Positions 1 through 64,000 of a stretch of 64,000 nt of DNA are shown here, in pieces. The notes below the pieces were generated by a model, which was not told the DNA's origin, made no database searches, and saw only the letters and a list, made by a program, of their open reading frames with translations. Positions within the stretch are counted from its first letter, which is position 1, and each line of letters opens with the position of its first letter. Location: the IMG/VR virus record IMGVR_UViG_3300037110_000087, positions 243,125 through 307,124 of that record; one strand, written 5' to 3'. The position numbers and the translations under genes are program-made. The DNA comes from a virus.

Positions 1-399
1 AGTCACGCCAAGGTCGCGCTGAAAGAGAGTCACATTCGCCGCATCACCAAATCCAGCCCAAGTAACTCTTGGATGGGGGTTTAAGGTCATGAGAGTTATG
101 ATTTGAGAGTTACGATGTTTGATCACATGAATATGATCACTGGTGAGTGGATAGATTACGCATTCCGCGTATTCTTTGACCCCATGATTTCCTTCCTTGA
201 TCTTGATGATCAGATCATTAGGTCTGTTCATGGCGTACATTACCAACATGGGAGCTTCCATGCGCTGATCGGCCTGATCCTTGATCAGACAAATCTCAGC
301 ATTCGAATGCTTTGCCCACTGGGCAATGAATTTATCGACGAACTGATCCGCGAAACTATTCTCGCGATCCGGACCTATGACTGCAATTAGTTTACCCAT
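1..399 (-). CDS. Hypothetical protein, 3' end outside window
   Basis: The frame opens at an ATG on the minus strand (complement of 397-399), seven or so bases after AGGGAG, and stays open for 133 codons to the window edge. The product starts MGKLIAVIGPDRENSFADQF. The first strand followed by VIGPD resembles the beginning of a Rossmann or P-loop fold, but no full Walker A is visible, so no function is assigned. It is the last visible gene of the long minus-strand block, downstream of the HNH gene. The complementary plus-strand frame over 103-390 is a shadow. Confidence 0.75.
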   Translation of the reverse strand, partial: MGKLIAVIGPDRENSFADQFVDKFIAQWAKHSNAEICLIKDQADQRMEAPMLVMYAMNRPNDLIIKIKEGNHGVKEYAECVIYPLTSDHIHVIKHRNSQIITLMTLNPHPRVTWAGFGDAANVTLFQRDLGVT

Positions 400-415
400 G
401 ATATCTCCCTCTTCC

Positions 416-967
416 CTAACCCTGTTCTACTTTAACCATGACTTTCGCTCTGGCTTTATCAATAATCTGTTGGAACTTATCATAGAGATGTGCCCTTGGA
501 CTCATTGGTAATCTGACCAATATCAATCCAGCTTCTTCCACTGTTTTGTTACCCTTCTTTTGATTGTGGATCCGGCAGCATGCCACCAGATTCTTCCAAG
601 TGGAGCTTCCTCCACGACTACTTGGGATCAGATGGTCCAGGGTATTCCCGGTTCGGGTACATTGTAATCCAGTGGTTTCATCAATATACTGACATTTATA
701 ATCATCTCTTCTCAAGATACTGCGTGATCCATCACCAAGAAGTTTAACTTCAGGGACCGCAGCGACCTGATGGTAGACAATAATCTCAAATGGTTTGAGA
801 ATGTCTTCTAGTTTGTTTGAGGTAGAAAAGTCATAGGGATTTAAGATAACCGCTCTACCATTGATTATTGCCTTAACACAATGATACCGGCCCAATTCAC
901 AGATAGGAAGGTAGTTTCGATCTAGAGCTATGATTGGGGATCGTTTATGAAATTTTCCCTTGTGCAT
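416..967 (-). CDS. HNH endonuclease
   Basis: 183 aa. The C-terminal half has the HNH layout: a Cys at 92 and one at 103 (a widened first Cys pair), the catalytic His in TLDHLIPSSRGG (about 109-120), and the closing segment NLVACCRIHNQKKGN (126-140). The sequence ending in KGNKTVEEAGL followed by P-x-x-P is typical of HNH proteins related to McrA/IscB-type nucleases. The N-terminal 80 residues resemble the accessory domain often fused to them. It lies alone between small unknown genes, which fits a free-standing mobile nuclease or a phage defence or packaging nuclease. The catalytic role is from family knowledge. Confidence 0.88.
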   Translation of the reverse strand: MHKGKFHKRSPIIALDRNYLPICELGRYHCVKAIINGRAVILNPYDFSTSNKLEDILKPFEIIVYHQVAAVPEVKLLGDGSRSILRRDDYKCQYIDETTGLQCTRTGNTLDHLIPSSRGGSSTWKNLVACCRIHNQKKGNKTVEEAGLILVRLPMSPRAHLYDKFQQIIDKARAKVMVKVEQG

Positions 968-1020
968 TTTAGCTTCTTAAAATATGCTACACTAGAATAA
1001 CCATTATTGATTGTATACGC

Positions 1021-1050
1021 AAAGGCCCCAGCAGGGAAGCCAGGGCCTTT
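1021..1050 (-). terminator. Hairpin terminator of the HTH gene
   Basis: AAAGGCCC and GGGCCTTT form an 8-bp inverted repeat with a 14-nt loop immediately after the stop of the minus-strand HTH gene. Read on the minus strand the hairpin ends in CCTTT followed by GCG, so the U tract is short. Confidence 0.6.
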
Positions 1051-1067
1051 ACGATGGGCGAACCGGA

Positions 1068-1682
1068 CTAAAAGTCTGAACAGTTGGCCTGAACACCCTC
1101 ATAGAACTTCTGGAAGTCCTTGAAGGTCACTTCGATCGTACCAGACTCAATGCGACCATAACGACGATGGTCGATCCCCATGTAGGGGGCCACATCAGAG
1201 GCGCGAAGGCTTCTCTGAAGACGGATCACCGTCATCAGTTCATGGAGAGGACGATTGGCGTTTTCGAGGGCCTCCACCATCTTATTGGCACGTTCGGGGG
1301 TAGTGGAGGAGATCCCATTGACGACACGACTGATGACATCGCGCTTGTTGCCCAGGAGCAAACTGGCGACACGGACGTCAGCATTGGGATTCTGCTTGAC
1401 AGCAGTACGGACGAGATCGACTGGATTTCTGTTGGTTCTGGCCATTTCAGGCTCCTTAGATGCGGCTTCTTCAGCACATTGATTGTAAAGATGTTCGAGC
1501 ATCGTTTCGAATTCCTCTTCCTTATGCTCCATGATCGAAGCGTCAGCGGAATTTAGAAGATCGAGACATTCTTGTGTAGTCAGGCCAAAAACGGCAGTCT
1601 GACCAATATTGAGGGAACGAGCAATTCGTTCGGCTTCAGCCAGATCGACTGGAACCACGAGGCAAATAACACATGAATCCAT
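1068..1682 (-). CDS. Helix-turn-helix DNA-binding protein
   Basis: 204 aa. Two helix-turn-helix-like segments are visible: one near residues 100-140 (VASLLLGNKRDVISRVVNG) and a clearer XRE-type one at the C-terminus (ASDVAPYMGIDHRRYGRIES, about 160-180). The N-terminal 70 residues are acidic and of unknown fold. XRE-type domains bind DNA operators, so a regulatory role is likely, but the target is unknown. It sits upstream of the HNH gene and is followed by a hairpin terminator. Confidence 0.7.
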   Translation of the reverse strand: MDSCVICLVVPVDLAEAERIARSLNIGQTAVFGLTTQECLDLLNSADASIMEHKEEEFETMLEHLYNQCAEEAASKEPEMARTNRNPVDLVRTAVKQNPNADVRVASLLLGNKRDVISRVVNGISSTTPERANKMVEALENANRPLHELMTVIRLQRSLRASDVAPYMGIDHRRYGRIESGTIEVTFKDFQKFYEGVQANCSDF

Positions 1683-1700
1683 ACAACCTCCTAGAAATTT

Positions 1701-2420
1701 CTAACCAGGGATAATTTCAAGGAACTTATCAAACAACATTGGGATCTTCGACTGGAGCTGTTTAAAGTATTCGTTACTAACGACTCTCATATCAGGATGA
1801 GCAGTCTTAGGTAATCTAAGTCCAAAGAAATTTCTCAGACTGCGAATATTCATCGTTACCACGAATTCCGTCTTCAGCCCATTGGGAAGAATATCTCTGG
1901 CTTCTTGAGGAGTAAGGCCGTATTCACCTTCTTTATCCACCCAATCGCAGTAGGTCTGTAGACAACCCCACTGCTGCATATACCATTCGCGCTTGAATTT
2001 GTCAGATTTATCATTGATCCAAGCCGGGTAAACAATGGACCCAGCCTTCTTCAGATAGTTCACATAACGAGTGCTTTCCTGAGTATAAGCTGCGATCCGA
2101 TGGCGAACCCATTCGTGACTGACCCCACGATTTGTGGTAACTAGTGCAGTAATACTGACATGTTCAAGAGTGGATTCATGTCCATTTGACAAGATAATAT
2201 TAAGGATCTTCTCATAAGAAGTATCATTAATATTATCTTCGCTCTTATAGGCAACCCGGATGATACGTTCCAGTTTCTTTAGGATTTTGATCCCGTCGAT
2301 TCGTTCACCCAAGAATTTGGTATCTACCTTGGGCAACACAATATCCGCATCACCATCAAAAACTCCGGAACGCTTGTCTCTCCGTAAACTTTCCTTCAAG
2401 TCATTCAAGTCAACTAGCAT
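1701..2420 (-). CDS. thyX: Flavin-dependent thymidylate synthase ThyX
   Basis: 239 aa, the normal length for ThyX. It has the signature RHR-x7-S at residues 106-116 (RHRIAAYTQES) followed by TRYV, the upstream segment SNGHESTLEHVSITALV, and the C-terminal NIRSLRNFFGLRLPKTAHPDMR that contacts dUMP and FAD in the family. ThyX methylates dUMP to dTMP using methylenetetrahydrofolate, FAD and NADPH, so it feeds phage DNA synthesis. Minus-strand neighbours are small unknown genes. No key residue appears missing. Confidence 0.95.
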   Translation of the reverse strand: MLVDLNDLKESLRRDKRSGVFDGDADIVLPKVDTKFLGERIDGIKILKKLERIIRVAYKSEDNINDTSYEKILNIILSNGHESTLEHVSITALVTTNRGVSHEWVRHRIAAYTQESTRYVNYLKKAGSIVYPAWINDKSDKFKREWYMQQWGCLQTYCDWVDKEGEYGLTPQEARDILPNGLKTEFVVTMNIRSLRNFFGLRLPKTAHPDMRVVSNEYFKQLQSKIPMLFDKFLEIIPG

Positions 2421-2438
2421 TTGTCTCCTAACTAGAAA

Positions 2439-2762
2439 TTAATAGAGTCCTTGAGTAATGGTATCGGGAGTCTTGGTGATTTGTGCCTTACCAGTGACAA
2501 TACCATCTGTGGTATCAGCCAGCGCATATACTTCAACAGGTGCTTCTTCAAAGAAAAGAATCATCCCCGCCTTAAACTGCCCATCGGAATTTTCATAGTT
2601 ACCAACTACCTTGAGGGTCCTGAGAGTAAGACCCTCCTTGTTCTTGATTGAGAAGGTCACATCATTAACTCGTTCTGGATAACAAGCTGTCTCGTCACCA
2701 TATTCAACCACCATGGAAAGATATCTATCAACCAACCTTGCAGAGCAACCAAGTTTAAGCAT
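2439..2762 (-). CDS. Hypothetical protein
   Basis: I place the start at the ATG complementing 2760-2762 (MLKLGCSARLVDR) because AGAGG lies 6 nt upstream; the longer frame to 2834 lacks a ribosome site and runs through a hairpin region. The product is 107 aa, mostly beta-strand-like, with the segment RTLKVVGNYENSDGQFKAGM. No recognised domain. It precedes thyX in the same direction with an 18-nt gap, so the two are probably co-transcribed. Confidence 0.6.
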   Translation of the reverse strand: MLKLGCSARLVDRYLSMVVEYGDETACYPERVNDVTFSIKNKEGLTLRTLKVVGNYENSDGQFKAGMILFFEEAPVEVYALADTTDGIVTGKAQITKTPDTITQGLY

Positions 2763-2848
2763 AATTACCTCTATTCTATTGTACCAGCTCCTATAAGACG
2801 AGGGACCACCCTGGACAGTGATCCCTCTTCCCAATCAGTTCAAGTCAG

Positions 2849-4894
2849 TTATTCACTCTCGTTGATCGCGGCGAACAAGGCTCCCTTAGCGATGGTATTA
2901 AGGGGATCATCAGCCATGACAATCTTGTTGCCGGTCAAGAAGGAAATCTCCCTGGTAGCAGCGATCTTCTGAAATAGTTCCTTGAATCCCTTGGGAATCG
3001 CAGTACCACCAGCGATAGCGATCACAGGGGTATCAATCTCAGGCTTCTCTTCCATCCCATTCCAGGCAGCCGCGATCTGATCAAGCACGTAACCAATGAG
3101 ATGCGTGTAATAGTGGACAACCGCTTCCTGAACGTTGTCCTTGGGGTTCAGGAGATCCGTAGTTTCCTTAGCGCTCATAGCTTTGAGGACGCTCACATTT
3201 ACGGCTCTGGCAACATTTTCATCAATGTAGTCACCGGAGGCCGCGATACTGAAGGATAGCTTTGGCATTTCTTTGCCGAAGACCGCACCACTGACATTCA
3301 TCATACCCGCACCGCAGTTATGGACGCAGACACCAGGAAGAGAAAACGAAGGGTCATTCTCAACTGATAAATCATATACCCATCCGGTGTATTCTTCTTG
3401 CTTTACAGACTTGATCTTATTAAGTCTGTAACCACCAATTCTCTTATGTAGCTCTGAACCAATCGGACTGTCCAGAAGTGACTGAAGCATCCGTTTATTC
3501 GATCCGGTTACAACTACCTCATATACGGTCTTTTTTCCAGAGATCTGTCTTCCCCTGATTAATCCATCATTCCTCGGTTTTCTAGATTTAAATCTAGAAC
3601 TAATTCCCAGGATTCCCAAGGCTTGATGTAAGAAGACCGACAGATCAGAACTAGTGTTGGAAAACGAAATGGTTTCTTGCCCAAAACATCCATCGCTGTT
3701 CAACAGACCATTAACAATCCCAGTAAGAACAGGCAGACTGAGACTTTCGACCTTAAATGGAACCACTTTATTGCCACTATGATAGCAGTGGTTCAAAAGC
3801 CAGCGTGAAAGACCCGCGTAACCCATAGTCAGTCGGATATTATTCCTGTTTCCTCTACTGATCTGAGAAATTTCTCTATCGAAAACAGAACAAGACATCT
3901 TGTAATCTTCCACAAGATCTTGTTCATTTGGACCAAGATCAAGAATTACTGAAGTTTCCCTGGTATCGATATGCCCATCACCAAGGAAATATCCAAGAAA
4001 TTTGCCCAGATTGTAAGACATTTCGAATGTCTTATTGAACTGCTTCCCATTACCAATTCTATCTTTAAAACTGATGAAATTCCTTTTCTGATTGTGATTG
4101 ATTACTGGTTCGCCCACGACATCATCTTTTTTCAGGGAATCCACTCTTTTCCATTTCCAGGACCCACCTTCCAGGACATCTACAAGATGATCTCCAGTCA
4201 GACAAAGTTCTCTACCAGCAATCTTTAGTTTGTAGATTAACTCAGACCGTCCGGTTCTTGTGGTCTTATACACCTGATTCCAAGAACCATTTTTGCTAAG
4301 AACCAAGTCCCCTTCCTCAATGTCCTCAATGTCCTTAACGCCCCCATTGCAGAAGACTTCCTGACCAGGAAGAAGGCAGCTGATGCCAATGCCGGTTAGG
4401 TTCTCATCCAGTAGTTCACTATAGATGACGCAAAGACCCTCACGGAGCGCTACCGGTCTGTAACCAAGCTCAGTAAGCATTTTCTTGAAGACCGCTTCAT
4501 GATAGACCGCATTGAATTCCGCATCCACCGGGTTAGCAGGGACACTGAAATAAAGCAGTTCATTCGGTTCCGCAGGATCACCCAGGACCTGTTTGATGAT
4601 AGCTAGCATGATAGGGGTAGCATTCGGGTCATGAGGATTCAATACGCCCTTAGCCATGGGCCGCTTTGGAGACTGATTAAACGCCTTGGCCAACTGCATG
4701 GCCTCTTCACCCAGGGCGTAAATCTTTCCGTTCATCTGAACGTAAGGAACACCAGCCTTCTTGAGCATACTTAGCACGAGTGGATTTCTATCCAATTCCA
4801 CATACATATTACGAACACGGTTGAAGATGTATTCGTCGTCTTTCATGATTGCCCCGACGACACCGCCGGTACCAATGTCAAGACCCTTTGCCAT
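2849..4894 (-). CDS. Actin-like (ParM-type) protein with in-frame intein
   Basis: 681 aa reading frame. Residues 1-172 and 527-681 together make a 327-aa actin/ParM-like ATPase: the phosphate-1 loop LDIGTGGVVGA at 5-15, the second phosphate loop ISCGAGMMNVSG at the intein junction, and the C-terminal adenosine motif IAIAGGTAIPKGF. Residues 173-526 form an intein: it begins CLLPGQEV, has the block B segment LTGDHLVDV, LAGLIDADG-type motifs LGKFLGYFLGDG and GIVNGLLNSDG, and ends VHN followed by Cys. Such filaments segregate plasmids or position phage DNA. The intein must excise to restore the nucleotide pocket. Confidence 0.9.
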   Translation of the reverse strand: MAKGLDIGTGGVVGAIMKDDEYIFNRVRNMYVELDRNPLVLSMLKKAGVPYVQMNGKIYALGEEAMQLAKAFNQSPKRPMAKGVLNPHDPNATPIMLAIIKQVLGDPAEPNELLYFSVPANPVDAEFNAVYHEAVFKKMLTELGYRPVALREGLCVIYSELLDENLTGIGISCLLPGQEVFCNGGVKDIEDIEEGDLVLSKNGSWNQVYKTTRTGRSELIYKLKIAGRELCLTGDHLVDVLEGGSWKWKRVDSLKKDDVVGEPVINHNQKRNFISFKDRIGNGKQFNKTFEMSYNLGKFLGYFLGDGHIDTRETSVILDLGPNEQDLVEDYKMSCSVFDREISQISRGNRNNIRLTMGYAGLSRWLLNHCYHSGNKVVPFKVESLSLPVLTGIVNGLLNSDGCFGQETISFSNTSSDLSVFLHQALGILGISSRFKSRKPRNDGLIRGRQISGKKTVYEVVVTGSNKRMLQSLLDSPIGSELHKRIGGYRLNKIKSVKQEEYTGWVYDLSVENDPSFSLPGVCVHNCGAGMMNVSGAVFGKEMPKLSFSIAASGDYIDENVARAVNVSVLKAMSAKETTDLLNPKDNVQEAVVHYYTHLIGYVLDQIAAAWNGMEEKPEIDTPVIAIAGGTAIPKGFKELFQKIAATREISFLTGNKIVMADDPLNTIAKGALFAAINESE

Positions 4895-4913
4895 TTAATT
4901 CTCCTCGAAAAAA

Positions 4914-5222
4914 TTAGAACTCGATTTCATGTCCACCGCAAACGCCACAGATAGAATCATCCCGGCCCATTTCGAACCCATCTCCAGCGAAAGATCTCAG
5001 GGGAAGCCTGACCTCAAGGGTTCGCCCAGAAGTAATTTCGCCCAGCACTCCATCACCGAAGGTATCAGCGATTTCCTGGCATTTATCAGGATATTTCTTA
5101 AGCAAAGACATCCATGACAGCATGCTCATGGTTACAAATTCGACTCTGTAACCACCTCTATCGTAGGCATCCGCCTTAGCGATGATTTCATTGGGGCCAT
5201 ATTTTACTTCAAACTGATCCAT
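4914..5222 (-). CDS. Hypothetical protein with C-terminal CxxC
   Basis: 102 aa, unrecognised. The C-terminus reads SICGVCGGHEIEF, one CxxC pair plus a His, perhaps half of a metal site. It overlaps the end of the next upstream gene (5209-5679) by 14 nt, so they are translationally linked, and ends 20 nt before the actin-like gene. The start follows AAGGAGAACCAA on the minus strand. Confidence 0.75.
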   Translation of the reverse strand: MDQFEVKYGPNEIIAKADAYDRGGYRVEFVTMSMLSWMSLLKKYPDKCQEIADTFGDGVLGEITSGRTLEVRLPLRSFAGDGFEMGRDDSICGVCGGHEIEF

Positions 5223-5679
5223 TTGGTTCTCCTTTGGATTTTTTAAACTTAGCTTTGAGATCTGCTGCGGACATTCCCTTCTGTTTCGAACTGTCTACTT
5301 TAATATCACTCTCACTAACAGGTTCGAAACTCGGAACAAATACATCACCCGATGGTCCAGAAGGTTTAACCTCTGGTGTGGCTCCCACTACTACCACCTG
5401 CTGTGGCGGAGTGGCCTTAAGTGCACGAATCTCCTCCATCATTTTGGTCTGCATGATCAGCAGTTGTTCCATCATATTATTATCAGCTGGGATCTCAGGA
5501 GCATCTGGAATAAAATCAAACCTATAGATATTATTTAGTTCCTGCCAACCTTTGGGCAAAGAATTAACCGCAACGACAACAGAGTCACCAGGATTAAGAT
5601 AACTGCTAGCGAACCAGCAAGCTATCCCGCCTCCCTTTTGCACCTGATGGCTTATATTGGTTACTCTTACTTGTGTCAT
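5209..5679 (-). CDS. Hypothetical protein
   Basis: 156 aa. The first 55 residues look beta-rich (TQVRVTNISHQVQKGGGIAC), followed by a helical stretch rich in Met (NNMMEQLLIMQTKMMEEIR) and a Pro/Ser linker ending in a Lys-rich tail (ADLKAKFKKSKGEPNGSV). This could be a small virion or assembly component, but no family is recognised. It overlaps its downstream neighbour by 14 nt. Confidence 0.7.
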   Translation of the reverse strand: MTQVRVTNISHQVQKGGGIACWFASSYLNPGDSVVVAVNSLPKGWQELNNIYRFDFIPDAPEIPADNNMMEQLLIMQTKMMEEIRALKATPPQQVVVVGATPEVKPSGPSGDVFVPSFEPVSESDIKVDSSKQKGMSAADLKAKFKKSKGEPNGSV

Positions 5680-5686
5680 TAAACTC

Positions 5687-5956
5687 TCAAAGTTTCCAGT
5701 TATCCCACACCGGGATAACCTCTTCTGCGATAAACGCAGTTTTTATTTTAAACTGGTCTTCAAGAATTTTTTGAATCTGAGTAAAAACAAGGGTATCCTG
5801 GGCCTCTGATTTCGAGAAGTCAATTATTATCAGGTCTTCACAAATGACACAGAGGTCTTTTTTGAAATCAATTCGTATCGGCCATGTTGCTAGACCCAGA
5901 TTCAAGATCTCGTCCCGGTTGGAGTTCCTCTTGATTTTCTTGAACGCATTGATCAT
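5687..5956 (-). CDS. Hypothetical protein
   Basis: 89 aa, unrecognised. GGAG lies 7 nt before its ATG on the minus strand. It overlaps the preceding gene (5868-6161) by 89 nt in another frame, an unusually long overlap. It contains the pair CVICEDLIIIDFSKSE. Confidence 0.6.
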   Translation of the reverse strand: MINAFKKIKRNSNRDEILNLGLATWPIRIDFKKDLCVICEDLIIIDFSKSEAQDTLVFTQIQKILEDQFKIKTAFIAEEVIPVWDNWKL

Positions 5957-6161
5957 CGGGGGTCTCCAATGTAACTACTACCTGAGTTAATTCATTAATT
6001 ATTGATGAAATTGCTTGAACCTGTTCTTGATCAGTTCTTGAATCTCGCTCAATCCAAATTTTAGAAAATTGTCTAAAGTTTTCAACCCCTCGTTCATCCA
6101 GTAGACAGGAGGCTCTAGCTGATTTTAATTCATTTTGAAAGGTAAAAACCAAACAATTCAT
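5868..6161 (-). CDS. Hypothetical protein
   Basis: 97 aa, unrecognised. It begins MNCLVFTFQNELKSARASC and has a hydrophilic, acidic C-terminus. The last 30 codons overlap the next gene; only one of the two may use the full overlap. A GGGA site lies upstream of the start. Confidence 0.55.
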   Translation of the reverse strand: MNCLVFTFQNELKSARASCLLDERGVENFRQFSKIWIERDSRTDQEQVQAISSIINELTQVVVTLETPDDQCVQENQEELQPGRDLESGSSNMADTN

Positions 6162-6176
6162 TAATCGAGTTCCCTA

Positions 6177-6428
6177 TTAATATTTATATGAGGCATAAGG
6201 GCCTGAAGTACAGAAATAGATACAAGTCTTCCCATCAGTCAGGAAGACCCGCGTCACATCCTCTTCTATCTCAATCTTAAAGACTTCCCAGGTCGAATCA
6301 TCAAGAGGGACCAAAGTAAACATTGAGCGTCTATCACGGACAAGCCAAGCATCACCCCTCTCAGTCCTGAGAGCGCTGCCACCCATGTGCCAGCCATTTA
6401 GTGTGATCTTGGTTCCAACTTGAATCAC
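6177..6428 (-). CDS. Hypothetical protein
   Basis: 83 aa, beta-rich, unrecognised. The start is a GTG that overlaps the stop of the upstream gene in the four bases GTGA, so it is translationally coupled to it. No motif with predictive value is visible. Confidence 0.65.
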   Translation of the reverse strand: MIQVGTKITLNGWHMGGSALRTERGDAWLVRDRRSMFTLVPLDDSTWEVFKIEIEEDVTRVFLTDGKTCIYFCTSGPYASYKY

Positions 6429-6637
6429 CCTCGCTCCAAGTAGAAATCCTCCTTGGTACGTGGGGTACCATCTGGATAGGTGTCACCCAGGCTCTTACAT
6501 CCAGCCGTTTCATTGGTAACCCAGTAACCACCAGAAGGGCGCTTCACCGCCAAAAATTCCTGAATGGTGTGTGCCGAGTTGAGTGTAAGCCCTGGGCAAA
6601 GCACCTGGAATAATATGGCTTTCGGGGTTTCCATCAT
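6425..6637 (-). CDS. Hypothetical protein
   Basis: 70 aa, unrecognised. AAGGAGAT is followed directly by ATGATG; the second ATG (6634) has the more usual spacing. Coupled by a 4-nt overlap to the next gene. Confidence 0.65.
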   Translation of the reverse strand: MMETPKAILFQVLCPGLTLNSAHTIQEFLAVKRPSGGYWVTNETAGCKSLGDTYPDGTPRTKEDFYLERG

Positions 6638-6651
6638 ATCTCCTTGCCAGA

Positions 6652-6906
6652 TTAGCTTACCATCCGAAGATTCTGGTTGTCAATTACCCAGTCAGTCCAG
6701 GCTTTATCCCAACCCTTGGAATCCATCCTTAGACGGTATTCTTTCAATTCAGCCACTTGATTGATGTGGATCTGGACATTTTCTTTGTGCAGCTTCCATA
6801 ATTCGAACTTCAGCCGCTCTCTCTGCGTGTCTTCACTTACTTTTCTGGAATCTATTTCGAGCCGTTCGAGGACTGCATGAAATAGATTGACGAAACAGGT
6901 GCCCAT
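6652..6906 (-). CDS. Hypothetical protein, mostly helical
   Basis: 84 aa. The charge pattern (SEDTQRERLKFELWKLHKEN) suggests one long helix or coiled coil between residues 20 and 60. AGGAGCG lies upstream of the ATG. It follows the 501-aa gene with a 9-nt gap. No family recognised. Confidence 0.65.
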   Translation of the reverse strand: MGTCFVNLFHAVLERLEIDSRKVSEDTQRERLKFELWKLHKENVQIHINQVAELKEYRLRMDSKGWDKAWTDWVIDNQNLRMVS

Positions 6907-6915
6907 GATTCGCTC

Positions 6916-8421
6916 CTATCGTGTGATATACCTTGGCAAAAAGCTGACTAAATTAGTGAAGAAATTGTCCGGAATTCTTGGATTAGTTACTTCTGGCCGA
7001 ACACCATATTCCTCGATATTATGTCCGGTAAAAATCCTCGCCTTGGACGTAGGGAGTACGCTTCGTAGAGCATGCAGAAGGTCATCCCCTGTTACCCCAA
7101 AGAATTTTTGTGCAGCCAAACTCCGATCCTTCCAGGTCTTGGCAAATTCTTCAAACTCAGGGTTGTCCACTCGATACATGACCGTGTTCACCAGTTCCAT
7201 TTCGAGCGGAGATAGGACCGCTTCCAGGCTGACAAACAAGGCGGATTCCTGAAGTCGTTCATCGTTCACTTCCAGATTCATCGATTTGGAAGGATCAATA
7301 TCCGGGTTGTCCAGCATGGGCAGTTCAGTGACTTCATGGGAAGTGACTTCCCCCTTACCTCTGCTCTTTCCATTGCCGCAATTCATGCAGAAGACGACAC
7401 CTTCATCATCTTCGCGAGAAATTTCCTGACCTGCCTCATTATACCTGATAGTGACGGTCGGTCTGCGCCTTCCAAAACCAGTTCCGTCACAGGCAGGACA
7501 GATGACCGACCTCGATTCCTGCCGCTTGTGACCATTTTCATATTCAACAGCCACGTGATGCATCTGGCTTTTCATGTTGTTCTGCGCCAGCTTCATAGAT
7601 TCGATAGGATCTTCACGATGACTGGTCTTGAGGATGGCTACCCAGGCTTTCTCAGACAGGACATGGGTCAGGACTTCAGTATCCTCGTAGACGTCCCTCA
7701 GACATTTGAAGATCGGTTTCATCACGATCCGCTTGGCGTATTTGAAAATCATGGGATATAATTCCCTGTACCGCTCCATTTCGTCAATCACGATACCGTC
7801 GCGCCAGCTTTCTTCGCATTCAGCTGGGCCAAACTGAGGGACCACCCGCTGCAAATACCACTCGTGCAGCTGTTTCAATTCAGCCCGGTCCACTTCAAAT
7901 TTCTGCGCTGCGAAGGTATAGGAGTTCTCCCACTCTTTGGGAGTGAGGGTCTTTTCTCTCCATACTTCCGACAAGACACGATTGGTGGAGTCATCCTCTT
8001 CATCAGGGATGATATCCACGGTAGTATCCACGGTGACTCGATTAACGATCCGATTCTGATAAATCACATTGAAGAGAGCGCGACTCATCCGAGTCCAGGA
8101 TACATCGAATTTGCAAGCATCCTTAAAAAGTCGATATTCGTCATACCACACATCTGCAGCGATCTTACCAGATTCCAAGATATTCTGGTTATCTCCTTTG
8201 ACCTTCTCGCAGTCCTGGTGCGTGACCTTCCCACTGCCATGCCGCAGGAGGCTATGGGAGATGGCCCGATCAAGGAGAACGACGAAAATGCGGTTGTTCT
8301 TCAACAGCACTTCTGATTCATTCATGAATTTCTTGATGCCGCTCAGAATGGTGTAGCCTCTTCCAGGCTTCGAAGGAACAAAGCGCTGAGGAACGTCAAG
8401 GTTGAAGAGTTGATTTCTCAT
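6916..8421 (-). CDS. Large hypothetical protein with DnaJ-type zinc finger
   Basis: 501 aa. At about 310-350 there is a pair of Cys-x-x-Cys groups, CPACDGTGFGRRR and CMNCGNG, with the CxxCxGxG flavour of DnaJ zinc fingers, probably binding one zinc. The rest is largely helical and not recognised. It is the largest gene in this stretch and could be a structural or replication-associated protein. The start follows GAGGGATC. The gene upstream encodes a CYTH protein. Confidence 0.75.
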   Translation of the reverse strand: MRNQLFNLDVPQRFVPSKPGRGYTILSGIKKFMNESEVLLKNNRIFVVLLDRAISHSLLRHGSGKVTHQDCEKVKGDNQNILESGKIAADVWYDEYRLFKDACKFDVSWTRMSRALFNVIYQNRIVNRVTVDTTVDIIPDEEDDSTNRVLSEVWREKTLTPKEWENSYTFAAQKFEVDRAELKQLHEWYLQRVVPQFGPAECEESWRDGIVIDEMERYRELYPMIFKYAKRIVMKPIFKCLRDVYEDTEVLTHVLSEKAWVAILKTSHREDPIESMKLAQNNMKSQMHHVAVEYENGHKRQESRSVICPACDGTGFGRRRPTVTIRYNEAGQEISREDDEGVVFCMNCGNGKSRGKGEVTSHEVTELPMLDNPDIDPSKSMNLEVNDERLQESALFVSLEAVLSPLEMELVNTVMYRVDNPEFEEFAKTWKDRSLAAQKFFGVTGDDLLHALRSVLPTSKARIFTGHNIEEYGVRPEVTNPRIPDNFFTNLVSFLPRYITR

Positions 8422-8430
8422 GATCCCTCG

Positions 8431-9036
8431 TTAAGTTTTGGATTGTGGTCCAAATAGTTCGTACAGGCTTTTCTTGATCTGCTTGTCGACAATCCTCAAA
8501 CCCTCCAATTTGACTCGCCAAGCTGTCAAAATCTCGTGGCAGTAATCTTCGGTATCAGAACCTTGAGTCTTGGCAATCGTTCGCCAGTCAATATCCTCGC
8601 GTAACTCTACCTCAACGAACCGTCCCAATGTATTTCCAAACTTGTCTAACACAGTGTACCATGCAAGAACCACAGACGCAAGATAGTAGATGTGACTGAT
8701 CTTACTGATATTCATCACTTCTACGAAATTAAGCATCTCAAACATTTCTTTGACTTCTGTCGGAGAGGGATTTTTCAGTCTGATATTTATTTCTTTGCGG
8801 ACCTCATTACCATGAATCTTCTTCTTAGTAGTCAATTCACCAAAATGACTACTAAATCGATGACGGATGGTATCTCCATCAGCATTACGGTAATAAATAT
8901 CTACACCAGATCCCATCTGGTAAGATCCCTTACCAGAAGCGCCTAATTCATCAAAACGACGCAGTGACATTTCAATGTCAGAGCTAACAGTGAATTTAAC
9001 CTCCCTCTCCCGAAGCTCCACGCTGTTTAGATCCAT
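8431..9036 (-). CDS. CYTH-domain (triphosphate tunnel) protein
   Basis: 201 aa. The N-terminus carries the CYTH signature ExExK as EREVKF (9-14), followed by IYYRNADGDTIRHRF (a Y-x-x-[…]-IRxR-like strand), LTTKKKIHGNEVRKEINI (basic and acidic tunnel strand) and, near 120-150, LDKFGNTLGRFVEVELRED, which matches the FxEIE strand. CYTH enzymes hydrolyse or cyclise triphosphate-bearing substrates, including RNA 5' triphosphates, polyphosphate and ATP; the substrate here cannot be read from sequence. It overlaps the end of the homing nuclease gene upstream by 10 nt. Confidence 0.78.
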   Translation of the reverse strand: MDLNSVELREREVKFTVSSDIEMSLRRFDELGASGKGSYQMGSGVDIYYRNADGDTIRHRFSSHFGELTTKKKIHGNEVRKEINIRLKNPSPTEVKEMFEMLNFVEVMNISKISHIYYLASVVLAWYTVLDKFGNTLGRFVEVELREDIDWRTIAKTQGSDTEDYCHEILTAWRVKLEGLRIVDKQIKKSLYELFGPQSKT

Positions 9037-10013
9037 TTCTGCTCCAATGCTCTCATAGCCTTCATCTTCTTCCTTTCCAGAAAAACTTCAGAGGGCAGAT
9101 AAACCCATCTTAAGATTGAATCAACTCTCTGAGTTGCGATGTAGTAGAAATCTTTGTCCTTCTTCTTATGAATTATTGGATGAAGGGGCAGCAGTTCAAC
9201 AATTTGTTCAATAAATCCAAGAGATGCTGATCCGAAACTAAACGTCCATCTGCCTTTACTCTCCGAGATACACCCATCCCCCTCAATGCAACCCCGGATG
9301 AAATCTCTCTGATATTGTTCTGGTATTTTATCCAGAACTATTTTCAAGCCAGAGGTCTTCCGGGGTACAATCCCATAAGATCGCAGGCTATCATTTAGAT
9401 GATCGGAATAGACGCACCAGCTAGTGGTTTTGAGACGCTCGTTTGATCTACAGGTCCCACCAATGAAGCTATGAAACGATTCAGTGATCTCTTTGTCCTT
9501 AATATTCAGGGAAAGCGTAACCCCACGTTGACCCCTTCGAGTTCCTTTGTCTCTGACACATCCGTCTGTGGCCATCCATCCCAAGGCCCATGCTTTTTCA
9601 GCGCAGTCGATTATATCAAACCAATACTCGTTAACTGGATTTTTCTCTTTTGCCAACTCACTTATAGATTTAATAGGCATCTTTAGTTCATTCAGCCTGT
9701 TTGTGATTGCAATCTGGCTGATACCAATGGTATTGGATATACCCTTTATGCTCTGACCTTTACTATAGAGATCAGAGATCAGATTACTTTGACGACTAAT
9801 TTCCTCAATTCTTTGCTCTGACCTTGACTGGACACCCGCCTTCTTTACGTGGCCCGCTACTGTCTGGCTAGACACACCAAATTCCCGTCCCAGGATGCTC
9901 GGTGATTCCCCATTCACATATCTTTCGACGATTTGGTTAATCTGATCTTTTGATAGCACAATCACACTCCCTGAATTCAGTTTATCACCGAGTCCAAGGA
10001 GTGTGTTTTGCAT
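9027..10013 (-). CDS. LAGLIDADG homing endonuclease with HTH domains
   Basis: 328 aa. Residues 20-110 contain two resolvase-like helix-turn-helix segments (ILGREFGVSSQTVAGHVKKA and IKGISNTIGISQIAITNRL). Two LAGLIDADG helices follow: ALGWMATDG at 143-151 and FIRGCIEGDG at 238-247, each ending in the catalytic acid. Such enzymes cut a long target and spread their own gene. It lies in the operon upstream of the CYTH gene rather than in an intron, so it is free-standing. Its last 10 nt overlap the CYTH start. Confidence 0.9.
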   Translation of the reverse strand: MQNTLLGLGDKLNSGSVIVLSKDQINQIVERYVNGESPSILGREFGVSSQTVAGHVKKAGVQSRSEQRIEEISRQSNLISDLYSKGQSIKGISNTIGISQIAITNRLNELKMPIKSISELAKEKNPVNEYWFDIIDCAEKAWALGWMATDGCVRDKGTRRGQRGVTLSLNIKDKEITESFHSFIGGTCRSNERLKTTSWCVYSDHLNDSLRSYGIVPRKTSGLKIVLDKIPEQYQRDFIRGCIEGDGCISESKGRWTFSFGSASLGFIEQIVELLPLHPIIHKKKDKDFYYIATQRVDSILRWVYLPSEVFLERKKMKAMRALEQKWI

Positions 10014-10049
10014 CGTTTAATGCCTCGAATATACAATAACCATCAATGA

Positions 10050-10442
10050 TTAGACACAGCTTTTGGTGTTACCTATGGTCATATGGAAACACTTTTCAAA
10101 CCCGACAGGGGGAAGGGTATAAGGGCTACTCACCGGTAACCCAAGTTCTCTCCTTATTTCTTCCAGTCGTACGCAAAAGATATTCAGCCACCAATATCGG
10201 GAGTCATTCTGAACATCGATGTCGTAAAAGAACCTAATCCGTTCGCCTTCATATTTCCCCCACAATTCCATTCTCGGGGAAGTCTCTTTTCGGACGACTG
10301 AGATATGAGGAGGATATCGTTGCAAATTAATTCTATGCCACTTGGGAATCAGCGACCGGTAGAATAGAGAGATCCCAGGATCTACCTGCACGACCAATTT
10401 GTTATCTCCATAATGGAGAGTCCCAATGGATTCGAAGAGCAT
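10050..10442 (-). CDS. 2H phosphoesterase-like protein
   Basis: 130 aa. Two H-x-[ST] motifs, PPHISVV (His46) and CFHMTIGN (His120), are separated by 74 residues, the spacing and context of the 2H phosphoesterase fold. Members open 2',3'-cyclic phosphates on RNA or degrade cyclic oligonucleotides; the phage anti-CBASS protein Acb1 belongs to this superfamily. The assignment to the fold is moderate and the substrate is unknown. AGAGAGAA precedes the start. It lies between the homing nuclease and a small acidic protein. Confidence 0.6.
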   Translation of the reverse strand: MLFESIGTLHYGDNKLVVQVDPGISLFYRSLIPKWHRINLQRYPPHISVVRKETSPRMELWGKYEGERIRFFYDIDVQNDSRYWWLNIFCVRLEEIRRELGLPVSSPYTLPPVGFEKCFHMTIGNTKSCV

Positions 10443-10452
10443 TTCTCTCTTT

Positions 10453-10728
10453 CTAAGATTGATAAGCTACGGTTGTATCACCACAAGGAGGTAAAAGGGC
10501 ATATCTGTTATTCTCCAGTAGGAGAAACTGATACCCTTCCTCAGCATCACCATACTGAGCATCGACTGCAGGAACACTGGTTTCAAGAGCTTCAGCCAGC
10601 TGTTCTGCAACCATGGAAGGGACATCATCGATATCCACCCAAACAGCATTATGGAATGGGTGACTCTCGGGGAAGGTGTTGTCTAAAGAGATTTCGTCTA
10701 GGATAGAGTCGCTGAGTTTGATAGCCAT
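10453..10728 (-). CDS. Small acidic hypothetical protein
   Basis: 91 aa. I start it at the ATG complementing 10726-10728 because AGGAGAGGAC precedes it; the longer frame to 10788 would cross a promoter-like TATAAT. The product (MAIKLSDSILDEISLDNTFP) is acidic, with no recognised family. It has its own upstream promoter-like region and a preceding terminator hairpin at 10773-10800. Confidence 0.65.
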   Translation of the reverse strand: MAIKLSDSILDEISLDNTFPESHPFHNAVWVDIDDVPSMVAEQLAEALETSVPAVDAQYGDAEEGYQFLLLENNRYALLPPCGDTTVAYQS

Positions 10729-10772
10729 GTCCTCTCCTAAGTTCAAAATTATAACAACAGATGACTTTATAC

Positions 10773-10800
10773 AATTGGAGGGCAGCAATGCCCTCCAATT
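10773..10800. terminator. Strong hairpin between two minus-strand genes
   Basis: AATTGGAGGGC and GCCCTCCAATT form a perfect 11-bp inverted repeat with a 6-nt loop just after the stop of the 144-aa gene (10816). It should stop minus-strand transcription from the upstream structural genes. A TATAAT on the minus strand follows before the next gene, so the site separates two transcription units. Confidence 0.7.
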
Positions 10801-10815
10801 CCCTGATCTATCCTT

Positions 10816-11250
10816 TTAGTGCAGGTTCAGGAAAGTACCAATGCAGAGCCAAGCAAGACCATTCCACTTGAACTTAATAACATCCATGGCATTCGCGGTT
10901 GCGGTGAGAGTAGGAGCGGTTCCACCAGTGAACTTCGCACCAACCCAGGTAACGAGTCTTGAACCAACGACATCCTGAGTGAGTTCAAAGGCCAGATCAT
11001 CTTCAGAAATGGAATCAGTGGGAAGAGTAATCTGGATGTTGGCATCCAGAGTCATCTTGACATAATGACCCAGGCTAAGCGCAGGGAGCTGAGCAACATT
11101 GACACCACCTAGAGCATCAATGGTACCAGTGGTAGCAATTGCAGTGAAAACTACTTCATTCTGCTGGGTAGCAGCGTTGAAGATTGTGGTGCTGGTGTAA
11201 CCCTCAGGATTAATGGGCTGCTGGGTTACCTGTGTCTGTAAATCGGACAT
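10816..11250 (-). CDS. Putative virion surface/decoration protein (paralogue 1)
   Basis: 144 aa, Thr/Ala/Val-rich and beta-strand-like throughout. It aligns end to end with the first 130 residues of the next gene (shared start MSDL, shared LGHYVKMTL, TLPT/TLPA, FELTQD, IKFKWNG/IRFKWNG). Composition and duplication fit a capsid or tail decoration domain, an inference from style rather than a recognised family. AAGGAGAT precedes the ATG. Confidence 0.7.
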   Translation of the reverse strand: MSDLQTQVTQQPINPEGYTSTTIFNAATQQNEVVFTAIATTGTIDALGGVNVAQLPALSLGHYVKMTLDANIQITLPTDSISEDDLAFELTQDVVGSRLVTWVGAKFTGGTAPTLTATANAMDVIKFKWNGLAWLCIGTFLNLH

Positions 11251-11314
11251 ATTTGATCTCCTTAGGGATAATTTAGTTTATCATGTCTTTTGGAGGAATT
11301 TCAAAAGACGTCGG

Positions 11315-12019
11315 TTAGGTCACGGTTAAGATAGCTGCAGAACTAACAAGGGAACCCATGTAGTTAGTAACTGTCACGGTGTAGGACGATCCTGACATCA
11401 GCACAGTAGTAGCTGGGGTGGTATAGGTAGCAGCAGTCGCACCAGGAATAGCGACTCCAGCCAAATTCCACTGGTAAGCAGGCGCGGGATATCCAGCAGC
11501 AGTAACGCTAAAGGTGTGAGTCGCGGGATGAACAACTGCTGCGGAAGCAGGCTGTACGGAAATTGTAGGAACCATATCAACCAGGATCAGGTTCTTCATC
11601 ACTTCTAGGCACAACCAACTGGTGCCATTCCACTTGAATCTAATCAAGTCCACTGCATTCGCTGCCACGGTGAGAACTGGAGCGGCTCCACCAGGGAATT
11701 TGACAGTGCCAGCCCAAGTAATAACATGAGAACCAGTACCATCCTGCGTCAGTTCGAAGGTCAAATCATCAGAATTAGTGGAACCAGCTGGGAGAGTAAC
11801 AGTCACACTCGCTGTCAGAGTCATCTTGACATAATGACCCAGGGCCAATGAGGGATGCTGAGCAACACTAACACCACCCAGAGGATCAATAGTGCCAGTC
11901 ATAGACTGCTGGGTAAAAATCACTTTATTGGTCTGAGTAGATGGATCAAATATAGTGGTCTGAACGTAACCCTGTGGGTTAATGGGATCCTGAGTGACTA
12001 CTTCTTTAAGATCTGACAT
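11315..12019 (-). CDS. Putative virion surface protein with Ig-like domain (paralogue 2)
   Basis: 234 aa. Residues 1-145 are the same domain as in the 144-aa neighbour; residues 150-234 form an Ig-like beta sandwich (PTISVQPASAAVVHPATHTF, then YPAPAYQWNLAGVAIPGATA and a final SYTVTVTNYMGSLVSSAA). Ig-like domains on phage capsid or tail proteins bind carbohydrate or mucus. The pair probably arose by tandem duplication with gain or loss of the Ig domain. The ribosome site AGGAGA lies in the arm of a hairpin (12024-12064). Confidence 0.75.
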   Translation of the reverse strand: MSDLKEVVTQDPINPQGYVQTTIFDPSTQTNKVIFTQQSMTGTIDPLGGVSVAQHPSLALGHYVKMTLTASVTVTLPAGSTNSDDLTFELTQDGTGSHVITWAGTVKFPGGAAPVLTVAANAVDLIRFKWNGTSWLCLEVMKNLILVDMVPTISVQPASAAVVHPATHTFSVTAAGYPAPAYQWNLAGVAIPGATAATYTTPATTVLMSGSSYTVTVTNYMGSLVSSAAILTVT

Positions 12020-12023
12020 GAGT

Positions 12024-12064
12024 TCTCCTGGGGAACACTTTTAGTGTAGCATATCCCCAGGAGA
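12024..12064. promoter_or_regulatory. Hairpin covering a ribosome-binding site
   Basis: TCTCCTGGGGA (12024-12034) and TCCCCAGGAGA (12054-12064) are an exact 11-bp inverted repeat. On the minus-strand transcript the last arm contains AGGAGA, the ribosome site of the 234-aa gene starting at 12019. The hairpin may end transcription from the transglycosylase gene or mask translation of the next gene. Confidence 0.6.
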
Positions 12065-12070
12065 GATTTT

Positions 12071-12820
12071 CTAGTTTGTTTTTCTGAGTTCTTTCAGGGA
12101 AGTCTCAAAACGGTCAGCGAAGACCTTGGCCCTATTCAGAACATCGATGGCATAAGCACTACTACCGATGGTATTTCCCCAGTTGTAGTGACCCAGTGCG
12201 TCTTTGATTGCCGCGAGATCATCTAAACCCAGTTCCTTCGCTGCATCCCTAAGATCAGCGAATTCATTCAGGCCGACGATGGCATTTGTGACTGGCTCCC
12301 GCAGATGCTCCCTTGAATATCCACCGAAGAAGAAATTCATATAAGAACGGGCATAGGCTGGCATCGTTTGAAACCAGCCTACCGCTCCTGTTGGGCTATC
12401 CTTGATAGCTGGGTTGAACCTGCTCTCTACCTCTGCGATGGCACAGGCCAAGGGGAGAGGAATATTTCTGGCTTCACAGGTTCGGAAGATGGCATCAGTG
12501 GCCCTGCACTGAGTTTCTGCTGGAAGGGTTGGGGCCTTCTCACGAATAATCTTGAGCAGGACCGCAGGTTCATTCATGACCTGGATGTTTTTCATCAATA
12601 GTTCAATATTTGATCCCTGCTTGTTCATCACCCCTGAGTAATCATGGAGTGTATGAATGACCTTGGTTGCGAACCACACTCCCACACCAATTGTACAAAC
12701 CAAAAAGAATGTCTGTGCCAAGGACATACGCTTAAAGAAGACTGATGCGGTTTTGATTTCATTTCCAATTTCTTTTCGGACATCCTGCTGGAAGGTATCC
12801 AATACTTCCTTGATTCCCAT
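12071..12820 (-). CDS. Lytic transglycosylase with N-terminal membrane anchor
   Basis: 249 aa. One transmembrane segment at about 35-52 (AQTFFLVCTIGVGVWFA). Residues 110-215 are a soluble lytic transglycosylase-type domain: catalytic Glu in AEVESRF (Glu132), then GAVGWFQ (matching the GxMQ motif), NAIVGLNEF and the ALGHYNWG segment matching AYNxG. It cleaves peptidoglycan glycan strands, either for lysis or DNA entry. A 41-aa hydrophobic peptide gene lies directly upstream. Confidence 0.88.
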   Translation of the reverse strand: MGIKEVLDTFQQDVRKEIGNEIKTASVFFKRMSLAQTFFLVCTIGVGVWFATKVIHTLHDYSGVMNKQGSNIELLMKNIQVMNEPAVLLKIIREKAPTLPAETQCRATDAIFRTCEARNIPLPLACAIAEVESRFNPAIKDSPTGAVGWFQTMPAYARSYMNFFFGGYSREHLREPVTNAIVGLNEFADLRDAAKELGLDDLAAIKDALGHYNWGNTIGSSAYAIDVLNRAKVFADRFETSLKELRKTN

Positions 12821-12829
12821 TTGTATCTC

Positions 12830-12955
12830 CTAGTTGAGGATCTTCTGCACAAGCTGGGAAACTTGATGTTTCGCTTGTTTGACCTGGGTGGGATAGTGAT
12901 CCGCAACCCAAATACCACCGCAGAAAATCAGGGCGAGGAAAAGCAGACTTCTCAT
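12830..12955 (-). CDS. Small exported or membrane peptide
   Basis: 41 aa, beginning MRSLLFLALIFCGGIWVADH, a single hydrophobic N-terminal segment that could be a signal peptide or membrane anchor, then a polar helix (KQAKHQVSQLVQKIL). It ends 10 nt before the transglycosylase start, so it may be lysis-associated. The ATG complements 12953-12955; GAGGCAAGTC precedes it. Confidence 0.6.
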   Translation of the reverse strand: MRSLLFLALIFCGGIWVADHYPTQVKQAKHQVSQLVQKILN

Positions 12956-13006
12956 GACTTGCCTCACACGCAAAACCTATGATAACATAGGTCGGGTTGG
13001 ATTAAA

Positions 13007-13216
13007 TTACAAGGATCCCCACAAACAATTAAGACGTTCGATTTCGGCATTAATGCGCTGTCGGGCTTCCAAAATCTCAATCACCAGAATGTCGAAGTCC
13101 CACGCGAAGAATCGATAGCCTTCCTTCCGGTGACTCTCAGGTAGGGATGCCCTGAACTCTTCCAGAGTCTTCCCTCCGATCTTGATTTCAGGTTTGACTG
13201 AGATTGCGGTGGTCAC
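13007..13216 (-). CDS. Hypothetical protein
   Basis: 69 aa starting at GTG (complement 13214-13216), chosen because GGGAG lies 6 nt upstream and the GTGA overlap couples it to the upstream gene. Sequence begins VTTAISVKPEIKIGGKTLEE and ends in a helix (EARQRINAEIERLN). Unrecognised. Confidence 0.6.
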   Translation of the reverse strand: MTTAISVKPEIKIGGKTLEEFRASLPESHRKEGYRFFAWDFDILVIEILEARQRINAEIERLNCLWGSL

Positions 13217-13422
13217 TGGATCTCCCTGGCTTCGGCAAGAGCAGACGCACCAACGGCACCCAGCCAATTGAAACGAATGCTGCGATTTTCTTCGTGGATC
13301 TTGGCCAATTCTTCCTGATCAGCAGCAATCCGGCGTTTCAGTATTTTGGCTCTCTTCTCGATCTTCAAACATCGATCGATCCATTTATCCCGGTTGCTAC
13401 CATCAGCACATTTGTATTTCAT
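13213..13422 (-). CDS. Hypothetical basic helical protein
   Basis: 69 aa. KWIDRCLKIEKRAKILKRRI is a strongly basic helix, followed by an acidic one, suggesting a short coiled coil. No family recognised. It starts one base inside the stop of the upstream gene (ATGA-type junction at 13422) and overlaps the next by 4 nt. Confidence 0.6.
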   Translation of the reverse strand: MKYKCADGSNRDKWIDRCLKIEKRAKILKRRIAADQEELAKIHEENRSIRFNWLGAVGASALAEAREIQ

Positions 13423-13745
13423 TAGATCTCTCCCATGAACAGGCTTGGACCAAGCATGGTGAAGGGTAGGGGATCATATTCATAAGGATCGTAATCTTCA
13501 TACCACTCCCTCTCCTCCCGTTCCCAGTCTCTCTCCTCCCGTTCCCAGTCTTCGGCCCTGTCACATTCCCAATCTCTCTCCTCCCGTTCCTCAAGACTGG
13601 GCCAGAGATCCGGAGCAACAAAATCACGGAACCAGCCTTCCCGTTCCTCCTGTTCTAGCCGCTGTTCCTCTTCGGCTTCGGCCACCAGATCGCGCACTTC
13701 GAATTTACGCGTCTTCCGATTATCGATGACAGCCAACTTGCCCAT
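13422..13745 (-). CDS. Acidic low-complexity protein with DWEREE repeats
   Basis: 107 aa from the ATG complementing 13743-13745 (MGKLAVIDNRKTRKFE), preceded by AGGAGC; the longer frame has no ribosome site. Residues 30-95 are extremely rich in Glu, Arg, Trp and Asp with an irregular repeat of the type REERDWE / DWEREE. The DNA repeats the matching block CTCTCCTCCCGTTCCCAGT. Function unknown; such charged helices act as spacers or DNA mimics in phage proteins, which is only a possibility. Confidence 0.65.
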   Translation of the reverse strand: MGKLAVIDNRKTRKFEVRDLVAEAEEEQRLEQEEREGWFRDFVAPDLWPSLEEREERDWECDRAEDWEREERDWEREEREWYEDYDPYEYDPLPFTMLGPSLFMGEI

Positions 13746-13755
13746 GTTGTTGCTC

Positions 13756-14256
13756 CTACAGGACCAGATTGACGATGGTTTCCATGTCGGCCTGAGCGAT
13801 GTCGAGCGCCTCAAGACCGTTCATGATATCGATGGCCTTCTGGAGATAGGGTTTCCGGATGGGAGAGGCCCAGTTGCTGTTCTTCCAGCCGCAGCAGGTG
13901 AGTATGCAATGGCAGGTCCGCAAGTGGATCACTTCCGCAAGTCTGCAGGTGAACAGGTCAGGAACCACCGGCACCGGCATCTGCCGTTGGGCCTTTCGCT
14001 GATTCCACTCCGTGAGGGTGATCATTTCCGTGTCGATCTGAGGGACCCAGCGAGGAAGGCAATCCTCATGGGTGGGCCAGAATCTCTTGGAAGGGTAGTG
14101 GATGCAGGAGATCTCCCCCATGTTATAAGGGAGGAACTTCCAGCCCTTATTCATAGTGTGGACACAGGAGCCAAGTAGGGAATTGTTGGACCTTTTCAGC
14201 ACGATCCTGGTTTCCATTTCGGGAAGCCAACCAGTAACTATCAGATTAGGCATCAT
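13756..14256 (-). CDS. Hypothetical protein, Cys-containing
   Basis: 166 aa, unrecognised. Contains clustered Cys and His near 110-125 (CHCILTCCGW), perhaps a metal site. The start has two adjacent ATGs; AGGAGG lies upstream. It is followed 10 nt later by the acidic repeat protein. Confidence 0.65.
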   Translation of the reverse strand: MMPNLIVTGWLPEMETRIVLKRSNNSLLGSCVHTMNKGWKFLPYNMGEISCIHYPSKRFWPTHEDCLPRWVPQIDTEMITLTEWNQRKAQRQMPVPVVPDLFTCRLAEVIHLRTCHCILTCCGWKNSNWASPIRKPYLQKAIDIMNGLEALDIAQADMETIVNLVL

Positions 14257-14265
14257 GGAATCCTC

Positions 14266-14376
14266 CTACTTGGGTGAGAAAGTCCAACTGGATTTGACAA
14301 CCACACCATGCTTCTTGATCTCGACAGCATACCATAGGTAGGCCAAAACGACAAGGGCAATCAGAAGCTTGATCAT
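14266..14376 (-). CDS. Small membrane peptide
   Basis: 36 aa: MIKLLIALVVLAYLWYAVEI then a short polar tail. One transmembrane helix fills the first 18 residues. A clear AGGAGG stands 6 nt before the ATG (complement 14374-14376), and the stop codon lies just before the ribosome site of the next gene. Function unknown. Confidence 0.65.
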   Translation of the reverse strand: MIKLLIALVVLAYLWYAVEIKKHGVVVKSSWTFSPK

Positions 14377-14386
14377 GGAAATCCTC

Positions 14387-14824
14387 CTAGGATTCTGGGT
14401 TGCAGGGATCGTTCGGGATGGACTGACCTTCCACGCTGGCGTCCATCTGTTCCATCAACGTGGGTTTGTGGATCGCAGTCACTTCGCGGAATCCACTGAC
14501 GACGATAGTATATTTCATGGTCGCCCGATTGTAGAGGACATCACCAACACTCATGCTGGTGTGCTTGAGTCCCAGACCAGCGATCAGAGTTCGGGCCTCA
14601 CCCTGCGGACTCCAGACTTCGCCTTGCATCAGGTAGTAGGCGTCATCCTCATCGTCGGCGGTGATCGTGCCGACTTCGGCGTAGTCGCTGTCCAGGTCCA
14701 CAGTATTTTGCTCGTCAGGCACTATGAAGTTCATGAAAGGCGGCTTCTTCTTCGCGTAGAAGATATCGTAGAGGAACCTACCAGTGTGGGGCAGACCAGG
14801 GTATTTGGTGAAGATGATGGCCAT
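14387..14824 (-). CDS. Hypothetical protein
   Basis: 145 aa starting MAIIFTKYPG at the ATG complementing 14822-14824, selected for the AGGAGG upstream; the longer frame reaches into the neighbouring gene. Acidic centre (TITADDEDDAYYLM). No recognised domain. Confidence 0.65.
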   Translation of the reverse strand: MAIIFTKYPGLPHTGRFLYDIFYAKKKPPFMNFIVPDEQNTVDLDSDYAEVGTITADDEDDAYYLMQGEVWSPQGEARTLIAGLGLKHTSMSVGDVLYNRATMKYTIVVSGFREVTAIHKPTLMEQMDASVEGQSIPNDPCNPES

Positions 14825-14834
14825 GATAGACCTC

Positions 14835-15437
14835 CTACACGCAGATTCGAAGGTTGTGCTGCTTGGCCAGGGCCAGGGCCATATCCCTGGCATTTGCGGC
14901 CTCTGCCGGGAGAGCGGCCTTATCCTTCGCCAGGGTCAACATCTTGTGGACCTTGAGGAGAAGGGCATCCCTCTTCTTGTCCTGGGTGGGGGCCAGTGGG
15001 GGCCAGAGTTGGGTGGAAGGACTGGGTTTCTCTGTGGCATGAGCCACGAACACTCGACTGATTCCAGGACCACGGAAATGGCCGATCACATGGGTCTTGT
15101 CGAAGAGCCAGTCCAGGAAGGATGAGGGGAATCCCTGGTCGTAATAGCGCAGAGCCGCGCCATCGAGATTCAGACGAGCGGATTTGATCTGCTGATGCTG
15201 CTCTTCGCTGATGCTGACCACATATTTGGGCCGATCGTAGCCGCGCCACAGCTTTTCGAGCGATGCGAGAGCGGCTTCCTTAGAGCATTCCCAGGAGGGC
15301 TTCTTGGCCCCGAAGAAGTTGCCGTTGGTCGGCTTGTAGGCGAAGACGCAGCAGTGGGCGGTGACGATCTCGCCGGTCGTCAGACGAACCTGGAGAGTGA
15401 CCTTGGGGCCGAGCAGCCGGTAGACGTAAGCGCCCAT
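14835..15437 (-). CDS. Protein with C-terminal DUF2786-like domain
   Basis: 200 aa. The last 40 residues (KVHKMLTLAKDKAALPAEAA, then NARDMALALAKQHNL) match the DUF2786 pattern of a helix, a Pro-x-E-A-x-x-A turn and a second helix. The N-terminal 150 residues are unrecognised. DUF2786 occurs in phage and plasmid proteins of unknown role. GAGGAGAAATAAAC precedes the start. Confidence 0.7.
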   Translation of the reverse strand: MGAYVYRLLGPKVTLQVRLTTGEIVTAHCCVFAYKPTNGNFFGAKKPSWECSKEAALASLEKLWRGYDRPKYVVSISEEQHQQIKSARLNLDGAALRYYDQGFPSSFLDWLFDKTHVIGHFRGPGISRVFVAHATEKPSPSTQLWPPLAPTQDKKRDALLLKVHKMLTLAKDKAALPAEAANARDMALALAKQHNLRICV

Positions 15438-15439
15438 GT

Positions 15440-15862
15440 TTATTTCTCCTCAGGTTTGGGTTCGCCCTCGACCTTGTGCATATAGGACTTGTAGTCGGCC
15501 AGATCGGAATCGGTCATGTCGGGATAGGGGGCCAGCTTATGACCATCGAGGGTGTAATGAACACCCTCCTGATCGCACTCACAATGCTGATAGCCACAAC
15601 CGGGGCATTCGTCGGTCATGCCATTGGAGCAGATGACCCGCGCATCGAACCGAACCTGCTGGCAACCACATTCGCAGCAGGAATCGCCGTCCGGTTCCGG
15701 CCACTTGAGGAAGATGCCATAGGCGTAGTGTCCCAAGACGAAGCCCAGTCCACCCAGGTATTTGTAGCTCAGGGAATCCCTGATTCCGGTCCCCGGTTCC
15801 ACCGGAACCCGCTTGATCTTCCCATCCTTGAGCAGAGTCTTGAGGTTCGTGAGGGTTCCCAT
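15440..15862 (-). CDS. Cysteine-rich (zinc-ribbon-like) hypothetical protein
   Basis: 140 aa. Cys pairs at CCECGC and, further on, CPGCGYQHCEC suggest one or two zinc ribbons between residues 60 and 97. Preceded by AAGGAG and a textbook promoter (15887-15915), so this gene starts a transcription unit. Function unknown. Confidence 0.7.
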   Translation of the reverse strand: MGTLTNLKTLLKDGKIKRVPVEPGTGIRDSLSYKYLGGLGFVLGHYAYGIFLKWPEPDGDSCCECGCQQVRFDARVICSNGMTDECPGCGYQHCECDQEGVHYTLDGHKLAPYPDMTDSDLADYKSYMHKVEGEPKPEEK

Positions 15863-15886
15863 CGGATTTCTCCTTGATGTGTAACT

Positions 15887-15915
15887 ATTTTAACACGACG
15901 AGACTACTGTGTCAA
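15887..15915 (-). promoter_or_regulatory. Sigma-70-type promoter
   Basis: On the minus strand TTGACA (complement 15910-15915), a 17-bp spacer, then TAAAAT (complement 15887-15892), 25 nt upstream of the cysteine-rich gene start. The -35 box is a perfect consensus. Confidence 0.75.
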
Positions 15916-16316
15916 TTACTCAGATGCTCTTCCAGGTAGACTTTGATGCTGGTCTGCATCAAGGCTTTCAAACCGGCCTTTTCGCGCCGGAAGTCAACCA
16001 TTTCCTGCAGATGAGTAGCCTGTGTCCATTGACTCTTCAGGGATTCCATGAGCCAGATTGACCGATAGACGGTCGTGGGCAAGGTGGTCAAAACACCCAG
16101 GGAGTCCATAATGGCGAAGCCACTCACATCCTCCAGGAGGAACACCCGCCAGCGACCACACCTTTTTGTCAGGGCCTGTCTGACCTGTTCTAGCTGTTCC
16201 TGATTGAGGTTTACCAGTGGGAGGTCCATATAACAATTATAACACAATCCTGGTGTGAAATCAATTACGCAAGAATCATGCCAAATCAAATATGGATGAT
16301 CCCATGAAAGATTCAT
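15912..16316 (-). CDS. Hypothetical protein, two possible starts
   Basis: 134 aa if started at MNLSWDHPYL (16316, after GAGGAG with long spacing), or 105 aa from MDLPLVNLNQ (16229). The internal start coincides with the predicted +1 of a good promoter (16236-16264), which would give a leaderless message. The C-terminal 105 residues look like the folded part. Unrecognised. Confidence 0.55.
   Translation of the reverse strand: MNLSWDHPYLIWHDSCVIDFTPGLCYNCYMDLPLVNLNQEQLEQVRQALTKRCGRWRVFLLEDVSGFAIMDSLGVLTTLPTTVYRSIWLMESLKSQWTQATHLQEMVDFRREKAGLKALMQTSIKVYLEEHLSN
16236..16264 (-). promoter_or_regulatory. Sigma-70-type promoter inside a gene
   Basis: Minus strand TTGATT (complement 16259-16264), 17-bp spacer, TATAAT (complement 16236-16241). 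Its expected start point coincides with the A of an in-frame ATG at 16229. Confidence 0.6.
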
Positions 16317-16325
16317 GGGATCCGC

Positions 16326-16682
16326 CTACTCCTCTTGTCCTTGCGCCTTCTCGATCAGAGCTTCGTTCTTACTGGCCAGGGCCTCAAGTTCATCATGCCA
16401 AAAGCCAAGGATACGCAGCATGGTGAGTGTTTCTTGAGCGAGTTTTATCCATTCATTCTTCAGAACGATCAATCGCGAATTCCCCACTACCATTTGGTTC
16501 AAATTAGACCGCAGATTATCCTGAAGCTCATGGAGAACGGAAATTTGTTTATCTCGATTTTCGATGGTCACCTGCTGGATCTTGTGCAGTTTCTCTAGTA
16601 TCTTGTTCTTCCGCTCCGCTGCTCTCCATTCTACTAGGAAGAGCAAACAGAGCGTGAACAGAATAGCAACGAGAAAAAACAT
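16326..16682 (-). CDS. Membrane-anchored coiled-coil protein
   Basis: 118 aa. Residues 1-18 are a transmembrane helix (MFFLVAILFTLCLLFLV); most of the rest is a heptad-like helix (ILEKLHKIQQVTIENRDKQI). An i-spanin-like or membrane-tether role is possible but not shown. The start overlaps the stop of the 423-aa gene (TAATG). Confidence 0.65.
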   Translation of the reverse strand: MFFLVAILFTLCLLFLVEWRAAERKNKILEKLHKIQQVTIENRDKQISVLHELQDNLRSNLNQMVVGNSRLIVLKNEWIKLAQETLTMLRILGFWHDELEALASKNEALIEKAQGQEE

Positions 16683-17953
16683 TATTCAACTACGACAGCT
16701 TCGGTCTTGAGGGTACCTTTCTTGTTAAGGCCCCGGAGCCGATTGCCAATGTTCATCCGAACCATGCCGGGGTTCATCCCAGCATACTTGATCTTGAGTT
16801 CGTCGACAGGCAAGTTGTCTTTGACGATCGGCAGATCCCAGATAGTATCAGGGTCAGCGTTCTTGAGTATCTCCGCGATGGAGTCTCCGCAGTTCTTCTT
16901 GCTCTCGTGCATGGGTCTCTCCTTGGAGGACGTAGCCTTGATTGGCTCGTGCACAAGGGTTAACAGTCCCTTCTTGACCAAAGTTCTGAGCTTGTTGCCG
17001 ATGTTCATTCTGATCATGCCCTGATTCATGCCCACACCAGTTGCATTACACTGTGGGCATGACTTGGCTGGGTGCTTGGGATCAATCTTGATACCCTTGC
17101 ACTTGGTACAGGTCTGTTCCGTATACTGGACCTTCAATTGAATCACAGGGAGATTGGCCTTAACGATTGGATAATCCCAGATGCTCTGGAAATATTTAGC
17201 CTGATCTTTCAGATAGATAGCGATCTCGTCATCGCAATCATCCTTCTTCTCGATGCGACGGAGGCAGTCTTCTACTCTCATCTCAGGAATTACTTCTTCA
17301 GAATCGAGAGAAGGAATACGAGCCATTGCCATCAGCACAGTACGGATGTTGTTGGAATAGCTGTTCATGGCCTTGCGCCAGTTGAGGTCTTCCTTACTCT
17401 TGGGCTTGAGATCATCAGGCTTAACCGGCACCCGGATCTCAAGGGATCTCAGCAACCCATGCAACTGAGAGCGTGAAAGTCCCTCAGTCACGACGACACT
17501 GGTGGGCTTGGCCGAAACTTCCGACTTCTGATACACAGTCCACTTGGCATATCCCTGGGATTTCCACCATTTACCCGTGGGGTCCATGTATAGACAGCGC
17601 TTGGAAGTCGAATCATACAACATCCTTGACTGGTCTTCCATGACCAGTTCAGTGAACCCTTCGGATTCCCCATCAAGGATTCGGAGGGCCTCCAGCTGAT
17701 TTGTTTCAGGATGGAAGACGATATTGGCATTCGGATGAATATCAATATCAAAATCGACCTTGGTAATATCAGCAGCGAAGTATTTCACAAAGGCGATATG
17801 GTGGTCAGAGGCCATGCTCAATTCCGAAGAGTCCAACATGGGACGAGCCTTCTCCAAGATGGCCTGTCGCCTTTTGTCCTGATTCACCGTCTTGATGATT
17901 CCGCGCAGTTCGTCAAGGGGGAAGCAGACGACAGATGCTTGTAGAATATCCAT
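16682..17953 (-). CDS. Hypothetical protein with duplicated domain and zinc ribbon
   Basis: 423 aa. The C-terminal 200 residues contain two copies of one unit: IWDYPIVKANLPVIQLKVQY...GMIRMNIGNKLRTLVKKG and IWDLPIVKDNLPVDELKIKY...GMVRMNIGNRLRGLNKKG. A zinc ribbon, CTKCKGIKIDP...CPQCNATG, is inserted in the first copy only. The N-terminal half is unrecognised. The repeat resembles a small helical DNA-binding module, a guess from composition. AGGAGAGATTCA precedes the start. Confidence 0.75.
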   Translation of the reverse strand: MDILQASVVCFPLDELRGIIKTVNQDKRRQAILEKARPMLDSSELSMASDHHIAFVKYFAADITKVDFDIDIHPNANIVFHPETNQLEALRILDGESEGFTELVMEDQSRMLYDSTSKRCLYMDPTGKWWKSQGYAKWTVYQKSEVSAKPTSVVVTEGLSRSQLHGLLRSLEIRVPVKPDDLKPKSKEDLNWRKAMNSYSNNIRTVLMAMARIPSLDSEEVIPEMRVEDCLRRIEKKDDCDDEIAIYLKDQAKYFQSIWDYPIVKANLPVIQLKVQYTEQTCTKCKGIKIDPKHPAKSCPQCNATGVGMNQGMIRMNIGNKLRTLVKKGLLTLVHEPIKATSSKERPMHESKKNCGDSIAEILKNADPDTIWDLPIVKDNLPVDELKIKYAGMNPGMVRMNIGNRLRGLNKKGTLKTEAVVVE

Positions 17954-17988
17954 TGAATCTCTCCTGGGAAGGTACTAACAATGATCTA

Positions 17989-18723
17989 TTAGAGCAAACT
18001 TGTGTGGGCGTTCGTATCCCCCTTACATTCGGTATCTTCGACATGTTTGATGGCCCAGGATCGGAATTGATCTTTTGAGAGATTGCGCATCTGCTCTTTG
18101 TCCTGGATTCCAATTTCGAGTTTTTCTTCCATAATCTTGATCACGTGCATAAGAAGATTGTACATCACCGGATCGTCCCAGTCAAACTGTACCTCTCCAA
18201 ATGAATTGCGGACACATTCCACTTTCATACTGTAACTCTCGAAATAACGTCCGTGGTATGATCTTACAGAGATCACTAAACCACACAGGGTAATCTTATT
18301 ATCTTCAAATAGACGAACTTCATGCTTCGCAGATTCCAATCTCAGGAGATCTATCTTCTCTTTGATATTTTCCTTCTCCCATTGTGTGGTAAAGGACCGC
18401 TCCTCCTCGATTAATTCAAGTCCGAGGTCGTATCGTGTCTCCTTGATATGGCATTTGAGATAAGGATTCCTAGTAGGGAGAGTGTCCGGATAGGAGAGTC
18501 CTCGTTCAGCCATAAGCGCTCCTTGAGCCTTCCGGGCCACTCTCTCCGACTTGACTTCGGCTTGGGAAATCTTCTCTGCCTTCTTCCCCTTGAGCCAGGG
18601 AATCAGGCCCCCTTGATGAAGAATAGCCAAATAATATATGGCCCCCTTGATGAAGAATAGCCAAATAATATATCCAATAATACCCACGCCCAACAATATC
18701 ACAAACAGCTGAATGGCTGACAT
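17989..18723 (-). CDS. Membrane protein with frame-shifting tandem duplication
   Basis: 244 aa from MSAIQLFVILLGVG (ATG complement 18721-18723, after GGAGAAATCCA). The N-terminus is a transmembrane segment. Immediately after it, a 34-bp direct duplication (18606-18639 and 18640-18673) is read in two different frames, giving YIIWLFFIKGA and then YYLAILHQGG. The remaining 200 residues are soluble and unrecognised. Loss of one repeat would put the soluble part out of frame. Confidence 0.65.
   Translation of the reverse strand: MSAIQLFVILLGVGIIGYIIWLFFIKGAIYYLAILHQGGLIPWLKGKKAEKISQAEVKSERVARKAQGALMAERGLSYPDTLPTRNPYLKCHIKETRYDLGLELIEEERSFTTQWEKENIKEKIDLLRLESAKHEVRLFEDNKITLCGLVISVRSYHGRYFESYSMKVECVRNSFGEVQFDWDDPVMYNLLMHVIKIMEEKLEIGIQDKEQMRNLSKDQFRSWAIKHVEDTECKGDTNAHTSLL
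18606..18673. repeat. 34-bp tandem direct repeat
   Basis: Two abutting identical copies beginning GGCCCCCTTGATGAAGAATA and ending AATAATATAT. Unit length 34 is not a multiple of three, so copy-number change alters the reading frame of the surrounding gene. Confidence 0.85.
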
Positions 18724-18742
18724 TGGATTTCTCCTTTTTCGG

Positions 18743-19096
18743 TTAGAGTTTCTCAATAGGTATAGTGAGGGGATCTTTGATTTTCCGGACACCAATGAAG
18801 GTTGAGCCTTTTACTTCCTTAGCGACTTTTGGCAGTTCGTTTAGCATGATATTAGTGAAGTCCCAGATCAGATGGTAATACTGATCGACGGTTGCCTTGA
18901 GATCTTTCCCTTCTGGGACTCTGATGTACCAGAGAGAAAAATCCTGATCCGGTTGGGCCTCCCGATGTGGACGCACCTTGTTACTACAAGAAACGAGGTA
19001 CTTGGTGAGGGTCTTTTCAAAGGCCGGGTACTTCTTTGATACTTTTAGATTAATTGAGCGGGATTCCGCATCTGGTTCCAATTCCACGATTCTCAT
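18743..19096 (-). CDS. Hypothetical protein
   Basis: 117 aa, unrecognised; mixed alpha/beta appearance. Its start lies within the 3' part of a small upstream frame (19050-19223). Ends 20 nt before the membrane protein gene. Confidence 0.65.
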   Translation of the reverse strand: MRIVELEPDAESRSINLKVSKKYPAFEKTLTKYLVSCSNKVRPHREAQPDQDFSLWYIRVPEGKDLKATVDQYYHLIWDFTNIMLNELPKVAKEVKGSTFIGVRKIKDPLTIPIEKL

Positions 19097-19223
19097 TAGT
19101 TGCTCTCTTCAAGGTGATCTTCTCATTTATTAGAAGCCCACTGCAGAGATGCTGAACCACTTCAATTTCCGTCATGACAGCCTTGGTGCCGTTAGCGAGG
19201 GAGATTTCAACTTTCTGGTTCAT
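19050..19223 (-). CDS. Small hypothetical protein
   Basis: 57 aa, MNQKVEISLANGTKAVMTEI..., starting at the ATG complementing 19221-19223 with GAGG upstream. It overlaps the next gene by 47 nt in another frame. No family recognised; the first 40 residues look well formed, so translation is plausible. Confidence 0.5.
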   Translation of the reverse strand: MNQKVEISLANGTKAVMTEIEVVQHLCSGLLINEKITLKRATNENRGIGTRCGIPLN

Positions 19224-19304
19224 GGCATCCTCAGCAGGCTGGTTGATGTGTACTCCTAGTTTTTATCTAAGGGAGTATAACATAGGCCAAACTCTGCCAC
19301 AATC

Positions 19305-20213
19305 CTACTTGCCAAGTTCTCTGACAGTCCAGTGGATCGCATGCAAAATATCAATTCTCCAGAGCAGAGCCTCGTATTCATTCTCCACATCCTCAGCCTT
19401 GCCGATGCTTACAGCCAGCTGTTCCATATTCGGCTTGAGGTTGACCTTGTAGTTACGTTCATCCACGGATAAAAGGATGGACAGCTTCTTGATCCTTGCT
19501 CCCGCCTTCAAGAACTCATTACACTCGTTGTTCAATTCCGTTGCGATCTTACGTGCGGCCATCTTCTGTGTTCCCAGTGCCATATCCAGGGCATCCTGTA
19601 CAGAATAGGTAAGTTCATCAGCGACGAATTCAGGCTTGTCCATGGCGGAGAAATCCATGATGATTCCTTCCTTGACGAGATTGAGGACATTATCCTTGGT
19701 CATCAATTCCATGTCCTCGAATTCCATGCCCAGTCGGCCTAGAATCTGTTCCACCCAGGTGAGGACCTTGCCCTCACAGAAAATAATCTGCTTGCGTAGA
19801 TTCAACGCGACCAGGAATAAAGAGGGGACAGGAGTAGTTTTGGGCATGAGAGTTTCTTTCGCCATCTCTTTCCCAATCTTGAAGTTGAATTTTTTCTCGG
19901 AATGAGCAGCCTTGTGAGCTTCAAAATCGCTCTTGACCTGCATCTCGATCAGGGCCTTTAGAATTCGCTTGAGATCCTGACGGACACCAAATACCACCCA
20001 TCCATCAGCTAGAAAGACATCTCCCATCTGGGGAGCACTGGTGACATCCTTCCAATTGACAATGCCGATAGAGGAATCGGTAGTTGAATCTGCCGGAATG
20101 GGAACGAACTGAGACTGCAAAAGGACACCAAAGATCTGATCCTCCGTGATCCCACTGATCTCTCCAAAGATATTAGCACTCTGAACCTTGACTGAACCTC
20201 GTGCCAGTGACAT
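19305..20213 (-). CDS. RdgC-like protein (tentative)
   Basis: 302 aa, close to RdgC length (about 300). Weak resemblance lies in the middle: a long basic helix region (RQDLKRILKALIEMQVKSDF) followed by ETLMPKTTPVPSLFLVALNL and a hydrophobic strand (KQIIFCEG), reminiscent of the RdgC core where the ring-forming DNA-binding protein turns from helices to strands. RdgC binds duplex DNA and limits RecA. Without alignment this is only suggestive. AGGAGAAATTC precedes the ATG. Confidence 0.4.
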   Translation of the reverse strand: MSLARGSVKVQSANIFGEISGITEDQIFGVLLQSQFVPIPADSTTDSSIGIVNWKDVTSAPQMGDVFLADGWVVFGVRQDLKRILKALIEMQVKSDFEAHKAAHSEKKFNFKIGKEMAKETLMPKTTPVPSLFLVALNLRKQIIFCEGKVLTWVEQILGRLGMEFEDMELMTKDNVLNLVKEGIIMDFSAMDKPEFVADELTYSVQDALDMALGTQKMAARKIATELNNECNEFLKAGARIKKLSILLSVDERNYKVNLKPNMEQLAVSIGKAEDVENEYEALLWRIDILHAIHWTVRELGK

Positions 20214-20222
20214 GAATTTCTC

Positions 20223-20330
20223 CTATAAGAAAGCATTCTTGATGATGCTACCTACATAACTCCTGCCCATTCTCCCCAGTGCCCCTATCCAATGACGGTT
20301 TGTTGGGACAAAACCTTCTGCTCCATACAT
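20223..20330 (-). CDS. Small hypothetical protein at the divergent junction
   Basis: 35 aa, MYGAEGFVPTNRHWIGALGR..., start at ATG complement 20328-20330 just after GGAGG (short spacing). A longer frame runs back to 20504 but would lie opposite the NAD kinase gene. Its stop is 10 nt upstream of the 302-aa gene start. Low-to-moderate support. Confidence 0.4.
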   Translation of the reverse strand: MYGAEGFVPTNRHWIGALGRMGRSYVGSIIKNAFL

Positions 20331-20387
20331 TGCCCTCCAGGAAGGTCCTGTTAATCCAAGTGGATCATCCTGGGTGAAGGGAACTAT

Positions 20388-21236
20388 ATGAAAGTTTATT
20401 GGCACTTGAGTGACAAAATTGGTAGCATGACTCCAAAATGGTTGAATACTTTCCGTGAGGAGCTTGATGTCACTGGAGAGCAGCAGGGATTCATTGGTGA
20501 TCACTCTCTCCTGCCTTTGGATTTTGAACCTGAGGTGGTGATTTCATTAGGTGGTGATGGGACCATGCTTAGTGCCATGCGTAGGACCTATCATATGCAC
20601 ATTCCCTATTTTGGAATCAACTTTGGTGGGATGGGATTTCTTAGCCCTCATGATCCTAATCAGCATGCAATGTATGCAAGTGGTCTTAAAGAATATATCG
20701 CTTCACCTAAAGTAATTGGGCAAATGGACCATACAAAGATGATCAAGGAGGTCTTCCAGGGGTCTTACTGTCGTCTTGATACCAAGGATACTTTCCCCCC
20801 TTTCTTCAATGACTGCGTGATTACTAATGAAAATCGTGGTCAGGCTTGCCGTTTCGGATTGAAGATTGATGGGTCTGATTTTGGGACCATCACCGGGGAT
20901 GGCTTGATTATTTCGACTCCAATGGGGTCCACTGCTTATTCATTGAGCGCTGGAGCTTCAATCTGTGATCCTTCACTATCGGCAATTATTATAACCCCTA
21001 TCTGTCCTCATTCCCTTAGTTTCCGTCCTTTATTCGTGAGTAATGATCGAGGAGTGGAGATTTTAATTAAGAGTGATGGATTTATGTATCTTGATGGTCG
21101 GAAGGAAACTCCCGTGTATTCTGGACAGATTCTTAAAATAGGATCCGCCACTATCCCAGTGAGAATTCTTAAGTTTGGTGAACCCCATCTCTATTTCAAT
21201 ACTCTCCATTCCAAACTTGGCTGGGTTGTTGGATAA
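20388..21236 (+). CDS. nadK: NAD kinase
   Basis: 282 aa. The diagnostic GGDGT is at 55-59, followed by YFGINFGGMGFL and later ITGDGLIISTPMGSTAYSLS, the NAD-binding and catalytic segments of NAD kinases. It phosphorylates NAD+ to NADP+. It opens the plus-strand block and overlaps the next gene by one base. With the two NAD salvage genes downstream it completes a route from nicotinamide to NADP. Confidence 0.93.
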   Translation: MKVYWHLSDKIGSMTPKWLNTFREELDVTGEQQGFIGDHSLLPLDFEPEVVISLGGDGTMLSAMRRTYHMHIPYFGINFGGMGFLSPHDPNQHAMYASGLKEYIASPKVIGQMDHTKMIKEVFQGSYCRLDTKDTFPPFFNDCVITNENRGQACRFGLKIDGSDFGTITGDGLIISTPMGSTAYSLSAGASICDPSLSAIIITPICPHSLSFRPLFVSNDRGVEILIKSDGFMYLDGRKETPVYSGQILKIGSATIPVRILKFGEPHLYFNTLHSKLGWVVG

Positions 21237-21421
21237 TGCCTTTATTTGATTATGAATGTGGATGCGGTCACCGGACAGAAGTGTTGGTTCCTTCTCCGGA
21301 TGTTAAAGAGATTGAGTGTCCTCTATGTCAATGTATCGCACGACAGAAGTTTCCAATAAGTACACCGATTTTTGTCGGTGATGGTTGGTTTAAAGATGGA
21401 TATGCCAAGAAGGGGAAGTAA
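21236..21421 (+). CDS. FmdB-type zinc-ribbon protein
   Basis: 61 aa. Begins MPLFDYECGCGHRTEV and has a second pair in CPLCQC, the FmdB/CxxC_CxxC_SSSS family arrangement. These small ribbons are regulators or accessory subunits of unknown partner. It overlaps both neighbours by one base, sitting between NAD kinase and RNA ligase. Confidence 0.85.
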   Translation: MPLFDYECGCGHRTEVLVPSPDVKEIECPLCQCIARQKFPISTPIFVGDGWFKDGYAKKGK

Positions 21422-22599
21422 TGTTGGGAGTACAGAAATACCTGCGTTGTGGAAAGACCATCGAGAACCTCTGTGCTGAATTCAGTATCAAGGCTAGAGT
21501 TGATCCAGCACTTGGTGTAGTCAGCCTAAATTATGACCAAATCAATTCTGTGATGAGCCTTCAGATTGTCCAGGAATGTCGCGCTCTGATTCTTGAGCTT
21601 GATACCTGGGAAGTTCTATCCTGGCCTTTCAAGAAGTTCTTTAACTATGGTGAGGGTCATATTCCAGAGGATTTCGATTGGGGCAGCTTCTCTACTCTGG
21701 AAAAGCTCGATGGCTCCCTAATTTCTCTGTGGTTCAAGAAAGTGAGTGATACACCTGGACCTCTTTATCAGGCTTATTTTTCTACCAGAAGCGTTCCAGA
21801 TGCAAACTGCGGTTACGATGAAAGTGGTGATACCTTTTTGAGTTTGATCAAGAAGACCATCGTCGAAATGGAAGCCAAGTATGGAAATTATAAGGGAGAG
21901 TTCCTCAATCATTTCATGACAGGTTATTCCTATGCATTTGAATTGACTACTCCAGAAAATCAGATCGTCGTTCAGCACAATGAACGCTGCTTGACCCTCA
22001 TTGGAGTGAGGGATCTTGAAACTCTAGAAGAAGTAGACATCTATGAATGGGCTAGGGATACCTACCCATATCCAGTCGTAAAGGGTGTCATGGGACTTAA
22101 TTTAGAGGCAGTGAAGCAAAAGGTGAGTGAAATCAATCCTCTTGATGAAGAAGGATATGTGCTCATCGACGAGAATTTCAATCGAATCAAGATCAAGAGC
22201 GATGCTTATCTCCTGCTGTCTCGTTCACGTGACAACCTGGGTAAATCCGCTCGTGCCCGGTTGGAAATTATCTTAATAGATAAAATGGATGATGTCTGGC
22301 CGATCCAGCCCAAATGGATTCAAGAAAAATTAACCAGCATGAAAGAGGCTATCCGAACTCTAGCTCTTTATATCGATCTTCAGTATGTGCAGGTTTGTGA
22401 TATTGAAGGCCAGAAAGATTTTGCTCTGGAGATCAAGGGTTTACCCTACAAGGATGCTTTGTTCCAGCTGAGGAGCAAGAAGGTGGAATCCGCGATAGAC
22501 TGGGTGAGAAACTATGGACTCAAGAATTCCCGTAAACTTCTTGATTTGTTGAAAATTGTAGTGGAGGATCTTGATGACCAAGAGTCTGAAGAGAGTTAG
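21421..22599 (+). CDS. rnlA: T4 Rnl1-like RNA ligase
   Basis: 392 aa, near T4 Rnl1 (374 aa). Motif I with the adenylated Lys is LEKLDGSL (about 94-101); motif III is YAFELTTPENQIVV (about 170-183); motif IV is EGYVLID (about 243-249) and motif V NRIKIKSDAYL. It seals 5'-phosphate and 3'-hydroxyl RNA ends. In T4 this repairs tRNA cut by host anticodon nucleases, notable here because of the unusual tRNA genes at 56-64 kb. Next to it is a small coupled gene and a phosphatase. Confidence 0.9.
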   Translation: MLGVQKYLRCGKTIENLCAEFSIKARVDPALGVVSLNYDQINSVMSLQIVQECRALILELDTWEVLSWPFKKFFNYGEGHIPEDFDWGSFSTLEKLDGSLISLWFKKVSDTPGPLYQAYFSTRSVPDANCGYDESGDTFLSLIKKTIVEMEAKYGNYKGEFLNHFMTGYSYAFELTTPENQIVVQHNERCLTLIGVRDLETLEEVDIYEWARDTYPYPVVKGVMGLNLEAVKQKVSEINPLDEEGYVLIDENFNRIKIKSDAYLLLSRSRDNLGKSARARLEIILIDKMDDVWPIQPKWIQEKLTSMKEAIRTLALYIDLQYVQVCDIEGQKDFALEIKGLPYKDALFQLRSKKVESAIDWVRNYGLKNSRKLLDLLKIVVEDLDDQESEES

Positions 22600-22681
22600 C
22601 GCACCCGTACCCGTAGAAATGGAAACTGACCGGGTGATCACAGAGATTATTTGCAGGATGGTAATTAAGGGAAAGAAATGA
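22574..22681 (+). CDS. Small linker protein
   Basis: 35 aa (MTKSLKRVSAPVPVEMETDR...). GGAGG stands 7 nt before the ATG, which lies inside the end of the RNA ligase gene; its TGA overlaps the next ATG. The tight coupling on both sides argues that it is translated. Function unknown. Confidence 0.6.
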   Translation: MTKSLKRVSAPVPVEMETDRVITEIICRMVIKGKK

Positions 22682-23193
22682 GGACTAGCGATAGTCATCC
22701 TATTGAGGTTAGTTGGCTCCCCTACCTTAATATAGGTTTGACTTTTTGTCCGGGTAAGAAACAAACAAATTCTATGACCGGTGGTTGGGATCGTGATATT
22801 GATAAGGACCTTGACCGATTGAAGGGTTATTATGGAGTAGACCGTATCATTTGTCTGATGGAATCTGAGGAGTTGGAAGAATATGGGATCCCAAACTATT
22901 TTGCAAAAATTGAAGAACACGGTATGCATTGGATTCACCTCCCTTTTCCTAATGACACCTGCCCTCCAGATGCAAGTGCGTTTGTTAGTATTGGCAGGTA
23001 TTTAAATCTTGAAAAGATAACGACTGTCATTCATTGTAAAGGTGGTATTGGTCGGACAGCAATGTTAGCGGCAGTCTGTTTATCGTTCAATAAACACATC
23101 TGTATTGAAAAAGCTCTAGAGGAAATTTCTGAAATAAGACAGGTCATTCTAACGCCAGAACAGCGTAAATGGATGTTGAATAATTTTATGTAA
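22678..23193 (+). CDS. Dual-specificity/tyrosine-type phosphatase
   Basis: 171 aa. The P-loop HCKGGIGRT at about 119-127 is the cysteine phosphatase signature HCxxGxGR[ST]; the upstream LMESEELEEYGI and the Asp in FPNDTCPPD (general acid candidate) fit the dual-specificity fold. Family members remove phosphate from proteins, and some from RNA 5' ends (RNA triphosphatase type). The RNA ligase beside it makes an RNA-end substrate conceivable. Confidence 0.85.
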   Translation: MRTSDSHPIEVSWLPYLNIGLTFCPGKKQTNSMTGGWDRDIDKDLDRLKGYYGVDRIICLMESEELEEYGIPNYFAKIEEHGMHWIHLPFPNDTCPPDASAFVSIGRYLNLEKITTVIHCKGGIGRTAMLAAVCLSFNKHICIEKALEEISEIRQVILTPEQRKWMLNNFM

Positions 23194-23198
23194 ACAGG

Positions 23199-23213
23199 GA
23201 TCCAGGGAGGATC
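23199..23213 (+). promoter_or_regulatory. Leader hairpin GATCC-AGGGA-GGATC (copy 1)
   Basis: A 5-bp inverted repeat with loop AGGGA, 26 nt before the NMN adenylyltransferase start. The identical 15-mer precedes the nicotinamide phosphoribosyltransferase gene (25732-25746), the other NAD gene. Confidence 0.55.
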
Positions 23214-23239
23214 TTTGCGGAATCGACCATGGAGGTCAA

Positions 23240-24343
23240 ATGTACAAAGCTATCGTTTATATTGGAAGATTTCAACCACTCCACAATGAACATTTGCAAA
23301 CTATGAAAGAAGGTCTGCAACTGGCGGAGAATCTGGTAATTGTGTTAGGTTCTTCCTATTGTCCCAGGAACGATTATAATCCATGGAACGAAGATGAACG
23401 TGAAACAATGATCATGGGCAGTCTCTCAAAGGAAGATCGATCAAGAATCTTTTTCATTAAGGCCAGGGATACCAAATACAATGACTCTCTGTGGGTTAAC
23501 ACAATTCACAGTGAATTGACTAAGATCCTGGCCGAACAAGAAATAAAAGATTCGAAATTCCCAACTATTCGATATCCAGCCTATGAGGGCCTTCCCGCTC
23601 AAGGAGTTGCTATCATTGGTTACGCGAAAGATAGCAGTTCTTATTATCTCCATATGTTCCCACAGTGGGACTTCATTGAACGTGTTGATCAAAAAACCAA
23701 ATGCTTCAGCGCTTCGGAGTGTCGGAAGAAATATTTTGTGGACTTAAGGGATAAAGAAGTCGCTGGGTCTGCGATCTCGGAGTTGCTGAATGTTCCCCAA
23801 CATGTAGGAGACTTCCTGGGATTTTGGAAGAACACAGACGCGTATAATTACGTGGTCAAGGAGCTTGAATTCCAGCAGAAATATACGGAACAATGGGAGA
23901 AGGCACCTTATAAGCCGATTTTCGTCACCACGGATGCGGTTGTGATTAAGAGCTTTCATGTCTTGATGGTAAGGCGCAAGAACAACCCAGGGAAGGGACT
24001 CTTAGCTCTTCCCGGTGGATTCCTTGATGCCACTGAAACCATTGTTGATTCAACCATCAGAGAAGTCAGGGAAGAGACCACTATTCAAATCAGTGCGGAG
24101 CAACTGAAAACCTACGTGAAGCAAACTAAGGAATTTGCTCATCCCTTCCGATCTAGACGGGGAAGGACCATCACGTTTGCTTCTTTGATTGCATTAGGCA
24201 ATGGTGTGTTACCCAGTGTGAGGGGTCGTGATGATGCAGCTGAGGCTCTGTGGATTCCTCTGAGTGAGATCCATGATCTCCGTTCTCAGATGTTTGAAGA
24301 TCATTATGACATCATCTGTAATCTTGTAGGAATCATGGAGTAA
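23240..24343 (+). CDS. nadM: Bifunctional NMN adenylyltransferase / Nudix hydrolase
   Basis: 367 aa. The first 190 residues are an NMNAT: GRFQPLHNEH (9-18) holds the HxxH-type nucleotidyltransferase motif and SASECRKK replaces the usual ISST-type motif. From about 225 a Nudix domain follows with the box GGFLDATETIVDSTIREVRE then ETT (about 259-282). It joins NMN and ATP to NAD+, and the Nudix half removes damaged or toxic nucleotides. This two-domain form is known from cyanobacteria and large phages. GGAGGTCAA precedes the ATG. Confidence 0.93.
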   Translation: MYKAIVYIGRFQPLHNEHLQTMKEGLQLAENLVIVLGSSYCPRNDYNPWNEDERETMIMGSLSKEDRSRIFFIKARDTKYNDSLWVNTIHSELTKILAEQEIKDSKFPTIRYPAYEGLPAQGVAIIGYAKDSSSYYLHMFPQWDFIERVDQKTKCFSASECRKKYFVDLRDKEVAGSAISELLNVPQHVGDFLGFWKNTDAYNYVVKELEFQQKYTEQWEKAPYKPIFVTTDAVVIKSFHVLMVRRKNNPGKGLLALPGGFLDATETIVDSTIREVREETTIQISAEQLKTYVKQTKEFAHPFRSRRGRTITFASLIALGNGVLPSVRGRDDAAEALWIPLSEIHDLRSQMFEDHYDIICNLVGIME

Positions 24344-24345
24344 CT

Positions 24346-24483
24346 ATGGACAACAAACTGAGCTTTGAGGAATGGTGGGAACAGCTTCAGAAAGAGGTCT
24401 ATGCCGACATAGACCCAAAAGAATTGGCTCGTGACGCCTTTGAAGCTGGCTCAAGTTATTGTTACTACAATATCAACAGGTGA
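24346..24483 (+). CDS. Small acidic hypothetical protein
   Basis: 45 aa, MDNKLSFEEWWEQLQKEVYA... ending SYCYYNINR. It starts 2 nt after the stop of nadM and ends 3 nt before the next ATG. Amphipathic helix then aromatic tail; unrecognised. Confidence 0.6.
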   Translation: MDNKLSFEEWWEQLQKEVYADIDPKELARDAFEAGSSYCYYNINR

Positions 24484-24486
24484 AAT

Positions 24487-24885
24487 ATGAAAGAAATTTC
24501 AAGATCTGCAACAGGTCGTTTTCCCTCTGATATTCCTAATCAGAGCAATGTACCCAAGACAGACGAAGGACAGACCTTTCTCAGTTCGTTCAAAGCTGGC
24601 TATCCAGAGGTAAGACTTTCTTTCGAAAACTTGGAAGAGCGTGTCATCCGGACCCTTAGTATTCCTGTCGAGCAGATTGATCGTAATAACAATTGGTTCT
24701 CTCAGGAAGCCTTTGAGAAGGCTATGATCCCACTTGAGGACAGTAATTATATCTTCCCAGTTACTGACAAAGACGGAGTTGTTACATTTCATGAATTCCA
24801 GGGTGTAACATTCACCCATTGCCGTACCACTTTTACTGACTCTCATAGAGTCTCGCCAGAAACCATTCAAGAGGAGAAATCTTGA
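24487..24885 (+). CDS. Hypothetical protein
   Basis: 132 aa, unrecognised, mainly beta after residue 40. The stop overlaps the next start (ATGA-like junction at 24882). Confidence 0.65.
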   Translation: MKEISRSATGRFPSDIPNQSNVPKTDEGQTFLSSFKAGYPEVRLSFENLEERVIRTLSIPVEQIDRNNNWFSQEAFEKAMIPLEDSNYIFPVTDKDGVVTFHEFQGVTFTHCRTTFTDSHRVSPETIQEEKS

Positions 24886-25199
24886 AACCAACTACTAAGG
24901 CCACCAACCCAGCCACCACATCCGTTAAGGAGAAAGCGGCTACTGCTACTCTGCTCGATGTAGCTCCGTTCAAGGGGGTTATTGACACTTTTGCGAAAGC
25001 CGGGAATTCCTCCTTCGCGATCCTGATCCCCGCCACGTGGTTCATGGAATTGGATGGGGTCAAGGGGGTGAAACTCAATCGCGAAGCTGCCTACCTGGGC
25101 ACCTTGTTTAACAAGGATGTCTATGACACCGATCTGAATCAGATCGAGATCCGGTATACTCGTCCGGATGGCACCAGAGGCATCGAGGTCTATAAGTGA
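24882..25199 (+). CDS. Hypothetical protein
   Basis: 105 aa. Thr/Ala-rich N-terminus followed by a compact alpha/beta region (FKGVIDTFAKAGNSSFAILI). Unrecognised. Higher-GC codons than its neighbours. AGGAGAAATCTT precedes its start. Confidence 0.65.
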   Translation: MKPTTKATNPATTSVKEKAATATLLDVAPFKGVIDTFAKAGNSSFAILIPATWFMELDGVKGVKLNREAAYLGTLFNKDVYDTDLNQIEIRYTRPDGTRGIEVYK

Positions 25200-25200
25200 C

Positions 25201-25419
25201 ATGGGCTTCCTTATTGGCTTCTTCGTCTATGTGATCATGATGAGTGCGGTTATGTTCCCGATTAGAGACATGATTACGGACCCTGTTTCCAAAGACATGG
25301 GTCCGATCAGGTTCCGAATGTATCCACTTTGGGTCTATGTCATCTTCGCACCTGTAGTGCTATTAGCCATAATTTTTAATCTTTTGTGGATGTTGCTCGT
25401 TGTGGAGTTGTGGAAGTGA
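25201..25419 (+). CDS. Two-helix membrane protein
   Basis: 72 aa from MGFLIGFFVYVIMMSAVMF. Hydrophobic segments at about 3-17 and 43-66 (VYVIFAPVVLLAIIFNLLWM). Coupled to the next gene by a GTGA overlap. Function unknown. Confidence 0.65.
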   Translation: MGFLIGFFVYVIMMSAVMFPIRDMITDPVSKDMGPIRFRMYPLWVYVIFAPVVLLAIIFNLLWMLLVVELWK

Positions 25420-25685
25420 TTGAAGGTTGGATTTCCCTAGTACTCGCAACAATTTTCATGTTGCGAGTACTAGTTATGTTCCTATTCTACCGCAGATTTA
25501 CAATCCACCTTGCAAGCGGAGAATCAATTAAGATTGTTTGTACTTACTTTGCCCTTTCTTATAATGAGAGCGGGACAGTAACCGGTTGGCAGATGTCAAG
25601 AAAAGATAATGGGAAGACGTTGATTTATGCAAATCCTGCTCTCATTATCGCTGTCACTGACGAACTTCCTTATATTTGGGACTAA
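25416..25685 (+). CDS. Membrane-anchored small protein
   Basis: 89 aa, GTG start chosen because GGAG is 9 nt upstream and GTGA overlaps the previous stop. One transmembrane segment (GWISLVLATIFMLRVLVMFL), then a small soluble domain. A perfect 15-bp inverted repeat lies within the codons for the transmembrane part (25437-25473). Confidence 0.6.
   Translation: MIEGWISLVLATIFMLRVLVMFLFYRRFTIHLASGESIKIVCTYFALSYNESGTVTGWQMSRKDNGKTLIYANPALIIAVTDELPYIWD
25437..25473. repeat. Perfect 15-bp inverted repeat
   Basis: CTAGTACTCGCAACA and TGTTGCGAGTACTAG separated by ATTTTCA. In RNA this is a very stable hairpin, located 20 nt into a coding sequence. It may be an attenuator, a processing site or a protein-binding site. 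Confidence 0.85.
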
Positions 25686-25691
25686 GAGGGT

Positions 25692-25746
25692 TATAATAAA
25701 AGTAGACTCAGGGAGAGTCTACAACTAAATCGATCCAGGGAGGATC
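25692..25746 (+). promoter_or_regulatory. nadV leader: -10 box and two AGGGA-loop hairpins
   Basis: TATAAT at 25692-25697 (no good -35 seen). Two hairpins follow: GTAGACTC-AGGGA-GAGTCTAC (25702-25722) and GATCC-AGGGA-GGATC (25732-25746). The second holds the ribosome site AGGGAGG of nadV (ATG at 25751), so its folding would affect translation. Confidence 0.55.
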
Positions 25747-25750
25747 ACAA

Positions 25751-27127
25751 ATGTCAAATCTTTCTAATTCAATTATCGATGTCGACTCATACAAGTTAAG
25801 CCATTTCAACATGTATCCGGATGAGACTCAAAAGGTCTACAGCTATTTCGAATGTAGAAATGGTGCGACCTATTCGAACCAGAAATTCTTCGGCCTTCAG
25901 TATCTCCTCAGGACCCAGTTGGTGAACCCGGTTACTCAGGAAGATCTAGAGGAAGCCTACGAGATCAGCAAGGAGCAGGGTTTGCCTCTCAACTATGCTG
26001 GTTGGCAGTACATCCTTGATGTCCATGATGGGATGTTGCCTCTTCATATCAAGGCTATCCCCGAGGGAATGGTCCTGCCAGTGTCCAATGCATTAATTAC
26101 CATCGAGAACACGGATACTAACCTACCCTGGCTCACCAATTATGTGGAGACTATGTTGTCCCGTATTTGGTACCCTATCACTATCGCGACCATGAGTCAT
26201 GAGGCGAAGAAGGTTATCAGTTACTTCAACGAGCAGACTGCTGACAATCCCGGTCTGGTCCCATTCCAACTGCATGACTTCGGTTCTCGTGGAGTAACCT
26301 GCCCTGAACAGGCTGCAATTGGAGGAATGGCTCACCTCACAAACTTTTATGGCACTGACACAGTTATTGCTCACCTGATGGTTAAAAAGATATATGGGTC
26401 TAAAAACCCTATTAGTTTTTCCGTGAACGCGACTGAACATAGTATCCAGACTTCCAAGGGCCGAGGAGGTGAGAAACAAATATTTGTGGATCTCCTTCAT
26501 AAATATCCAACAGGAATCCTCAGCGTGGTCATTGATTCTTATGACTATCAGAATTTTATTTCCGGTTATGGACTCGAATTTAAGGAAGAAATCCTTGCCC
26601 GAAATGGCAAGCTGGTCTTCCGCCCCGATTCTGGTGACCCAGTTGCCGTGAGTCTCGATGTGATCTCTCGTCTGGATCGGGTCTTCGGCTCTACCATCAA
26701 CACCAAGGGCTACAAAGTTCTTCATCCCCAGGTTGGAATGCTTTGGGGTGATGGCATCGACATCGAGGACATGGAAGTCATTCTGCAGAATCTCAAGAAT
26801 AATGGTTGGTCTTCGGACAATATTGTCTTCGGGATGGGTGGTGGACTGCTTCAGAAGGTCAACCGTGATACCATGCGGTGTGCTTTCAAGTGCAGTGCAC
26901 AGTTGCAGAACGGTAAATGGGTCGATATTTCCAAGGACCCGCTTGACTCGACCAAGAAGTCAAAGAAGGGTCGGCTCAAGGTAATCGAGACTCCCGATGG
27001 GATCATCACTGTCAATCAGAATGACGAGCGATACACCGACAGTGAAGATCTGTTGCAGACGGTGTTCCTCAATGGCGAGATCACGAAGACCTACACTCTG
27101 GATGATATTAGGGAAAGGAACTGGTGA
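25751..27127 (+). CDS. nadV: Nicotinamide phosphoribosyltransferase
   Basis: 458 aa, typical NAMPT length. Recognisable segments: DSYKLSHFNMYP near the N-terminus, FQLHDFGSRGVTCPEQAAIG, FSVNATEHSIQ, VIDSYDYQNF and RPDSGDPV, all substrate- or phosphate-binding parts of NAMPT. It converts nicotinamide and PRPP to NMN. With nadM this makes the two-step salvage known in phages (NARP2-type), which restores NAD+ after host NAD-depleting defence. Confidence 0.95.
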   Translation: MSNLSNSIIDVDSYKLSHFNMYPDETQKVYSYFECRNGATYSNQKFFGLQYLLRTQLVNPVTQEDLEEAYEISKEQGLPLNYAGWQYILDVHDGMLPLHIKAIPEGMVLPVSNALITIENTDTNLPWLTNYVETMLSRIWYPITIATMSHEAKKVISYFNEQTADNPGLVPFQLHDFGSRGVTCPEQAAIGGMAHLTNFYGTDTVIAHLMVKKIYGSKNPISFSVNATEHSIQTSKGRGGEKQIFVDLLHKYPTGILSVVIDSYDYQNFISGYGLEFKEEILARNGKLVFRPDSGDPVAVSLDVISRLDRVFGSTINTKGYKVLHPQVGMLWGDGIDIEDMEVILQNLKNNGWSSDNIVFGMGGGLLQKVNRDTMRCAFKCSAQLQNGKWVDISKDPLDSTKKSKKGRLKVIETPDGIITVNQNDERYTDSEDLLQTVFLNGEITKTYTLDDIRERNW

Positions 27128-27327
27128 ATATGACATTTAAGAACAGGTTGATATGGATTAGTGTCTCGATTGTGTCTTTCATTCTGCACATGATAGACAA
27201 CTTTATTTACATCCTTTCTTTTACTTCGATCTCTACTGATTTCTCTTATGACTGGCTGGTGTATATATTGGGCGTACGTGTGTCAATTCTTCTAAAAGAT
27301 AAAGAGAAAAGAGCTGATGGATGTTAA
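27124..27327 (+). CDS. Two-helix membrane protein
   Basis: 67 aa beginning at a GTG (27124) that overlaps the nadV stop, or at ATG 27130. Hydrophobic stretches ISVSIVSFILHMIDNFIYIL and DWLVYILGVRVSILL, then a basic tail. Unrecognised. Confidence 0.6.
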   Translation: MNMTFKNRLIWISVSIVSFILHMIDNFIYILSFTSISTDFSYDWLVYILGVRVSILLKDKEKRADGC

Positions 27328-27428
27328 AGAACACAGCGCCCAAACGGTTCAAAGAACAGAAAGCATCCCTCTCGATTATCAAACGCATGAATGCAATTCT
27401 TAAGCAGAAGAGATATAATGGACGCTGA
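27321..27428 (+). CDS. Small basic protein
   Basis: 35 aa, MLKNTAPKRFKEQKASLSII..., pI clearly basic. Overlaps the ends of both neighbours. Weak ribosome site; moderate support only. Confidence 0.45.
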   Translation: MLKNTAPKRFKEQKASLSIIKRMNAILKQKRYNGR

Positions 27429-27945
27429 CAAGAAAGCTAAGTTGGAAGCAGCAGGTTGGACTGTCGGTAGCGCCCAGTCATTCCTTGGTCTATCTGACGA
27501 GGAAGCTGACAAGATCAACAAAGAGGTCACTGAGTTGATCAAAAAGAAAAGAAAAGAGACAGTTGTGGTGGTCGGCAAAATGGTCATCCACGACTGTCGG
27601 GATTGTCCCGCTTATTCTGACATAGATGAGTCAGGATATCGGATGCCCTTTTATGATCTCTGCAAATTCAATAATACTCAGATCTTGCATGTGAACGAGG
27701 GAATTCCCAGTGAATGCCCATTCGTGCAAATTCGGCAAACGATGCATGAGGCTTTCCTTTTTACGAGAGAACATGATCCCAAGCGAAAGGCTGATTGGTC
27801 GATTGTTGATAATACAGCCTGTGCCCATCATGTCTTGGCTGAATTCCTCAATGATCAAGATTACACACAGAAACAATGGGAGGATGTCCAGTTTAAGGCA
27901 ATTGCTGCTAATGTTATACTTGATGGACAGACCAAGGAGAAATGA
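27418..27945 (+). CDS. Hypothetical protein with HTH-like N-terminus
   Basis: 175 aa from ATG 27418 (MDADKKAKLEAAGWTVGSAQ). Residues 6-35, AKLEAAGWTVGSAQSFLGLS, match the N-terminal motif common to small XRE-type antitoxin proteins, but the HTH itself is not evident. A CRDC pair near 57 plus further Cys may bind metal. Coupled to the next gene by ATGA. Confidence 0.6.
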   Translation: MDADKKAKLEAAGWTVGSAQSFLGLSDEEADKINKEVTELIKKKRKETVVVVGKMVIHDCRDCPAYSDIDESGYRMPFYDLCKFNNTQILHVNEGIPSECPFVQIRQTMHEAFLFTREHDPKRKADWSIVDNTACAHHVLAEFLNDQDYTQKQWEDVQFKAIAANVILDGQTKEK

Positions 27946-28190
27946 ACGTGGACATCATTGAGTACCTGCATCAGGTTCTCGGTAAGATCGAAGAGGAAGA
28001 TTTCACAGTCTCCCTCAACAACGGAAAAACGACAATCAAGAACCTCAGGGTTTACCGAGGTGACTTGGAAGACACGTTCAGTGAACTAGGTACTGGTTGG
28101 GATTACACAATCAAGCATGTGATTGATGATTTGGAAGGGGAAGACCAGATGGACATCCTCCAGATTGAGATTTTCCAAAAGCCATCCTAA
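27942..28190 (+). CDS. Hypothetical protein
   Basis: 82 aa, acidic, unrecognised. Last gene before a terminator hairpin at 28219-28240. Confidence 0.65.
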   Translation: MNVDIIEYLHQVLGKIEEEDFTVSLNNGKTTIKNLRVYRGDLEDTFSELGTGWDYTIKHVIDDLEGEDQMDILQIEIFQKPS

Positions 28191-28218
28191 CCGGTCTTCT
28201 GAACCTACGGACAGTGTA

Positions 28219-28240
28219 ATCGGCCCCTTCCGGGGCCGAT
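28219..28240 (+). terminator. GC-rich hairpin terminator
   Basis: ATCGGCCCC-TTCC-GGGGCCGAT, a 9-bp stem with UUCC tetraloop followed by TCTGTAT; ends the nadV transcription unit. A similar GGCCCC-TTCC-GGGGCC hairpin occurs at 49723-49738. Confidence 0.7.
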
Positions 28241-28248
28241 CTGTATAA

Positions 28249-28277
28249 TTGACAGAGATTTCCCCTTGTATTATACT
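28249..28277 (+). promoter_or_regulatory. Sigma-70-type promoter
   Basis: TTGACA (28249-28254), 17-bp spacer, TATACT (28272-28277), directly after the terminator and 30 nt before the next gene. Confidence 0.8.
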
Positions 28278-28307
28278 TTATAGTGGGCAATCATGGGAGA
28301 ATTTCCA

Positions 28308-29096
28308 ATGTCTAGAGGCATCCAAGTAATAAAAAATCTGATTAACATCGTTACCCAACAAAGGGAAATAATTAGGAAGGAAGAAAAATTTAAGACCCAA
28401 GAACTAACTGAGCTTCGGAATGAGTTACTCCAGGCTCATAGAATGGAAGTGATAGAACAGAGAAGGTTGCAGAAATCTATCCCCCCTATGGAACGGAGAT
28501 ACTGTATTCTCTCCGCGATGAGAGAAGGCCGTTCAGCTAAGGAGATAATAACTGAATTAGGATTGGGAATCAAATATCAGGATATTCTTTTAGCAGTAGA
28601 CACGGTTTTTACTTATATCTACTGCCCAGGTCCGAAATCAGGAGAAAAGTATTCAAGATTTCTGGAATTTGCACCATTCTATGAGGCACATCCAGAGTTA
28701 AAAATTGATGAAACCCTAAACTGGGAAGAAAGACATTATCGAAGGGAACTCATTAGGACTTGGGGAATGAAGAAACTCCCTGATCGGGCTTACTTTGTTG
28801 TCTCCGCGATGAGAGAAGGTCGTTCAACCAAGGAAATAATGTCTCAATTGAAAATTAATTCAGGGACACTGATTGACTCGGTAGAGAGGGTTTTTTCTCT
28901 TTGTAAACAAGAATTATATTCAGAATTTGTTCCTTTTTTTGACGCGAACCCTGAATTGAAAATACCCGAACATCCTCGTCGCGATTGGGAAAAAGGGTGC
29001 AGTGATCGTTTCGCGGCAGCTTCAATAGCCTATAATGAAGCTGTGATGAAGCGCACTAGAATTATTATGACCTGGGGTGAGAAATGTTCAAGCTGA
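28308..29096 (+). CDS. Hypothetical protein with internal duplication
   Basis: 262 aa from ATG 28308 (MSRGIQVIKN; GGGAGAATTTCC upstream). Two related units: YCILSAMREGRSAKEIITEL...FLEFAPFYEAHPELKI and YFVVSAMREGRSTKEIMSQL...FVPFFDANPELKI. The GRS-x-KEI part looks like a helix-turn-helix (recruiting helix then IxxxLxI), so a DNA-binding tandem HTH protein is possible. The first 60 residues form a charged helix. Not a recognised family. Confidence 0.7.
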   Translation: MSRGIQVIKNLINIVTQQREIIRKEEKFKTQELTELRNELLQAHRMEVIEQRRLQKSIPPMERRYCILSAMREGRSAKEIITELGLGIKYQDILLAVDTVFTYIYCPGPKSGEKYSRFLEFAPFYEAHPELKIDETLNWEERHYRRELIRTWGMKKLPDRAYFVVSAMREGRSTKEIMSQLKINSGTLIDSVERVFSLCKQELYSEFVPFFDANPELKIPEHPRRDWEKGCSDRFAAASIAYNEAVMKRTRIIMTWGEKCSS

Positions 29097-29737
29097 TCTT
29101 GGCTCTTGTCTTTTCAGTCACTCTGACCGCGCAGGATAAAGTTGCGGTTTATGCGATGACAGAAGCCACTGGCTATGATGATCAATTGGTGAATCTTTAT
29201 AGAGGCGATAAGCTTCTGGATCGGGATTCGAAGATTCCCGGAATCATGAACGATCGACTCGATGGCAACGAGAACATTACCTGTATATTAGCTCATGAGA
29301 AAGGCTATCGTTATCTGATCTATCTAGAACAGAGCCAGATTCAAAAGACTAACTACGATGTTCCGATTTATACCTACACAATAAATGTCATCGACCTGAA
29401 GGAAATGATCAAACTCAGTCAGACCTACCCAACAATCAAAGAATGTTTTGATCCGCGAATGGTTGACCAAATCCAACGGATAATCGGGATCAAGGATTTT
29501 GGTCACGTAACAGAAGTAATAGGTGACACAATCAGAATCAATAATCCTATATTCCGTGGTGAACACTATCAACATTATCAAATAATCCGTAATTTTTTCA
29601 CTGTCGATCTCAATACCGGTGTGAAGATAACCAAACTAACCATCATTGGGTATGGTGTAGGCACTGACTCCGGTGATATACATTTGATCACTGGGGCCAA
29701 CCTCGTCACTCCTGGCTGCATCGTGAGGGTGAAATGA
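29084..29737 (+). CDS. Exported protein of unknown function
   Basis: 217 aa. Signal peptide MFKLILALVFSVTLTAQDKV with likely cleavage after TAQ or TLTA. The mature part is beta-rich, unrecognised. First of three consecutive exported proteins, coupled to the next by an ATGA overlap. Confidence 0.7.
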   Translation: MFKLILALVFSVTLTAQDKVAVYAMTEATGYDDQLVNLYRGDKLLDRDSKIPGIMNDRLDGNENITCILAHEKGYRYLIYLEQSQIQKTNYDVPIYTYTINVIDLKEMIKLSQTYPTIKECFDPRMVDQIQRIIGIKDFGHVTEVIGDTIRINNPIFRGEHYQHYQIIRNFFTVDLNTGVKITKLTIIGYGVGTDSGDIHLITGANLVTPGCIVRVK

Positions 29738-30603
29738 GATTCCTGCTGAGTCTCCTGTTCTGCCTGGGCCTCTTTGCTCAAAATCCAACCGCGATTGGTG
29801 TGGCCCAGGGCACCACCCCGGAAGCTGCAAATCTGGCTCAAATTGATGCAGTCAAGATGATCCTTATTCAATACCGGGCTTCGGTGTCATCATTCTCCAG
29901 GGATGTGGTCAAGACCGGCTCCGCTGATCAATTCTCTGCCGGTTCTGTGGTTTATGTGGCCTTCTCTGATATCGCTGGCCTTCGAATCAATAAGACCTGG
30001 GTCCAATCCGGGCATTCCTACTGTGAAGCTTCCCTGGATATTCCTACTCTCTACCGAACCACTGAGCAACAGGAAGCGTTACAACGGCATATTATTGACG
30101 GTCTATTAGCCAGCCCATTGGATTCGGACAAGATTGTCTACTTGAAGACCGCTTGGTCCAACTATCTGGACATGAAGCATCAGTCGGAAGTGTTTGGGTT
30201 TAATATCCCATTCAGGGATTACAACCTCTATCCCAGGCTCGAGGATTTCCGGCTCACTTACAAATTTTCAAAAGATTGTGCGAACATAGCACCTAAAAAT
30301 CCACAATGGTGGGCTGGTTCTGCGGTCATTGATCCTCAGACAATCATCCGGATTATTGCCGCGACAGATAATTCCCGATCCACAAGGGTCATGGAACTGG
30401 AGATTATGGGTATGCATGTTGCGAAATCTATGATGCTGTCGCCCTATGTCAACGCTGATGAGATAGCCCTTGATGTATTACTCAATGGAAAGCCACATAC
30501 AATCCGGGAGCGGTTCCTGGCAGGTGATGGATTTCCTTCTGAATCTGACATGATAAGTGTCATGTCCAGGGCGTTAAGGGAGGAACTTGACAAATTGAAA
30601 TGA
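29734..30603 (+). CDS. Exported protein with LPP20-like domain (tentative)
   Basis: 289 aa. Signal peptide MRFLLSLLFCLGLFAQ. The mature start, AIGVAQGTTPEAANLAQIDA, resembles the LPP20/LpoB-like pattern of a Gly-containing strand then an Ala-rich helix (A-x-x-x-A-x-x-DA). The rest is not recognised. A full promoter for the next gene lies in its final codons. Confidence 0.6.
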   Translation: MRFLLSLLFCLGLFAQNPTAIGVAQGTTPEAANLAQIDAVKMILIQYRASVSSFSRDVVKTGSADQFSAGSVVYVAFSDIAGLRINKTWVQSGHSYCEASLDIPTLYRTTEQQEALQRHIIDGLLASPLDSDKIVYLKTAWSNYLDMKHQSEVFGFNIPFRDYNLYPRLEDFRLTYKFSKDCANIAPKNPQWWAGSAVIDPQTIIRIIAATDNSRSTRVMELEIMGMHVAKSMMLSPYVNADEIALDVLLNGKPHTIRERFLAGDGFPSESDMISVMSRALREELDKLK

Positions 30604-30615
30604 TTGTATTATAAT
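30587..30615 (+). promoter_or_regulatory. Consensus sigma-70 promoter
   Basis: TTGACA (30587-30592), 17-bp spacer, TATAAT (30610-30615): both boxes perfect. Drives the lipoprotein gene at 30655. Confidence 0.88.
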
Positions 30616-30654
30616 TTAGTGTGTAGTAAAACCTCATTTCCCAGGAGAAATCCA

Positions 30655-31236
30655 ATGAAAAGGCACCTGCTCACCCTCCTCTCTCTCGTCCTCTTCTTCT
30701 GCGCCGTGATCGTCGGCTGCTCCAAGCCAGCACCAGCACCTGCTCTGACTCCCCAGGCTGCAGTGGTCCAGGAGCAACTCTCGGATGGTCCTCTCCTTCC
30801 GGTGACCACCACCAAGACCAGGAATGCTCCCTACTGGATCGACAATGCCGACAGGGATGGACACCTGAACGCAGTCGGCATCGCGAAGCCCAATTCCAAC
30901 AATGATAAATACATCCAGCGGTCCCAGGCGGTAAACCGGGCCTACGCAGCCCTGGCACAGAAGCTGCAGCAGCAAGTGGACAGCCTCTACCAGGAACTGA
31001 ACACCACGGTCGATACCGGCAAGGTGATGGCGACCACCGACACCAAACTGACGATCCAGACCTTCGTGTCCCAACAGATGAAAGGGGCTACGGTTTCCTA
31101 CTTCTGGACTGACACCGATGGAACCCTCTACGTTCTGGCCAAGCTGAGCGACCACGCCAGCTACGACGTCCTGAACTCGGCACGGCCCGACCTCGCTCAG
31201 GCCATCAAAGAACTCGAAGCCAAGAAGGCCCAGTAA
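30655..31236 (+). CDS. LPP20-family-like lipoprotein
   Basis: 193 aa from ATG 30655 (AGGAGAAATCC upstream). Type II signal peptide with lipobox VIVGC (Cys about residue 22) followed by a Pro/Ala linker. The mature domain PYWIDNADRDGHLNAVGIAK and RSQAVNRAYAALAQKLQQQV is the pattern of bacterial LPP20 lipoproteins. It is GC-rich compared with its AT-richer neighbours, as if acquired or highly expressed, and has its own consensus promoter. Phage lipoproteins often exclude superinfecting phage, a hypothesis here. Confidence 0.75.
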   Translation: MKRHLLTLLSLVLFFCAVIVGCSKPAPAPALTPQAAVVQEQLSDGPLLPVTTTKTRNAPYWIDNADRDGHLNAVGIAKPNSNNDKYIQRSQAVNRAYAALAQKLQQQVDSLYQELNTTVDTGKVMATTDTKLTIQTFVSQQMKGATVSYFWTDTDGTLYVLAKLSDHASYDVLNSARPDLAQAIKELEAKKAQ

Positions 31237-31586
31237 TGGCCACTCCGGAACTCAAAGATATGACCTTCGACCAGCTTGTTGCAGAACAAGCTGGTCGTTC
31301 TCTCATGATGCTGGGTGAAGGGACGAGGATGAAGTCAATCATCTTCTCGGCCATGGATATCGCCCTTCAATGGAGGGCAGAGCGGGATAAGATCACTCCC
31401 TTCCCTGAACTACTCAACTTCATAAAGGCGCGGGATGCAAGGGATGAGGGGACCTCAGGAGGCTTCTGCGCTGACAGATTAGTAGACGCTGAAGCTGACG
31501 CCTATAGCTTCCTCAAAGCCAGGGTCACAGACCCAGCCGAAAACCAAATAGATTTGATGGTAGTATCGCGCAAATTCCAAAGTTGA
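31236..31586 (+). CDS. Hypothetical protein
   Basis: 116 aa, unrecognised, helical. Overlaps the lipoprotein stop by one base. A perfect 12-bp inverted repeat (31269-31296) lies within its first codons. Confidence 0.65.
   Translation: MATPELKDMTFDQLVAEQAGRSLMMLGEGTRMKSIIFSAMDIALQWRAERDKITPFPELLNFIKARDARDEGTSGGFCADRLVDAEADAYSFLKARVTDPAENQIDLMVVSRKFQS
31269..31296. repeat. Perfect 12-bp inverted repeat in coding sequence
   Basis: GACCAGCTTGTT-GCAG-AACAAGCTGGTC, encoding DQLVAEQAGR. A stable hairpin 33 nt after the start codon, similarly placed to the one at 25437. Confidence 0.8.
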
Positions 31587-31615
31587 TCCCCAGATTACTG
31601 TCAGCCCCAATTCCT

Positions 31616-31654
31616 CCCCTATTGCTACCAGTCAGTTTTGGTTAGCAATAGGGG
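31616..31654 (+). promoter_or_regulatory. Hairpin overlapping a ribosome-binding site
   Basis: CCCCTATTGCTACC and GGTTAGCAATAGGGG pair over 14 bp with one bulged base; the 3' arm ends in the GGGGAG ribosome site of the gene at 31663. Could end the upstream transcript or control translation. Confidence 0.6.
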
Positions 31655-31662
31655 AGAAAAGT

Positions 31663-32037
31663 ATGGAAGATTGGATTGAAGGGTTTAGAGAAGCTCATTC
31701 ACAACTTTTTGAAGGTATTCATCCCTGTAACTACGGCTGTGGAGAGGGATGGAGGCCCATCCTTGAAGAATTGTGTGCCAAAATTGAAGTGCTGGATCCA
31801 ACTGTTAGAATCGCTCAGATCAAAGAGAAGTTCGGAGATCTAAGATTATATATTGATGGTGGAAGCGAAGAGGTCTATGATCTTATTCGTGAAGCCGAAG
31901 AGAGGTCCAGTGTCACCTGTGAATATTGTGGTGCACCTGGAATTAAGGATTATACGCGGTGGATCAAAACTCTTTGTCCTGCATGCATGGCAAAAAGACA
32001 TTTAGAATACAAGGCGGATGGACTCGATGAGCAGTGA
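31663..32037 (+). CDS. Zinc-ribbon hypothetical protein
   Basis: 124 aa. IAQIKEKFGDLRLYIDGG and the C-terminal TCEYCGAPG ... TLCPACMAKR match a small family of phage proteins whose C-terminus is a zinc ribbon with two CxxC pairs. Role unknown. Confidence 0.75.
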   Translation: MEDWIEGFREAHSQLFEGIHPCNYGCGEGWRPILEELCAKIEVLDPTVRIAQIKEKFGDLRLYIDGGSEEVYDLIREAEERSSVTCEYCGAPGIKDYTRWIKTLCPACMAKRHLEYKADGLDEQ

Positions 32038-32275
32038 TATCATTCATAACGCAATTAGGGTGGCGTTTGATCGTAAGTTCTTCATTGGGAAACATGTTGA
32101 TCCCAATCCTGGTGATGCGATCAAGCGTATGCAACGTGAGGGAGTAGACTTTTCGGAAGTGACTGCGAAAGACTGTGATGCTCGTGATGAAGACATTAGA
32201 GAGCTAGTCCCTAGCAATGATCTCGATAAAGCGGCAAAATTGGGACGATATTTAAGAAGACAGGATAAGAAATGA
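32027..32275 (+). CDS. Hypothetical protein
   Basis: 82 aa from ATG 32027 (MSSDIIHNAIRVAFD); an earlier in-frame ATG at 32018 exists. Overlaps the previous stop. Unrecognised. Confidence 0.6.
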   Translation: MSSDIIHNAIRVAFDRKFFIGKHVDPNPGDAIKRMQREGVDFSEVTAKDCDARDEDIRELVPSNDLDKAAKLGRYLRRQDKK

Positions 32276-32304
32276 ACGACTTGATACGAATTGAAAGGTG
32301 ACCC

Positions 32305-32514
32305 ATGGACCGTTATTTCCTATCCATCACCCTGGCAGGTGAGAAGATTGAACGTGAAGTCTCTGTTGAAGAGTTCTGTAAGGCTGAACGCCAAGCTGGG
32401 TTCCGTCCGAAAATGGCAAGTGATAATCCACGCTATATGACCACCCCTGCGATGGGTGGATTTGGTTCTACGATGTCTGGTGTTTCTGGGCGCACGGAAT
32501 ATTCTCCTGATTAA
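32305..32514 (+). CDS. Hypothetical protein
   Basis: 69 aa, MDRYFLSITLAGEKIEREVS... with a Gly/Ser/Thr-rich tail. AAAGGTGACCC upstream. Unrecognised. Confidence 0.6.
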   Translation: MDRYFLSITLAGEKIEREVSVEEFCKAERQAGFRPKMASDNPRYMTTPAMGGFGSTMSGVSGRTEYSPD

Positions 32515-32524
32515 AGAGGTTGTA

Positions 32525-33493
32525 GTGCATAAACTATTGAAGAAGATTACTACCGTTTATTATCACGCTGGTTGTCCTGATGGGATCGCCAGTCGTGAGA
32601 TTCATAGGAAGTTTGCTTATTTAATGGATTTTGGTCCCATTGAATATCTTCCCTTCGTCTATCCTGGACCTCTGCCCAAGGACATGAAGCCAAATACCCT
32701 GTATGTTGATTGTTGTCCTCGTGATGCGGAAGGAATTAGCGTTACTTTGGACCTTGGTGGTATTATTCTAGACCATCATGATTCTCGTAAGGAACTGCTG
32801 CTGTCCATGAAGGAGAAATACCCCGATCAGGTTGTCTATGGTGAGAACAGTAAATGCGAGTCTGGAGCTACGCTCACCTTTAAGGCTATGCTAAGTCTGT
32901 TCCAAGAGTACTGCCAGGAGAAGGGCTTATCCCTCTTTTTCTCTACGGAGAAATTAATATTCTCGATGGAACGGTATGCGACATTGACAGCAATCAGCGA
33001 CACGTGGCATACTGAATCACCTGAGTTTTCTCGATCCAGAGCATTGGCTCATTACATCTTCCTACAGGGAGATGACTGGGATGGTATTCCTTCAGAATTA
33101 GATATTAACATGTCAGTGTCTATTTATGGTTCCTATTTGAAGAAGCTTGAGCGAGAGGCTGATCGTATTTACACGATTGATCTGTCCTGGATGCCTTGGG
33201 CTTCCGATGGTGGCGGAGCCTTCAAAATAGGGTTCATGTGCGGAGACAACACCAGCGATATTGCAGAGATCCTTCGTAACAGAGGTTATGATCTTGTAGT
33301 TGGATTTGCGATCACTATGGCAGGTGATAAGCCTGTCCTCAGGTATTCATTGCGAAGTAGTAATAAATTGGATGTCAGCAAATTCTGCGTTAAATATGGT
33401 GGAGGGGGTCATAAGGCAGCTGCTGGAATGACTCTTGACTACATTGGTCAGCACCCGATTTATTATTTTGTTGAGTTACTACAGGAGAACTAA
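32525..33493 (+). CDS. DHH-family phosphoesterase
   Basis: 322 aa from GTG 32525 (AAAGAGG upstream; the ATG at 32456 lies in the previous gene). Motifs: YHAGCPDGIAS (motif I with the Asp), VDCCPRD, ILDHHDS (the DHH motif), and the C-terminal DHHA1 signature YGGGGHKAAAG. Family members degrade short oligonucleotides, pAp or cyclic-dinucleotide products (NrnA type). In a phage it could recycle RNA fragments or clear signalling nucleotides. Confidence 0.88.
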   Translation: MHKLLKKITTVYYHAGCPDGIASREIHRKFAYLMDFGPIEYLPFVYPGPLPKDMKPNTLYVDCCPRDAEGISVTLDLGGIILDHHDSRKELLLSMKEKYPDQVVYGENSKCESGATLTFKAMLSLFQEYCQEKGLSLFFSTEKLIFSMERYATLTAISDTWHTESPEFSRSRALAHYIFLQGDDWDGIPSELDINMSVSIYGSYLKKLEREADRIYTIDLSWMPWASDGGGAFKIGFMCGDNTSDIAEILRNRGYDLVVGFAITMAGDKPVLRYSLRSSNKLDVSKFCVKYGGGGHKAAAGMTLDYIGQHPIYYFVELLQEN

Positions 33494-33814
33494 ATGCAAA
33501 CAAATACCGAAATTAATACATTGGCTGAGGCACTCGCCACCCCGGAAGCTCAGGCGCAGCAGACCCTTGTCCTTCATACTGATCCTATCCCAGAAACCTC
33601 CGGGATTGGTAATTCAATTCAGATCCTACGTGCACAGGATAGAATGTTCTATCATATGAACAATTGTCCTGGTGATCGCAGGGATGTTGCTGGCACCACT
33701 TATATCATAGGTAAAACTGGTTCCTGGCAGCGAGTGATTCCCAAGGTTCACCGCAAGAAGGGTAAGAAACCCTTCAATTCTGTGCGTAATTCCCGTAAAC
33801 TTATGAAAAAGTAA
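33494..33814 (+). CDS. Hypothetical basic protein
   Basis: 106 aa. The last 35 residues are Lys/Arg-rich (VHRKKGKKPFNSVRNSRKLM), suggesting nucleic-acid binding. Directly follows the DHH gene and precedes a terminator. Confidence 0.65.
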   Translation: MQTNTEINTLAEALATPEAQAQQTLVLHTDPIPETSGIGNSIQILRAQDRMFYHMNNCPGDRRDVAGTTYIIGKTGSWQRVIPKVHRKKGKKPFNSVRNSRKLMKK

Positions 33815-33829
33815 CCACTGGCTAAAATT

Positions 33830-33856
33830 GAATTGACCCCTGACCGGGGTCAATTC
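33830..33856 (+). terminator. Strong hairpin terminator
   Basis: GAATTGACCCC-TGACC-GGGGTCAATTC, a perfect 11-bp stem 16 nt after the stop codon. Confidence 0.7.
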
Positions 33857-33912
33857 ATATAGGTTAATATAATACAAACCAGGGACAAAATCAAGTTCAT
33901 TAGGGAGGGATA

Positions 33913-34248
33913 ATGGGTTCCGAGTGGAACAAATTATTACGGGGTGATCTTGGTGACTTTTTCAAGCCAAGAGCAGAAAAGGAATTGGATTTGATCAAAG
34001 CTGCAAGGGAAGAGGGTAAAAAGCAGAGAGAAGCCGCTGTGGATATCAAGATCCATGTTTATTATATTTTGATTGGCGTACCCTGTGTGGTGCTAGTCCC
34101 AAGCACCAGTGATCATTTTGAGGAAATTCTCAGATATGCCAATATTACCAGTCTTAAATATCCCTTCGTCATCATCCCTAGGGGCCGGTCTAATAAAATT
34201 ACTTCTGCGTTGCAAATACTCAAAATTCTGGAGGATTCATGCAGTTAA
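33913..34248 (+). CDS. Hypothetical protein
   Basis: 111 aa. Charged helical N-terminus then an alpha/beta region (YYILIGVPCVVLVPS). GGGAGGG upstream. Overlaps the next start by 10 nt. Unrecognised. Confidence 0.65.
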   Translation: MGSEWNKLLRGDLGDFFKPRAEKELDLIKAAREEGKKQREAAVDIKIHVYYILIGVPCVVLVPSTSDHFEEILRYANITSLKYPFVIIPRGRSNKITSALQILKILEDSCS

Positions 34249-34553
34249 CCTATGGCAATGTCGTTGTTTATACTTCAGAGACAGATCCTGAGTATCAGGA
34301 ATTATATCTGGTAGTGGATGAGGAAAAACAGTTAGGTATGAATAGCCTGGGGGAGATTTCCCCAATTACCTTCATTAATCATAGTTCCCATGCTGGGGCT
34401 TCCGTTTATGGAAAGACGGACTCTGAATGGAGAGGGTTCTATCAGCAATTTGTTGACGAATTGACTGAATGGGAAGAATCTGTAAGGCAGGATACGATGA
34501 AAGCCAAATATCATCTGTCCAAAATTGATCCAATTATTCCGAGATGCTTTTAA
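34239..34553 (+). CDS. Hypothetical protein
   Basis: 104 aa, unrecognised. Overlaps the preceding gene; followed by the VWA protein after 42 nt. Confidence 0.65.
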   Translation: MQLTYGNVVVYTSETDPEYQELYLVVDEEKQLGMNSLGEISPITFINHSSHAGASVYGKTDSEWRGFYQQFVDELTEWEESVRQDTMKAKYHLSKIDPIIPRCF

Positions 34554-34595
34554 CGGGAGTCTCGCCGTAGACTGGGACGCTAAACAAGGAGAACT

Positions 34596-36824
34596 ATGAA
34601 TCCAGTAAGTCGTTATATCAAGTTTGGGCCAAAAGATCTGGTGTTTGTGGAACAGAACGTAACCCATTTCACCACGAAGACTACAAAACCAACCATCTTC
34701 AGCATGAACAACTATTTATTGTTCGATGAGAGCGGATCCATGTATGGGGTGATCCAGACTCTCTGTGATCATATGAAGAAACGCGTCAATACTCTGCCTA
34801 TCGGTGATACAGTCACTCTTGGTTGGTTCAGTGGGCAGGGTAGTTATCGCTTCATTGTGAAGGGTTTCCGCATCAGCACTCCAGCGGACTATGCAACCAT
34901 TTGCAAGATTATTGATCAGAACTGCACGACTCGTGGGACCACTTGTTTCTCCGAGATCTTGTTCGACCTGAATGAAGTGATCGATGAGGTCACCGCTCTC
35001 AACAATCTGCCAAATTCTCTGACCTTCTTCACTGATGGCTATCCGGTCGTCTCCAGCTACAACAAAGAGATCGCGGATATCACCAGTGCGATCAGTCGGG
35101 TTGCATCGAAGATCACTTCTACTCTTCTGATCGGATATGGAAGCTACTACAACAAGCAGCTAATGACCTCAATGGCCGAACTATTTGGTGGCTCATTGAT
35201 TCACAGTGAGAGGATTGGTGAAGAATTCTCCAACCGAATGCACAATTTCACCAGGGACGCACGTGAGAACAGCGGTCGTATCACTCTGGTCGTGACTGGT
35301 ATGAATCCAGAATCTATTGCCTTCAGCATCAATGGTGATCAGATTGTCTACTACAACACCAGCCGGAACGATATTCTCTACACTCCTTGTCAGGGTGAGA
35401 ACTTCATCTACTTCCTAACCACCCACGTGCCTGAAGGAGCAGTAGAATACAAGGGATTCTCAGGTAAGACAGCTGAAGGATTGACGTCTGATTCTTTCGT
35501 GAAGGGAGCGTACGCTCTCGCTTATGCTCTGACTCAGGCGACCAAAACCGATCTGGCTCTGGATCTACTGGTTAAGATTGGAGACATCGCGGTAATCGAT
35601 CGAGTAGTCAATAGTTTCACCAACACAGAATACGGAGTAGCTGAAGCCAACATTTTGGATTGTGTGACCACTCCATCCAAACGCTTCATTGCCGGTCGTC
35701 ACACCAACTACCTTCCCCCTGCGGATGCGTTCTGTCTCAAAGATGCTATTGATTTGCTGGTGAGAGATGACAACGCATTCTTCTATCCCTGCGATGAGTC
35801 GTTCGAATATCAGAGGATCGGAAGAAAGGCAAAAACCAAAGAAGGATACCCGGAGTTCAAGAAAAATATCTCTTCAAAATGTCCTTTGAGTGATCTGGTC
35901 TACCACGAATCTCGGCTTAACCTGAGCATCCGGACCCGAATCGAAGGAACAGTAACATTGGATGAAAAGGCCGAAGAGCAGAATTTCTGCAAGAACTATC
36001 GGACTTTTATCTGGAGAAACTACACGATCGTTAAGGATGGTATTCTCAATCTGACCACCCTGCCTCTGTCAATGAGCAAGGCGACCTTCGACGTACTCCG
36101 GTCTAACGGTATGATTATGGCCGACAAGTGCTCAACACTTACTCCTCCCCCTCCCCAGTGGCAGGAAGGGGAAATTTATTCCGTCAAGCTGGATACCGTG
36201 CCGGTCATGAATCGCAAGATTGCGGAAGGTAACACTTCAGCCAAGTCCCTGGCCCAAGCAGCAGTGAAGGAACTGAAGCTTGAGGCCCAGCAGAAGGTGG
36301 TCCGCAACTTCCTTGGCAAGTACAAGCAGCTTGACAAGACCGCCGTAGGACCCTTCACTGCCGGTCAGAAGACCTATCTGGAAGGCTTCGGAATCACTTC
36401 CAACGGGTTCAACCCGCCTACTGAGACTCTGCCAGCCGAGGACTTCTACGAGGCCCTGGAATTCGAGATCAAAATCAAAGGATTCTCGAGTCTGCCCAAG
36501 GTTCCTGACGTCATCGCGAAAGTGGCAGCCAAGAAGATTCATACTGGTCCAGAACAGCTGATGCTGGCGATGATCAAGGAATGCGAAGATGTTGAAGCCC
36601 TTCATGGTGATAACGCGGCTGTAGCGGTAGCAATCTTCGAGGGAATACTGGCGAAGATCAAACAGGAGCTTGTTGAAGTTCGTGAAAAGATTCAATCGAC
36701 CAAATTTGCGCTGCTTTTAGGCAAGAAGTGGTTTGATGAGTTCAGTTCACGTGATGACTCCAGTTTGACCGTAGATGGCAAAGAAGTAACTTTCTCTCTG
36801 CGTACTAAGCGGGTGGAATTTTAA
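34596..36824 (+). CDS. Von Willebrand factor A (VWA) domain protein
   Basis: 742 aa. Residues 40-220 are a VWA domain: the MIDAS motif LLFDESGSM (about 41-49), a Thr in TTRGTTCF and the Asp in FFTDGYP. The remaining 500 residues are not recognised and are mostly soluble alpha/beta. VWA proteins assemble metal-dependent complexes, often with AAA ATPases or as Ro60-like RNA binders; no ATPase partner is adjacent. AAGGAGAACT precedes the ATG. Confidence 0.85.
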   Translation: MNPVSRYIKFGPKDLVFVEQNVTHFTTKTTKPTIFSMNNYLLFDESGSMYGVIQTLCDHMKKRVNTLPIGDTVTLGWFSGQGSYRFIVKGFRISTPADYATICKIIDQNCTTRGTTCFSEILFDLNEVIDEVTALNNLPNSLTFFTDGYPVVSSYNKEIADITSAISRVASKITSTLLIGYGSYYNKQLMTSMAELFGGSLIHSERIGEEFSNRMHNFTRDARENSGRITLVVTGMNPESIAFSINGDQIVYYNTSRNDILYTPCQGENFIYFLTTHVPEGAVEYKGFSGKTAEGLTSDSFVKGAYALAYALTQATKTDLALDLLVKIGDIAVIDRVVNSFTNTEYGVAEANILDCVTTPSKRFIAGRHTNYLPPADAFCLKDAIDLLVRDDNAFFYPCDESFEYQRIGRKAKTKEGYPEFKKNISSKCPLSDLVYHESRLNLSIRTRIEGTVTLDEKAEEQNFCKNYRTFIWRNYTIVKDGILNLTTLPLSMSKATFDVLRSNGMIMADKCSTLTPPPPQWQEGEIYSVKLDTVPVMNRKIAEGNTSAKSLAQAAVKELKLEAQQKVVRNFLGKYKQLDKTAVGPFTAGQKTYLEGFGITSNGFNPPTETLPAEDFYEALEFEIKIKGFSSLPKVPDVIAKVAAKKIHTGPEQLMLAMIKECEDVEALHGDNAAVAVAIFEGILAKIKQELVEVREKIQSTKFALLLGKKWFDEFSSRDDSSLTVDGKEVTFSLRTKRVEF

Positions 36825-36985
36825 TGTCAGCGCTCCATGAGACTCAAGAATACCAAGAGGCTTTACACTTCTGTACTAACAATGGAATGGAAATAATTGT
36901 CAGACAGATGGCTAGTGATATGATCAGAATTAAGGAACTTCAGGAACAATTGAAGTACCCGGTTCCAGATCCTGATTCAATCTAA
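36824..36985 (+). CDS. Small helical protein
   Basis: 53 aa, MSALHETQEYQEALHFCTNN..., predicted helices with a KELQEQLKYP end. The ATG overlaps the VWA stop (TAATG). Ends just before a terminator. Confidence 0.6.
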   Translation: MSALHETQEYQEALHFCTNNGMEIIVRQMASDMIRIKELQEQLKYPVPDPDSI

Positions 36986-36987
36986 TC

Positions 36988-37017
36988 GAAGATGCCCTCG
37001 TAATTGGGGGCATCTTC
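36988..37017 (+). terminator. Hairpin terminator
   Basis: GAAGATGCCC and GGGCATCTTC, 10-bp stem, 10-nt loop, 2 nt after the stop codon. Confidence 0.75.
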
Positions 37018-37045
37018 ATGTCTGTTAAAAAATAGAGGGCTAATT

Positions 37046-37348
37046 ATGGACAAGTTTGTTGGTTATTTGTATGAAAATGGGGACAGAAGATTTTGGGGTA
37101 AAGATCCTTTCAGCTGGACTAAATGTTCTGATGAGCTTCCCCCCAAAGATGAGACCGTGGTCCTCCTGTGGTTTGATAAACTATCCGAAACGGGTGGTTA
37201 TGAATATTGTCACGGTTTTGGCACTCCAGATGAATATGACAATACTCTGGATGCGATTACTGATGGCTGTGTGGTTGGTTGGATGCGGTTACCTGCAAAA
37301 CCCGACTGGTATCCGATGAAGGAAGAGGAATCTAATGATCAGGTTTGA
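37046..37348 (+). CDS. DUF551-like small protein
   Basis: 100 aa from ATG 37046. WTKCSDELPPKDETVVLLWF and GWMRLPAKPDW match the DUF551 pattern (W-x-x-x-x-LP near the start, WxxLPxxP at the end). Role unknown; common in phages. Overlaps the next gene by 14 nt. Confidence 0.7.
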   Translation: MDKFVGYLYENGDRRFWGKDPFSWTKCSDELPPKDETVVLLWFDKLSETGGYEYCHGFGTPDEYDNTLDAITDGCVVGWMRLPAKPDWYPMKEEESNDQV

Positions 37349-39716
37349 AAATCTACACATAGAAGGTGGACTTAGTTTTCGTGATTCCGTCGACTTTCCA
37401 CTAGCTGGTCAGGGTTTGACTAAGCTGATTGGTAAGAATCTAGATGATATAGGTAGTAACGGATCTGGTAAGTCCAGCATTGGTGATCTGATGTCTCATA
37501 TCATCTTCGGCACTACAGCCAAGGGAATCAAGAAAAATCAAATTATCTGTAATTATACCGATACTGGTTATCTTGGAATCCTTACTGCTGATATTGATGG
37601 GAAGAAGATTAAAGCTCTGCAGTCCCGGCAGCACAAAAAGGAAGGGACCAAGGTCCAGTTATTTGCGGATACCCTCCCGATGCATGTGAAGGGTCTTGAA
37701 GAGTCTCAGGCCCTGGTCGAGAAGATGTTCAGATTGACTTTGGATGAATGGCATGCTACTACCCATTTCTCAAGAAATGAACCCCATCTGTTCATCAAGA
37801 GTACCGGCAATGACAACAAGAAAGCCATGCTGGCCCGAATCTTCAGCCTAAACTACCAGCAGTATCGGGAGGAGGCCGAGGAAAAACTGAAACTGACCAG
37901 GGAAGAGCTACTCAAGCTCAAGAACAACCTGAGTGCTTCTAAACAACAGTTAGAGACTACCTTGATGGAGATGGGTAATCCTGATCCAACCGTTAAATTA
38001 ACTGAAATTAAGGGTTGGGAAACTGTCATCGCTGATACTAAGAAGATTGTTTTGGATTTACAGAAGGCTATCGACGACTTCGATAAGGCACGGAACACCC
38101 AGATTAAATACAATAGTCTCAAAGAAATGATCGAAAAGAGCCTTTCAAATTTGGGAGAGTGGATTGGCCAGATCCCTACCTATGCTGAGGTTGAAGCAAA
38201 GATCACTACTCTTGCGGACACGATTAAGCAATACAACGAGACTATCGTCCAATATGAGACTTTTATCACTTGCTTAAAGGATCGAGATTTTCTGATCACG
38301 GAGCTTAAGAAATTTGATGTTCCCGGCTTCAATCCTGTCAGTGTCGCAGATCAAATCACAGGGTTGCAGAATTATCTAACCGATCTCAACAAATTTGATA
38401 TCAGTCTGCTGCGGAAGTATAACAACTTGAGGGCTACGCTTGTTCCAACCTCAGATCCAGTTGCTCTAGAAAACAAATGGCGAGAATTAGAGACAGAATT
38501 TGGGAAGGTTCAATATGAGTCTCTCGATCTAAGTAAACAATTTGAGGGGGTTAAATCAGGAATTTGTATCACTTGTGGGCACGAGATCGCGGTTAAAGAC
38601 CTTGGAGAATTGGAAAGTAAACTTGGTAATATCAGACAGAAATTGTCTGAAATAGCAGTGGAGAGTACCAAGACAAGAGAGGCATGGGATAAGGCTAGGA
38701 ATGAATGGTCCTATTACAATCAAGCTAAAGCCCAACTTGATATGTTGGCTCCTACTTATGAGAAGGTGAATGAGGAAGACCTTAATCAATACAAGACCAA
38801 CACTCAGGAGCAAATTAACGCTCTCACTCTCCAGGAGCAGCAGTTCCAATACTGGAAGAGTCTGACTGAACGGTCTGCCCAGTATGTGAGTCTTAAGGAA
38901 TACACGGTCGAGCAATACGAGATTGCTCTATCCGGTGCCAAATCAGCCCTGGATAAAATCAAGAACACCCATCTTGGATATTCTCAGTTGAGACTAACTG
39001 TTAATCAATATGAGATGTTGGATCCAATTGCCATTGATCCAAATTTTGATCCTTTAGTGGTCAGAGCCAAGATCAACGGTCATCAAGAAAGTCTGGAATC
39101 AGGGTTCAACGTCCTAGGAAGACTCAAGAAGGAATATGAACTGCTGATGGACACCCTCAGTAAGCTCAACTCAATCAAAGGGCGAGAGGGCGAGATTACT
39201 GCCCTGGAGAACATGGAGCAGGTCTATAGTGGTCTGACCTACGCCTTTGGTCCAAAGGGTTTGATTGTGGAGCGGTTGGGCGTAATTTGCGAATTCTTGA
39301 CCGAACGGGTCAACTTCTATCTGCACCAGATCATGAAGGATCAGGTAGTGATGAAGTTTTATATGGATGGTGATAGCATCGACTTGGATATCTTCTTTAA
39401 GGGAGAGACTAGGGGATCCGGAAACCTGAGTGATGGAGAACGGGCTAAGGTTGGTTTGGCTTGCATGTTCGGGATGCGTAGTCTGCTTCCTTCATCTCAT
39501 CAGAATAATATCATGATCTTGGATGAGGCAGATGCTAACTTTGATGACTCAATTCGGATAGAATTGCTCGAGATTTTACAGAGTATCATTGATAATTCGA
39601 ATATTGATAGCATTTTTGTTGTCTCTCATGCTGATGTCGTAAAAGATAGCATGTTATTTAAAACAACCTTCGATATCACCAAGAAGGATGGTTGTAGTAC
39701 CCTCAGCGTCTACTAA
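37335..39716 (+). CDS. Rad50/SbcC-like SMC ATPase
   Basis: 793 aa. Walker A GSNGSGKSS (about 41-49), long coiled coils, a zinc-hook CITCGHE at about 411-417, the ABC signature NLSDGERAKVG (about 694) and Walker B IMILDEADANFDD (about 728). It corresponds to phage T4 gp46 and SbcC: with a Mre11/SbcD-type nuclease it processes DNA ends for recombination. The nuclease partner is not in this window. Confidence 0.93.
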   Translation: MIRFENLHIEGGLSFRDSVDFPLAGQGLTKLIGKNLDDIGSNGSGKSSIGDLMSHIIFGTTAKGIKKNQIICNYTDTGYLGILTADIDGKKIKALQSRQHKKEGTKVQLFADTLPMHVKGLEESQALVEKMFRLTLDEWHATTHFSRNEPHLFIKSTGNDNKKAMLARIFSLNYQQYREEAEEKLKLTREELLKLKNNLSASKQQLETTLMEMGNPDPTVKLTEIKGWETVIADTKKIVLDLQKAIDDFDKARNTQIKYNSLKEMIEKSLSNLGEWIGQIPTYAEVEAKITTLADTIKQYNETIVQYETFITCLKDRDFLITELKKFDVPGFNPVSVADQITGLQNYLTDLNKFDISLLRKYNNLRATLVPTSDPVALENKWRELETEFGKVQYESLDLSKQFEGVKSGICITCGHEIAVKDLGELESKLGNIRQKLSEIAVESTKTREAWDKARNEWSYYNQAKAQLDMLAPTYEKVNEEDLNQYKTNTQEQINALTLQEQQFQYWKSLTERSAQYVSLKEYTVEQYEIALSGAKSALDKIKNTHLGYSQLRLTVNQYEMLDPIAIDPNFDPLVVRAKINGHQESLESGFNVLGRLKKEYELLMDTLSKLNSIKGREGEITALENMEQVYSGLTYAFGPKGLIVERLGVICEFLTERVNFYLHQIMKDQVVMKFYMDGDSIDLDIFFKGETRGSGNLSDGERAKVGLACMFGMRSLLPSSHQNNIMILDEADANFDDSIRIELLEILQSIIDNSNIDSIFVVSHADVVKDSMLFKTTFDITKKDGCSTLSVY

Positions 39717-39725
39717 GGAGAATAG

Positions 39726-40130
39726 ATGAAAATCAGACAGGGATTTGTTTCTAACAGTAGTTCCAGTAGTTTTTTGATTTATGGAATAGCTCTAGAGCGC
39801 AATGAAATCATGGACAAACTGAGTAGAGAACTGCTTAAGTCGATGTTCATTGAGAGTCGAAAAGGGACTTATGAGGAAGAATTTGAAATTATTGATGAAG
39901 ATCTCGATAATTTTGATCCCCCTATCTATGATGTTGTCGAACATCTTGGCGTAGATTACCATCATCCCTACGATGGGAGTACCTATTACTTTGGTTTATC
40001 CTGGGATGAGGTGGGCGACAATGAGACTGGTGCCCAATTCAAGAAACGAGTCGAAGATTCCATCAAAGGGGTTTTCATTCTTGACTCTGGTGAGACATTT
40101 GGTACCCATGAAGAGGCGTGGCATGACTAA
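39726..40130 (+). CDS. SNSSSSSF-motif protein 1
   Basis: 134 aa. Starts MKIRQGFVSNSSSSSFLIYG, the shared N-terminus of six proteins in this cluster. The rest is acidic; it aligns with protein 2 in STYYFGLSWDEVGDNETGAQ against EAFYFGRKWCRIKDDETGAQ. The conserved part is a short leader; the bodies diverge. No function known. AAGGAGAATAG upstream. A radical SAM gene lies 1 kb downstream. Confidence 0.8.
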   Translation: MKIRQGFVSNSSSSSFLIYGIALERNEIMDKLSRELLKSMFIESRKGTYEEEFEIIDEDLDNFDPPIYDVVEHLGVDYHHPYDGSTYYFGLSWDEVGDNETGAQFKKRVEDSIKGVFILDSGETFGTHEEAWHD

Positions 40131-40482
40131 TTATCCCGATGGTGACGTAGAATTCAACCGCATTCACAATGACCCCAAATACAACTCCAGTATTCATTTT
40201 CAGGCTGGGGGTGCTGATGATGTCCTGGTGATTGATAGAGATGGAATGCTCTACAAGGGCAAACGGATCGAGGATGCTGGTGAAGCATATGCAGCATTTA
40301 TGCAGATGATGGGACAGATGAATAATCAGCCGAAGATTCGCGAAGCCGCAAAGAAGCTCTATTATGCTGCCCATTGGTCTGCGGATCGTGATGTGGAAGA
40401 GAACAAACTATGGGAGAACCTACGCGATGCCCTGGGACTGGAGCCTGGGAATTCTCCAGAGGAGATCAAGAATGAAAATTAG
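40123..40482 (+). CDS. Hypothetical protein
   Basis: 119 aa from ATG 40123 (MTNYPDGDVEFNRIHNDPKY), overlapping the previous stop by 8 nt and the next start by 11 nt. Lacks the SNSSSSSF leader. Unrecognised; helical C-terminus. Confidence 0.65.
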   Translation: MTNYPDGDVEFNRIHNDPKYNSSIHFQAGGADDVLVIDRDGMLYKGKRIEDAGEAYAAFMQMMGQMNNQPKIREAAKKLYYAAHWSADRDVEENKLWENLRDALGLEPGNSPEEIKNEN

Positions 40483-40870
40483 AAATGGATTTGTCTCAAA
40501 CAGTAGTTCTAGCAGCTTCTGTATTTATGGGGTCTGTGTAGAGCGCGGTGATGAGAAACATGTGTTCAGCGACGAGATCATTAAATCTATTGTTGCAGAA
40601 CAATTAGATATGGTTCCTAGAGAAGTCTCTGACGAGACAATCCGTAATTTCGATCTCACCGAGGTTGACGATCTCGAATATATTCTAGCCAAGAGTATTG
40701 GTACTGATTGCTGGCGAGGTGAGGAAGCCTTTTATTTTGGCCGTAAATGGTGCAGAATTAAGGATGACGAGACAGGTGCACAATTCAAACAGTCCATCGA
40801 AGAAAAGCTCCGTGGAGCCTTTAAGAAAGAACCGAAATTCGAGACTCATGACGAGGTTGTTTACAGTTGA
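40472..40870 (+). CDS. SNSSSSSF-motif protein 2
   Basis: 132 aa from ATG 40472 (AGAGGAG upstream), MKIRNGFVSNSSSSSFCIYG. Closest relative in the window is protein 1 (shared DETGAQFK and ETHDE segments). Only this copy has Cys directly after the motif Phe. Confidence 0.8.
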   Translation: MKIRNGFVSNSSSSSFCIYGVCVERGDEKHVFSDEIIKSIVAEQLDMVPREVSDETIRNFDLTEVDDLEYILAKSIGTDCWRGEEAFYFGRKWCRIKDDETGAQFKQSIEEKLRGAFKKEPKFETHDEVVYS

Positions 40871-40897
40871 AGGTTGTTAAACAAAGTGAGGTGAAAA

Positions 40898-41113
40898 ATG
40901 GCACAGATCGTTCCTGCCCAGAAGGGCTTTGAAATCGTTGGACTCCCAGATGAGGGGGTCCCCGATATCCGCCAGGGTGCTTGGCTTGATTCCACCCATC
41001 TGAGAGGGGTTAAACGTCGCCAGGGTCGCACCAAGTTCACTCCGCTCCGGTTCCCTGATCAGGCCAGCGCTCTCCGGTATTGTCAGCGTCGGAACATTGA
41101 AATCACCGAATAA
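40898..41113 (+). CDS. Small basic hypothetical protein
   Basis: 71 aa, MAQIVPAQKGFEIVGLPDEG..., Arg-rich centre (RGVKRRQGRTKFTPLRF). GAGGTGAAAA upstream. Unrecognised; lies between protein 2 and the radical SAM gene. Confidence 0.65.
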   Translation: MAQIVPAQKGFEIVGLPDEGVPDIRQGAWLDSTHLRGVKRRQGRTKFTPLRFPDQASALRYCQRRNIEITE

Positions 41114-41130
41114 TTTACCATGAGGCAGAA

Positions 41131-42231
41131 ATGCTCAGAATCAGGGAATCCTCTATCATCAAGTCCGTGAGGTCGAAGAACTATAACTTCGATTTCGACA
41201 AGAGGACTGGCTTTTTCGCCCGATGGGGAACGACAAAAGAGGATGATCCCTCCATGGCTCCTGCTCCGGAGATTCTCGATTTTGAGATTTCGTATGGTGG
41301 CGACTGTCTGGGGAATTGTCCAATGTGCTATAAGGACAATTCTGGCCCTCAGCCCACCGTTAATCTCTCATTTGAGGATTTTAAGACAATCCTTGATAAG
41401 ATGCCTCCGCTACTTACCCAGGTAGCGTTTGGCATCATGAATATCTCCACCAATCCAGATTTCTTCAAGATGATGGAGTATTGCAGAGAACGAGGTATTG
41501 TTCCTAATTACACCTGTCATGGTCTGGATGTTACTCCTGAGATCGCTGAGCGAACGGCTGCGCTATGTGGTGCGGTGGCTGTTTCTGTGTATGATAAGGA
41601 GAAATCATACAACGCTATCAAGATGTTTACTGATGCTGGCATGAAGCAGGTCAACATTCATTGCATGCTGTCGGAAGAGACATTCGGCTTTGCCAAGAAG
41701 ATTGTGTATGATATTCATACTGATATCCGGCTGGAGAAGCTTAACGCTATTGTGTTCCTGGCCTATAAGCCAAAGGGCCGGGAAGGTGGCAAGAAGTTCT
41801 TTCACACAATCAAAGATCCTGAGAAGTATAAGGAACTGATTCAGTATTGTACCGATCTGAAAGTGAATTGGGGTTGTGATAGCTGCTCTGCTCCGATCGT
41901 GCTCCAGGCATTCCAAGGAACTGGTCGCTATGGATCGGTGGCTCCCTTCATCGAGCCTTGTGAATCATCTTTATTCAGTTCATACATTAGCGCTGAAGGG
42001 ATGTTCTTCCCTTGCAGTTTCACGGAAGGTGAATCGGGGTGGGAACAGGGACTCGATGTTCTCCATTGTGATAATTTCGTCCAGGACATCTGGATGCATC
42101 CACGAACAATTGCTTTCCGCGAGAATCTGATTGGTAGCTGTGAGGGCTGCTCAGGATGTCATTCTCAAAAAATCTGCAGAAGCTGCCCTGTGTTCGATAT
42201 TACCGGCTGCGTCATTCCACGGGAGGATTAA
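41131..42231 (+). CDS. Radical SAM enzyme with SPASM-like C-terminus
   Basis: 366 aa. CxxxCxxC at 59-66 (GGDCLGNCPMC) binds the SAM-cleaving 4Fe-4S cluster. The C-terminal 30 residues hold seven Cys (CEGCSGCHSQKICRSCPVFD and a final TGC), a SPASM/twitch-like site for auxiliary clusters. SPASM radical SAM enzymes modify peptides or proteins, including Ser or Cys oxidation and RiPP maturation. It sits among six proteins with the same serine-rich leader and its stop overlaps the ATG of the next one. Confidence 0.88.
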   Translation: MLRIRESSIIKSVRSKNYNFDFDKRTGFFARWGTTKEDDPSMAPAPEILDFEISYGGDCLGNCPMCYKDNSGPQPTVNLSFEDFKTILDKMPPLLTQVAFGIMNISTNPDFFKMMEYCRERGIVPNYTCHGLDVTPEIAERTAALCGAVAVSVYDKEKSYNAIKMFTDAGMKQVNIHCMLSEETFGFAKKIVYDIHTDIRLEKLNAIVFLAYKPKGREGGKKFFHTIKDPEKYKELIQYCTDLKVNWGCDSCSAPIVLQAFQGTGRYGSVAPFIEPCESSLFSSYISAEGMFFPCSFTEGESGWEQGLDVLHCDNFVQDIWMHPRTIAFRENLIGSCEGCSGCHSQKICRSCPVFDITGCVIPRED

Positions 42232-42626
42232 TGAGAATCAGATCTGGCTTCGTCAGCAATAGTAGTTCCAGTAGCTTTATCATCATTGGTTTCAAGATGA
42301 ATCCCTACGCACCTGAGGCTGTGGAGTTCCTGAAATCCATGGGTGATACCAAGATTGGGACGTTCGAGGACGAAGATGATGAGATGGACTACATCTATGA
42401 TACCTATACGTCTAAACATTGTAAGAAAGGGACTGAGCAATCCCCTTATCGATTCGCTGATGATTACTTTGGGATCGTTCTATTCAATAAGAGCAACGAG
42501 GGTGACTATATACCCAATGGGGAAATAAGCGCAGAGGATCTCATGCGAAGGTCCATTGAAATTGCCATTAAGTTTGGGAAGGACCTTTCCGAGGTCAAGT
42601 TATACTATGGGACCTATTCCAGCTAG
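42231..42626 (+). CDS. SNSSSSSF-motif protein 3
   Basis: 131 aa, MRIRSGFVSNSSSSSFIIIG, ATG 42231 overlapping the radical SAM stop (TAATG) with GGGAGG just upstream, hence translationally coupled to that enzyme. Body acidic and unrecognised. Confidence 0.8.
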   Translation: MRIRSGFVSNSSSSSFIIIGFKMNPYAPEAVEFLKSMGDTKIGTFEDEDDEMDYIYDTYTSKHCKKGTEQSPYRFADDYFGIVLFNKSNEGDYIPNGEISAEDLMRRSIEIAIKFGKDLSEVKLYYGTYSS

Positions 42627-42635
42627 GAGTTTAGA

Positions 42636-43202
42636 ATGAAGATCAGAACTGGTTTTGTCAGCAATAGTAGCTCTAGTAGCTTCGTGGTTGCATTTTCCTA
42701 CGAGAACCCCACCGTTGAGCAGATCCTTGAGGTTTTTAAGCCTAGGGCTTACATGTCGTATAGTTGTTTAATTACCGGCCAAGAGATCGGCAATGCCCTG
42801 GTGCGTGACACTCAGGAACAGAAAGGTATTTTGATCTGTGAAGACAACCTGGGTGAACTATCTGGTATGGTCAATGATGACTGGGAGTTCAATGAATGTT
42901 TACAGGACCCCTGGTATCAGAAGCTTGCGATTCTTATTAAAGAGAGATTCGCGGAACTGAAGAAAGAGGAACCGGAATCTAGCATTGAACAAGAGGGGTG
43001 GAAGATCAAGCAATTCGTTGATAATTTCACTGACAACCTTGGTAATAGTGACCTGCATAATTGGATCAAGAAGAATGAAAGTCAGTATGCATTTGCCTAT
43101 TCTTACTGTGACGAGGGTGGGGGCTGTGGGAGTGCATTGGAGCATGGTGATCACTGGAATAATGTTCCAAAGGAATCACTCTTATATGAAAGTCATCATT
43201 AA
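42636..43202 (+). CDS. SNSSSSSF-motif protein 4
   Basis: 188 aa, MKIRTGFVSNSSSSSFVVAF. Longest member. Near 165-172 it has DEGGGCGSALEHGDHW, a Gly/Cys/His-rich patch. Begins 9 nt after protein 3; AGGAG upstream. Confidence 0.8.
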   Translation: MKIRTGFVSNSSSSSFVVAFSYENPTVEQILEVFKPRAYMSYSCLITGQEIGNALVRDTQEQKGILICEDNLGELSGMVNDDWEFNECLQDPWYQKLAILIKERFAELKKEEPESSIEQEGWKIKQFVDNFTDNLGNSDLHNWIKKNESQYAFAYSYCDEGGGCGSALEHGDHWNNVPKESLLYESHH

Positions 43203-43480
43203 TGAAAACTTATGTTGTCATTATCAAAGACCTTGAAGGAGAGAAGATTCTCTTAGAATATGGTCGAGATCTTCTAATTAGCCGATCCATTTTAAATAAG
43301 ACTGAAGAAGAACAGAGTGAGTTACTTTGGTTTTGGGCTAATAAAATGTATTCTAATCTTGAATATCAAATGGGATGGAAGGGAGGTATAATTAATTTTA
43401 CTCCCCCTGATGGTGGACCAGATGATAGAATGACCATTCGTGGTGTATCTTATTTAAATCTTAAAGAGGAGAATAAATGA
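43202..43480 (+). CDS. Hypothetical protein
   Basis: 92 aa, lacking the leader motif. ATG overlaps the previous stop and its own end overlaps the next start. Contains NFTPPDGGPDDRM. Unrecognised. Confidence 0.65.
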   Translation: MKTYVVIIKDLEGEKILLEYGRDLLISRSILNKTEEEQSELLWFWANKMYSNLEYQMGWKGGIINFTPPDGGPDDRMTIRGVSYLNLKEENK

Positions 43481-43932
43481 AGATCAGACAGGGTTTCGTC
43501 AGCAATAGTAGTTCCAGTAGTTTCATCGTCATCGGCAATAGTGGCAGTTTCGAAGATCTTCCCGATTTTATTGGGCTAGATGACGTTCTTGAATGTGGTG
43601 ACGCAATTGGATCCACCGAATTTGGTTGGGGTCCTGATACTCTGTATGATATGGGTAGCCGGATTAATCTCTGCGCCATACAGGCTCTTAGGAGAGGATA
43701 TTGTGATGAGGGCGAAGGTGAAATAATCAACCAGGAACGGAAAGATAGTATCCTTCGTGTAATTAAAAAGCATAATCCAGAGATCTGTGATATCACATTC
43801 AAATCAGAATGGGCCTATATTGACCACCAGTCCGTCGATGAACTGGCTGAGATGTTCGAATCAGATGACACACTGGAACGGTTCATTTTCGATAGTGGTT
43901 CCTATATCAAACTGGACAACGATAACCATTGA
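43477..43932 (+). CDS. SNSSSSSF-motif protein 5
   Basis: 151 aa, MKIRQGFVSNSSSSSFIVIG. AGAGGAGAATAA upstream. Acidic body with GDAIGSTEFGWGPDTLYDMG, not shared with the other members. Confidence 0.8.
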   Translation: MKIRQGFVSNSSSSSFIVIGNSGSFEDLPDFIGLDDVLECGDAIGSTEFGWGPDTLYDMGSRINLCAIQALRRGYCDEGEGEIINQERKDSILRVIKKHNPEICDITFKSEWAYIDHQSVDELAEMFESDDTLERFIFDSGSYIKLDNDNH

Positions 43933-43939
43933 GGGCAAT

Positions 43940-44095
43940 ATGTGGAGTGGTTGGGCTAACCCAAAGTATGATCGAATAATCACGGTGATCTTTGTGGCCA
44001 TTGCTGCAGCTTTTGGATTGGGGATCGTTGCAGCAATATATCTTCCTCAACTATGGCATTGGCTAATACCAATTATTCATCACTGGGCTTCCTAA
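43940..44095 (+). CDS. Small membrane protein
   Basis: 51 aa, MWSGWANPKYDRIITVIFVA...; one long hydrophobic segment (ITVIFVAIAAAFGLGIVAAI). GAGGGC upstream. Unrecognised. Confidence 0.65.
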   Translation: MWSGWANPKYDRIITVIFVAIAAAFGLGIVAAIYLPQLWHWLIPIIHHWAS

Positions 44096-44128
44096 AGGTT
44101 ATTTGGAATAGTCCTAGGAGTCAGTCCC

Positions 44129-44884
44129 GTGAATCTGAATGAGAAAGATTACGATATTAAAGGAATCAAGTTCTGGCAGTCTTTCCTTGATCGTCTTGGA
44201 AGTTACAGTGGTGTTACTCATACTGCCGTGGTCCATAAGATCAAATACTGCAGTAATCACATTGAGATTGAGTGCACGAGTCCACGCTCGATTATTACTC
44301 TGTTAAATTTGTTATTCCAGGCATATGAGAAGGATGGAAAGATTATCTTACCTGACGGTGGTTTAGCTGGCTATCGTCAGTTAAAATGTCTGTGGTTGTA
44401 TATGACTGTGCTATTTGAAGATCAAGAGAATAGCTTACTACTGCAAAGTTTCATCAACCACTACTATCCAGGCAGTCTCAGATTGTTCACTACCAGATTC
44501 CTAAAACATTTGAACAAGATTGTTGACCTGGAAGGGATTGTAAGAAGTAGTGGCGTCCAGGATGTAGATTTTACCGAGACTGGGATGCAGTTCACTTGGC
44601 CCATTATCTTCGGGAAGACCAAACAGGAGATTCTTGAGGGGAACATTTCCGGCTTAGTATTCCAGCGGGACGAGACAAGGGAATTAGAAATTCTAGATGT
44701 CAGCTTTGATTTCTGTTGGGCTGCACTATCTGGATCATCCTGGGCCGGGAATATTGATGCTTTATTTGAGGATGAGAGTCTCCCATTCAAGCATCTGAAA
44801 GAGCATGAATTTTCAAAATTGGATAAGGATGACTTTCTCTATTGTAGGGACAAGGTAGAAGATTTAATGAACAATATGATATAA
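44129..44884 (+). CDS. Hypothetical protein
   Basis: 251 aa, GTG start after AGGAG. Soluble alpha/beta; segments FWQSFLDRLGSYSGVTHTAV and FCWAALSGSSWAGNIDALFE. Unrecognised. A TATAAT-like box near its 3' end may serve the next gene. Confidence 0.7.
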   Translation: MNLNEKDYDIKGIKFWQSFLDRLGSYSGVTHTAVVHKIKYCSNHIEIECTSPRSIITLLNLLFQAYEKDGKIILPDGGLAGYRQLKCLWLYMTVLFEDQENSLLLQSFINHYYPGSLRLFTTRFLKHLNKIVDLEGIVRSSGVQDVDFTETGMQFTWPIIFGKTKQEILEGNISGLVFQRDETRELEILDVSFDFCWAALSGSSWAGNIDALFEDESLPFKHLKEHEFSKLDKDDFLYCRDKVEDLMNNMI

Positions 44885-44904
44885 TAAAAGGAAAGGAGTC
44901 CCAG

Positions 44905-45372
44905 GTGGTTAGATTGCACTTTATTGCGACAGTTAAAGAAATCAGCAGAGAAGGTATTAAGAAGAACGCTAGTATTGCTGATGATAATACTTACCTTTAT
45001 TCACGTAAAGAAGGAATGACGGGAGAGCGTATTGTTCGTGATGCCTATATGCAGTGTCCTGAATCCATTTTCCAGAAGGTTGTTGCTTCCCATCTTGAAG
45101 GTCTTGCGGAATACACCGATACCCCTTTCCCGGATTATTTACCCAAAGTCCAAGCAGCTATCCTTACCAGTAATCGCAGAAAGATCTGGATTGCCTTCGA
45201 TTTTGCTGAATCCCTTGGTGAAATGTATACTCTTAAAGAAATGTTTGAGTATATTTTCAATGTAAATATGGGATTTGACATCGATCCAGAATTTCAATCC
45301 TGGATCGAATCTTATACTCCTGCCGAAAAAGATATTGCAATTCTTGAAAAGGCAAGACGCAAGAACCTATAG
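44905..45372 (+). CDS. Hypothetical protein
   Basis: 155 aa, unrecognised. Non-ATG start region after AAAGGAG; the exact start (GTG at 44905) is the best-spaced option. Not related to the leader family. Confidence 0.65.
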   Translation: MVRLHFIATVKEISREGIKKNASIADDNTYLYSRKEGMTGERIVRDAYMQCPESIFQKVVASHLEGLAEYTDTPFPDYLPKVQAAILTSNRRKIWIAFDFAESLGEMYTLKEMFEYIFNVNMGFDIDPEFQSWIESYTPAEKDIAILEKARRKNL

Positions 45373-45402
45373 ACCCCGCCAATTGGCTTAGCAAAGGAAC
45401 AA

Positions 45403-46209
45403 ATGGTTGACTTTCATAACTATCAGTTGCCACCGGGATCTCGATGGCGACAAATGACTTTTTGGGATCCCCTACTTGGTTGTACTCCTGTATCTGAGGG
45501 CTGCAGATATTGTAGTTCTGCTCGTGCTGTTGACGAAGAACTAATCACCTGGAGAGATGGTCTGCCCCATTTCTGTGGCAAGGTCAAATGGGATGAATCA
45601 GCGTATGAAGACGCTGAGTTCTACCCCGAGAATTCCCAGGTTTTTGTCTGTGGCAGAAGCGATTTGTTTCATGAGGCTGTCTCTGATGAGATCATATTAA
45701 GGATCATAGAGGCCGGAAGATTGCGGCCTGACTGTTTATTCTTTGTTATCACTAAACGTCCGGAAAGACTACACGAGATTTGCTCTAGGATTGATGTTCC
45801 TGTGAACTTCTGGCTCGGTATCACTGTCGAGAATCAACGGGTAATTGACCGATTGAAATGCTTCGAAGGGGTGAGAGCCACTCGTGTTGTAAGTGCCAAA
45901 CCTCTGCTCAGCAATATTGATTTTTCTCCCTATATGAATCTGTTTGACATGATTATCGTAGGTGGAGAATACAACTACTTGGATCTCGATCGATCGCGTC
46001 CTATGAGTCTTAATTGGGCGAGATCAATTCGTGATACCTGCGTCAAACACAACAAACCTTTTAGCTTCCATAACTGGGGCAGCTGGATTCCTTGTTCGGA
46101 AAAAGAATCCACCAGGGTTGTTGATGGTCATTTCATGAAGCACCACGATAATTCTGAGGGTGCTTATCTCCTGGATGGTGTCAGTTGGGACCAATACCCA
46201 CAATCATAG
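45403..46209 (+). CDS. DUF5131 (phage Gp37/Gp68-like) protein
   Basis: 268 aa. FWDPLLGCTPVSEGCRYCSSA matches the DUF5131 start (W-x-P-x-x-GC-x-x-x-S-x-GC-x-x-C), a radical-SAM-like cysteine arrangement; VFVCGRSDLFHE, FFVITKRPERL, WLGITVENQ and VVSAKPLL are the other family blocks. The reaction is unknown. It is the second iron-sulfur-type enzyme in the leader-motif cluster. Confidence 0.88.
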   Translation: MVDFHNYQLPPGSRWRQMTFWDPLLGCTPVSEGCRYCSSARAVDEELITWRDGLPHFCGKVKWDESAYEDAEFYPENSQVFVCGRSDLFHEAVSDEIILRIIEAGRLRPDCLFFVITKRPERLHEICSRIDVPVNFWLGITVENQRVIDRLKCFEGVRATRVVSAKPLLSNIDFSPYMNLFDMIIVGGEYNYLDLDRSRPMSLNWARSIRDTCVKHNKPFSFHNWGSWIPCSEKESTRVVDGHFMKHHDNSEGAYLLDGVSWDQYPQS

Positions 46210-46724
46210 GTTCTTGGGCTACTCACTATTGGTATCCTGAATTTAGAGACAACGGTGATATTGACTGTTATGTTGCACCACAATTTTGCAAATTTTTGCG
46301 GGAAAAGAAATTTGATCCCCAAGCTTACACACGGATCAATGGACTTCTGGATGTTTGCAATTTGGAAGGTCCACTAATAGAAATAGATGGAATCTGGTTT
46401 AAAATAGCCACACCAAAAATGTTGTTGGCTATCAAACGAGTCCATATTTCATTAACGCTCAAATGGTTGAAGAATATCTCAGACTTTGTGTGGCTGGCCC
46501 AGCAAGGCGTCAAGATAGACACTGAGACAGCCAATGCCTTCCACCAAAGAATGATCTACATGCATGAACAATTCTCTGATGAAAATGGAAATGAAGTTAT
46601 ACCCGAGGATATCTCACCCACTGAGTTAGCCACTCTCGTGGAGTGTCGTCGTGTCAGTCCAACTAAAGCTGCAGAAATTTTTATACAGAATTGTGGTCTG
46701 GACTTAAAAGATTACTTAATATAG
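46185..46724 (+). CDS. Nucleotidyltransferase-fold protein
   Basis: 179 aa. IIGSWATHYWYPEFRDNGDIDCYV has the GS-x(n)-D-x-D pattern of minimal nucleotidyltransferases (DID as the metal-binding acids). The rest is helical. Such proteins modify RNA or proteins (MNT, AbiE type). It overlaps the previous gene by 25 nt; the true start might be the GGT-adjacent region slightly later. Confidence 0.6.
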   Translation: MGPIPTIIGSWATHYWYPEFRDNGDIDCYVAPQFCKFLREKKFDPQAYTRINGLLDVCNLEGPLIEIDGIWFKIATPKMLLAIKRVHISLTLKWLKNISDFVWLAQQGVKIDTETANAFHQRMIYMHEQFSDENGNEVIPEDISPTELATLVECRRVSPTKAAEIFIQNCGLDLKDYLI

Positions 46725-46732
46725 GAGGGTCT

Positions 46733-47020
46733 ATGAAGACTCGCAGCGGTTTCGTCAGCAATAGTAGCTCTAGTAGCTTCGTCATTCTGGGATTTGAGAT
46801 CCCGAATAGAATGGATCCACCAGAGGAGGGTGAATATAGCGTCGTCCAGACCGATTGTGACACGACTGTCTTCGGCTGGAAGATCAACGATGGGGGTGAA
46901 TTCCTGGATTACAATGAGGTTTCCTGGGAGGAATTAACTAAGGAAGCCAAGGCTATCTCCAGTAGGTACAAGATTCCGATGGAGAAGATTAAACTCTATA
47001 CCGGGACCAATAGCAATTAG
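46733..47020 (+). CDS. SNSSSSSF-motif protein 6
   Basis: 95 aa, MKTRSGFVSNSSSSSFVILG, the shortest member. AGGAGG upstream. Its C-terminus VSWEELTKEAKAISSRYKIP then KIKLYTGTNSN parallels protein 3 (ISAEDLMRRSIEIAIKFGKD then VKLYYGTYSS). Last gene of the plus-strand block, convergent with the next gene. Confidence 0.8.
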   Translation: MKTRSGFVSNSSSSSFVILGFEIPNRMDPPEEGEYSVVQTDCDTTVFGWKINDGGEFLDYNEVSWEELTKEAKAISSRYKIPMEKIKLYTGTNSN

Positions 47021-47268
47021 GGTCTAAGCTTGACAAGCTCGTTAAGATTCTCTATCAGCACTCTTTGATGCTGAAGATTTGTAAAAATATCCTGCATAAT
47101 TGAATCTCTAAGAGTACCTGATGAGTATAGGCTAGGACTAGAAACAAACTCAGCCCCACAATTTGAACCTAGCATAGGCTCTAGATTCATAAATACCTCT
47201 TTACTGGGAAGAAATGGTGAGCCTGATTCCGTTTGTCTGGATTTTGCATTCCTGGACACTTTGAGCAT
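47017..47268 (-). CDS. Hypothetical protein
   Basis: 83 aa on the minus strand; GGAGG with 5-nt spacing precedes the ATG (47268). Convergent with protein 6 and overlapping its stop by 4 nt. Helical C-terminus (QHQRVLIENLNELVK). Unrecognised. Confidence 0.6.
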   Translation of the reverse strand: MLKVSRNAKSRQTESGSPFLPSKEVFMNLEPMLGSNCGAEFVSSPSLYSSGTLRDSIMQDIFTNLQHQRVLIENLNELVKLRP

Positions 47269-47339
47269 TGGGACCTCCAGGAAAAGTTTACATCTGGGAA
47301 GCTACGAGGTCAAGTGTTTCTTATTGTGAAATACGAAAA

Positions 47340-47357
47340 GGCCCCTCTGCAGGGGCC
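47340..47357 (-). terminator. Terminator of the DUF932-like gene
   Basis: GGCCCCT-CTGC-AGGGGCC; on the minus strand the stem is followed by TTTTC. Lies 30 nt after the stop of the 407-aa gene. Confidence 0.75.
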
Positions 47358-47386
47358 GGGTTATTAGACTGGCAGCGTAGGTCGGA

Positions 47387-48610
47387 CTAGACCAGCGCGA
47401 GGTTGTCCAGCAGTTCCTGGTCCACCGCACTGTCTTCCAGGAAGAACGGCTTGTTCTTGATCTTGGTCATGCTCAGGTTGGGCTTCTCGTCGCCTTCCAG
47501 GAGCGTGTTCTCCAGGTCGTATTCACTGGAGAGCAGCTGGCCCAGCCACGCCATGAGCCGCTGGGTCTTCCTGGCGTCATCATTGTGATGGCTGGTGAGT
47601 TCGGTGCAGAAGTTGATCAGGTCATAGACCGTGCAGTCAACGTCGATCACCCTGGCCTTCCGGGCGCTGATGGATTCGAAGTTGACCAGCCCATACCGAC
47701 GCAGGGGATTCCCGCCCAGCTTGTAGAGGGCCTTGACGATCTTGAAGTCGCTGGTCTTGCCGCTGGACTCTTCCAGGTCGATGAATTCCGTGAAGCTGGT
47801 GATCTTCTGGTAGAGGCTGTGCAGTTCGCCCAGGCTGGCAGGGGAAGCCATGGCGGTGAGCATCCGCTGATGGATGGCATCGTAGGCTTCCTCGTTGTTA
47901 AAGGTGCTGATGAAGCGGCTGAGCATGACCTGGGGATCTTCCTTGCCCAGATTGATCTCGCTCTTGAAGGCCGGTCCGTAGCCGATCGCACCGTTGGTGC
48001 AGATCTCACGCAGGAGACTGACGAAAGCGGAGGGACGGCCCCAGCCATCGATGGGAGAATCCACCACGAACATGTTGATGAAGCTCTCGCCACCCAGGTT
48101 GACGCTGGTGCCCCGGCTCACGGTGGGCTGATATTCGGAGCGGACCACACCATTGGAGTAGCCGATCTTGGCCACCTGATTGATCTGCGCGATGCGCCGG
48201 GAGTCCTCGACACGGACGATCGGTTTGAGCGGGTTCGACACGGCTAGCGCATGGGTCCGGCCATCGGATTCCTTGGCCAGCGCGAAGCGCCACAGCTTGT
48301 CATCGTGCTTCTCGACCGCCCTGGCGATCACTTCCTCAGGGCTGAACAGCGTGAAGATGTTCTGGCTGATGCCCAGGTTGCTGGTCAGGCTGGTCACGAA
48401 CCGGTCGGTCGGCACGACATCCTGGCCCTCGATCCGGAGCCGCCGGATGGTGCGCTTCTTGGTGGGATCGGTGGAGAGGTCGATCTGAATCGCGTTGAGC
48501 GAAGCGATCGGATATTCCACCTGGGTGGGCAGTTCGTCGCTGCTGCGATGCATCAGGTTGCGATCGGCGCGGGAAACCATGCTCTGGTGCTGATTGCGGT
48601 GGTCGGTCAT
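47387..48610 (-). CDS. DUF932-like phage/plasmid protein
   Basis: 407 aa from MTDHRNQHQ (ATG complement 48608-48610, after AGGAGC). The middle LLREICTNGAIGYG matches the V-C-x-N-x block of DUF932/phage-plasmid proteins, with VNLGGESFINMFVVDSPIDG before it. Function unknown; related proteins occur near replication genes. GC-rich codon use and a consensus promoter (48642-48670) suggest strong expression. Confidence 0.7.
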   Translation of the reverse strand: MTDHRNQHQSMVSRADRNLMHRSSDELPTQVEYPIASLNAIQIDLSTDPTKKRTIRRLRIEGQDVVPTDRFVTSLTSNLGISQNIFTLFSPEEVIARAVEKHDDKLWRFALAKESDGRTHALAVSNPLKPIVRVEDSRRIAQINQVAKIGYSNGVVRSEYQPTVSRGTSVNLGGESFINMFVVDSPIDGWGRPSAFVSLLREICTNGAIGYGPAFKSEINLGKEDPQVMLSRFISTFNNEEAYDAIHQRMLTAMASPASLGELHSLYQKITSFTEFIDLEESSGKTSDFKIVKALYKLGGNPLRRYGLVNFESISARKARVIDVDCTVYDLINFCTELTSHHNDDARKTQRLMAWLGQLLSSEYDLENTLLEGDEKPNLSMTKIKNKPFFLEDSAVDQELLDNLALV

Positions 48611-48641
48611 TGGGATGCTCCTAGGCCGAAGGGCCAAAACT

Positions 48642-48670
48642 ATTATAACACCCTGGGGATTCCCTGTCAA
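48642..48670 (-). promoter_or_regulatory. Consensus sigma-70 promoter with operator-like repeat
   Basis: Minus strand TTGACA (complement 48665-48670), 17-bp spacer, TATAAT (complement 48642-48647). An inverted repeat CCTGGGGAT...ATCCCCAGG (about 48652-48680) straddles the spacer and -35 box and could bind a regulator. Confidence 0.82.
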
Positions 48671-48705
48671 GTATCCCCAGGATACCCCCTGATAGGATGA
48701 GTGGT

Positions 48706-49044
48706 TCATGATTTCTCCGGTTCCAAGGTGAACAGTTCTTGCGCGGCCTGAATCACTTCAAACAAGGTGTCAGCCCTTTTCCTGGCCCCAGTCAGCAGGG
48801 AACGGATTTCCCAGCCCTGGCCTTCGGGGCTAGAGGTATCAATATCACCCCGGTTGTTGACGATGATGGTGTAGGTCGGATTTATGCTATCAGGCCAGCA
48901 TTCCTTGAATCCATTCTCTGTCAGGGCATCCAGGATTTCTTGGGCGGAGAGTGAAGGGGGATCAGGGGTGCAGCAGGGAAAACAGTGCATGACTGCCCCT
49001 TCCGGCTGGGTGTGACAGACGCAGTGGCATTGTGAGCGATACAT
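48706..49044 (-). CDS. Hypothetical Cys/His-rich N-terminus protein
   Basis: 112 aa from MYRSQCHCVCHTQPEG (ATG complement 49042-49044 after AGGAGGAGAAGTT). First 30 residues carry six Cys and three His, a likely metal site. Rest unrecognised. Confidence 0.65.
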   Translation of the reverse strand: MYRSQCHCVCHTQPEGAVMHCFPCCTPDPPSLSAQEILDALTENGFKECWPDSINPTYTIIVNNRGDIDTSSPEGQGWEIRSLLTGARKRADTLFEVIQAAQELFTLEPEKS

Positions 49045-49092
49045 AACTTCTCCTCCTAAAAGGTACATCACATTACCTTTGCTTGGTGAACA

Positions 49093-49350
49093 TCACATTA
49101 CCTTTGCTTTCCATGAGGGTCTGTCGCCATTCATCTTGGCCTGATCGACCACTTTCCTTGCTTCCCGCTTGTTCAGGCCCAGGCCCAGTAGCTTGTTGGT
49201 AGCCCTGTCGATGAGAGTGACTTTCTTCTCCAACGCAGTCAGGTAGCCAATATCCCGCCGACCATCCAACTCCCGGATCGCAAGAGTGAGGGAGTCCTGA
49301 ATCTTCTGCTGGATCTGAGCAGCGGTAAGAGCGATGACTTCATAAGCCAT
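49093..49350 (-). CDS. Hypothetical protein
   Basis: 85 aa from MAYEVIALTAAQIQQK; helical, basic end (KREARKVVDQAKMNGDRPSW). Overlaps the upstream gene by 11 nt. A 17-nt direct repeat (CATCACATTACCTTTGC) follows its stop at about 49068-49102. Confidence 0.65.
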   Translation of the reverse strand: MAYEVIALTAAQIQQKIQDSLTLAIRELDGRRDIGYLTALEKKVTLIDRATNKLLGLGLNKREARKVVDQAKMNGDRPSWKAKVM

Positions 49351-49702
49351 AATCACCACCTGCAGGTGTGTTGTGGAAGTGAATCGCATCATCAAGTTGT
49401 CTGGCGTCCCATCGGGCCATCCCACAGACCTGATCGACATAGCAGTTGATCCGGCACATGAGCGTTCCGCCTCTGGCATGACCCAGCACAAACCGCCAGT
49501 AGAAGAGCCAGGGCAGTTCATTCCCATCTTTATCCTTGGCTAGAGTGTGGATCTCAGGTCCGATGGCAGCAAGACCTGCCTTGGTTGGGACCACGGAAGG
49601 TGATCGGCCCTCCGCGATGCATTTGTCGATGAAGGCGTTGAGATCGTAGATCTTCTCTCCCTTCCCATTCGTTCTTGCTTGGACGACAGGATCACCACTC
49701 AT
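49340..49702 (-). CDS. Hypothetical protein
   Basis: 120 aa from MSGDPVVQART (ATG complement 49700-49702, GGAGGTCCT upstream). Contains FYWRFVLGHARGGTLMCRIN. Unrecognised. Downstream of the helicase, separated by the GGCCCC-TTCC-GGGGCC hairpin at 49723-49738. Confidence 0.65.
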   Translation of the reverse strand: MSGDPVVQARTNGKGEKIYDLNAFIDKCIAEGRSPSVVPTKAGLAAIGPEIHTLAKDKDGNELPWLFYWRFVLGHARGGTLMCRINCYVDQVCGMARWDARQLDDAIHFHNTPAGGDYGL

Positions 49703-49722
49703 AGGACCTCCAATAACCCTTT

Positions 49723-49738
49723 GGCCCCTTCCGGGGCC
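49723..49738. terminator. GC-rich hairpin after helicase
   Basis: GGCCCC-TTCC-GGGGCC, 9 nt past the helicase stop on the minus strand. No clear U tract; may be a partial terminator or processing site. Confidence 0.5.
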
Positions 49739-49746
49739 TGGGGTCA

Positions 49747-50862
49747 CTAGTCATCATTACGCATAAGCTGGGAACGCCTTTTCTTGCGCTTCTTGAAATA
49801 TTCGGGCATGGGAGCATCTGTTGCGCAGATCTTCTCCCTCATGATCACAGCACGTTCATTCACCGCCTTGTTGGACTTGAGGCTCATCCACTGTCCGTTC
49901 TCCACCACCCACTGTTCCCTGGGTGTGGCAGAGCGGACGAAAGGCCAGTGGGTATCCTTGGATTGGACGATCTGCGCGATCTTATCCCCGAACTTGCGGA
50001 ACACCCGGCCACACATCTGAATGGTGGGACCCTTCACTGAGGGACGACAGAACACCGTCTTGAGCGAGGGACAATTCAGTCCCTCAGTCAGCACGAACAC
50101 GTTGAACAGGATGTCTAGCTTCCCCTCTTCGAACGCCTCAAGCTGCGACTCTCGATCGGTCTGCCCGGTCACCACATCAGCCCTGAGGCCAGCCTGATTG
50201 ATGATCTCGCATGCCTGATAGCATTCCTCCATGGTGAGGAAATAGCAGATGCTCTTGCCCCATTTCTTGGGGTCTTCCAGGTAGCAGGTGGTGACGGACT
50301 CAGGGGTCCAGGAATCGAGCATATACTGGTCGAATGCAGCCAGATAGCCCTCTTCGATCAGTTGCCGGTGCCCCGCATCCGTAATCGACTTGTTGAAGCA
50401 GAGCTTCATGTTGTCAGTCCGGTAGGGGGTGGCGGACAGGCCCAGCAGCACCTTCGGATTGCACGAGGTATAGAGTGTGACAGCAGACTCCGCTGCGCTG
50501 TGATGGGACTCATCGAACACCAGGATATCCACCTTGGGCGGGGTCTTGTCGAACATCGACACGAAGTGGATGTTCTCCAGGCTGGTGAACTTGAGGTTCT
50601 CGTCTGCTGCCTGACTCAGGAGGGTTCTCCGCATGGCACACCAGCCAATCTGGATATCCTCCTTCTTCTTGCCGAATAGGGCAGCATGATTGTCGATCAG
50701 ATCCTTGCAGATCGTCAGGCCCATGAGCGTCTTGCCGGAACCCACAGGGGATTCAACATTGACCGCTGCGGTGTGATTCACCGATTTCTCACAGATGTCG
50801 TGGAATGCAGCCACCGACTTCGTGATGATCCGCTTCTGGTAGGGCCGTGATTCGGGTTTCAT
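49747..50862 (-). CDS. SF2 DNA/RNA helicase (UvsW-like)
   Basis: 371 aa. Walker A VGSGKT (40-45), DESH (117-120), SAT (143-145), and C-terminal motifs V and VI as LTEGLNCPSL and QMCGRVFRK. Shorter than typical (about 450-500 aa), a compact phage form of the RecG/UvsW/XPB-like group that remodels replication forks. A promoter (50899-50928) precedes it, and it diverges from the plus-strand gene at 51078. Confidence 0.9.
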   Translation of the reverse strand: MKPESRPYQKRIITKSVAAFHDICEKSVNHTAAVNVESPVGSGKTLMGLTICKDLIDNHAALFGKKKEDIQIGWCAMRRTLLSQAADENLKFTSLENIHFVSMFDKTPPKVDILVFDESHHSAAESAVTLYTSCNPKVLLGLSATPYRTDNMKLCFNKSITDAGHRQLIEEGYLAAFDQYMLDSWTPESVTTCYLEDPKKWGKSICYFLTMEECYQACEIINQAGLRADVVTGQTDRESQLEAFEEGKLDILFNVFVLTEGLNCPSLKTVFCRPSVKGPTIQMCGRVFRKFGDKIAQIVQSKDTHWPFVRSATPREQWVVENGQWMSLKSNKAVNERAVIMREKICATDAPMPEYFKKRKKRRSQLMRNDD

Positions 50863-50898
50863 GGAGTTCTCCAGATGATTGAAGGGCCGGAACTATCT

Positions 50899-50928
50899 AT
50901 GATAACATGTGAAATGATTCACTGTCAA
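50899..50928 (-). promoter_or_regulatory. Sigma-70-type promoter
   Basis: Minus strand TTGACA (complement 50923-50928), 18-bp spacer, TATCAT (complement 50899-50904), upstream of the helicase. Confidence 0.65.
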
Positions 50929-51077
50929 TAGGTCCAGTTATCCTAGGGGTGATTGCGAAATCTTCCATATAGTTATTTTACCACAGGTTCTGATTTCACA
51001 CAATAGGCAAATCTTACCCATTTAGCTCAGTATCTTCGGAGGGGAACAGGTATGATACACTAGGACCAGGACGATTT

Positions 51078-51530
51078 ATGCATTTGAGACTCACCGCACA
51101 TTTAAAAAGGACAGCCCTGCGATCCTGGCTAGGGATGCCCTGGGATGAATGGCACCGGGAAGGTCCTACTCACAGGGATATACCACCTGAGCGTACGAGT
51201 AACGGTGATTTCATCTTCTACCATGGAACTTCAAAGGATCATGCTAATGAAATTATTAGAGAGAAGAGGATCAGGCCCGATGACATGAATTGTGTTGGGC
51301 TTGGTACTACCCCTTCAGCGGTAAGCACCTACGCCCTAATGAAGAGTATGAAGAAGAAAATGAAGGGGGGTAGCGTCATATTACGCGTAATCGTAAAATC
51401 AGAAACATTAGCTAATCTGACTGTGGGTCATGAATGTGGTGGAAGTGGTTGTAATCAATTCTTATTCAGTACCCTTGATCGGAGTTGGATTGGTATTCCA
51501 GTCGACTCTGTGACCATGGTGATGGGCTAA
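51078..51530 (+). CDS. ADP-ribosyltransferase-like protein (tentative)
   Basis: 150 aa. FYHGTSKDHANEIIREKRIR is the H-G-T-x(7)-I pattern found at the NAD-binding strand of ART-fold enzymes (PARP, RolB, Tpt1/KptA). The other catalytic residues are not obvious, so this is a fold-level guess. ART enzymes add ADP-ribose to proteins or nucleic acids or remove a 2'-phosphate from spliced tRNA. Located just before Ro60. Confidence 0.5.
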   Translation: MHLRLTAHLKRTALRSWLGMPWDEWHREGPTHRDIPPERTSNGDFIFYHGTSKDHANEIIREKRIRPDDMNCVGLGTTPSAVSTYALMKSMKKKMKGGSVILRVIVKSETLANLTVGHECGGSGCNQFLFSTLDRSWIGIPVDSVTMVMG

Positions 51531-51595
51531 TTGATCTAAAACGACAATTGGTTATTGAACTTCTGAAGGGCCTTTCCCCTTTTTAGGAGGTTAAC

Positions 51596-53194
51596 ATGTC
51601 CATCAATAACCGTAGAACTACTCCCCTAGTTCCCTCTGCCATCGCTGTGGCCCAGGCTACCGCCCACAAGAATCATATGGCTGGCAATAGCTGGGAAATT
51701 ACCCCTATCACCCGTCTGAAGTGCATGGCGAGTTCCTGCTTCTTCGGAGAGCCGACCTATTACAACCCCAAAGTGGCTAGCTATGGCCACTTCTACGAGG
51801 GCAGCTTTCTGGGCCAGACCATGTTTGGCAAGGAATGGCATGGTTTAAATCCTGCGCAGAAGTTGGAGAAGGCGATCGATGAGGCCCTCGATTATGATGC
51901 TGAGGCGACTCTCGATTACGCTTTCGAACTGCGTACTCAGTTGAACATCCGTGCCACCCCTCAGGTGATCGCGGTCCGTGCGGCTAATATGGTTTCCCTC
52001 AAGGGTCAGGGAATCCGCCAGTATGCACTGGCTACCATTCAGCGTCCAGATGATGCTGCCACTCAGTTCGCCTACCATGTCGCCAAGTATGGCAAGAACG
52101 CTCCCATTCCCAACGCTCTCAAGAAGGCGTGGCGTGAGTATCTGATCAAGTGCACCGAATATGACTTGGCCAAATACCAGCTGGCCAGCAAGGAAGTCAA
52201 GATGGTCGACCTAATCAATATGGTCCGGCCCAAGAGCGAAGCTATCGACAAGTTCATGAAGGGCACCCTGTCCAACACCGGCAAGACCTGGGAAGCCATC
52301 ATCAGTGGTGGTGGCAGGTGGGATGAAGCGGTTGAAGTGATGGGTCACATGGCTCTGCTGCGCAATTTGCGCAACTTCGTCGAGAAGAGTGATGAAACCA
52401 CTCAGCGTAAGGTTGCTGACAAGCTGGTTGCTACTGCAGCCAAGGGTCATCAGCTGCCTTTCCGCTACTGGTCTGCCTTTAACGCCCTAGTCGAAGGTGG
52501 ACGGAGAGCACCCGGTTTCATGCTGGATGCAGTCGAGAATGCCCTGCGTGTCTCTCTGGGCAATCTACCCCGATTGCAGGGTAACAGCCTAGTGCTGTCG
52601 GACAATTCCGGTAGCGCTCGTCATGCCTTCCAGAGCAAAATGGGTTCAGTCCAGATCTCCACCATCGGTAACCTGCTGGCTGCGATCGTCGGCAAGATCT
52701 CCGATAATGCCAGAATTGGGGTATTCGGTGACCGGCTGTCCTGTGTCGAATCCCGTAAGTCCAGTTCGGTGTTCGATGACCTGAAGACTCTGAATAACCT
52801 AGGCGAAGGAGTCGGCCAGGGAACTGAGAATGGCATCTGGCTGGCGCTCCATCAGGCTATCGCGGAACGCGAACATTGGGATAATATCTTCGTCTGCAGC
52901 GATATGCAAGCCGGTCATGGTGGGCTTTATGGTTGTGGCGTCATCCCCAGCGAATACCTGTGGCGTACCAACAACCAGGGCTATGGTGCGGCCAGCAGCC
53001 CGGTCACCATTGATGTTCCTTACATGCTGCACAAGTACCGGAAGATCAATCCCAATGTCAACGTGTTCCTGATCCAGACCGCTGGATACGAGGACACCAT
53101 CATCCCTGAATACTTCGATCGCACCTACGTGATCGGGGGATGGAGTGATGGGGTGATCCACTTCGCTGATCAGATGATCAAGCTGCGTCAATGA
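51596..53194 (+). CDS. rsr: Ro60/Rsr (TROVE-VWA) RNA-binding protein
   Basis: 532 aa, normal Ro60 length. Residues about 40-320 are TROVE-type helical repeats (ATPQVIAVRAANMVSLKGQG, YGKNAPIPNALKKAWREYLI, SEAIDKFMKGTLSNTGKTWE); from about 325 a VWA domain begins with MIDAS LVLSDNSGSA. Ro60 is a ring that binds misfolded ncRNA ends and Y RNA, often with PNPase. AGGAGG stands before the ATG. A long ncRNA-rich region begins 1.6 kb downstream, where a Y-type RNA might be expected. Confidence 0.92.
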   Translation: MSINNRRTTPLVPSAIAVAQATAHKNHMAGNSWEITPITRLKCMASSCFFGEPTYYNPKVASYGHFYEGSFLGQTMFGKEWHGLNPAQKLEKAIDEALDYDAEATLDYAFELRTQLNIRATPQVIAVRAANMVSLKGQGIRQYALATIQRPDDAATQFAYHVAKYGKNAPIPNALKKAWREYLIKCTEYDLAKYQLASKEVKMVDLINMVRPKSEAIDKFMKGTLSNTGKTWEAIISGGGRWDEAVEVMGHMALLRNLRNFVEKSDETTQRKVADKLVATAAKGHQLPFRYWSAFNALVEGGRRAPGFMLDAVENALRVSLGNLPRLQGNSLVLSDNSGSARHAFQSKMGSVQISTIGNLLAAIVGKISDNARIGVFGDRLSCVESRKSSSVFDDLKTLNNLGEGVGQGTENGIWLALHQAIAEREHWDNIFVCSDMQAGHGGLYGCGVIPSEYLWRTNNQGYGAASSPVTIDVPYMLHKYRKINPNVNVFLIQTAGYEDTIIPEYFDRTYVIGGWSDGVIHFADQMIKLRQ

Positions 53195-53472
53195 CCGAGA
53201 ACACCTGGGCATCCGTCAGGACTGTAGGGGAGATGATCGATTGGTTATCTACGCTTGATCGGTCAACTCCCTTCATTAGACAGACCCCTGGCCATTACTG
53301 TAACACTCGCAAGGCTGTTGCCCATGTTTACTTCAGCACTCAGGTCCAACTGACTGATGTTGGTAGGGTAGAGGGTGAACAATATGCTGGGGTCATCCCA
53401 AGTGGAGAACCAATCCCAGCAGTCCATATGTTCTTCGATACAGATTTCCGGGAGGAACATGTTAGACCTTGA
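53191..53472 (+). CDS. Hypothetical protein
   Basis: 93 aa, ATGA-coupled to Ro60. EMIDWLSTLDRSTPFIRQTP opening is typical of small phage proteins that begin with a W-L-x-x-LD turn. No known function. Confidence 0.65.
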   Translation: MTENTWASVRTVGEMIDWLSTLDRSTPFIRQTPGHYCNTRKAVAHVYFSTQVQLTDVGRVEGEQYAGVIPSGEPIPAVHMFFDTDFREEHVRP

Positions 53473-53623
53473 GGGGAATCCGATTAAACCTCCTCCTAAG
53501 TGCATTCACTGCAAGAAGACTGAAGGGGAGCACAACGCCAAGACTAGGGAATGCCCTGTCGGTCTAAAGACCCGGATTGGATATATCAGGTTCGGGCCAA
53601 CAGTTTTCGAAATTAAGAGTTAG
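53459..53623 (+). CDS. Small zinc-finger-like protein
   Basis: 54 aa from ATG 53459 (GGGAGGAAC upstream), overlapping the previous stop. PPKCIHCKKTEGEHNAKTRE then CP gives a CxxC-x(6)-H-x(6)-C site. Followed by a strong terminator. Confidence 0.65.
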   Translation: MLDLEGNPIKPPPKCIHCKKTEGEHNAKTRECPVGLKTRIGYIRFGPTVFEIKS

Positions 53624-53653
53624 AAAAGAGGGGAGCTTCGGTTCCCCTCTTTT
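53624..53653 (+). terminator. Intrinsic terminator
   Basis: AAAAGAGGGGA and TCCCCTCTTTT, 11-bp stem with 8-nt loop ending in four T; ends the Ro60 transcription unit. On the minus strand it also ends in T residues. Confidence 0.85.
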
Positions 53654-53688
53654 CGTATAGTATAATAGAATTATCACTTGGGGATGTA

Positions 53689-53868
53689 ATGAAGCTCAAG
53701 TTCAAAGCAGCGACAAAAATTAATATCACTAAGATCCCGACATTAAAGTTTTTAGACTTTTGGGCCGAAGGAGAGACTAAGGCCCTTGGTTACATCAATA
53801 TGCCAGTTGTAGAAAGGGATCTAGCCAGAACCATTCAGAGGGATAACTATCGTCTATTTCGAAGATGA
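53689..53868 (+). CDS. Small hypothetical protein
   Basis: 59 aa, MKLKFKAATKINITKIPTLK..., GGGGAT upstream and a TATAAT 30 nt earlier (53660-53665). ATGA-coupled to the next gene. Unrecognised. Confidence 0.6.
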   Translation: MKLKFKAATKINITKIPTLKFLDFWAEGETKALGYINMPVVERDLARTIQRDNYRLFRR

Positions 53869-54209
53869 CAATAGCTCTCTTGCGTGGACGGTTACGTGAG
53901 ATTGCTTCCTATTCCAAGGGTGTGTGGAAATGTCTGATCACTGAAACAACTGCTTTAGGTAATGGTATACCACCTAGAGGACAAATATTTTGTTTTAAAG
54001 AGGGAGATCACCATCCTGTCCCTGCAGGTTGGTGGATGGACTGGCCTGAGTCTCATTGGGAAATCTCTAAGGCTGAATACAATAGACTACCTGAGAAGGA
54101 ACGTGCTCTATTAGAGTGCAAGGAACAAATTCCGAAAGAGTATGATAGGCTCCGTGAGGAATTTTATCAACCTGAGGAACATGAACGGAAATGGTGGAGC
54201 AAGAAATGA
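53865..54209 (+). CDS. Hypothetical protein
   Basis: 114 aa. Trp/His-rich middle (GWWMDWPESHWEISK), charged helical end. Unrecognised. Coupled by ATGA to both neighbours. Confidence 0.65.
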   Translation: MTIALLRGRLREIASYSKGVWKCLITETTALGNGIPPRGQIFCFKEGDHHPVPAGWWMDWPESHWEISKAEYNRLPEKERALLECKEQIPKEYDRLREEFYQPEEHERKWWSKK

Positions 54210-54589
54210 GTGCACTCTCTCCGATTCTCCGATTAGCCCAGGATAATACCCTGATATTCTGGTGTCCTGGCTGCAACAGATCCCATGGTATTAAATTTGG
54301 TAGTGGTCAATGGACCTGGAATGGTGATCCTATCAAACCAACTTTCTCCCCTAGCGTCCTGGTCACGAGTGGTCACTATTCAGATGGAAATAAAACAGAA
54401 TGCTGGTGCAATTTTGAAGCCAGATTTGGAGAGAAGTCTAGCTTTAAATGTTATAGATGTCATTCCTTTGTTGTGGATGGAATGATTCAGTTTCTGGGTG
54501 ATTGTACCCACGAACTAGTAGGTCAGACAGTACCTTTATTTCCTAAATGGTACAATGAAGAAGAGGGATATCACGACAACGTGCGTTAA
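54206..54589 (+). CDS. DUF6527-like protein
   Basis: 127 aa from ATG 54206. LIFWCPGCNRSHGIKF, WTWNGDPIKPTFSPSVLV and the closing LVGQTVPLFPKW are the pattern of a small phage family (DUF6527) with a Cys-based metal site. Role unknown. Last protein gene before the RNA region. Confidence 0.75.
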   Translation: MSALSPILRLAQDNTLIFWCPGCNRSHGIKFGSGQWTWNGDPIKPTFSPSVLVTSGHYSDGNKTECWCNFEARFGEKSSFKCYRCHSFVVDGMIQFLGDCTHELVGQTVPLFPKWYNEEEGYHDNVR

Positions 54590-54803
54590 CTGTTTCCCCA
54601 CACGCTGCAAGACAATCTGTAAAGGTTAATGGTAAAATAAAGATTCATTAAGGGCAAATTTTCATGATCAACTCTCTACCCAAACAATATTGCATGCCAA
54701 ATTCCATTGAATTTGGTCGTGGAATGCTTGTGTAAAGGGTCTTTCTGAATCTTTTTATGGAAAAGGCCCCTCGTCAAACAGGGGCCTCAACATTTCCGAC
54801 CCT
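54590..54803. other. Non-coding spacer upstream of the RNA region
   Basis: No frame worth calling. It holds the hairpin GGCCCCT/AGGGGCC (54765-54786) which on the minus strand continues CTTTTCC. Probably a leader or promoter for the RNA genes, but no convincing -35/-10 pair is visible. Confidence 0.4.
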
Positions 54804-54881
54804 GGTTCCTTAGATTAGTCCGCACAAATCGCAGAGCTACGAACTCTGAGAACGCCAGTTGAAATCTGGCAGGAACCACCA
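54804..54881 (+). tRNA. tRNA-Arg (ACG)
   Basis: Acceptor GGTTCCT/AGGAACC (7 bp) with encoded ACCA; D stem GATT/AATC; anticodon stem CAGAG/CTCTG with loop CTACGAA (T33, anticodon ACG, A37); T stem GCCAG/CTGGC with loop TTGAAAT. Orthodox apart from the T-loop G56. Reads CGT after A34 deamination. Confidence 0.9.
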
Positions 54882-55174
54882 CTGGAGCAAGTTGGATCAA
54901 ACAACTAGAAGTTAGAATAGATCCAAGGCAACAATCAAGGTTGAAGCCAAACAGAAGGGATTGACAGAAACGAACAGTCAGGTTAAAATAAAAGACAACC
55001 AACGTGATCATGGTCATATTGGGAATCCTTGGAAAATCAATAGCGTAATAAGTTTGTCGGGCGTTTTAGGACGCCTGAATGGTCCCACATCCTACGCGGA
55101 AGTGGGCAAGTCCATCGAGGCTGTATCCTCCTGTCGTGAGATAACGGGGCTAGTGGATTCAACAGCAAATATCA
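54882..55174 (+). other. Non-coding RNA-like spacer
   Basis: 293 nt without a coding frame. Local hairpins: GGCGT/ACGCC near 55057-55072 and CCCAC/GTGGG near 55083-55105. It separates tRNA-Arg from the first copy of the repeated RNA motif. Function unknown. Confidence 0.4.
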
Positions 55175-55279
55175 CCAACAGTAGTGATCGGAACGGTTAC
55201 TTCCCTACCAAACAAGAGAAAAACGGGTTCGCCCGTTGTCGTGGGTAAAACCACTCTCCGTTCCCCCTTTCTCTGTTGG
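55175..55279 (+). ncRNA. Repeated structured RNA motif, copy A
   Basis: P1 CCAACAG/CTGTTGG; joining TAGTGATC; P2 GGAACGG/CCGTTCC; then TTACTTC and two hairpins (ACGGG/CCCGT and GTGG/CCAC); joining CCCTTTCT before P1'. Copies B, C and D share YAGTGATY, TTACTYC and the TTTCT joining segment while both helices change with pairing kept, strong evidence for a folded RNA. Confidence 0.75.
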
Positions 55280-55289
55280 AAGCAATTCA

Positions 55290-55393
55290 GCGGCAGTAGT
55301 GATTGAAATGGTTACTTCGGATAAGCATCAGGTGTTGAGCCTGACTGGCGCGGTCGTCGAAGACCGCTACCCATTTCGCCTTTCTCTGTTAGC
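55290..55393 (+). ncRNA. Repeated structured RNA motif, copy B
   Basis: P1 GCGGCAG/CTGTTAGC (imperfect), TAGTGATT, P2 GAAATGG/CCATTTC, TTACTTC, two hairpins (TCAGG/CCTGA; GCGGTC/GACCGC), GCCTTTCT. P2 differs from copy A at three positions on each strand, all compensated. Begins 10 nt after copy A. Confidence 0.75.
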
Positions 55394-55511
55394 AACATCG
55401 AGGCTTGGCAATCGCTGAGCCTTAACTCCCTAGGGTAGTCAGGATTCAGTTCCTATCATCTTGTGTTGGAAGGGAGCTAGCAACGTAGAGTACACATAGC
55501 GTTGCAACAAT

Positions 55512-55589
55512 CGGCCTTTAGCGCAGTCTGGTTAGCGCGTCTCGTTTGGGACGAGAAGGTCCGGAGTTCGAATCTCCGAAGGCCGACCA
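55512..55589 (+). tRNA. tRNA-Pro (TGG)
   Basis: Acceptor CGGCCTT/AAGGCCG, ACCA encoded; D stem GCGC/GCGC; anticodon stem TCTCG/CGAGA, loop TTTGGGA with anticodon TGG; T stem CGGAG/CTCCG, loop TTCGAAT. Fully orthodox. Confidence 0.95.
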
Positions 55590-55639
55590 AGTTCGAATGG
55601 ATCTAGCTCCGACCATGTTATACTAAGGTAGGAGTTAGC

Positions 55640-56419
55640 ATGAAATATGAAGAATTGGGAAACAAAGACCAATACCTAGGGATGGTGACCCTAAGGTGTA
55701 CGACCTGCGAAAAGGAATTCGAACGTCAGGCAAAATACGTTCGATCTTCGATAAAGCTCCATCCGCAAGACAACATAGACTGTGGATGCAAGAATATCAG
55801 GAAGTGTTCCTTCTGTCAAAAATCATCACCTGAGGTAAGATTCACAAAGACTCACAGAGTCTGCGTTGATTGTAGGAAGACTTACAATCATGAATACTAT
55901 CAGGAGAACAAAGAAAAAGTGAATTCGGATAAAGTCTTGAGACAGACAAAGACTTACCGGGAGAACTTTGATCGGGTCAGCCAGTACAAAGAATCTCATT
56001 CCTGTGTTGACTGTGGTAGATTTTTCCCGGCTTGTGCGATGGATTGGGATCATCAAAGAGATAAACTACATAATATTTCTGAGATGGTCAAATTTGCGGC
56101 TTGGGATCTGATTGAAGCTGAGATTGCTAAGTGTGAGCTGATCTGTGCGGTTTGTCACAGGATCAGGACCGCGAAAGAAGGCTCTTACCATAGGGTTAGG
56201 GAGCAAAAACCGAAGGCGCGATCCACCAAGGGCTTCCGTCCTCCTAAAGACGAGTTGGTGAAGCTCGTGCAAACATTCTCAATTTCTGCGATCGGTCGCC
56301 AGTTTGGTGTGAGCGACACGATGGTTAGAAAGTGGTGCAAGATCTTTGACATCGACTACAAATTACTCAGCAAGTTCTCGTTGCAGAACATCTGCCCTGA
56401 GGTTTATGGTCCAGAATAA
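55640..56419 (+). CDS. HNH homing endonuclease with HTH
   Basis: 259 aa. Two N-terminal Cys clusters (CTTCEKEF and CSFCQKSS...CVDC), an HNH core CVDCGRFFP, MDWDHQRDKL, ELICAVCHRIRT at about 115-180, and a C-terminal resolvase-like HTH (ISAIGRQFGVSDTMVRKWCK). Lies between tRNA-Pro and the abnormal tRNAs, consistent with a free-standing homing nuclease targeting RNA-gene DNA. AGGAGTTAGC precedes the ATG. Confidence 0.88.
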   Translation: MKYEELGNKDQYLGMVTLRCTTCEKEFERQAKYVRSSIKLHPQDNIDCGCKNIRKCSFCQKSSPEVRFTKTHRVCVDCRKTYNHEYYQENKEKVNSDKVLRQTKTYRENFDRVSQYKESHSCVDCGRFFPACAMDWDHQRDKLHNISEMVKFAAWDLIEAEIAKCELICAVCHRIRTAKEGSYHRVREQKPKARSTKGFRPPKDELVKLVQTFSISAIGRQFGVSDTMVRKWCKIFDIDYKLLSKFSLQNICPEVYGPE

Positions 56420-56634
56420 GGACTCACTTTTACGCCCGGCAGTCGAACAAAGGTGAACAACCTCGACATGGGAAAAGCCGAATCTACGTAGCCCTTTGAG
56501 TCCTTCCAATGCGTTGATGGCCTAAATGCCATCGTTCAACGAAACGGTGCTGTGACACTAGCGCCTACATTCACCCTTCTTGAAGGGGGCAGCGGATAAT
56601 AGAATCCGAGTCGGATTGTGTAACCGACACCAAT
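56420..56634 (+). other. Structured non-coding segment
   Basis: The 5' end AAGGACTCA (from 56419) pairs exactly with TGAGTCCTT at about 56496-56504, which is followed by CCA. Inside are CGGC/GCCG and GTCGA/TCGAC helices around GTCGAACAAAGG. It looks like an 85-nt closed RNA with a tRNA-like end but no T arm. The remaining 130 nt holds the hairpin GATGGC...GCCATC. Confidence 0.45.
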
Positions 56635-56746
56635 GGGGGAGTAGCTCAGCATTGCATAGAGCGCTGCAGATCAGTCCAGATATCCATGGTTCCGTCTGGA
56701 GGAAATCCGCAGAGGGCGGCGGTATCAAATCCTCTCTCCCCTACCA
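56635..56746 (+). tRNA. tRNA-like gene with insertion in the anticodon loop
   Basis: Acceptor GGGGGAG/CTCCCCT with ACCA; TA; D stem GCTC/GAGC; then CTGC...GCAG as anticodon stem enclosing 41 nt instead of about 7-9. The extra part contains the hairpin CCAGA/TCTGG. The T arm is irregular (GGCGG/CCTCT, 8-nt loop TATCAAAT) and the D loop lacks GG. Identity cannot be assigned. Could be an intron, a pseudogene or a non-decoding tRNA mimic. Confidence 0.65.
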
Positions 56747-57358
56747 ATAGGTCCAAGTCGAACCTGATGATCGCACATCGAATCGTCTTCCCGTAGTCGG
56801 CACACCCAAGTAATGCGAGAAGTGGTGAAAAGTCGAAACAAAATTCCAGTGGGTCAAGTGGAACGAATTGGTGAAATGCCATAGTATAAATAGCGTGACG
56901 GTCGACCGTCACGCTCCTATCTTGGTTGTGCACAACAACCCATAGTTCTGAGTCCGATCTCGATCTAATGTGGATAAAGGATCTTGCTAGTCCTCCACCA
57001 TCGGGAGAATGCGAGGCCGCTGCAGCCGTTTTGCGCTCAGATAAACAACTTCCAGTGAGACAGGCCCAATGGGTTGAATAACTGGTTGCATAAATAACGG
57101 GACATGCCATTCCCTTTGTCTAAAATCGACCCTGGTTAAGGTAGGTGAGCCTTCCAGGTTCTTTGACATCGCAGATTCCATGAAGCCTATCAGCGAGGGC
57201 AGTCGACAGAGTAATGGAATCTATAGCATAGGTGACACCAATGCCCACTCCAATTTGTCGGTATCGGTTGGGTTAGTGGATTACGAATCCGGGCCTTCTA
57301 GTCGGGCTTAGTATACTGAGTCCTGGGTTAATGCTAGGTGAATCACCCAGGGCGCATA
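56747..57358 (+). other. 612-nt non-coding block
   Basis: No plausible coding frame on either strand. Contains a perfect 22-nt palindrome GCGTGACGGTC/GACCGTCACGC near 56892-56913, a hairpin GGTTGT/ACAACC, an 8-bp helix GATTCCAT/ATGGAATC, a 20-nt near-palindrome GGGCTTAGTA/TACTGAGTCC (57304-57323) and CCTGGGT/ACCCAGG (57322-57352). Likely one or more structured RNAs. Confidence 0.45.
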
Positions 57359-57435
57359 GCGGGGGTAGCTCAGAGAAAGAGCAGCAGGGACAATATCCTT
57401 GAAGGTCGGAGGTTCAAGTCCTTCCCCCCGCACCA
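57359..57435 (+). tRNA. tRNA-like element, abnormal anticodon loop
   Basis: Acceptor GCGGGGG/CCCCCGC + ACCA; D stem GCTC/GAGC (loop AGAGAAA without GG); anticodon arm CAGGGA-CAATA-TCCTTG closes to a 5-nt loop, and the base at position 33 is C; T stem GGAGG/CCTTC, loop TTCAAGT. By position the anticodon would be AAT (Ile), but the missing T33 makes decoding doubtful. Confidence 0.7.
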
Positions 57436-57492
57436 TTTAAATCAATACCCCCACAAGCGGAGAAGAAATTCTGTGATGCGAGTGGGACCCCT

Positions 57493-57571
57493 GGCGGGGT
57501 AGCTCAGATGCATTAAGAGTACCGGCTAATTAAGCTGGAAGTCAGGGTCTTGCAAACCCTCCCCGCCACCA
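57493..57571 (+). tRNA. tRNA-like element, abnormal loops
   Basis: Acceptor GGCGGGG/CCCCGCC + ACCA; D stem GCTC/GAGT with loop AGATGCATTAA; anticodon arm CCGGCT-AATTA-AGCTGG (5-nt loop, A at 33, positional anticodon ATT); T stem AGGGT/ACCCT with loop CTTGCAA instead of TTCxAxx. The altered D and T loops contain matching TGCA segments. Confidence 0.68.
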
Positions 57572-57579
57572 GTACAAGT

Positions 57580-57662
57580 CTTTCAGCAGTGATTGGAACG
57601 GTTACTTCAAATGTGATTGAGCCGTGGGGCAACCCACTCTCCGTTTCGCTTTTCTCTGAAAG
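57580..57662 (+). ncRNA. Repeated structured RNA motif, copy C
   Basis: P1 CTTTCAG/CTGAAAG; CAGTGATT; P2 GGAACGG/CCGTTTC; TTACTTC; one hairpin GTGGG-GCAA-CCCAC; GCTTTTCT. Starts 8 nt after a tRNA-like CCA end. P1 has wholly different bases from copy A but pairs perfectly. Confidence 0.78.
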
Positions 57663-57725
57663 GTTATTAGGTCCTTGCCATGGAGGCAAGAAGGAAACTT
57701 GGGCATGCACTCCCAACCTATCATA

Positions 57726-57796
57726 GGGCGGGTACCTCAGATGCGATAAGAGGTCCTCCAAGGAAGTCGGTGTGTTGCAAGCACTCCCGCCCACCA
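57726..57796 (+). tRNA. tRNA-like element with truncated anticodon arm
   Basis: 71 nt. Acceptor GGGCGGG/CCCGCCC + ACCA; D stem CCTC/GAGG, loop AGATGCGATAA; the anticodon arm is reduced to TCC-TCCAA-GGA; variable AAGTC; T stem GGTGT/GCACT, loop GTTGCAA. The acceptor and T arm are intact enough for RNase P/Z and CCA recognition, but normal decoding is unlikely. Confidence 0.65.
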
Positions 57797-58399
57797 ATCT
57801 CAAAATCCTGACCCTGTAGTCTTGCTCCTATAACGAGCGCATAAGGCTGGACTGGGCATTGGCACCGGAAACCGCTATAGCAGCTAGGGCCGGAAACGCA
57901 AATGTCATAGCAGGGTCGCCCATCAAATCTCCATGGTGGTGGAGATCAACGTGGCGATTCACAAGAACGAGGGACGGTGAGGGAACGCAGAACGTAATCC
58001 TGTGCACAAGGGTTCTGACTAATCCCAAGAAACGGAGGCATTCTAGATATGCTTCATGGAATAGTTTCCTTCCAGCCACGTGTAATTCTTAGGATACAGA
58101 ACCCGGTAACGGGCTGAAACGAATCGAAGTGGCTTGTGCAAAGATCTCATCCGTAGGGGTGGGGGAGCCGGGAAAGGGTGAAGCGGAAGGTACAACCGCA
58201 GAAGCAACTCCCACGAGCAGAGAGGGCACTCTCACGGAGCCACTATCCTGAGAAGCAAATCCATCCCTGAGAACGGCAATTCAAGGGGAGAGAAACCCAA
58301 GTCCTGTCCTTGCCGGGATAAAACACACGCCACCCTGAGAAGGTGGAAATTCCTAAATAGGGCTGTAGGAGATGAGCGGTGTGAGGGTATACAATCAAA
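57797..58399 (+). other. 603-nt non-coding block, possible large ncRNA
   Basis: Between two tRNA-like genes, with no believable coding frame. Hairpins: ATCTCC/GGAGAT (about 57927-57946), CCCG-GTAA-CGGG (about 58103-58114), GCGG/CCGC, GAGAG/CTCTC and CCACC/GGTGG. Two similar units, CCGGAAACCGCTATAGCAG and CCGGAAACGC...ATAGCAG, lie at about 57865-57915. Size and position (among phage tRNAs) recall ROOL/GOLLD RNAs, but no motif was matched. Confidence 0.45.
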
Positions 58400-58570
58400 C
58401 GGCGGATAGCTCAGTTGGAGTTATCAGAGCGCCACATCAAGGAAAAGTAGAAGAAAACTTGGGGCAAAAGCTGAGTGAATTCGCGACGATCTCACTGAGT
58501 AGCCTAGAGCAGAGTATTCTAACCAGTACTAGTGTGGAGGGCGGTGGTTCAAATCCATCTCCGTCGACCA
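58400..58570 (+). tRNA. tRNA-like gene with ~89-nt insertion in the anticodon loop
   Basis: Acceptor CGGCGGA/TCCGTCG + ACCA; D stem GCTC/GAGC with GG in the loop; anticodon stem CCACA/TGTGG; variable AGGGC; T stem GGTGG/CCATC, loop TTCAAAT: a sound tRNA frame. The anticodon loop is 96 nt (58437-58532) with internal hairpin CTGAGTGA/TCACTGAG (one mismatch). Far too short for a group I or II intron with its core, so splicing would need another mechanism. Confidence 0.72.
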
Positions 58571-58746
58571 TTTCGGTAGGTAGTTTAAACAGAACGCGGT
58601 GTGCAGGAAGACGAGGAACGAAGCACCAGTACAGCACGTGTAAACTGGCGAGTTGAACCGGGGGCCACTCAGTCTTTTTAGGACTGGTGACGCAAACAAA
58701 CACATTGAGATTGAGGGTTTGAGCCTCATCTACCGTCCAGTTCATT

Positions 58747-58827
58747 GGTGGAGTACCTCAGGGACAGGCAGAGGGACCTCGTAGCACGAGAGGAAAGTCG
58801 GTGGTTCAATCCCATCCTCCACCACCA
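58747..58827 (+). tRNA. tRNA-like element, positional anticodon GCA
   Basis: Acceptor GGTGGAG/CTCCACC + ACCA; D stem CCTC/GAGG (11-nt loop); anticodon arm CCTCG-TAGCACG-AGAGG (one mismatch) or, more stably, CTCG-TAGCA-CGAG; T stem GGTGG/CCATC, loop TTCAATC. Position 33 is A, so decoding as Cys is doubtful. Two bases sit between D and anticodon stems. Confidence 0.7.
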
Positions 58828-59006
58828 ATGTCAAGAACGGTAATCAATCCGTCGCCTTGTGATCCGGGTATGTTGGATCACCCCTCCACTCTGGGGAAAG
58901 AATCCGGGTAATGGTGGATCAACCGGAAGGCAAAGCAACAGATGCGGCAAAATTGAAAAGGCCCCGCGAGGAAGTCGACTCTAAATGTGCTGTTGCAAAG
59001 TTCAAG
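58828..59006 (+). other. Non-coding spacer with twin hairpins
   Basis: Two related hairpins, GATCC/GGATC around GGGTATGTT (about 58860-58879) and ATCC/GGAT around GGGTAATGGT (about 58902-58920). GGCCCCG at 58960-58966 could pair with CGGGGCC at 59070. No coding frame. Confidence 0.4.
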
Positions 59007-59145
59007 TTCGGCAGTGATTGTCACAGTTACTCCATGCTAAGGACGAGGATTTGGGATTCGAATTCCCATCGGGGCCTCCAATACAACCATTGGTCCCGTA
59101 GCTCAGGGGTAGAGCGCGTAAAACACTGTGTCGCCTTTCTCCGAA
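59007..59145 (+). ncRNA. Repeated structured RNA motif, copy D, enclosing tRNA halves
   Basis: P1 TTCGG/CCGAA; CAGTGATT; P2 GTCACAG/CTGTGTC (one mismatch); TTACTCC; GCCTTTCT. Instead of hairpins the middle holds a tRNA 3' part (T arm TGGGA-TTCGAAT-TCCCA, CGGGGCC, T, CCA to 59080) followed by a tRNA 5' part (GGTCCCG, TA, GCTC-AGGGGTA-GAGC from 59092). GGTCCCG and CGGGGCC can pair, so the halves may form a permuted tRNA. Confidence 0.6.
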
Positions 59146-59150
59146 TCAAT

Positions 59151-59223
59151 TGGCCCCTCGTCTAATGGAGGACAAGTCCCACACCGGGAAGAAACGCGGG
59201 TTAGAATCCAGCGGGGCCAACCA
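59151..59223 (+). tRNA. tRNA-like element (Glu/Gln-type ends)
   Basis: Acceptor TGGCCCC/GGGGCCA + ACCA; TC; D stem GTCT/GGAC as in many tRNA-Glu; anticodon arm only TCCC-ACACC-GGGA; T stem GCGGG/CCAGC (one mismatch), loop TTAGAAT. No usable anticodon seen. Confidence 0.62.
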
Positions 59224-59242
59224 AATCTCATAGGAGCGCATC

Positions 59243-59554
59243 GTGCAAATCGATAATCTACCAACCAAAGTTGATCTCAGGGACAGATTCTTGTTTCCTC
59301 CCATTTATGATCAAGGTGAACTCGGATGTAGTGTATGTTGTTCTTCTGCAGCGATCTTGGACATGACGAAAATTAATCAGATGATCGGCAAGAAAGTCCG
59401 AAAGGATAAGAAGCCATTCAAATCAACATTTAAGGTCAACACCGTCAAAGGTGTGGTGGACCATCCCATTCTGCATGTGCCCTGTTTCACCTTCGAAGAG
59501 GATGATTCCTACGTTGAGTGCAGACGGTGCATCGCAGTCGAAGATTCCCAGTAA
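59243..59554 (+). CDS. Truncated papain-like (C1) peptidase N-terminal region
   Basis: 103 aa. VDLRDRFLFPPIYDQGELGC and SVCCSSAAI reproduce the start of C1-family peptidases (oxyanion Gln in YDQG, catalytic Cys of the GSC-type motif), but the normal protein has about 250 residues with His and Asn later. After residue 45 the sequence departs (basic, then an acidic Cys-containing tail). Either a remnant or a small domain with a new use. AGGAGC upstream; embedded among RNA genes. Confidence 0.6.
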   Translation: MQIDNLPTKVDLRDRFLFPPIYDQGELGCSVCCSSAAILDMTKINQMIGKKVRKDKKPFKSTFKVNTVKGVVDHPILHVPCFTFEEDDSYVECRRCIAVEDSQ

Positions 59555-59754
59555 AAGGTAGTATTGAGGAACGTACCAATAAGTGGCTATGAAGAGCTAC
59601 AGGTGTTCCAGGTGGGTGTACAGTCCTACCACCTTCTTACCTCTTCACAGGGCTGGGAATACGATCGGCTAAGTAGTACCCGAATGCGAACCTTAGCTGA
59701 AGGGGCTTATACTCCTAAAAATAGTTTTAAGATTTTCTAAAAGGAGAAAAAGAG
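59555..59754 (+). ncRNA. Structured non-coding RNA candidate
   Basis: Helices GAAGAG/CTCTTC (about 59589-59637), GGTGG/CCACC (about 59616-59633) and GCTAAG/CTTAGC (about 59669-59699). Compact multi-helix fold between two protein frames; could be a riboswitch-like leader for the following frame or a stand-alone RNA. Not matched to a known family. Confidence 0.4.
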
Positions 59755-59937
59755 ATAATAAAAGATAAGAGATGTACTTGGTATGCAGCTTGGCATTATT
59801 GTATTTATCTTCCATTAGATGATGACAAACTTTATCAAATAGCAATTCCGTATCATGGATATTTTGAACACTTACAAAGACTTGAAATAACTAACGAACG
59901 TAATGCAGATGATAATGATTTGTCTTTCAATTATTAG
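59755..59937 (+). CDS. Possible protein with non-ATG start
   Basis: A 60-codon frame with protein-like composition (CTWYAAWHYCIYLPLDDDKL, YQIAIPYHGYFEHLQRLE) preceded by AAGGAG at 59741-59746, but the codon at proper spacing is ATA, and no ATG/GTG/TTG is in frame after the upstream stop. May be a remnant, or use an ATA start. AT-rich relative to neighbours. Confidence 0.35.
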   Translation: MIKDKRCTWYAAWHYCIYLPLDDDKLYQIAIPYHGYFEHLQRLEITNERNADDNDLSFNY

Positions 59938-60057
59938 AATATAGCTTGGATGACTCTACTCGTAAGAATGAGTCGAAAATGTTGGTAACAGCATATAAGT
60001 TCGTAGCTCCAAGCTATTAAAAAATTCAAATTAAGATTCCGATTAGTAAGAATATGA
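59938..60057. other. Multi-helix element at the end of the homing nuclease gene
   Basis: Closing helix TAGCTTGGA (about 59943-59951)/TCCAAGCTA (about 60010-60018) around GACTC/GAGTC and TGTT/AACA hairpins, then TTAAAAAATTC. A three-way-junction-like element or convergent terminator. Confidence 0.4.
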
Positions 60058-60567
60058 CTATTTACAGAGCTTGTTAGCACAAGCCTGGAATTTTCTTTGG
60101 TCATTGTTCTGAATTCCTTCCAGCTTACTCTCTCCATGAATGGGTTCATAATGGAAGATTCCATTTAATTCGAAGGCTAGCTTCAGTGATGGAATAAAAA
60201 TGTCTAGTTCGGAATTGATGGTATCTTTCCGGTTGAAATGAATCTTAAGATTTGGGTACAATAAAGTAATTTGCTCTTCAAGCCATTTCTCTAGTTTGGA
60301 TCGAGTGGTTCCATGAGTCTTATGAAGGTTATTATATCTAGTCCCGCAAGAAATTGAGCAGAACAATCTACCTGATTTCGATTTCTTGAGATCTTTGGGA
60401 TTTTTGGTGATCAGTTCATTACATTGTGAGCATCTAGTGGCAAATGTAGTTGAATAATGGATATAATAACAATCCACACAACAGAAGACCTTTGATTGAT
60501 TATATCCATGATCTCTCTCAAATGGTCTGTTACATTGACAACAAACTAAGTTTACCATTTTTGTCAT
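60058..60567 (-). CDS. EDxHD (Vsr-like) homing endonuclease
   Basis: 169 aa from MTKMVNLVCC (ATG complement 60565-60567, TAGGAGCTGAA upstream). N-terminal zinc fingers (CCQCNRPF, CSQCNELI, CSISCG) followed by the nuclease core: RSKLEKWLEEQI, YPNLKIHFN, SELDIFIPSLKLAFELNGIF and HYEPIHG, matching the EDxHD family (E...D...HxE/HYD). Free-standing mobile nuclease in the RNA region, next to tRNA-Phe. Confidence 0.85.
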   Translation of the reverse strand: MTKMVNLVCCQCNRPFERDHGYNQSKVFCCVDCYYIHYSTTFATRCSQCNELITKNPKDLKKSKSGRLFCSISCGTRYNNLHKTHGTTRSKLEKWLEEQITLLYPNLKIHFNRKDTINSELDIFIPSLKLAFELNGIFHYEPIHGESKLEGIQNNDQRKFQACANKLCK

Positions 60568-60658
60568 TTCAGCTCCTATTACTATGGTATCATGCAATCC
60601 AGGGATTCGATTTTCGGTATTCGAGTCCCTCCATTCCTCGTTATTTTGGGTTCGTATT
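60568..60658 (+). other. Hairpin upstream of tRNA-Phe
   Basis: GGGATTCGA and TCGAGTCCC (about 60602-60629) pair over 9 bp. Possibly a tRNA 3' fragment (TATTCGAGTCCCTCCA) turned into a hairpin, or a terminator. Confidence 0.4.
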
Positions 60659-60734
60659 GGATCGGAAGCTATATTGGTTTAGCGCTGGCGTGAAGTCCCA
60701 GAGGATGCAGGTTCGAAGCCTGTCCGATCCACCA
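60659..60734 (+). tRNA. tRNA-Phe (GAA)
   Basis: Acceptor GGATCGG/CCGATCC + ACCA; D stem GCTA/TAGC, loop TATTGGTT; anticodon stem CTGGC/CCCAG (C-C at the loop end), loop GTGAAGT with T33 and anticodon GAA; T stem GCAGG/CCTGT, loop TTCGAAG. Essentially orthodox. Confidence 0.85.
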
Positions 60735-60769
60735 GTTTTGTTCTCAAAACTATTTAACTTGGAGAGTAT

Positions 60770-61063
60770 ATGAAAGGTGCTATTGTTTCTAATGAACCTG
60801 AATGCACGACAAAGAAGCCATTAATTGCGGCCTTTGAGGATGTTGAATCAACAATTGGGGAAACTGAACGGCTCGTGAGTTTGGTTGAGAGGACCTTTAA
60901 TCTACTGCTTGAAATGGTTCCTGGTGGAGAGGAAGAGGAAGGTCTGGGAAAATCGATCGATCGAAATCCAATCCCAATTGTGCAACGTTTGAATATGCTT
61001 GATGGTCGGTTGAGAACAATCAATAAGGACCTATCAGATATCATCGACCGTAGCCACATCTAA
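60770..61063 (+). CDS. Hypothetical helical protein
   Basis: 97 aa, MKGAIVSNEPECTTKKPLIA...; helices ETERLVSLVERTFNLLLEMV and IVQRLNMLDGRLRTINKDLS separated by an acidic turn. GGAGAG upstream. Unrecognised. Confidence 0.7.
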   Translation: MKGAIVSNEPECTTKKPLIAAFEDVESTIGETERLVSLVERTFNLLLEMVPGGEEEEGLGKSIDRNPIPIVQRLNMLDGRLRTINKDLSDIIDRSHI

Positions 61064-61300
61064 TCGTTGACCAGAAGGGTGACTGGTTAACCTGTAGGAA
61101 GGGCAGCAAGGCAGCGATCTTGTCCCCTGGTCCGGAGCAATCCGGAGTCGAGCCAACCTGGGCACTAGTGATAGCCAACCTGGGCACTCGTCATTGAACA
61201 CCAGCGCTAATGGGCAAATGGCCGAAGGACGTTCGCGTCCAACAGGTTGAATTAACAACGAATTGGCGCTCCATTAAAAATCTCATGGAGGGGTAACCCG
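61064..61300 (+). ncRNA. Structured non-coding RNA candidate
   Basis: GGACG-TTCG-CGTCC tetraloop hairpin (about 61227-61240), GACCAG/CTGGTT near 61069-61087, TCCGGA repeats (61131 and 61141) and a tandem AGCCAACCTGGGCACT repeat (61152 and 61174). CCTGT (61091) may pair with ACAGG (61242). No coding frame. Ends before the next gene's ribosome site. Confidence 0.45.
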
Positions 61301-61567
61301 ATGAAGTGTGTACAGAAGATCATCAACAAAGAACCCAAGGAAGTCATCATCAAGCGCGTGTCCAACGAACAGGCCGAAAAACTGGTCAGTGAAGGTTGGG
61401 CCTTCGCCTCCAAGAAGGATTGGAAGGCTGCACCCAATACAACCTGGGTCAAGTCCACTACCACTCCCAATGCCATCAAGGAAGCCAAGCAGCGTAGGAC
61501 GGAGAAGCGTAAAACTCCGACTCCGCCCAGGGAGACTGGTTCGCGCCGGTCCAAGGCAACGAAATAA
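61301..61567 (+). CDS. Small basic protein
   Basis: 88 aa, strongly basic C-terminus (KEAKQRRTEKRKTPTPPRET then GSRRSKATK), likely nucleic-acid binding. N-terminal EVIIKRVSNEQAEKLVSEGW is an alpha/beta element seen in small phage proteins. GGAGGGGTAACCCG upstream. Confidence 0.7.
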   Translation: MKCVQKIINKEPKEVIIKRVSNEQAEKLVSEGWAFASKKDWKAAPNTTWVKSTTTPNAIKEAKQRRTEKRKTPTPPRETGSRRSKATK

Positions 61568-61710
61568 AGGTTAGAACAGTTTCAGAACTAGTGGTTGAGA
61601 AGTCACTAGATGTTGAGTCGGGGTAAGCCACAGACATGGCCCGGTAATCTAGCCGGAATACAGTTTCTGCGATCTTCGACAAGTTAGTAAGGGCTAATGA
61701 CCCATACAAA

Positions 61711-61774
61711 GGTAGAGCGGCCTCTATGTTAGGCTTGCCGGGGGTCATGATCCGGTGACTAAAACGACTCTACC
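61711..61774 (+). ncRNA. Multi-branch RNA motif, copy 1
   Basis: GGTAGAG/CTCTACC closes two hairpins (GCC/GGC and CCGG/CCGG) with the junction segment AAAACGA. The 37 nt up to CGGCC (with ATGACCCATACAAA before the helix) is nearly identical to copy 2 at 62009, while hairpin loops differ. Confidence 0.6.
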
Positions 61775-62008
61775 TCCAATCGACTCCCTGCGGCGGTTCA
61801 ATTTAACCCGCCCTACTGAGCGATGATATGCATACTCGGCGGCGACCGACTTCCGGATGGCCCAGTGAAGTTTCAGTCCGGAGATTTTGAGAAGTCCACC
61901 CACTTAAGACCGTATCCAAGTCTGTAATTGTTTCTCTTTGGGGATCCGACAGATAAGGCTAGTGGATGAAACGGTTTCCTTTTGGTAAGGGTCGATGACC
62001 CATGCAAA

Positions 62009-62072
62009 GGTAGAGCGGCCACCATGCTTGGCCCTCTGGAGGTTTGCTCCGGAGAAAAACAACGACTCTACC
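62009..62072 (+). ncRNA. Multi-branch RNA motif, copy 2
   Basis: GGTAGAG/CTCTACC with hairpins GCCA/TGGC and CTGGAG/CTCCGG and junction AACAACGA. Preceded by GGGTC-GAT-GACCC. Ends 51 nt before the tmRNA; flanking GGATG/CATCC can extend the closing helix region. Confidence 0.6.
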
Positions 62073-62123
62073 ATCCATTTCGTGCCTTTCTACCCCGACC
62101 AAGGATGATTGACACGACTCTAT

Positions 62124-62490
62124 GGGGATGAACAGATTCGACAGGTTTATGCCCTGAGTGTAGCGCAGGTAGAGGAAACCGATGGCCTCTCAAAAATCGG
62201 TAAAAACACAACTGCCGAAGACTTTCTTCTCCAGGCTGCGTAAGCAGCATCCTCTAAGCGATCGTTTGGTAGCTTAGTTGTAAGGAATCTCAAGGATGGT
62301 TCGCCTACCGAGAGAGTTCACAAACTAGATTCCGATGAAATGTTCTAGTCGGAATGACACAAAGGACATAAGTCCTCGATTAGAGTTGTCCGGTTTACTC
62401 TACAGAGGTCACTAGAAACGGACTAAACCTGTGAATGAACTACCTTAGGAATTTTCTTGGACAGGACTAGCATAAGTCCTCATCTCCACC
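62124..62490 (+). ncRNA. ssrA: tmRNA
   Basis: 367 nt. The 5' end GGGGATG-AACAGATTCGACAGG is the tmRNA hallmark and pairs with CATCTCC at 62481-62487 (discriminator A, then CC; final A not encoded). The tag frame ends AEDFLLQAA-stop (62217-62243), with the stop in the loop of GCTGC/GCAGC. The T stem AGGAC/GTCCT has an odd 8-nt loop TAGCATAA. It rescues stalled ribosomes and tags proteins for proteolysis. The last 11 nt overlap the convergent HNH gene. Confidence 0.9.
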
Positions 62491-63043
62491 TTGTTTGGCT
62501 AGTGCGTCCGTCCCAATCACCAAACAGACCGAGCGCATTAGCCTTCCTCATGCCTTCACAGACCACGAGCCAAGCGTTATAAGGCATAATTCCCCTGGTC
62601 ACATTACATCGGTAACAAGCAGGGACCACGTTGCCCTTCGTGTGACCTTTAGAATTGTCAATTCTATCTAATGTCATATTGGTGATAAGGTTGTCACCAC
62701 AGTAAAAGCAAGGATTAGAAATTTGTGCCAAAATAAATTTGACATCCAGATCCGAGACCCTTTTCTTCTTCTTGTCCGCTGATTTACAATATTTGAGAAT
62801 TAAGGCAGCGCGGACTTCTAAATTGGTTGACCTAGTTTCAATCTTCCTCTGAATTGATCTTCTTTGCGCTGCTTCTGGTGTAGTTTTCATTTTCTTGTAG
62901 GATAATCTTCTCAGATTGTCGCAGGTCTTACAAAGAGAGCGAAAGTATCTGACTCCTTTGATGGTTTGGGCGTAAGGCTTAACTTCGGGATATTTCTTAT
63001 TGCAACCAGAACACTGCCAAGATTCTAAGGTGATTCTTTCCAT
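62480..63043 (-). CDS. HNH homing endonuclease
   Basis: 187 aa. HNH core: PCFYCGD, MTLDRIDNSKGHTKGN (catalytic DR-type His replaced by the LDRID pattern common to this subfamily) and VVPACYRCNVTRG. Basic N-terminal half with CSGCNKKYP and CKTCD pairs. Ends inside the 3' end of tmRNA on the opposite strand, so it is probably a homing nuclease targeting that locus. GGAGAGGTCCACCA upstream of the ATG. Confidence 0.88.
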   Translation of the reverse strand: MERITLESWQCSGCNKKYPEVKPYAQTIKGVRYFRSLCKTCDNLRRLSYKKMKTTPEAAQRRSIQRKIETRSTNLEVRAALILKYCKSADKKKKRVSDLDVKFILAQISNPCFYCGDNLITNMTLDRIDNSKGHTKGNVVPACYRCNVTRGIMPYNAWLVVCEGMRKANALGLFGDWDGRTSQTRWR

Positions 63044-63113
63044 TGGTGGACCTCTCCATTAAGTATAACATTTCACTAGTCCACCAACGGTTATAATATC
63101 TTTAGGAGTAGTG

Positions 63114-63275
63114 ATGAACAAAATTAGAGTACAAAATCTTTTGACCAGAATTTCTAGGCTCGTTCAGCAGGAACGATTGGACAAACCATCCTTGAGGCAC
63201 CGTTCCATGCCTAACCCGCAGACCCCTCAAGAGTATGCAAGACGGGAGATTGGCTTAGAGGTAGCCATTCTTTAA
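63114..63275 (+). CDS. Small basic protein
   Basis: 53 aa, MNKIRVQNLLTRISRLVQQE..., with GGAG 6 nt before the ATG and TATAAT at 63092-63097. Basic helix then Pro-rich turn. The 3' part overlaps a D-arm-like sequence GGCT-TAGAGGT-AGCC, so an RNA gene may compete. Unrecognised. Confidence 0.5.
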   Translation: MNKIRVQNLLTRISRLVQQERLDKPSLRHRSMPNPQTPQEYARREIGLEVAIL

Positions 63276-63622
63276 AGAGTGACAAGGACGATCCATAAGG
63301 GGGTAATCGGTGCGGGGCGACACCCTTGATCCGTTAGCCGAACTCAGTATAAGTCCAGGGGAAGAATAGCGGACAGTCTTCAACAAGTAGTGGGTATTAC
63401 ACCGGTATCCAGTTAAGTCGAACGGGAAGTGTTCAGAACCAATCGGCAGTTGAAGGACCCTTAGAGTCTTTGGTGTAATAACACACCTTCTTGCAGACCG
63501 CTGGTATGGAGCGGAATAAAAGAGTCCATAACAAAGCAGATTCCGTAGTCGTCATCTGAAAAGACCCTCGACTGGAGCGATCAAAGTCTGCCATGTTGGT
63601 TGATCATCTAGACCAATTTCTT
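63276..63622 (+). ncRNA. Structured RNA candidate with crossing helices
   Basis: TATTACACC (about 63394-63402) pairs exactly with GGTGTAATA (about 63471-63479), and CTTCAAC (about 63379-63385) with GTTGAAG (about 63446-63452); the two cross, implying a pseudoknot. The loop contains GTCGAACGG, similar to the Ro-binding consensus reported for bacterial Y RNAs. No coding frame in 347 nt. Confidence 0.45.
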
Positions 63623-63735
63623 TGGCTCATACCTCAGCTGGTAGAGGGCTCGCCTGAATCGTTATCGTAGTTTCGGACTGCGAATAACCTGTAGTAAGCG
63701 AGATGTCGGTGGTTCGACTCCACCTGGGCCAACCA
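63623..63735 (+). tRNA. tRNA-like gene with 37-nt hairpin insertion in the anticodon loop
   Basis: Acceptor TGGCTCA/TGGGCCA + ACCA; D stem CCTC/GAGG, loop AGCTGGTA; anticodon stem CTCGC/GCGAG perfect; T stem GGTGG/CCACC, loop TTCGACT: an excellent tRNA frame. The anticodon loop is 44 nt (63654-63697) and contains hairpin GTTATCGTAGT/ACTGCGAATAAC (11 bp, one bulge). Flanks CT...AA look like positions 32-33 and 37-38. Removal of the hairpin would be needed to decode. Confidence 0.8.
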
Positions 63736-63935
63736 GACCCCGCTACGCCTCTGCTAAGAACCTGCATCCTTCACCGGACCAGACCCACTAGCATGCGCAC
63801 CAAGAGAAGCCGGTAACGGAGATCGCCAGGAAGCAAGGCCTGGAATGGGGGGAATCAATCGCTAGTGACCGACTGGTAAGGTCGTCCCTGATGGGGACGT
63901 AAATGCGCGGGTTCGAGTCCCGCTCTTGAAGGTAA
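63736..63935 (+). other. Spacer with a tRNA-like fragment
   Basis: From about 63865 there is D-arm-like GACC/GGTC, an arm GTCCC-TGATG-GGGAC (again a 5-nt loop) and a perfect T arm GCGGG-TTCGAGT-CCCGC, but the expected acceptor partner and CCA are missing. Possibly a split or decayed tRNA. Confidence 0.45.
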
Positions 63936-63937
63936 CT

Positions 63938-64000
63938 TCGGGATAGCTCAGGTGGTAGAGCCGTCGTGGACGTTAAAATGTGGGTTCAAATCCTGCCTAG
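63938..64000 (+). tRNA. tRNA-like element, cut by window end
   Basis: TTCGGGA, TA, D arm GCTC-AGGTGGTA-GAGC, a short arm CGTC/GACG, and T arm GTGGG-TTCAAAT-CCTGC; the acceptor 3' strand lies past the window. The anticodon arm again appears shortened. Confidence 0.5.

Follow-up and report, generated by a model that had tools for sequence, protein, structure and literature searches.

The window, the whole 64,000-nucleotide stretch analyzed here, belongs to a 307,124-base virus record and contains six open reading frames that encode M[KR][IT]RxGFVSNSSSSSF at residues 1–16 (Table 1), as the initial annotation had described. These six are the only matches to the tag pattern in the record, and both the opposite strand and a reversed control pattern gave zero matches. 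Among the tagged genes lies a gene for a radical SAM (rSAM) enzyme with a CxxxCxxC motif and a SPASM-like end, which was also recognized correctly from the start.

Table 1 Features of the tagged gene cluster (window coordinates).
Feature	Position	Strand	Length	Remarks
Tagged protein 1	39726..40130	+	134 aa	Tag codons 39726-39773; N-terminus corresponds to phrog_7397
Tagged protein 2	40472..40870	+	132 aa	
rSAM/SPASM enzyme	41131..42231	+	366 aa	phrog_7293; AF2 pLDDT 93, pTM 0.92
Tagged protein 3	42231..42626	+	131 aa	Start codon shares one base with the rSAM stop
Tagged protein 4	42636..43202	+	188 aa	Best full-length match to phrog_7397
Untagged ORF	43202..43480	+	92 aa	Flanked by tagged genes 4 and 5
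Tagged protein 5	43477..43932	+	151 aa	
DUF5131 protein	45403..46209	+		PF07505, 3.5e-46; inside the cluster
Tagged protein 6	46733..47020	+	95 aa	C-terminus KLYTGTNSN

The TAA stop of the rSAM gene and the ATG of tagged gene 3 overlap in TAATG, and a GGAGG precedes them, which makes the proposed translational coupling of the two genes plausible. The untagged ORF, for which a Pfam search gave no match, is probably co-transcribed with its tagged neighbors. The DUF5131 gene does lie inside the cluster, but it was rejected as a part of the system, as no homolog was found in any other motif locus. The bodies behind the tag were said to have diverged; this holds for four members but not for tagged proteins 1 and 2, which are homologous (37% identity, same cluster) and whose body family is common to 18 phage homologs. 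Peptide-level selection had been argued from synonymous codon variation in the window, but there the serine run has identical codon classes in all six copies (AGT-AGY-TCY-AGY-AGY), a pattern that points to recent local copying. The evidence comes from the wider gene set, in which every serine position of the tag is encoded by AGY as well as TCN codons, amino-acid identity is 88% vs 42% at third positions, and 508 tagged genes contain 489 distinct 30-mers. This divergence shows that the tag is selected as a peptide, and it rules out a fixed DNA-level element.

The wider consensus of the tag is MK[IV]Rx[GD]FV[ST]NSS[ST][ST]S[FY], in which F7-V8-[ST]9-N10-S11-S12 hardly varies. For tags near rSAM genes, N10, S11 and S12 were each present in 275/275, in a residue table that was partly conditioned on the search pattern, its near-rSAM scan demanding residues 1–8 only; S11L and S12R occurred as single natural exceptions, and N10 was invariant. 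Inspection of 13 near-tag starts by rSAM genes gave 3 genuine variants, the others being unrelated. The peptide MKIRSGFVSNSSSSSFIIG is a candidate substrate for the rSAM enzyme. In the predicted structure of one body family, tag residues 1–9 are disordered, ahead of the folded body. The consensus contains no cysteine (positions 13, 14 and 15 are Cys in 1, 6 and 6 of the 508 genes), and Cys-dependent thioether formation was set aside for this reason.

The window enzyme carries C59-x3-C63-x2-C66, with a first-loop spacing that is variable across the family, and C277-x12-G290-x4-C295. Its three-Cys motif and TIM-barrel-like fold place it in the radical SAM superfamily, and a C-x9-15-G-x4-C motif plus further C-terminal cysteines place it in the SPASM subfamily; the last cysteines are absent in some phage enzymes (loci L020 and L126). 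The PF04055 match of the window enzyme (E=1.2e-4) is below the gathering score; this model is matched by 27/54 family members at 1e-3 and PF13186 by 38/54. An AlphaFold model searched with Foldseek matched SuiB (TMq 0.73), SkfB, CteB, TigE, anSME, PqqE and ChlB. The modelled fold groups with peptide-modifying rSAM enzymes (SuiB, SkfB, CteB, anSME), and SPASM enzymes that modify peptides lead both the fold and the profile matches. No cut-off of the curated NCBIfam rSAM maturase families was reached, the best hits scoring far lower (for example mycofact_rSAM, 30.6 vs 265 bits). A locus search with the window enzyme alone returned one relative, and pattern scans and profiles were therefore used instead.

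When loci were fetched by the five-serine tag alone, an rSAM homolog was detected in 63/87 cellular and 43/119 viral short stretches. Both genes were on the same strand in 106/106 such loci, and the tag start was 3–41 nt downstream of the rSAM stop in 22 of them. Nearly all loci with an SSSTSF/SSTTSF tag contain the rSAM gene. Among 25 viral contigs ≥100 kb long with the rSAM missing from the first stretch, 20 encode it elsewhere (E 1e-75 to 1e-150); no rSAM was seen in the remaining five, which are possibly fragments. In the reverse direction, searching blind from the rSAM, motif genes were present at every locus examined, including those on three plasmids and in Vibrio phage D479. In Clostridia, the rSAM was found in 5/291 genomes with an adjacent tagged gene in 5/5, three of them with variant tags outside the search pattern; one of the five (G001) had been chosen for its tag, which leaves 4/4 unselected genomes with motif genes. 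The enzyme family is otherwise very rare, with 4/1,465 unselected genomes positive; 1,175 unselected genomes of the Bacteroidota, cyanobacteria and Methanosarcina groups gave no match. Among 50,697 phage records, 173–174 had the rSAM and 174 and 175 tagged proteins, in the same genera. A large phage has a single enzyme gene and from one to ten genes for tagged proteins, which may or may not be linked to it; in the pseudo-T-even phages KP15 and GAP161, the rSAM gene and two motif genes are about 20 kb apart. Phages RB43 and RB16, which infect E. coli, likewise have one rSAM and two tagged genes. The blind tests and the genome background rule out a chance association: the tag goes with this enzyme family near-obligately. 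Such pairs were found in archaea, many bacterial phyla and phages. The proposal of a shared segment that the rSAM enzyme recognizes or modifies is supported by co-occurrence in both directions, with modification itself the predicted step. Motif proteins widespread without the enzyme would have spoken against it; the opposite was seen in every direction tested.

Some archaeal and bacterial genomes combine the pair with an Avs-like STAND ATPase in one operon, for instance in Arenibacter (L178). The gene order is constant (STAND, an ORF of 121–148 aa, a tagged protein of 122–140 aa, rSAM), and the large first gene, which matches SMEK_N, NACHT and Avs2 models, resembles anti-phage Avs/STAND ATPases (Avs2, SMEK-domain proteins) and has a variable N-terminal domain. 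This operon looks like an anti-phage defense module, although Avs as modelled in PADLOC comes without the small tagged protein and the rSAM. The STAND NTPase gene is restricted to cellular SSSTSF-type operons, and none is present in the window. Among the genes around cellular loci, none for a conserved protease or exporter, of the kind that serves leader cleavage and export in RiPP systems, was conspicuous.

The tag is borne by about 130–170 body clusters, on proteins with a median length of ~136 aa (range 45–717 aa). The bodies offer no hint of function: a Pfam/NCBIfam search gave almost no matches (two bodies with BRCT, one with LRR, and some stray hits), and Foldseek of one modelled cross-domain body family found no match in PDB or BFVD. 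One tagged body family is common to phages and STAND operons.

We consider it likely that this rSAM/SPASM enzyme serves as a dedicated maturase for a large number of proteins that have little in common but their N-terminal tag. It would bind the flexible tag and make a radical modification inside it, with F7-V8-[ST]9-N10-S11-S12, the stretch with hardly any variation, or its immediate neighborhood as the most likely site; the modified tag would then serve as a shared handle for assembly or recognition. In bacteria and archaea, the same enzyme/tag pair is found in small operons, and one type of these also contains the STAND ATPase. The action of the enzyme on the tagged proteins, the location of the modified residue within the tag and the role of the modified tag as a common handle are each inferred.

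Radical SAM enzymes are known to modify individual proteins or short precursor peptides. The SuiB, SkfB, CteB and PqqE maturases share with the window enzyme the fold, the CxxxCxxC motif, the SPASM cysteines and a gene position beside the presumed substrate genes, but sequence identity is 11–15%, and here the presumed substrates are 45–717 aa long, have folded bodies, are many per genome and carry the shared element at the extreme N-terminus. The tagged proteins are also unlike the short RiPP precursor with an N-terminal leader and a C-terminal core, and the tag lacks the Cys donor of the segment modified in sactipeptides and ranthipeptides. The SPASM enzyme anSME, a Foldseek match, oxidizes a Ser or Cys residue within a full-size protein; here, no body matched sulfatases, the tag has no C/S-x-P/A-x-R motif, and one tag is found on many unrelated proteins. 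In prochlorosin-type systems, one enzyme serves many precursors with a constant leader and a short, variable, modified core. The likeness is in one maturase and many genes with a constant N-terminal part, whereas the enzyme class differs, and what stays constant here is the likely target, with a protein domain in place of the variable core.

The C-termini of the tagged proteins are unusual, and modification could therefore sit outside the tag. At the last position, Y (5.6x), W (5.1x), H (4.7x) and G (3.1x) are enriched relative to the remaining ORFs of these loci, and G, Y and C are still high when each body cluster is counted once. Some endings recur (..WYDG, ..GAGRNG, ..SHH, ..NHMG, ..GTRYC): tagged protein 4 ends in ...ESHH like the SHH group, and the end of tagged protein 6 resembles in style KLYYGTYSS of tagged protein 3 and phage endings such as ELITGTRYC. 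All this would suit a tag that is only a docking leader for an enzyme acting elsewhere, for instance at the C-terminus, in a RiPP-like pathway with one enzyme and many, very large precursors. We nevertheless regard this as rather unlikely, as the endings vary between families, are missing in many clusters and are explained by homology within related families, and as a leader does not need such invariance at N10-S11-S12, nor serines kept through AGY/TCN switches.

It is less probable still that the tagged proteins stay unmodified and that the tag docks them onto the rSAM or a partner, the true substrate being a small molecule or another macromolecule. A weak similarity of the enzyme to viperin models (PADLOC pVip, 2e-11; NCBIfam viperin_w_prok) and small-molecule rSAM enzymes among the lower fold matches are in line with this, but peptide-modifying SPASM enzymes rank first in the fold and profile comparisons, the presence of as many as ten tagged genes in a phage is a better fit to substrates, and one docking peptide on tens of unrelated bodies for a metabolic enzyme would be less economical. 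Divergent small phage proteins that are encoded in tandem and share an N-terminus, and the uniform codon classes of the window copies, would also be expected from a targeting or packaging signal, or from a DNA-level element, with the rSAM a mere neighbor. An analogy is the capsid targeting sequence of T4 internal proteins, an N-terminal signal that is cut by the head protease, the protein being packed in the virion. This explanation is very improbable, since the tag stands beside the same enzyme in the cellular genomes of archaea and of bacteria from many phyla, since unlinked co-occurrence (Straboviridae and the large contigs above) is not neighborhood, and since synonymous divergence excludes a fixed DNA element.

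None of the Pfam, NCBIfam and PADLOC families describes the tag/enzyme system, and the literature searched yielded no paper on it. The PHROG library links the families containing the tag (phrog_7397) and the enzyme (phrog_7293) neither to each other nor to a function. GFVSNSSSSSF and NSSSSSF were not found in literature text, nor was radical SAM combined with STAND NTPase/anti-phage, Avs2 or a serine-rich N-terminal motif, and titles and abstracts on radical SAM and jumbo phages, or on SMEK, radical SAM and STAND, gave no description.

Tag and enzyme together look like a so far undescribed protein modification system common to giant phages and defense-like bacterial operons. More tentatively, and as somewhat less than an even bet, we propose a prokaryote-wide N-terminal tag that has a radical enzyme of its own, is chemically activated or cross-linked by it and marks dozens of unrelated proteins for one fate, with phages and STAND immune operons using the two sides of this system. 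One uncurated enzyme family pairs with a near-invariant N-terminal peptide on more than 100 body clusters; if the enzyme modifies it, this peptide is a general protein tag. The function of many hypothetical phage proteins, among them proteins of the laboratory-type phages RB43, RB16 and KP15, would then become approachable for the first time, and STAND-type immunity would gain a component that acts by post-translational modification.

The initial annotation's six starts, their common N-terminal motif (residues 1-16, M[KR][IT]RxGFVSNSSSSSF, hereafter the tag) and the radical SAM gene among them were all recovered when the sequence was re-read. The six tags are the only copies in the whole 307,124-base viral record, in which a reversed control pattern had no match; the window forms its final 64 kb. 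Coupling of the enzyme gene to tagged gene 3 is plausible, as stop and start codons have one base in common (TAATG), with GGAGG in front. Serine codon classes follow an identical order in all six copies, which points to local duplication. Upstream of the cluster are tRNA genes and genes of a large-phage type, including an SMC/SbcC-like ATPase; no STAND ATPase gene was found in the window. The DUF5131 protein, possibly a second radical SAM-like protein judging from its cysteine motif, was rejected as part of the system, having no association with the tag at other loci.

Features of the tagged-gene cluster and its upstream flank (window positions)
Feature	Position	Strand	Remark
742-aa protein	34596-36824		VWA-type in appearance; no Pfam match
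SbcC/Rad50-like ATPase	37335-39716		Ends 10 bases ahead of tagged gene 1
Tagged gene 1	39726 (start)
Tagged gene 2	40472 (start)
Radical SAM/SPASM enzyme	41131-42231	+
Tagged gene 3	42231 (start)
Tagged gene 4	42636 (start)
Tagged gene 5	43477 (start)
DUF5131 protein	45403-46209		Three-Cys motif C-x6-C-x2-C (CTPVSEGCRYC)
Tagged gene 6	46733 (start)

The AlphaFold2 model of the enzyme (pLDDT 93.1, pTM 0.92) was matched best by SuiB in Foldseek (TM-score 0.73 by query), followed by SkfB, CteB, TigE, anSME, PqqE, and ChlB, while sequence profiles matched SkfB (7e-8), BtrN, and PqqE. The enzyme's relatives act on peptides. It scored below every NCBIfam cut-off. Its SPASM motif reads C277-x12-G290-x4-C295, and the additional C-terminal cysteines are complete in cellular enzymes and fewer in some phage enzymes. 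Spacing of the radical SAM cysteines differs within the family: the window enzyme has C-x3-C-x2-C, other phages have a longer first loop (C-x7-C-x2-C in KP15 and as much as C-x12-C-x2-C at one locus, L050), and enzymes of the Clostridia group have approximately C-x7-C-x6-C. A tree of 128 enzymes resolved a phage clade (36/39 viral), a clade linked to the STAND operon described below, and a gut-Clostridia clade within which some viruses are nested. Two large contigs (547,943 and 368,758 bases) carry enzyme frames with full-length homology and one in-frame TAG or TGA, respectively, perhaps reflecting stop-codon recoding in giant phages.

Among loci retrieved by the five-serine tag alone, a homolog of the window enzyme was encoded in 63/87 cellular and 43/119 viral stretches. 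Absence of the enzyme is weak evidence, given the shortness of many loci and the incompleteness of some contigs, and counts from related genomes are not independent. Enzyme and tag were co-oriented in 106/106 such stretches. Of the viral contigs of at least 100 kb with no enzyme in the fetched stretch, 20/25 encode it elsewhere, and these contigs carry 1-10 tagged genes each. Most loci with SSSTSF or SSTTSF tags (Methanosarcina, Methanoculleus, Arenibacter, Odoribacter, Mojavia, Sporomusa, Verrucomicrobia, and others) also encode it. The pseudo-T-even phages GAP161 and KP15, with no tag within 10 kb of the enzyme gene, were dismissed as counter-examples, as two tagged genes lie 20-24 kb away. 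Of 50,697 phage records, 173-174 contain the enzyme and 174 and 175 the two tagged proteins, in the same genera, a co-occurrence counted once because it represents one lineage. IMG/VR contigs L091 and L093 have two tagged genes each; we infer that they correspond to RB43 and RB16, which would hence also have two each.

Searches starting from the enzyme led back to the tag. The enzyme was found in 5/291 Clostridia genomes (E 3e-85 to 3e-143), with no other at 1e-20 or better, and a tagged gene adjoined it in 5/5, one of these genomes having been picked for its tag; three of these tags are variants (MKYRTGFVTNSSSSSN, VKIRKGFVTNSSSTNF, and MKIKADFVTNSSSTSF) that fall outside the strict pattern. 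Plasmids found through the enzyme (Agrobacterium tumefaciens Ach5, Rhodobacter sp. CZR27, and Rhizobium sophoriradicis) encode neighboring MK[IL]KMDFVSNSSSTSF proteins, and Vibrio phage D479, a further enzyme-bearing isolate, has five tagged genes. Among the Bacteroidota, cyanobacterial, and Methanosarcina groups, none of the 1,175 unselected genomes has the enzyme and 4/4 tag-selected ones do. Combining these surveys, 4/1,465 unselected genomes encode the enzyme, all four with an adjoining tagged gene.

A degenerate DNA pattern was scanned against viral contigs and one genome per species; among the matches listed, at least 508 tagged proteins were read from fetched loci, mainly of GFVSN and DFVTN flavors. 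Their residue counts, which are conditioned by the search pattern, were K2 506, R4 506, F7 499, N10, S11, and S12 508 each, S13 479 (T 25), S14 421 (T 66), S15 493, and F16 452 (Y 54). Because of this conditioning, starts near enzyme genes were re-read demanding residues 1-8 alone: [ST]N[ST][ST] came next in 275/288, with N10, S11, and S12 in 275/275, and the other 13 include three plain variants (S11L, S12R, and S9A). Each serine position switches between AGY and TCN codons, and identity at third positions falls to 42%; it is therefore the peptide rather than the DNA that is kept, as originally proposed.

The bodies (residues 1-18 removed) form ~130-170 BLAST clusters, depending on threshold; a few of the 28 largest merge in profile-profile comparison and most stay apart, and Pfam and NCBIfam gave almost no match. 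The largest cross-domain family, cluster 0, unites phage, bacterial, and archaeal proteins. Its AlphaFold2 model (pLDDT 88.8) has a disordered N-terminus (mostly below 50 over residues 1-9), a strand that begins inside the serine run, and no structural match in PDB or BFVD. Known domains can also follow the tag: two cellular-locus proteins have BRCT domains behind it and one a BspA-type leucine-rich repeat. Tandem arrays of 2-4 copies of one body family occur on six Deltaproteobacteria/Myxococcota MAG contigs; several adjoin the enzyme and have no detected STAND gene. Gly, Tyr, Trp, His, and Cys are overrepresented at the C-termini of tagged proteins, and WYDG, GAGRNG, SHH, NHMG, and GTRYC endings recur across clusters.

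In archaea, cyanobacteria, Bacteroidota, Verrucomicrobia, Alphaproteobacteria, and Bacillota, the tag occurs in an operon with short gene overlaps. It opens with a STAND ATPase gene (~900-1,050 aa; NACHT/Avs2-like, with SMEK_N or another N-terminus) and closes with the enzyme gene; between them lie first a small ORF (121-148 aa) and then the tagged gene (122-140 aa). Ten loci, an Agrobacterium pAt plasmid among them, have all four genes; the ATPase N-terminus varies between operons (SMEK, protease-like, and others). This looks like a defense module and is a candidate anti-phage system; the four-gene operon as such is absent from PADLOC 2.0.

All of this evidence is genomic or predicted. Read most economically, the tag would be address and target at once, with the bodies carried along. 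Threading into the enzyme is plausible, as the invariant K2, R4, F7, N10, S11, and S12 fall where the chain has predicted flexibility. That the tag is a leader alone carries some weight in view of the odd C-termini of the tagged proteins. If the tag is itself the target, its residues would be consistent with Ser/Asn being oxidised or epimerised, or with F7 being cross-linked to a nearby residue through a C-C bond, and the data favor none over another; thioether chemistry is unlikely, since the tag has no Cys. The simplest idea is that the modified tag would serve as a common handle for assembly or recognition, whether on the one to ten tagged proteins of a phage or on the single tagged protein of a STAND operon.

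What the first reader, a model, noticed from the sequence alone, without database searches (positions are those of the whole stretch)
55175..59145. A four-copy structured RNA motif with compensatory base changes
Copies at 55175, 55290, 57580 and 59007 share [helix P1]-YAGTGATY-[7-bp P2]-TTACTYC-...-[P2']-SCYTTTCT-[P1']. P1 is CCAACAG, GCGGCAG, CTTTCAG or TTCGG with matching partners; P2 is GGAACGG, GAAATGG, GGAACGG or GTCACAG, again matched. Constant unpaired segments with changing helices are the mark of a conserved RNA fold. GTGAT and GTTAC could also form a 5-bp, 7-nt-loop hairpin, giving an alternative pseudoknot. I do not recognise a named class.
Basis: seen in the sequence. Interest (0 to 1): 0.8.

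Follow-up and report, generated by a model that had tools for sequence, protein, structure and literature searches.

The report
Phage Y RNAs beside a Ro60 gene
The four repeated RNA folds are almost certainly Y RNAs, small RNAs that dock onto the ring-shaped Ro60 protein, which this giant phage encodes 2 kb upstream; phage Y RNAs are known, but these fall outside every RNA family in Rfam and belong to a widespread, largely unannotated set of phage Y RNA arrays.

Summary
Four copies of [P1]-NAGTGAY-[P2]-TTACTYC-...-[P2']-YTTTCT-[P1'] lie at 55175, 55290, 57580 and 59007, with helices that vary and stay paired. No Rfam family reaches its threshold. A blind motif scan of viral contigs found the same motif in arrays in other phages; in every good case the record also encodes a Ro60/Rsr (TROVE + vWA) protein. 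The window encodes one at 51596-53194 (Pfam TROVE above cut-off; AlphaFold model matches human, Xenopus, Deinococcus and phage Ro60). In loci fetched by TROVE alone, a structure scan found 33 copies against 1 and 0 in controls. A covariance model built without the window finds copies 1-3 at E 4e-8 to 3e-5. Of 47 model hits in TROVE loci, 35 lie within 1.2 kb upstream of TROVE on its strand. Copy 4, and copies in other phages, enclose a permuted tRNA-like module (T-arm, acceptor hairpin, D-arm), the hallmark of bacterial YrlA RNAs. So these are phage Y RNAs: a conserved Ro60-docking stem with exchangeable heads. Binding and expression are untested. Phage Y RNAs are already reported, so this is a new member of a known kind. 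The suggested pseudoknot is not supported.

The parts
51596..53194 (+). Ro60/Rsr-like protein (TROVE ring + vWA domain, MIDAS D336-x-S338-x-S340), 532 aa
   Evidence: Pfam PF05731 34.8 bits over cut-off 23; phmmer to PDB TROVE proteins 9l5y/9kop 9e-12; AF2 model pLDDT 77.5, whose Foldseek top 13 matches are all Ro60/Rsr entries; MIDAS residues invariant in 20 relatives
55175..55279 (+). Y RNA copy 1: P1 CCAACAG/CTGTTGG, core TAGTGATC, P2 GGAACGG/CCGTTCC, TTACTTC; apical hairpins
   Evidence: R1 hit E 2.3e-5 with a model not trained on the window; fold
55290..55394 (+). Y RNA copy 2, 10 nt after copy 1: P2 GAAATGG/CCATTTC; two apical hairpins
   Evidence: R1 hit E 3.2e-5; fold
57580..57662 (+). 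Y RNA copy 3, starting about 8 nt after the CCA of a tRNA-like gene: P1 CTTTCAG/CTGAAAG, P2 GGAACGG/CCGTTTC; apical hairpin GTGGGGCAACCCAC
   Evidence: R1 hit E 3.9e-8; fold
59007..59145 (+). Y RNA copy 4: P1 TTCGG/CCGAA, P2 GTCACAG/CTGTGTC (one mismatch), 92-nt head with a tRNA-like module
   Evidence: exact core match; MFE holds P1, P2, T-arm, acceptor hairpin and D-arm; not found by R1, presumably because of the long head
59052..59115 (+). YrlA-type circularly permuted tRNA-like module inside copy 4: T-arm 59052-59068, acceptor CGGGGCC/GGTCCCG as a hairpin 59070-59098, D-arm 59101-59115
   Evidence: Rfam YrlA alignment, 21.2 bits, E 0.007 over the whole 307-kb record, below gathering score 69
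63906..63961 (+). possible second permuted tRNA-like module at the record end; no standard Ro60-docking core upstream, identity uncertain
   Evidence: Rfam YrlA 28.1 bits, model positions 30-81

Best explanation
The four copies are phage-encoded Y RNAs. Each has a basal stem (P1, a bulged nucleotide and invariant AGTGA, P2, then TTACTYC, opposed by YTTTCT) that docks the RNA on the outside of the phage's own Ro60 ring protein (51596-53194). The stem carries a variable head. Copy 4's head is a permuted tRNA mimic as in YrlA; copies 1-3 carry other hairpins. By analogy with Deinococcus Rsr/Y RNA/PNPase (RYPER), the heads probably tether partners such as host PNPase or tRNA-handling proteins and gate which RNAs enter the ring, so that the RNPs steer RNA decay or quality control during infection. 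Shown here: the conserved covarying stem, its genetic linkage to Ro60, the Ro60 fold, the tRNA-like module. Inferred: transcription (probably as part of the tRNA-cluster transcript, cut out by tRNA-processing enzymes), Ro60 binding, and function. The confidence given is for the identity as Ro60-docking Y RNAs; for the RNA-decay tether role it is about 0.5.
For: Motif-first: of the contigs found by pattern alone, those with a good fold (L008, L055, L007) all have TROVE in the same record; the checked chance hits (L005, L038, L053, L093, L108) do not. TROVE-first: 33 structured copies in 45 TROVE loci versus 1 in reversed and 0 in shuffled sequence. Model R1 (15 non-window copies) finds copies 1-3. 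R1 gives 55 hits in 46 sources (44 TROVE loci, the window, L008), all on the + strand, the TROVE strand in the fetched loci, versus 3 in 90 control viral loci of like size. 35 of 47 hits are within 1.2 kb upstream of TROVE, expected share 3.4%, binomial 1.6e-41. Covariation on 48 hits: 96.4% paired against 57.9% shuffled, score 0.97 against 0.21. Annotated phages: three copies just upstream of TROVE in Bacillus phage G, also in cr111_1, Atuin and LR745206. YrlA-type heads inside the same stem in L131, L132, L134, L138, L144. The Ro60 fold in the window. Literature: the basal stem binds Rsr and the tRNA-like head binds PNPase (PMC8394870, PMC4726728); several phages are reported to have YrlA (PMC7765460).
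Against: No RNA or binding data for this phage. Rfam YrlA is below its gathering score (21 of 69 bits) and Deinococcus_Y_RNA does not match. In this phage the copies lie 2-6 kb downstream of Ro60, not just upstream. The scan that gathered the training copies required paired helices, so part of the covariation is selected. Copy 4 is not found by R1. Several TROVE loci gave no R1 hit; some of these have variant cores seen by eye. The function of phage Ro60 RNPs is unknown, and no phage partner nuclease was identified here.
Confidence: 0.9

Rival explanations
1. The Y RNAs act mainly as tRNA or RNA decoys against host anticodon nucleases or other defence RNases, with Ro60 as a stabilising coat, not as guides for RNA decay.
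For: They sit in a tRNA cluster and copy 4 is a tRNA mimic; tRNA-bearing phages are exposed to anticodon nucleases (general knowledge); the decoy idea has been proposed for YrlA (PMC7790460).
Against: Copies 1-3 have no tRNA-like head; no RtcB in the record; no functional data.
Confidence: 0.2
2. The elements are cis-acting: leader structures that let Ro60 regulate its own mRNA, or processing signals in the tRNA transcript, not free small RNAs.
For: In many phages the copies sit just upstream of TROVE on the same strand.
Against: In the window, and in L008's record, copies lie among tRNAs away from TROVE; tandem arrays of several copies with different heads and tRNA-like modules fit free RNAs better.
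Confidence: 0.07
3. An unrelated structured RNA or ribozyme class, linked to Ro60 only through shared tRNA clusters.
For: No Rfam match at threshold.
Against: Hits concentrate upstream of TROVE, also in phage G, a Clostridia contig (L173) and an archaeal contig (L175); T4 and KVP40, tRNA-bearing phages without TROVE, give at most one weak hit.
Confidence: 0.02
4. A recent duplication or mobile repeat, or a chance likeness.
For: Four copies in 4 kb.
Against: Helices differ between copies but stay paired; the same fold occurs in unrelated phages with wholly different helix sequences.
Confidence: 0.01

Closest known systems
YrlA, bacterial Y RNA (Rfam RF02553)
   Same: Copy 4 has the permuted T-arm/acceptor/D-arm module closed by P2 at the same place as in the model; other phage copies (L131:3541-3656, 47 bits) align over the full length.
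   Different: Below the gathering score; the Rfam model starts at P2 and lacks P1 and the AGTGA core; copies 1-3 have no tRNA-like head.
Deinococcus Y RNA (Rfam RF01053) and the RYPER complex
   Same: A Y RNA next to an Rsr protein; tether and gate model for mechanism.
   Different: No match to the family model; PNPase tethering untested here.
Phage Ro60 systems: Thermus phage phiLo Ro60 (PDB 9l5y), reported mycobacteriophage Y RNAs, Listeria phage CKA15 Rsr-like protein with abundant small RNAs
   Same: Phage-encoded Ro60-like protein; Y RNAs proposed or predicted beside it (PMC12282133, PMC7765460).
   Different: A four-RNA set with differing heads inside a jumbo-phage tRNA cluster; the docking motif is described here across many phages. 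The likely P100 counterpart of the CKA15 protein is DUF2828/DUF7788, not PF05731.
Vertebrate Y RNAs (Rfam RF00019)
   Same: Bulged basal stem that binds Ro60; variable head.
   Different: No Rfam match; bacterial Y RNAs are described as not homologous to them (PMC4726728).

Membership tests
Bacterial-type Y RNA (general) | 5' and 3' ends pair in a basal stem with a conserved, bulged protein-docking site | tested here: met
   P1/P2 covariation and invariant core in 48 copies; MFE of all four window copies shows P1 and a 1-nt bulge
Bacterial-type Y RNA (general) | Encoded together with a Ro60/Rsr gene | tested here: met
   TROVE gene 51596-53194; strong linkage across loci
Bacterial-type Y RNA (general) | RNA is bound by Ro60/Rsr | not testable with these tools
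   Needs RNP pull-down or gel shift
Bacterial-type Y RNA (general) | Expressed as a discrete small RNA of about 90-150 nt | not testable with these tools
   Predicted lengths 83-139 nt; no transcript data
YrlA (RF02553) | Reaches Rfam gathering score (69 bits) | tested here: not met
   Copy 4: 21.2 bits; copies 1-3: no match
YrlA (RF02553) | Head mimics tRNA T-, acceptor and D-arms | tested here: met
   Copy 4 only; absent from copies 1-3
Deinococcus_Y_RNA (RF01053) | Matches the family model | tested here: not met
   0 of 8 records, including G000, at E<=1
Ro60/Rsr protein (PF05731 TROVE) | TROVE domain above curated cut-off | tested here: met
   34.8 bits vs 23
Ro60/Rsr protein (PF05731 TROVE) | HEAT-repeat ring plus vWA domain with MIDAS | tested here: met
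   Foldseek to 1YVP, 1YVR, 2NVO, 9l5y; D336/S338/S340 invariant

The most novel reading that the evidence does not exclude
Phages use one Ro60 ring with an array of Y RNAs whose docking stem is constant and whose heads are exchangeable, so that each RNA recruits a different partner (nuclease, tRNA enzyme, defence RNase): a modular, multi-adapter Ro60 machine more elaborate than the one- or two-RNA systems studied in bacteria.
Probability: 0.25. Interest if true: 0.75.

Novelty: new member of a known kind. Interest (0 to 1): 0.5.

Why it matters
Phage Ro60 genes are common (91 records in one phage collection) but their RNA partners are mostly unannotated, apparently because Rfam models the tRNA-like head and not the Ro60-docking stem. 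A stem-based model finds these RNAs whatever their head, and shows arrays of up to about five or six per phage, including one in the cultivated Bacillus phage G. That turns an old question, what Ro60 RNPs are for, into something testable in phages with few moving parts.

Tried and rejected
Rfam at gathering score and at E<=5: no family for copies 1-3. Strict three-part pattern in viral contigs: one hit, L005, no TROVE in its record, judged chance. The search for related loci with the single protein P0001: nothing; the three-protein alignment worked. Deinococcus_Y_RNA model: no match. RtcB in this record: none. R1 with filters off scored lower and did not recover copy 4. Promoter and terminator scans were near chance; a TTGACA-17-TAAAAT site at 54961-54989 could serve copies 1-2 but is not evidence. 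R1 on whole annotated phages under strict filters missed copies seen in smaller searches (versus 71). Pseudoknot/alternative hairpin: no covariation (column counts; that script then stopped with an error in its pair-count step, so only the column counts are used). A link to vertebrate Y RNA sequence was considered from memory only and is not claimed. The primary papers on bacterial Y RNAs (PMC4201824, PMC6047535, PMC10870794) were not held, so the published bacterial docking consensus could not be compared.
Full report
Observation. The four copies are present exactly where reported, all on the + strand. The constant pieces AGTGATY and GTTACTYC recur exactly four times in the 307-kb record in which the window lies. 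Shuffled windows give 0.37 matches on average even with two mismatches allowed. Predicted folds of all four contain P1, then a single bulged nucleotide, an AG/CU pair step, and P2. Fold energy is clearly below shuffles only for copies 1 and 3, so energy alone would not have proved the case.

Rfam. At gathering score the window holds tRNAs and a tmRNA only. At E<=5 the region gives two weak hits to YrlA, a Y RNA-like family, at 59043-59121 (inside copy 4) and 63906-63961. No family matches copies 1-3.

Where else it occurs. A scan of IMG/VR with AGTGATY-N4..9-GTTACTTC returned 120 stretches, most of them chance. Requiring P2 to pair singled out L055, which holds a tandem array of five copies with different, matched helices, and L008, with two tandem copies beside 25 tRNA genes. 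Directly after the L055 array lies a gene for a TROVE + vWA protein, that is a Ro60/Rsr protein. A family search then found TROVE in the records of L008, L055 and the window, and not in the record of the chance hit L005. L007, picked up later by the covariance model among the control loci, also has TROVE in its record; the other control hits tested do not.

The window's Ro60. ORF 51596-53194 (532 aa) matches Pfam TROVE above its curated cut-off (34.8 vs 23 bits) and solved TROVE proteins (9e-12). An AlphaFold2 model from 20 relatives (pLDDT 77.5, pTM 0.78) matches phage Ro60 (9kop, 9l5y from Thermus phage phiLo), human Ro60, Xenopus Ro60 with and without RNA (1YVP, 1YVR) and Deinococcus Rsr (2NVO), all at E of about 1e-10 or better; the first unrelated fold is near 1e-3. 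The vWA metal site D-x-S-x-S is invariant.

Reverse test. Loci were fetched with the TROVE protein alone (41 viral, 4 cellular). A scan requiring the core plus both helices, with no constraint on place, gave 33 copies against 1 in reversed and 0 in shuffled sequence. A covariance model, R1, built from 15 of these and none from the window, finds window copies 3, 1 and 2 at E 3.9e-8, 2.3e-5 and 3.2e-5. Over 46 sources (44 TROVE loci, the window and L008) it gives 55 hits, all on the + strand, which in the fetched loci is the TROVE strand. Over 90 control viral loci of similar total size, which had been chosen for carrying the 5' pattern, it gives 3. Of 47 hits in the TROVE loci (window, L008 and a duplicate locus left out), 35 lie within 1.2 kb upstream of TROVE; the expected share is 3.4%. 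On 48 hits, 96.4% of cells pair against 57.9% in shuffles, and covariation is 0.97 against 0.21. Caveats: the training copies came from TROVE loci and were required to pair, and the alignment is fitted to the model. The window copies, L007 and the annotated phages are independent of that choice.

Annotated phages. R1 finds three copies just upstream of the TROVE gene of Bacillus phage G, and single or paired copies at the same place in crAss-like cr111_1, Arthrobacter phage Atuin and LR745206. Others (BRock, CcrColossus, a Xanthomonas phage) have permuted tRNA-like modules and variant cores at that place, seen by eye. Across 48 hits the core reads G-N-A-G-(T/C)-G ... G-T-T-A-C-T-T-C (column counts).

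The tRNA-like head. Between the two strands of P2, copy 4 contains a T-arm (59052-59068), an acceptor stem closed as a hairpin (59070-59098) and a D-arm (59101-59115). This is the permuted tRNA mimic of YrlA. The Rfam YrlA model aligns to it at 21.2 bits, E 0.007 over the whole 307-kb record. In other phages the same stem encloses clearer YrlA heads; L131:3541-3656 aligns over the full length at 47 bits. The Rfam model begins at P2, so it omits P1 and the AGTGA core; this, and the different heads of copies 1-3, probably explain why Rfam misses them.

Mechanism. In bacteria the basal stem of a Y RNA holds Rsr and the tRNA-like head holds the exonuclease PNPase; the complex degrades structured RNA (PMC8394870, PMC4726728). 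The simplest reading here is the same architecture: a constant docking stem and variable heads on the phage's own Ro60. Copies 1 and 2 are 10 nt apart, copy 3 starts about 8 nt after a tRNA-like gene, and copy 4 ends just before another, so excision from a common transcript by tRNA-processing enzymes is likely (inference). What the phage gains is not known.

What is and is not new. Phage Y RNAs are already on record: YrlA is said to occur in several phages (PMC7765460, citing Sim and Wolin 2018) and Y RNAs in mycobacteriophages (PMC12282133, citing Chen 2014). A jumbo-phage survey lists TROVE proteins (PMC7824862), and a phage Ro60 structure is in the PDB (9l5y). The four RNAs are therefore a new set of a known kind. 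What I did not find described in the papers searched is the head-independent docking motif, its arrays of several RNAs per phage, and copies without a tRNA-like head in a jumbo phage. The primary papers on bacterial Y RNAs were not held, so an earlier description cannot be excluded.

The pseudoknot. The proposed GTGAT/GTTAC hairpin has no compensating changes; in 8 relatives one position changes to C against an A partner. It is not supported.

Noticed in passing
window 56639-56746, 58395-58573, 63623-63732: tRNA-like genes with an insert in the anticodon loop (up to about 100 nt; at 63623-63732 a hairpin GTTATCGTAG...CTGCGAATAAC), although a tmRNA gene points to a bacterial host. Introns, decoys or decay products are all possible.
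   Followed up: no
window 57726-57797, 58747-58827, 59160-59223, 63944-64000: tRNA-like genes whose anticodon arm seems to have a loop of only 3-5 nt (e.g. TCCT-CCA-AGGA), so they may not decode normally.
   Followed up: no
window 63906-63961: A second permuted tRNA-like module (Rfam YrlA 28.1 bits) at the very end of the record, without a standard docking core upstream.
   Followed up: partly
window 62124-62491: Phage-encoded tmRNA gene (Rfam 86 bits). L134 (related TROVE) and Bacillus phage G also carry a tmRNA near their TROVE gene.
   Followed up: no
window 55640-56419: ORF with HNH-like residues by eye and a weak helix-turn-helix match (HTH_28, below cut-off) between copies 2 and 3; possibly a homing endonuclease.
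   Followed up: partly
L205 (Listeria phage P100), within about 0.5 kb upstream of gp165, - strand: Three hairpins with constant AACAGCAATTACTA-type 5' strands and covarying stems (GGAATC/GATTCC, GAGAGC/GCTCTC, GGAAGC/GCTTCC) upstream of a DUF2828/DUF7788 protein. They may match the three abundant small transcripts reported upstream of the Rsr-like gene in phage CKA15 (PMC12282133), a parallel Y RNA-like set.
   Followed up: partly
L175:683-752 and L173:4375-4451: Same docking motif upstream of TROVE in a Micrarchaeota contig and a Clostridia contig, so the motif is not limited to phages (or these are proviruses).
   Followed up: partly
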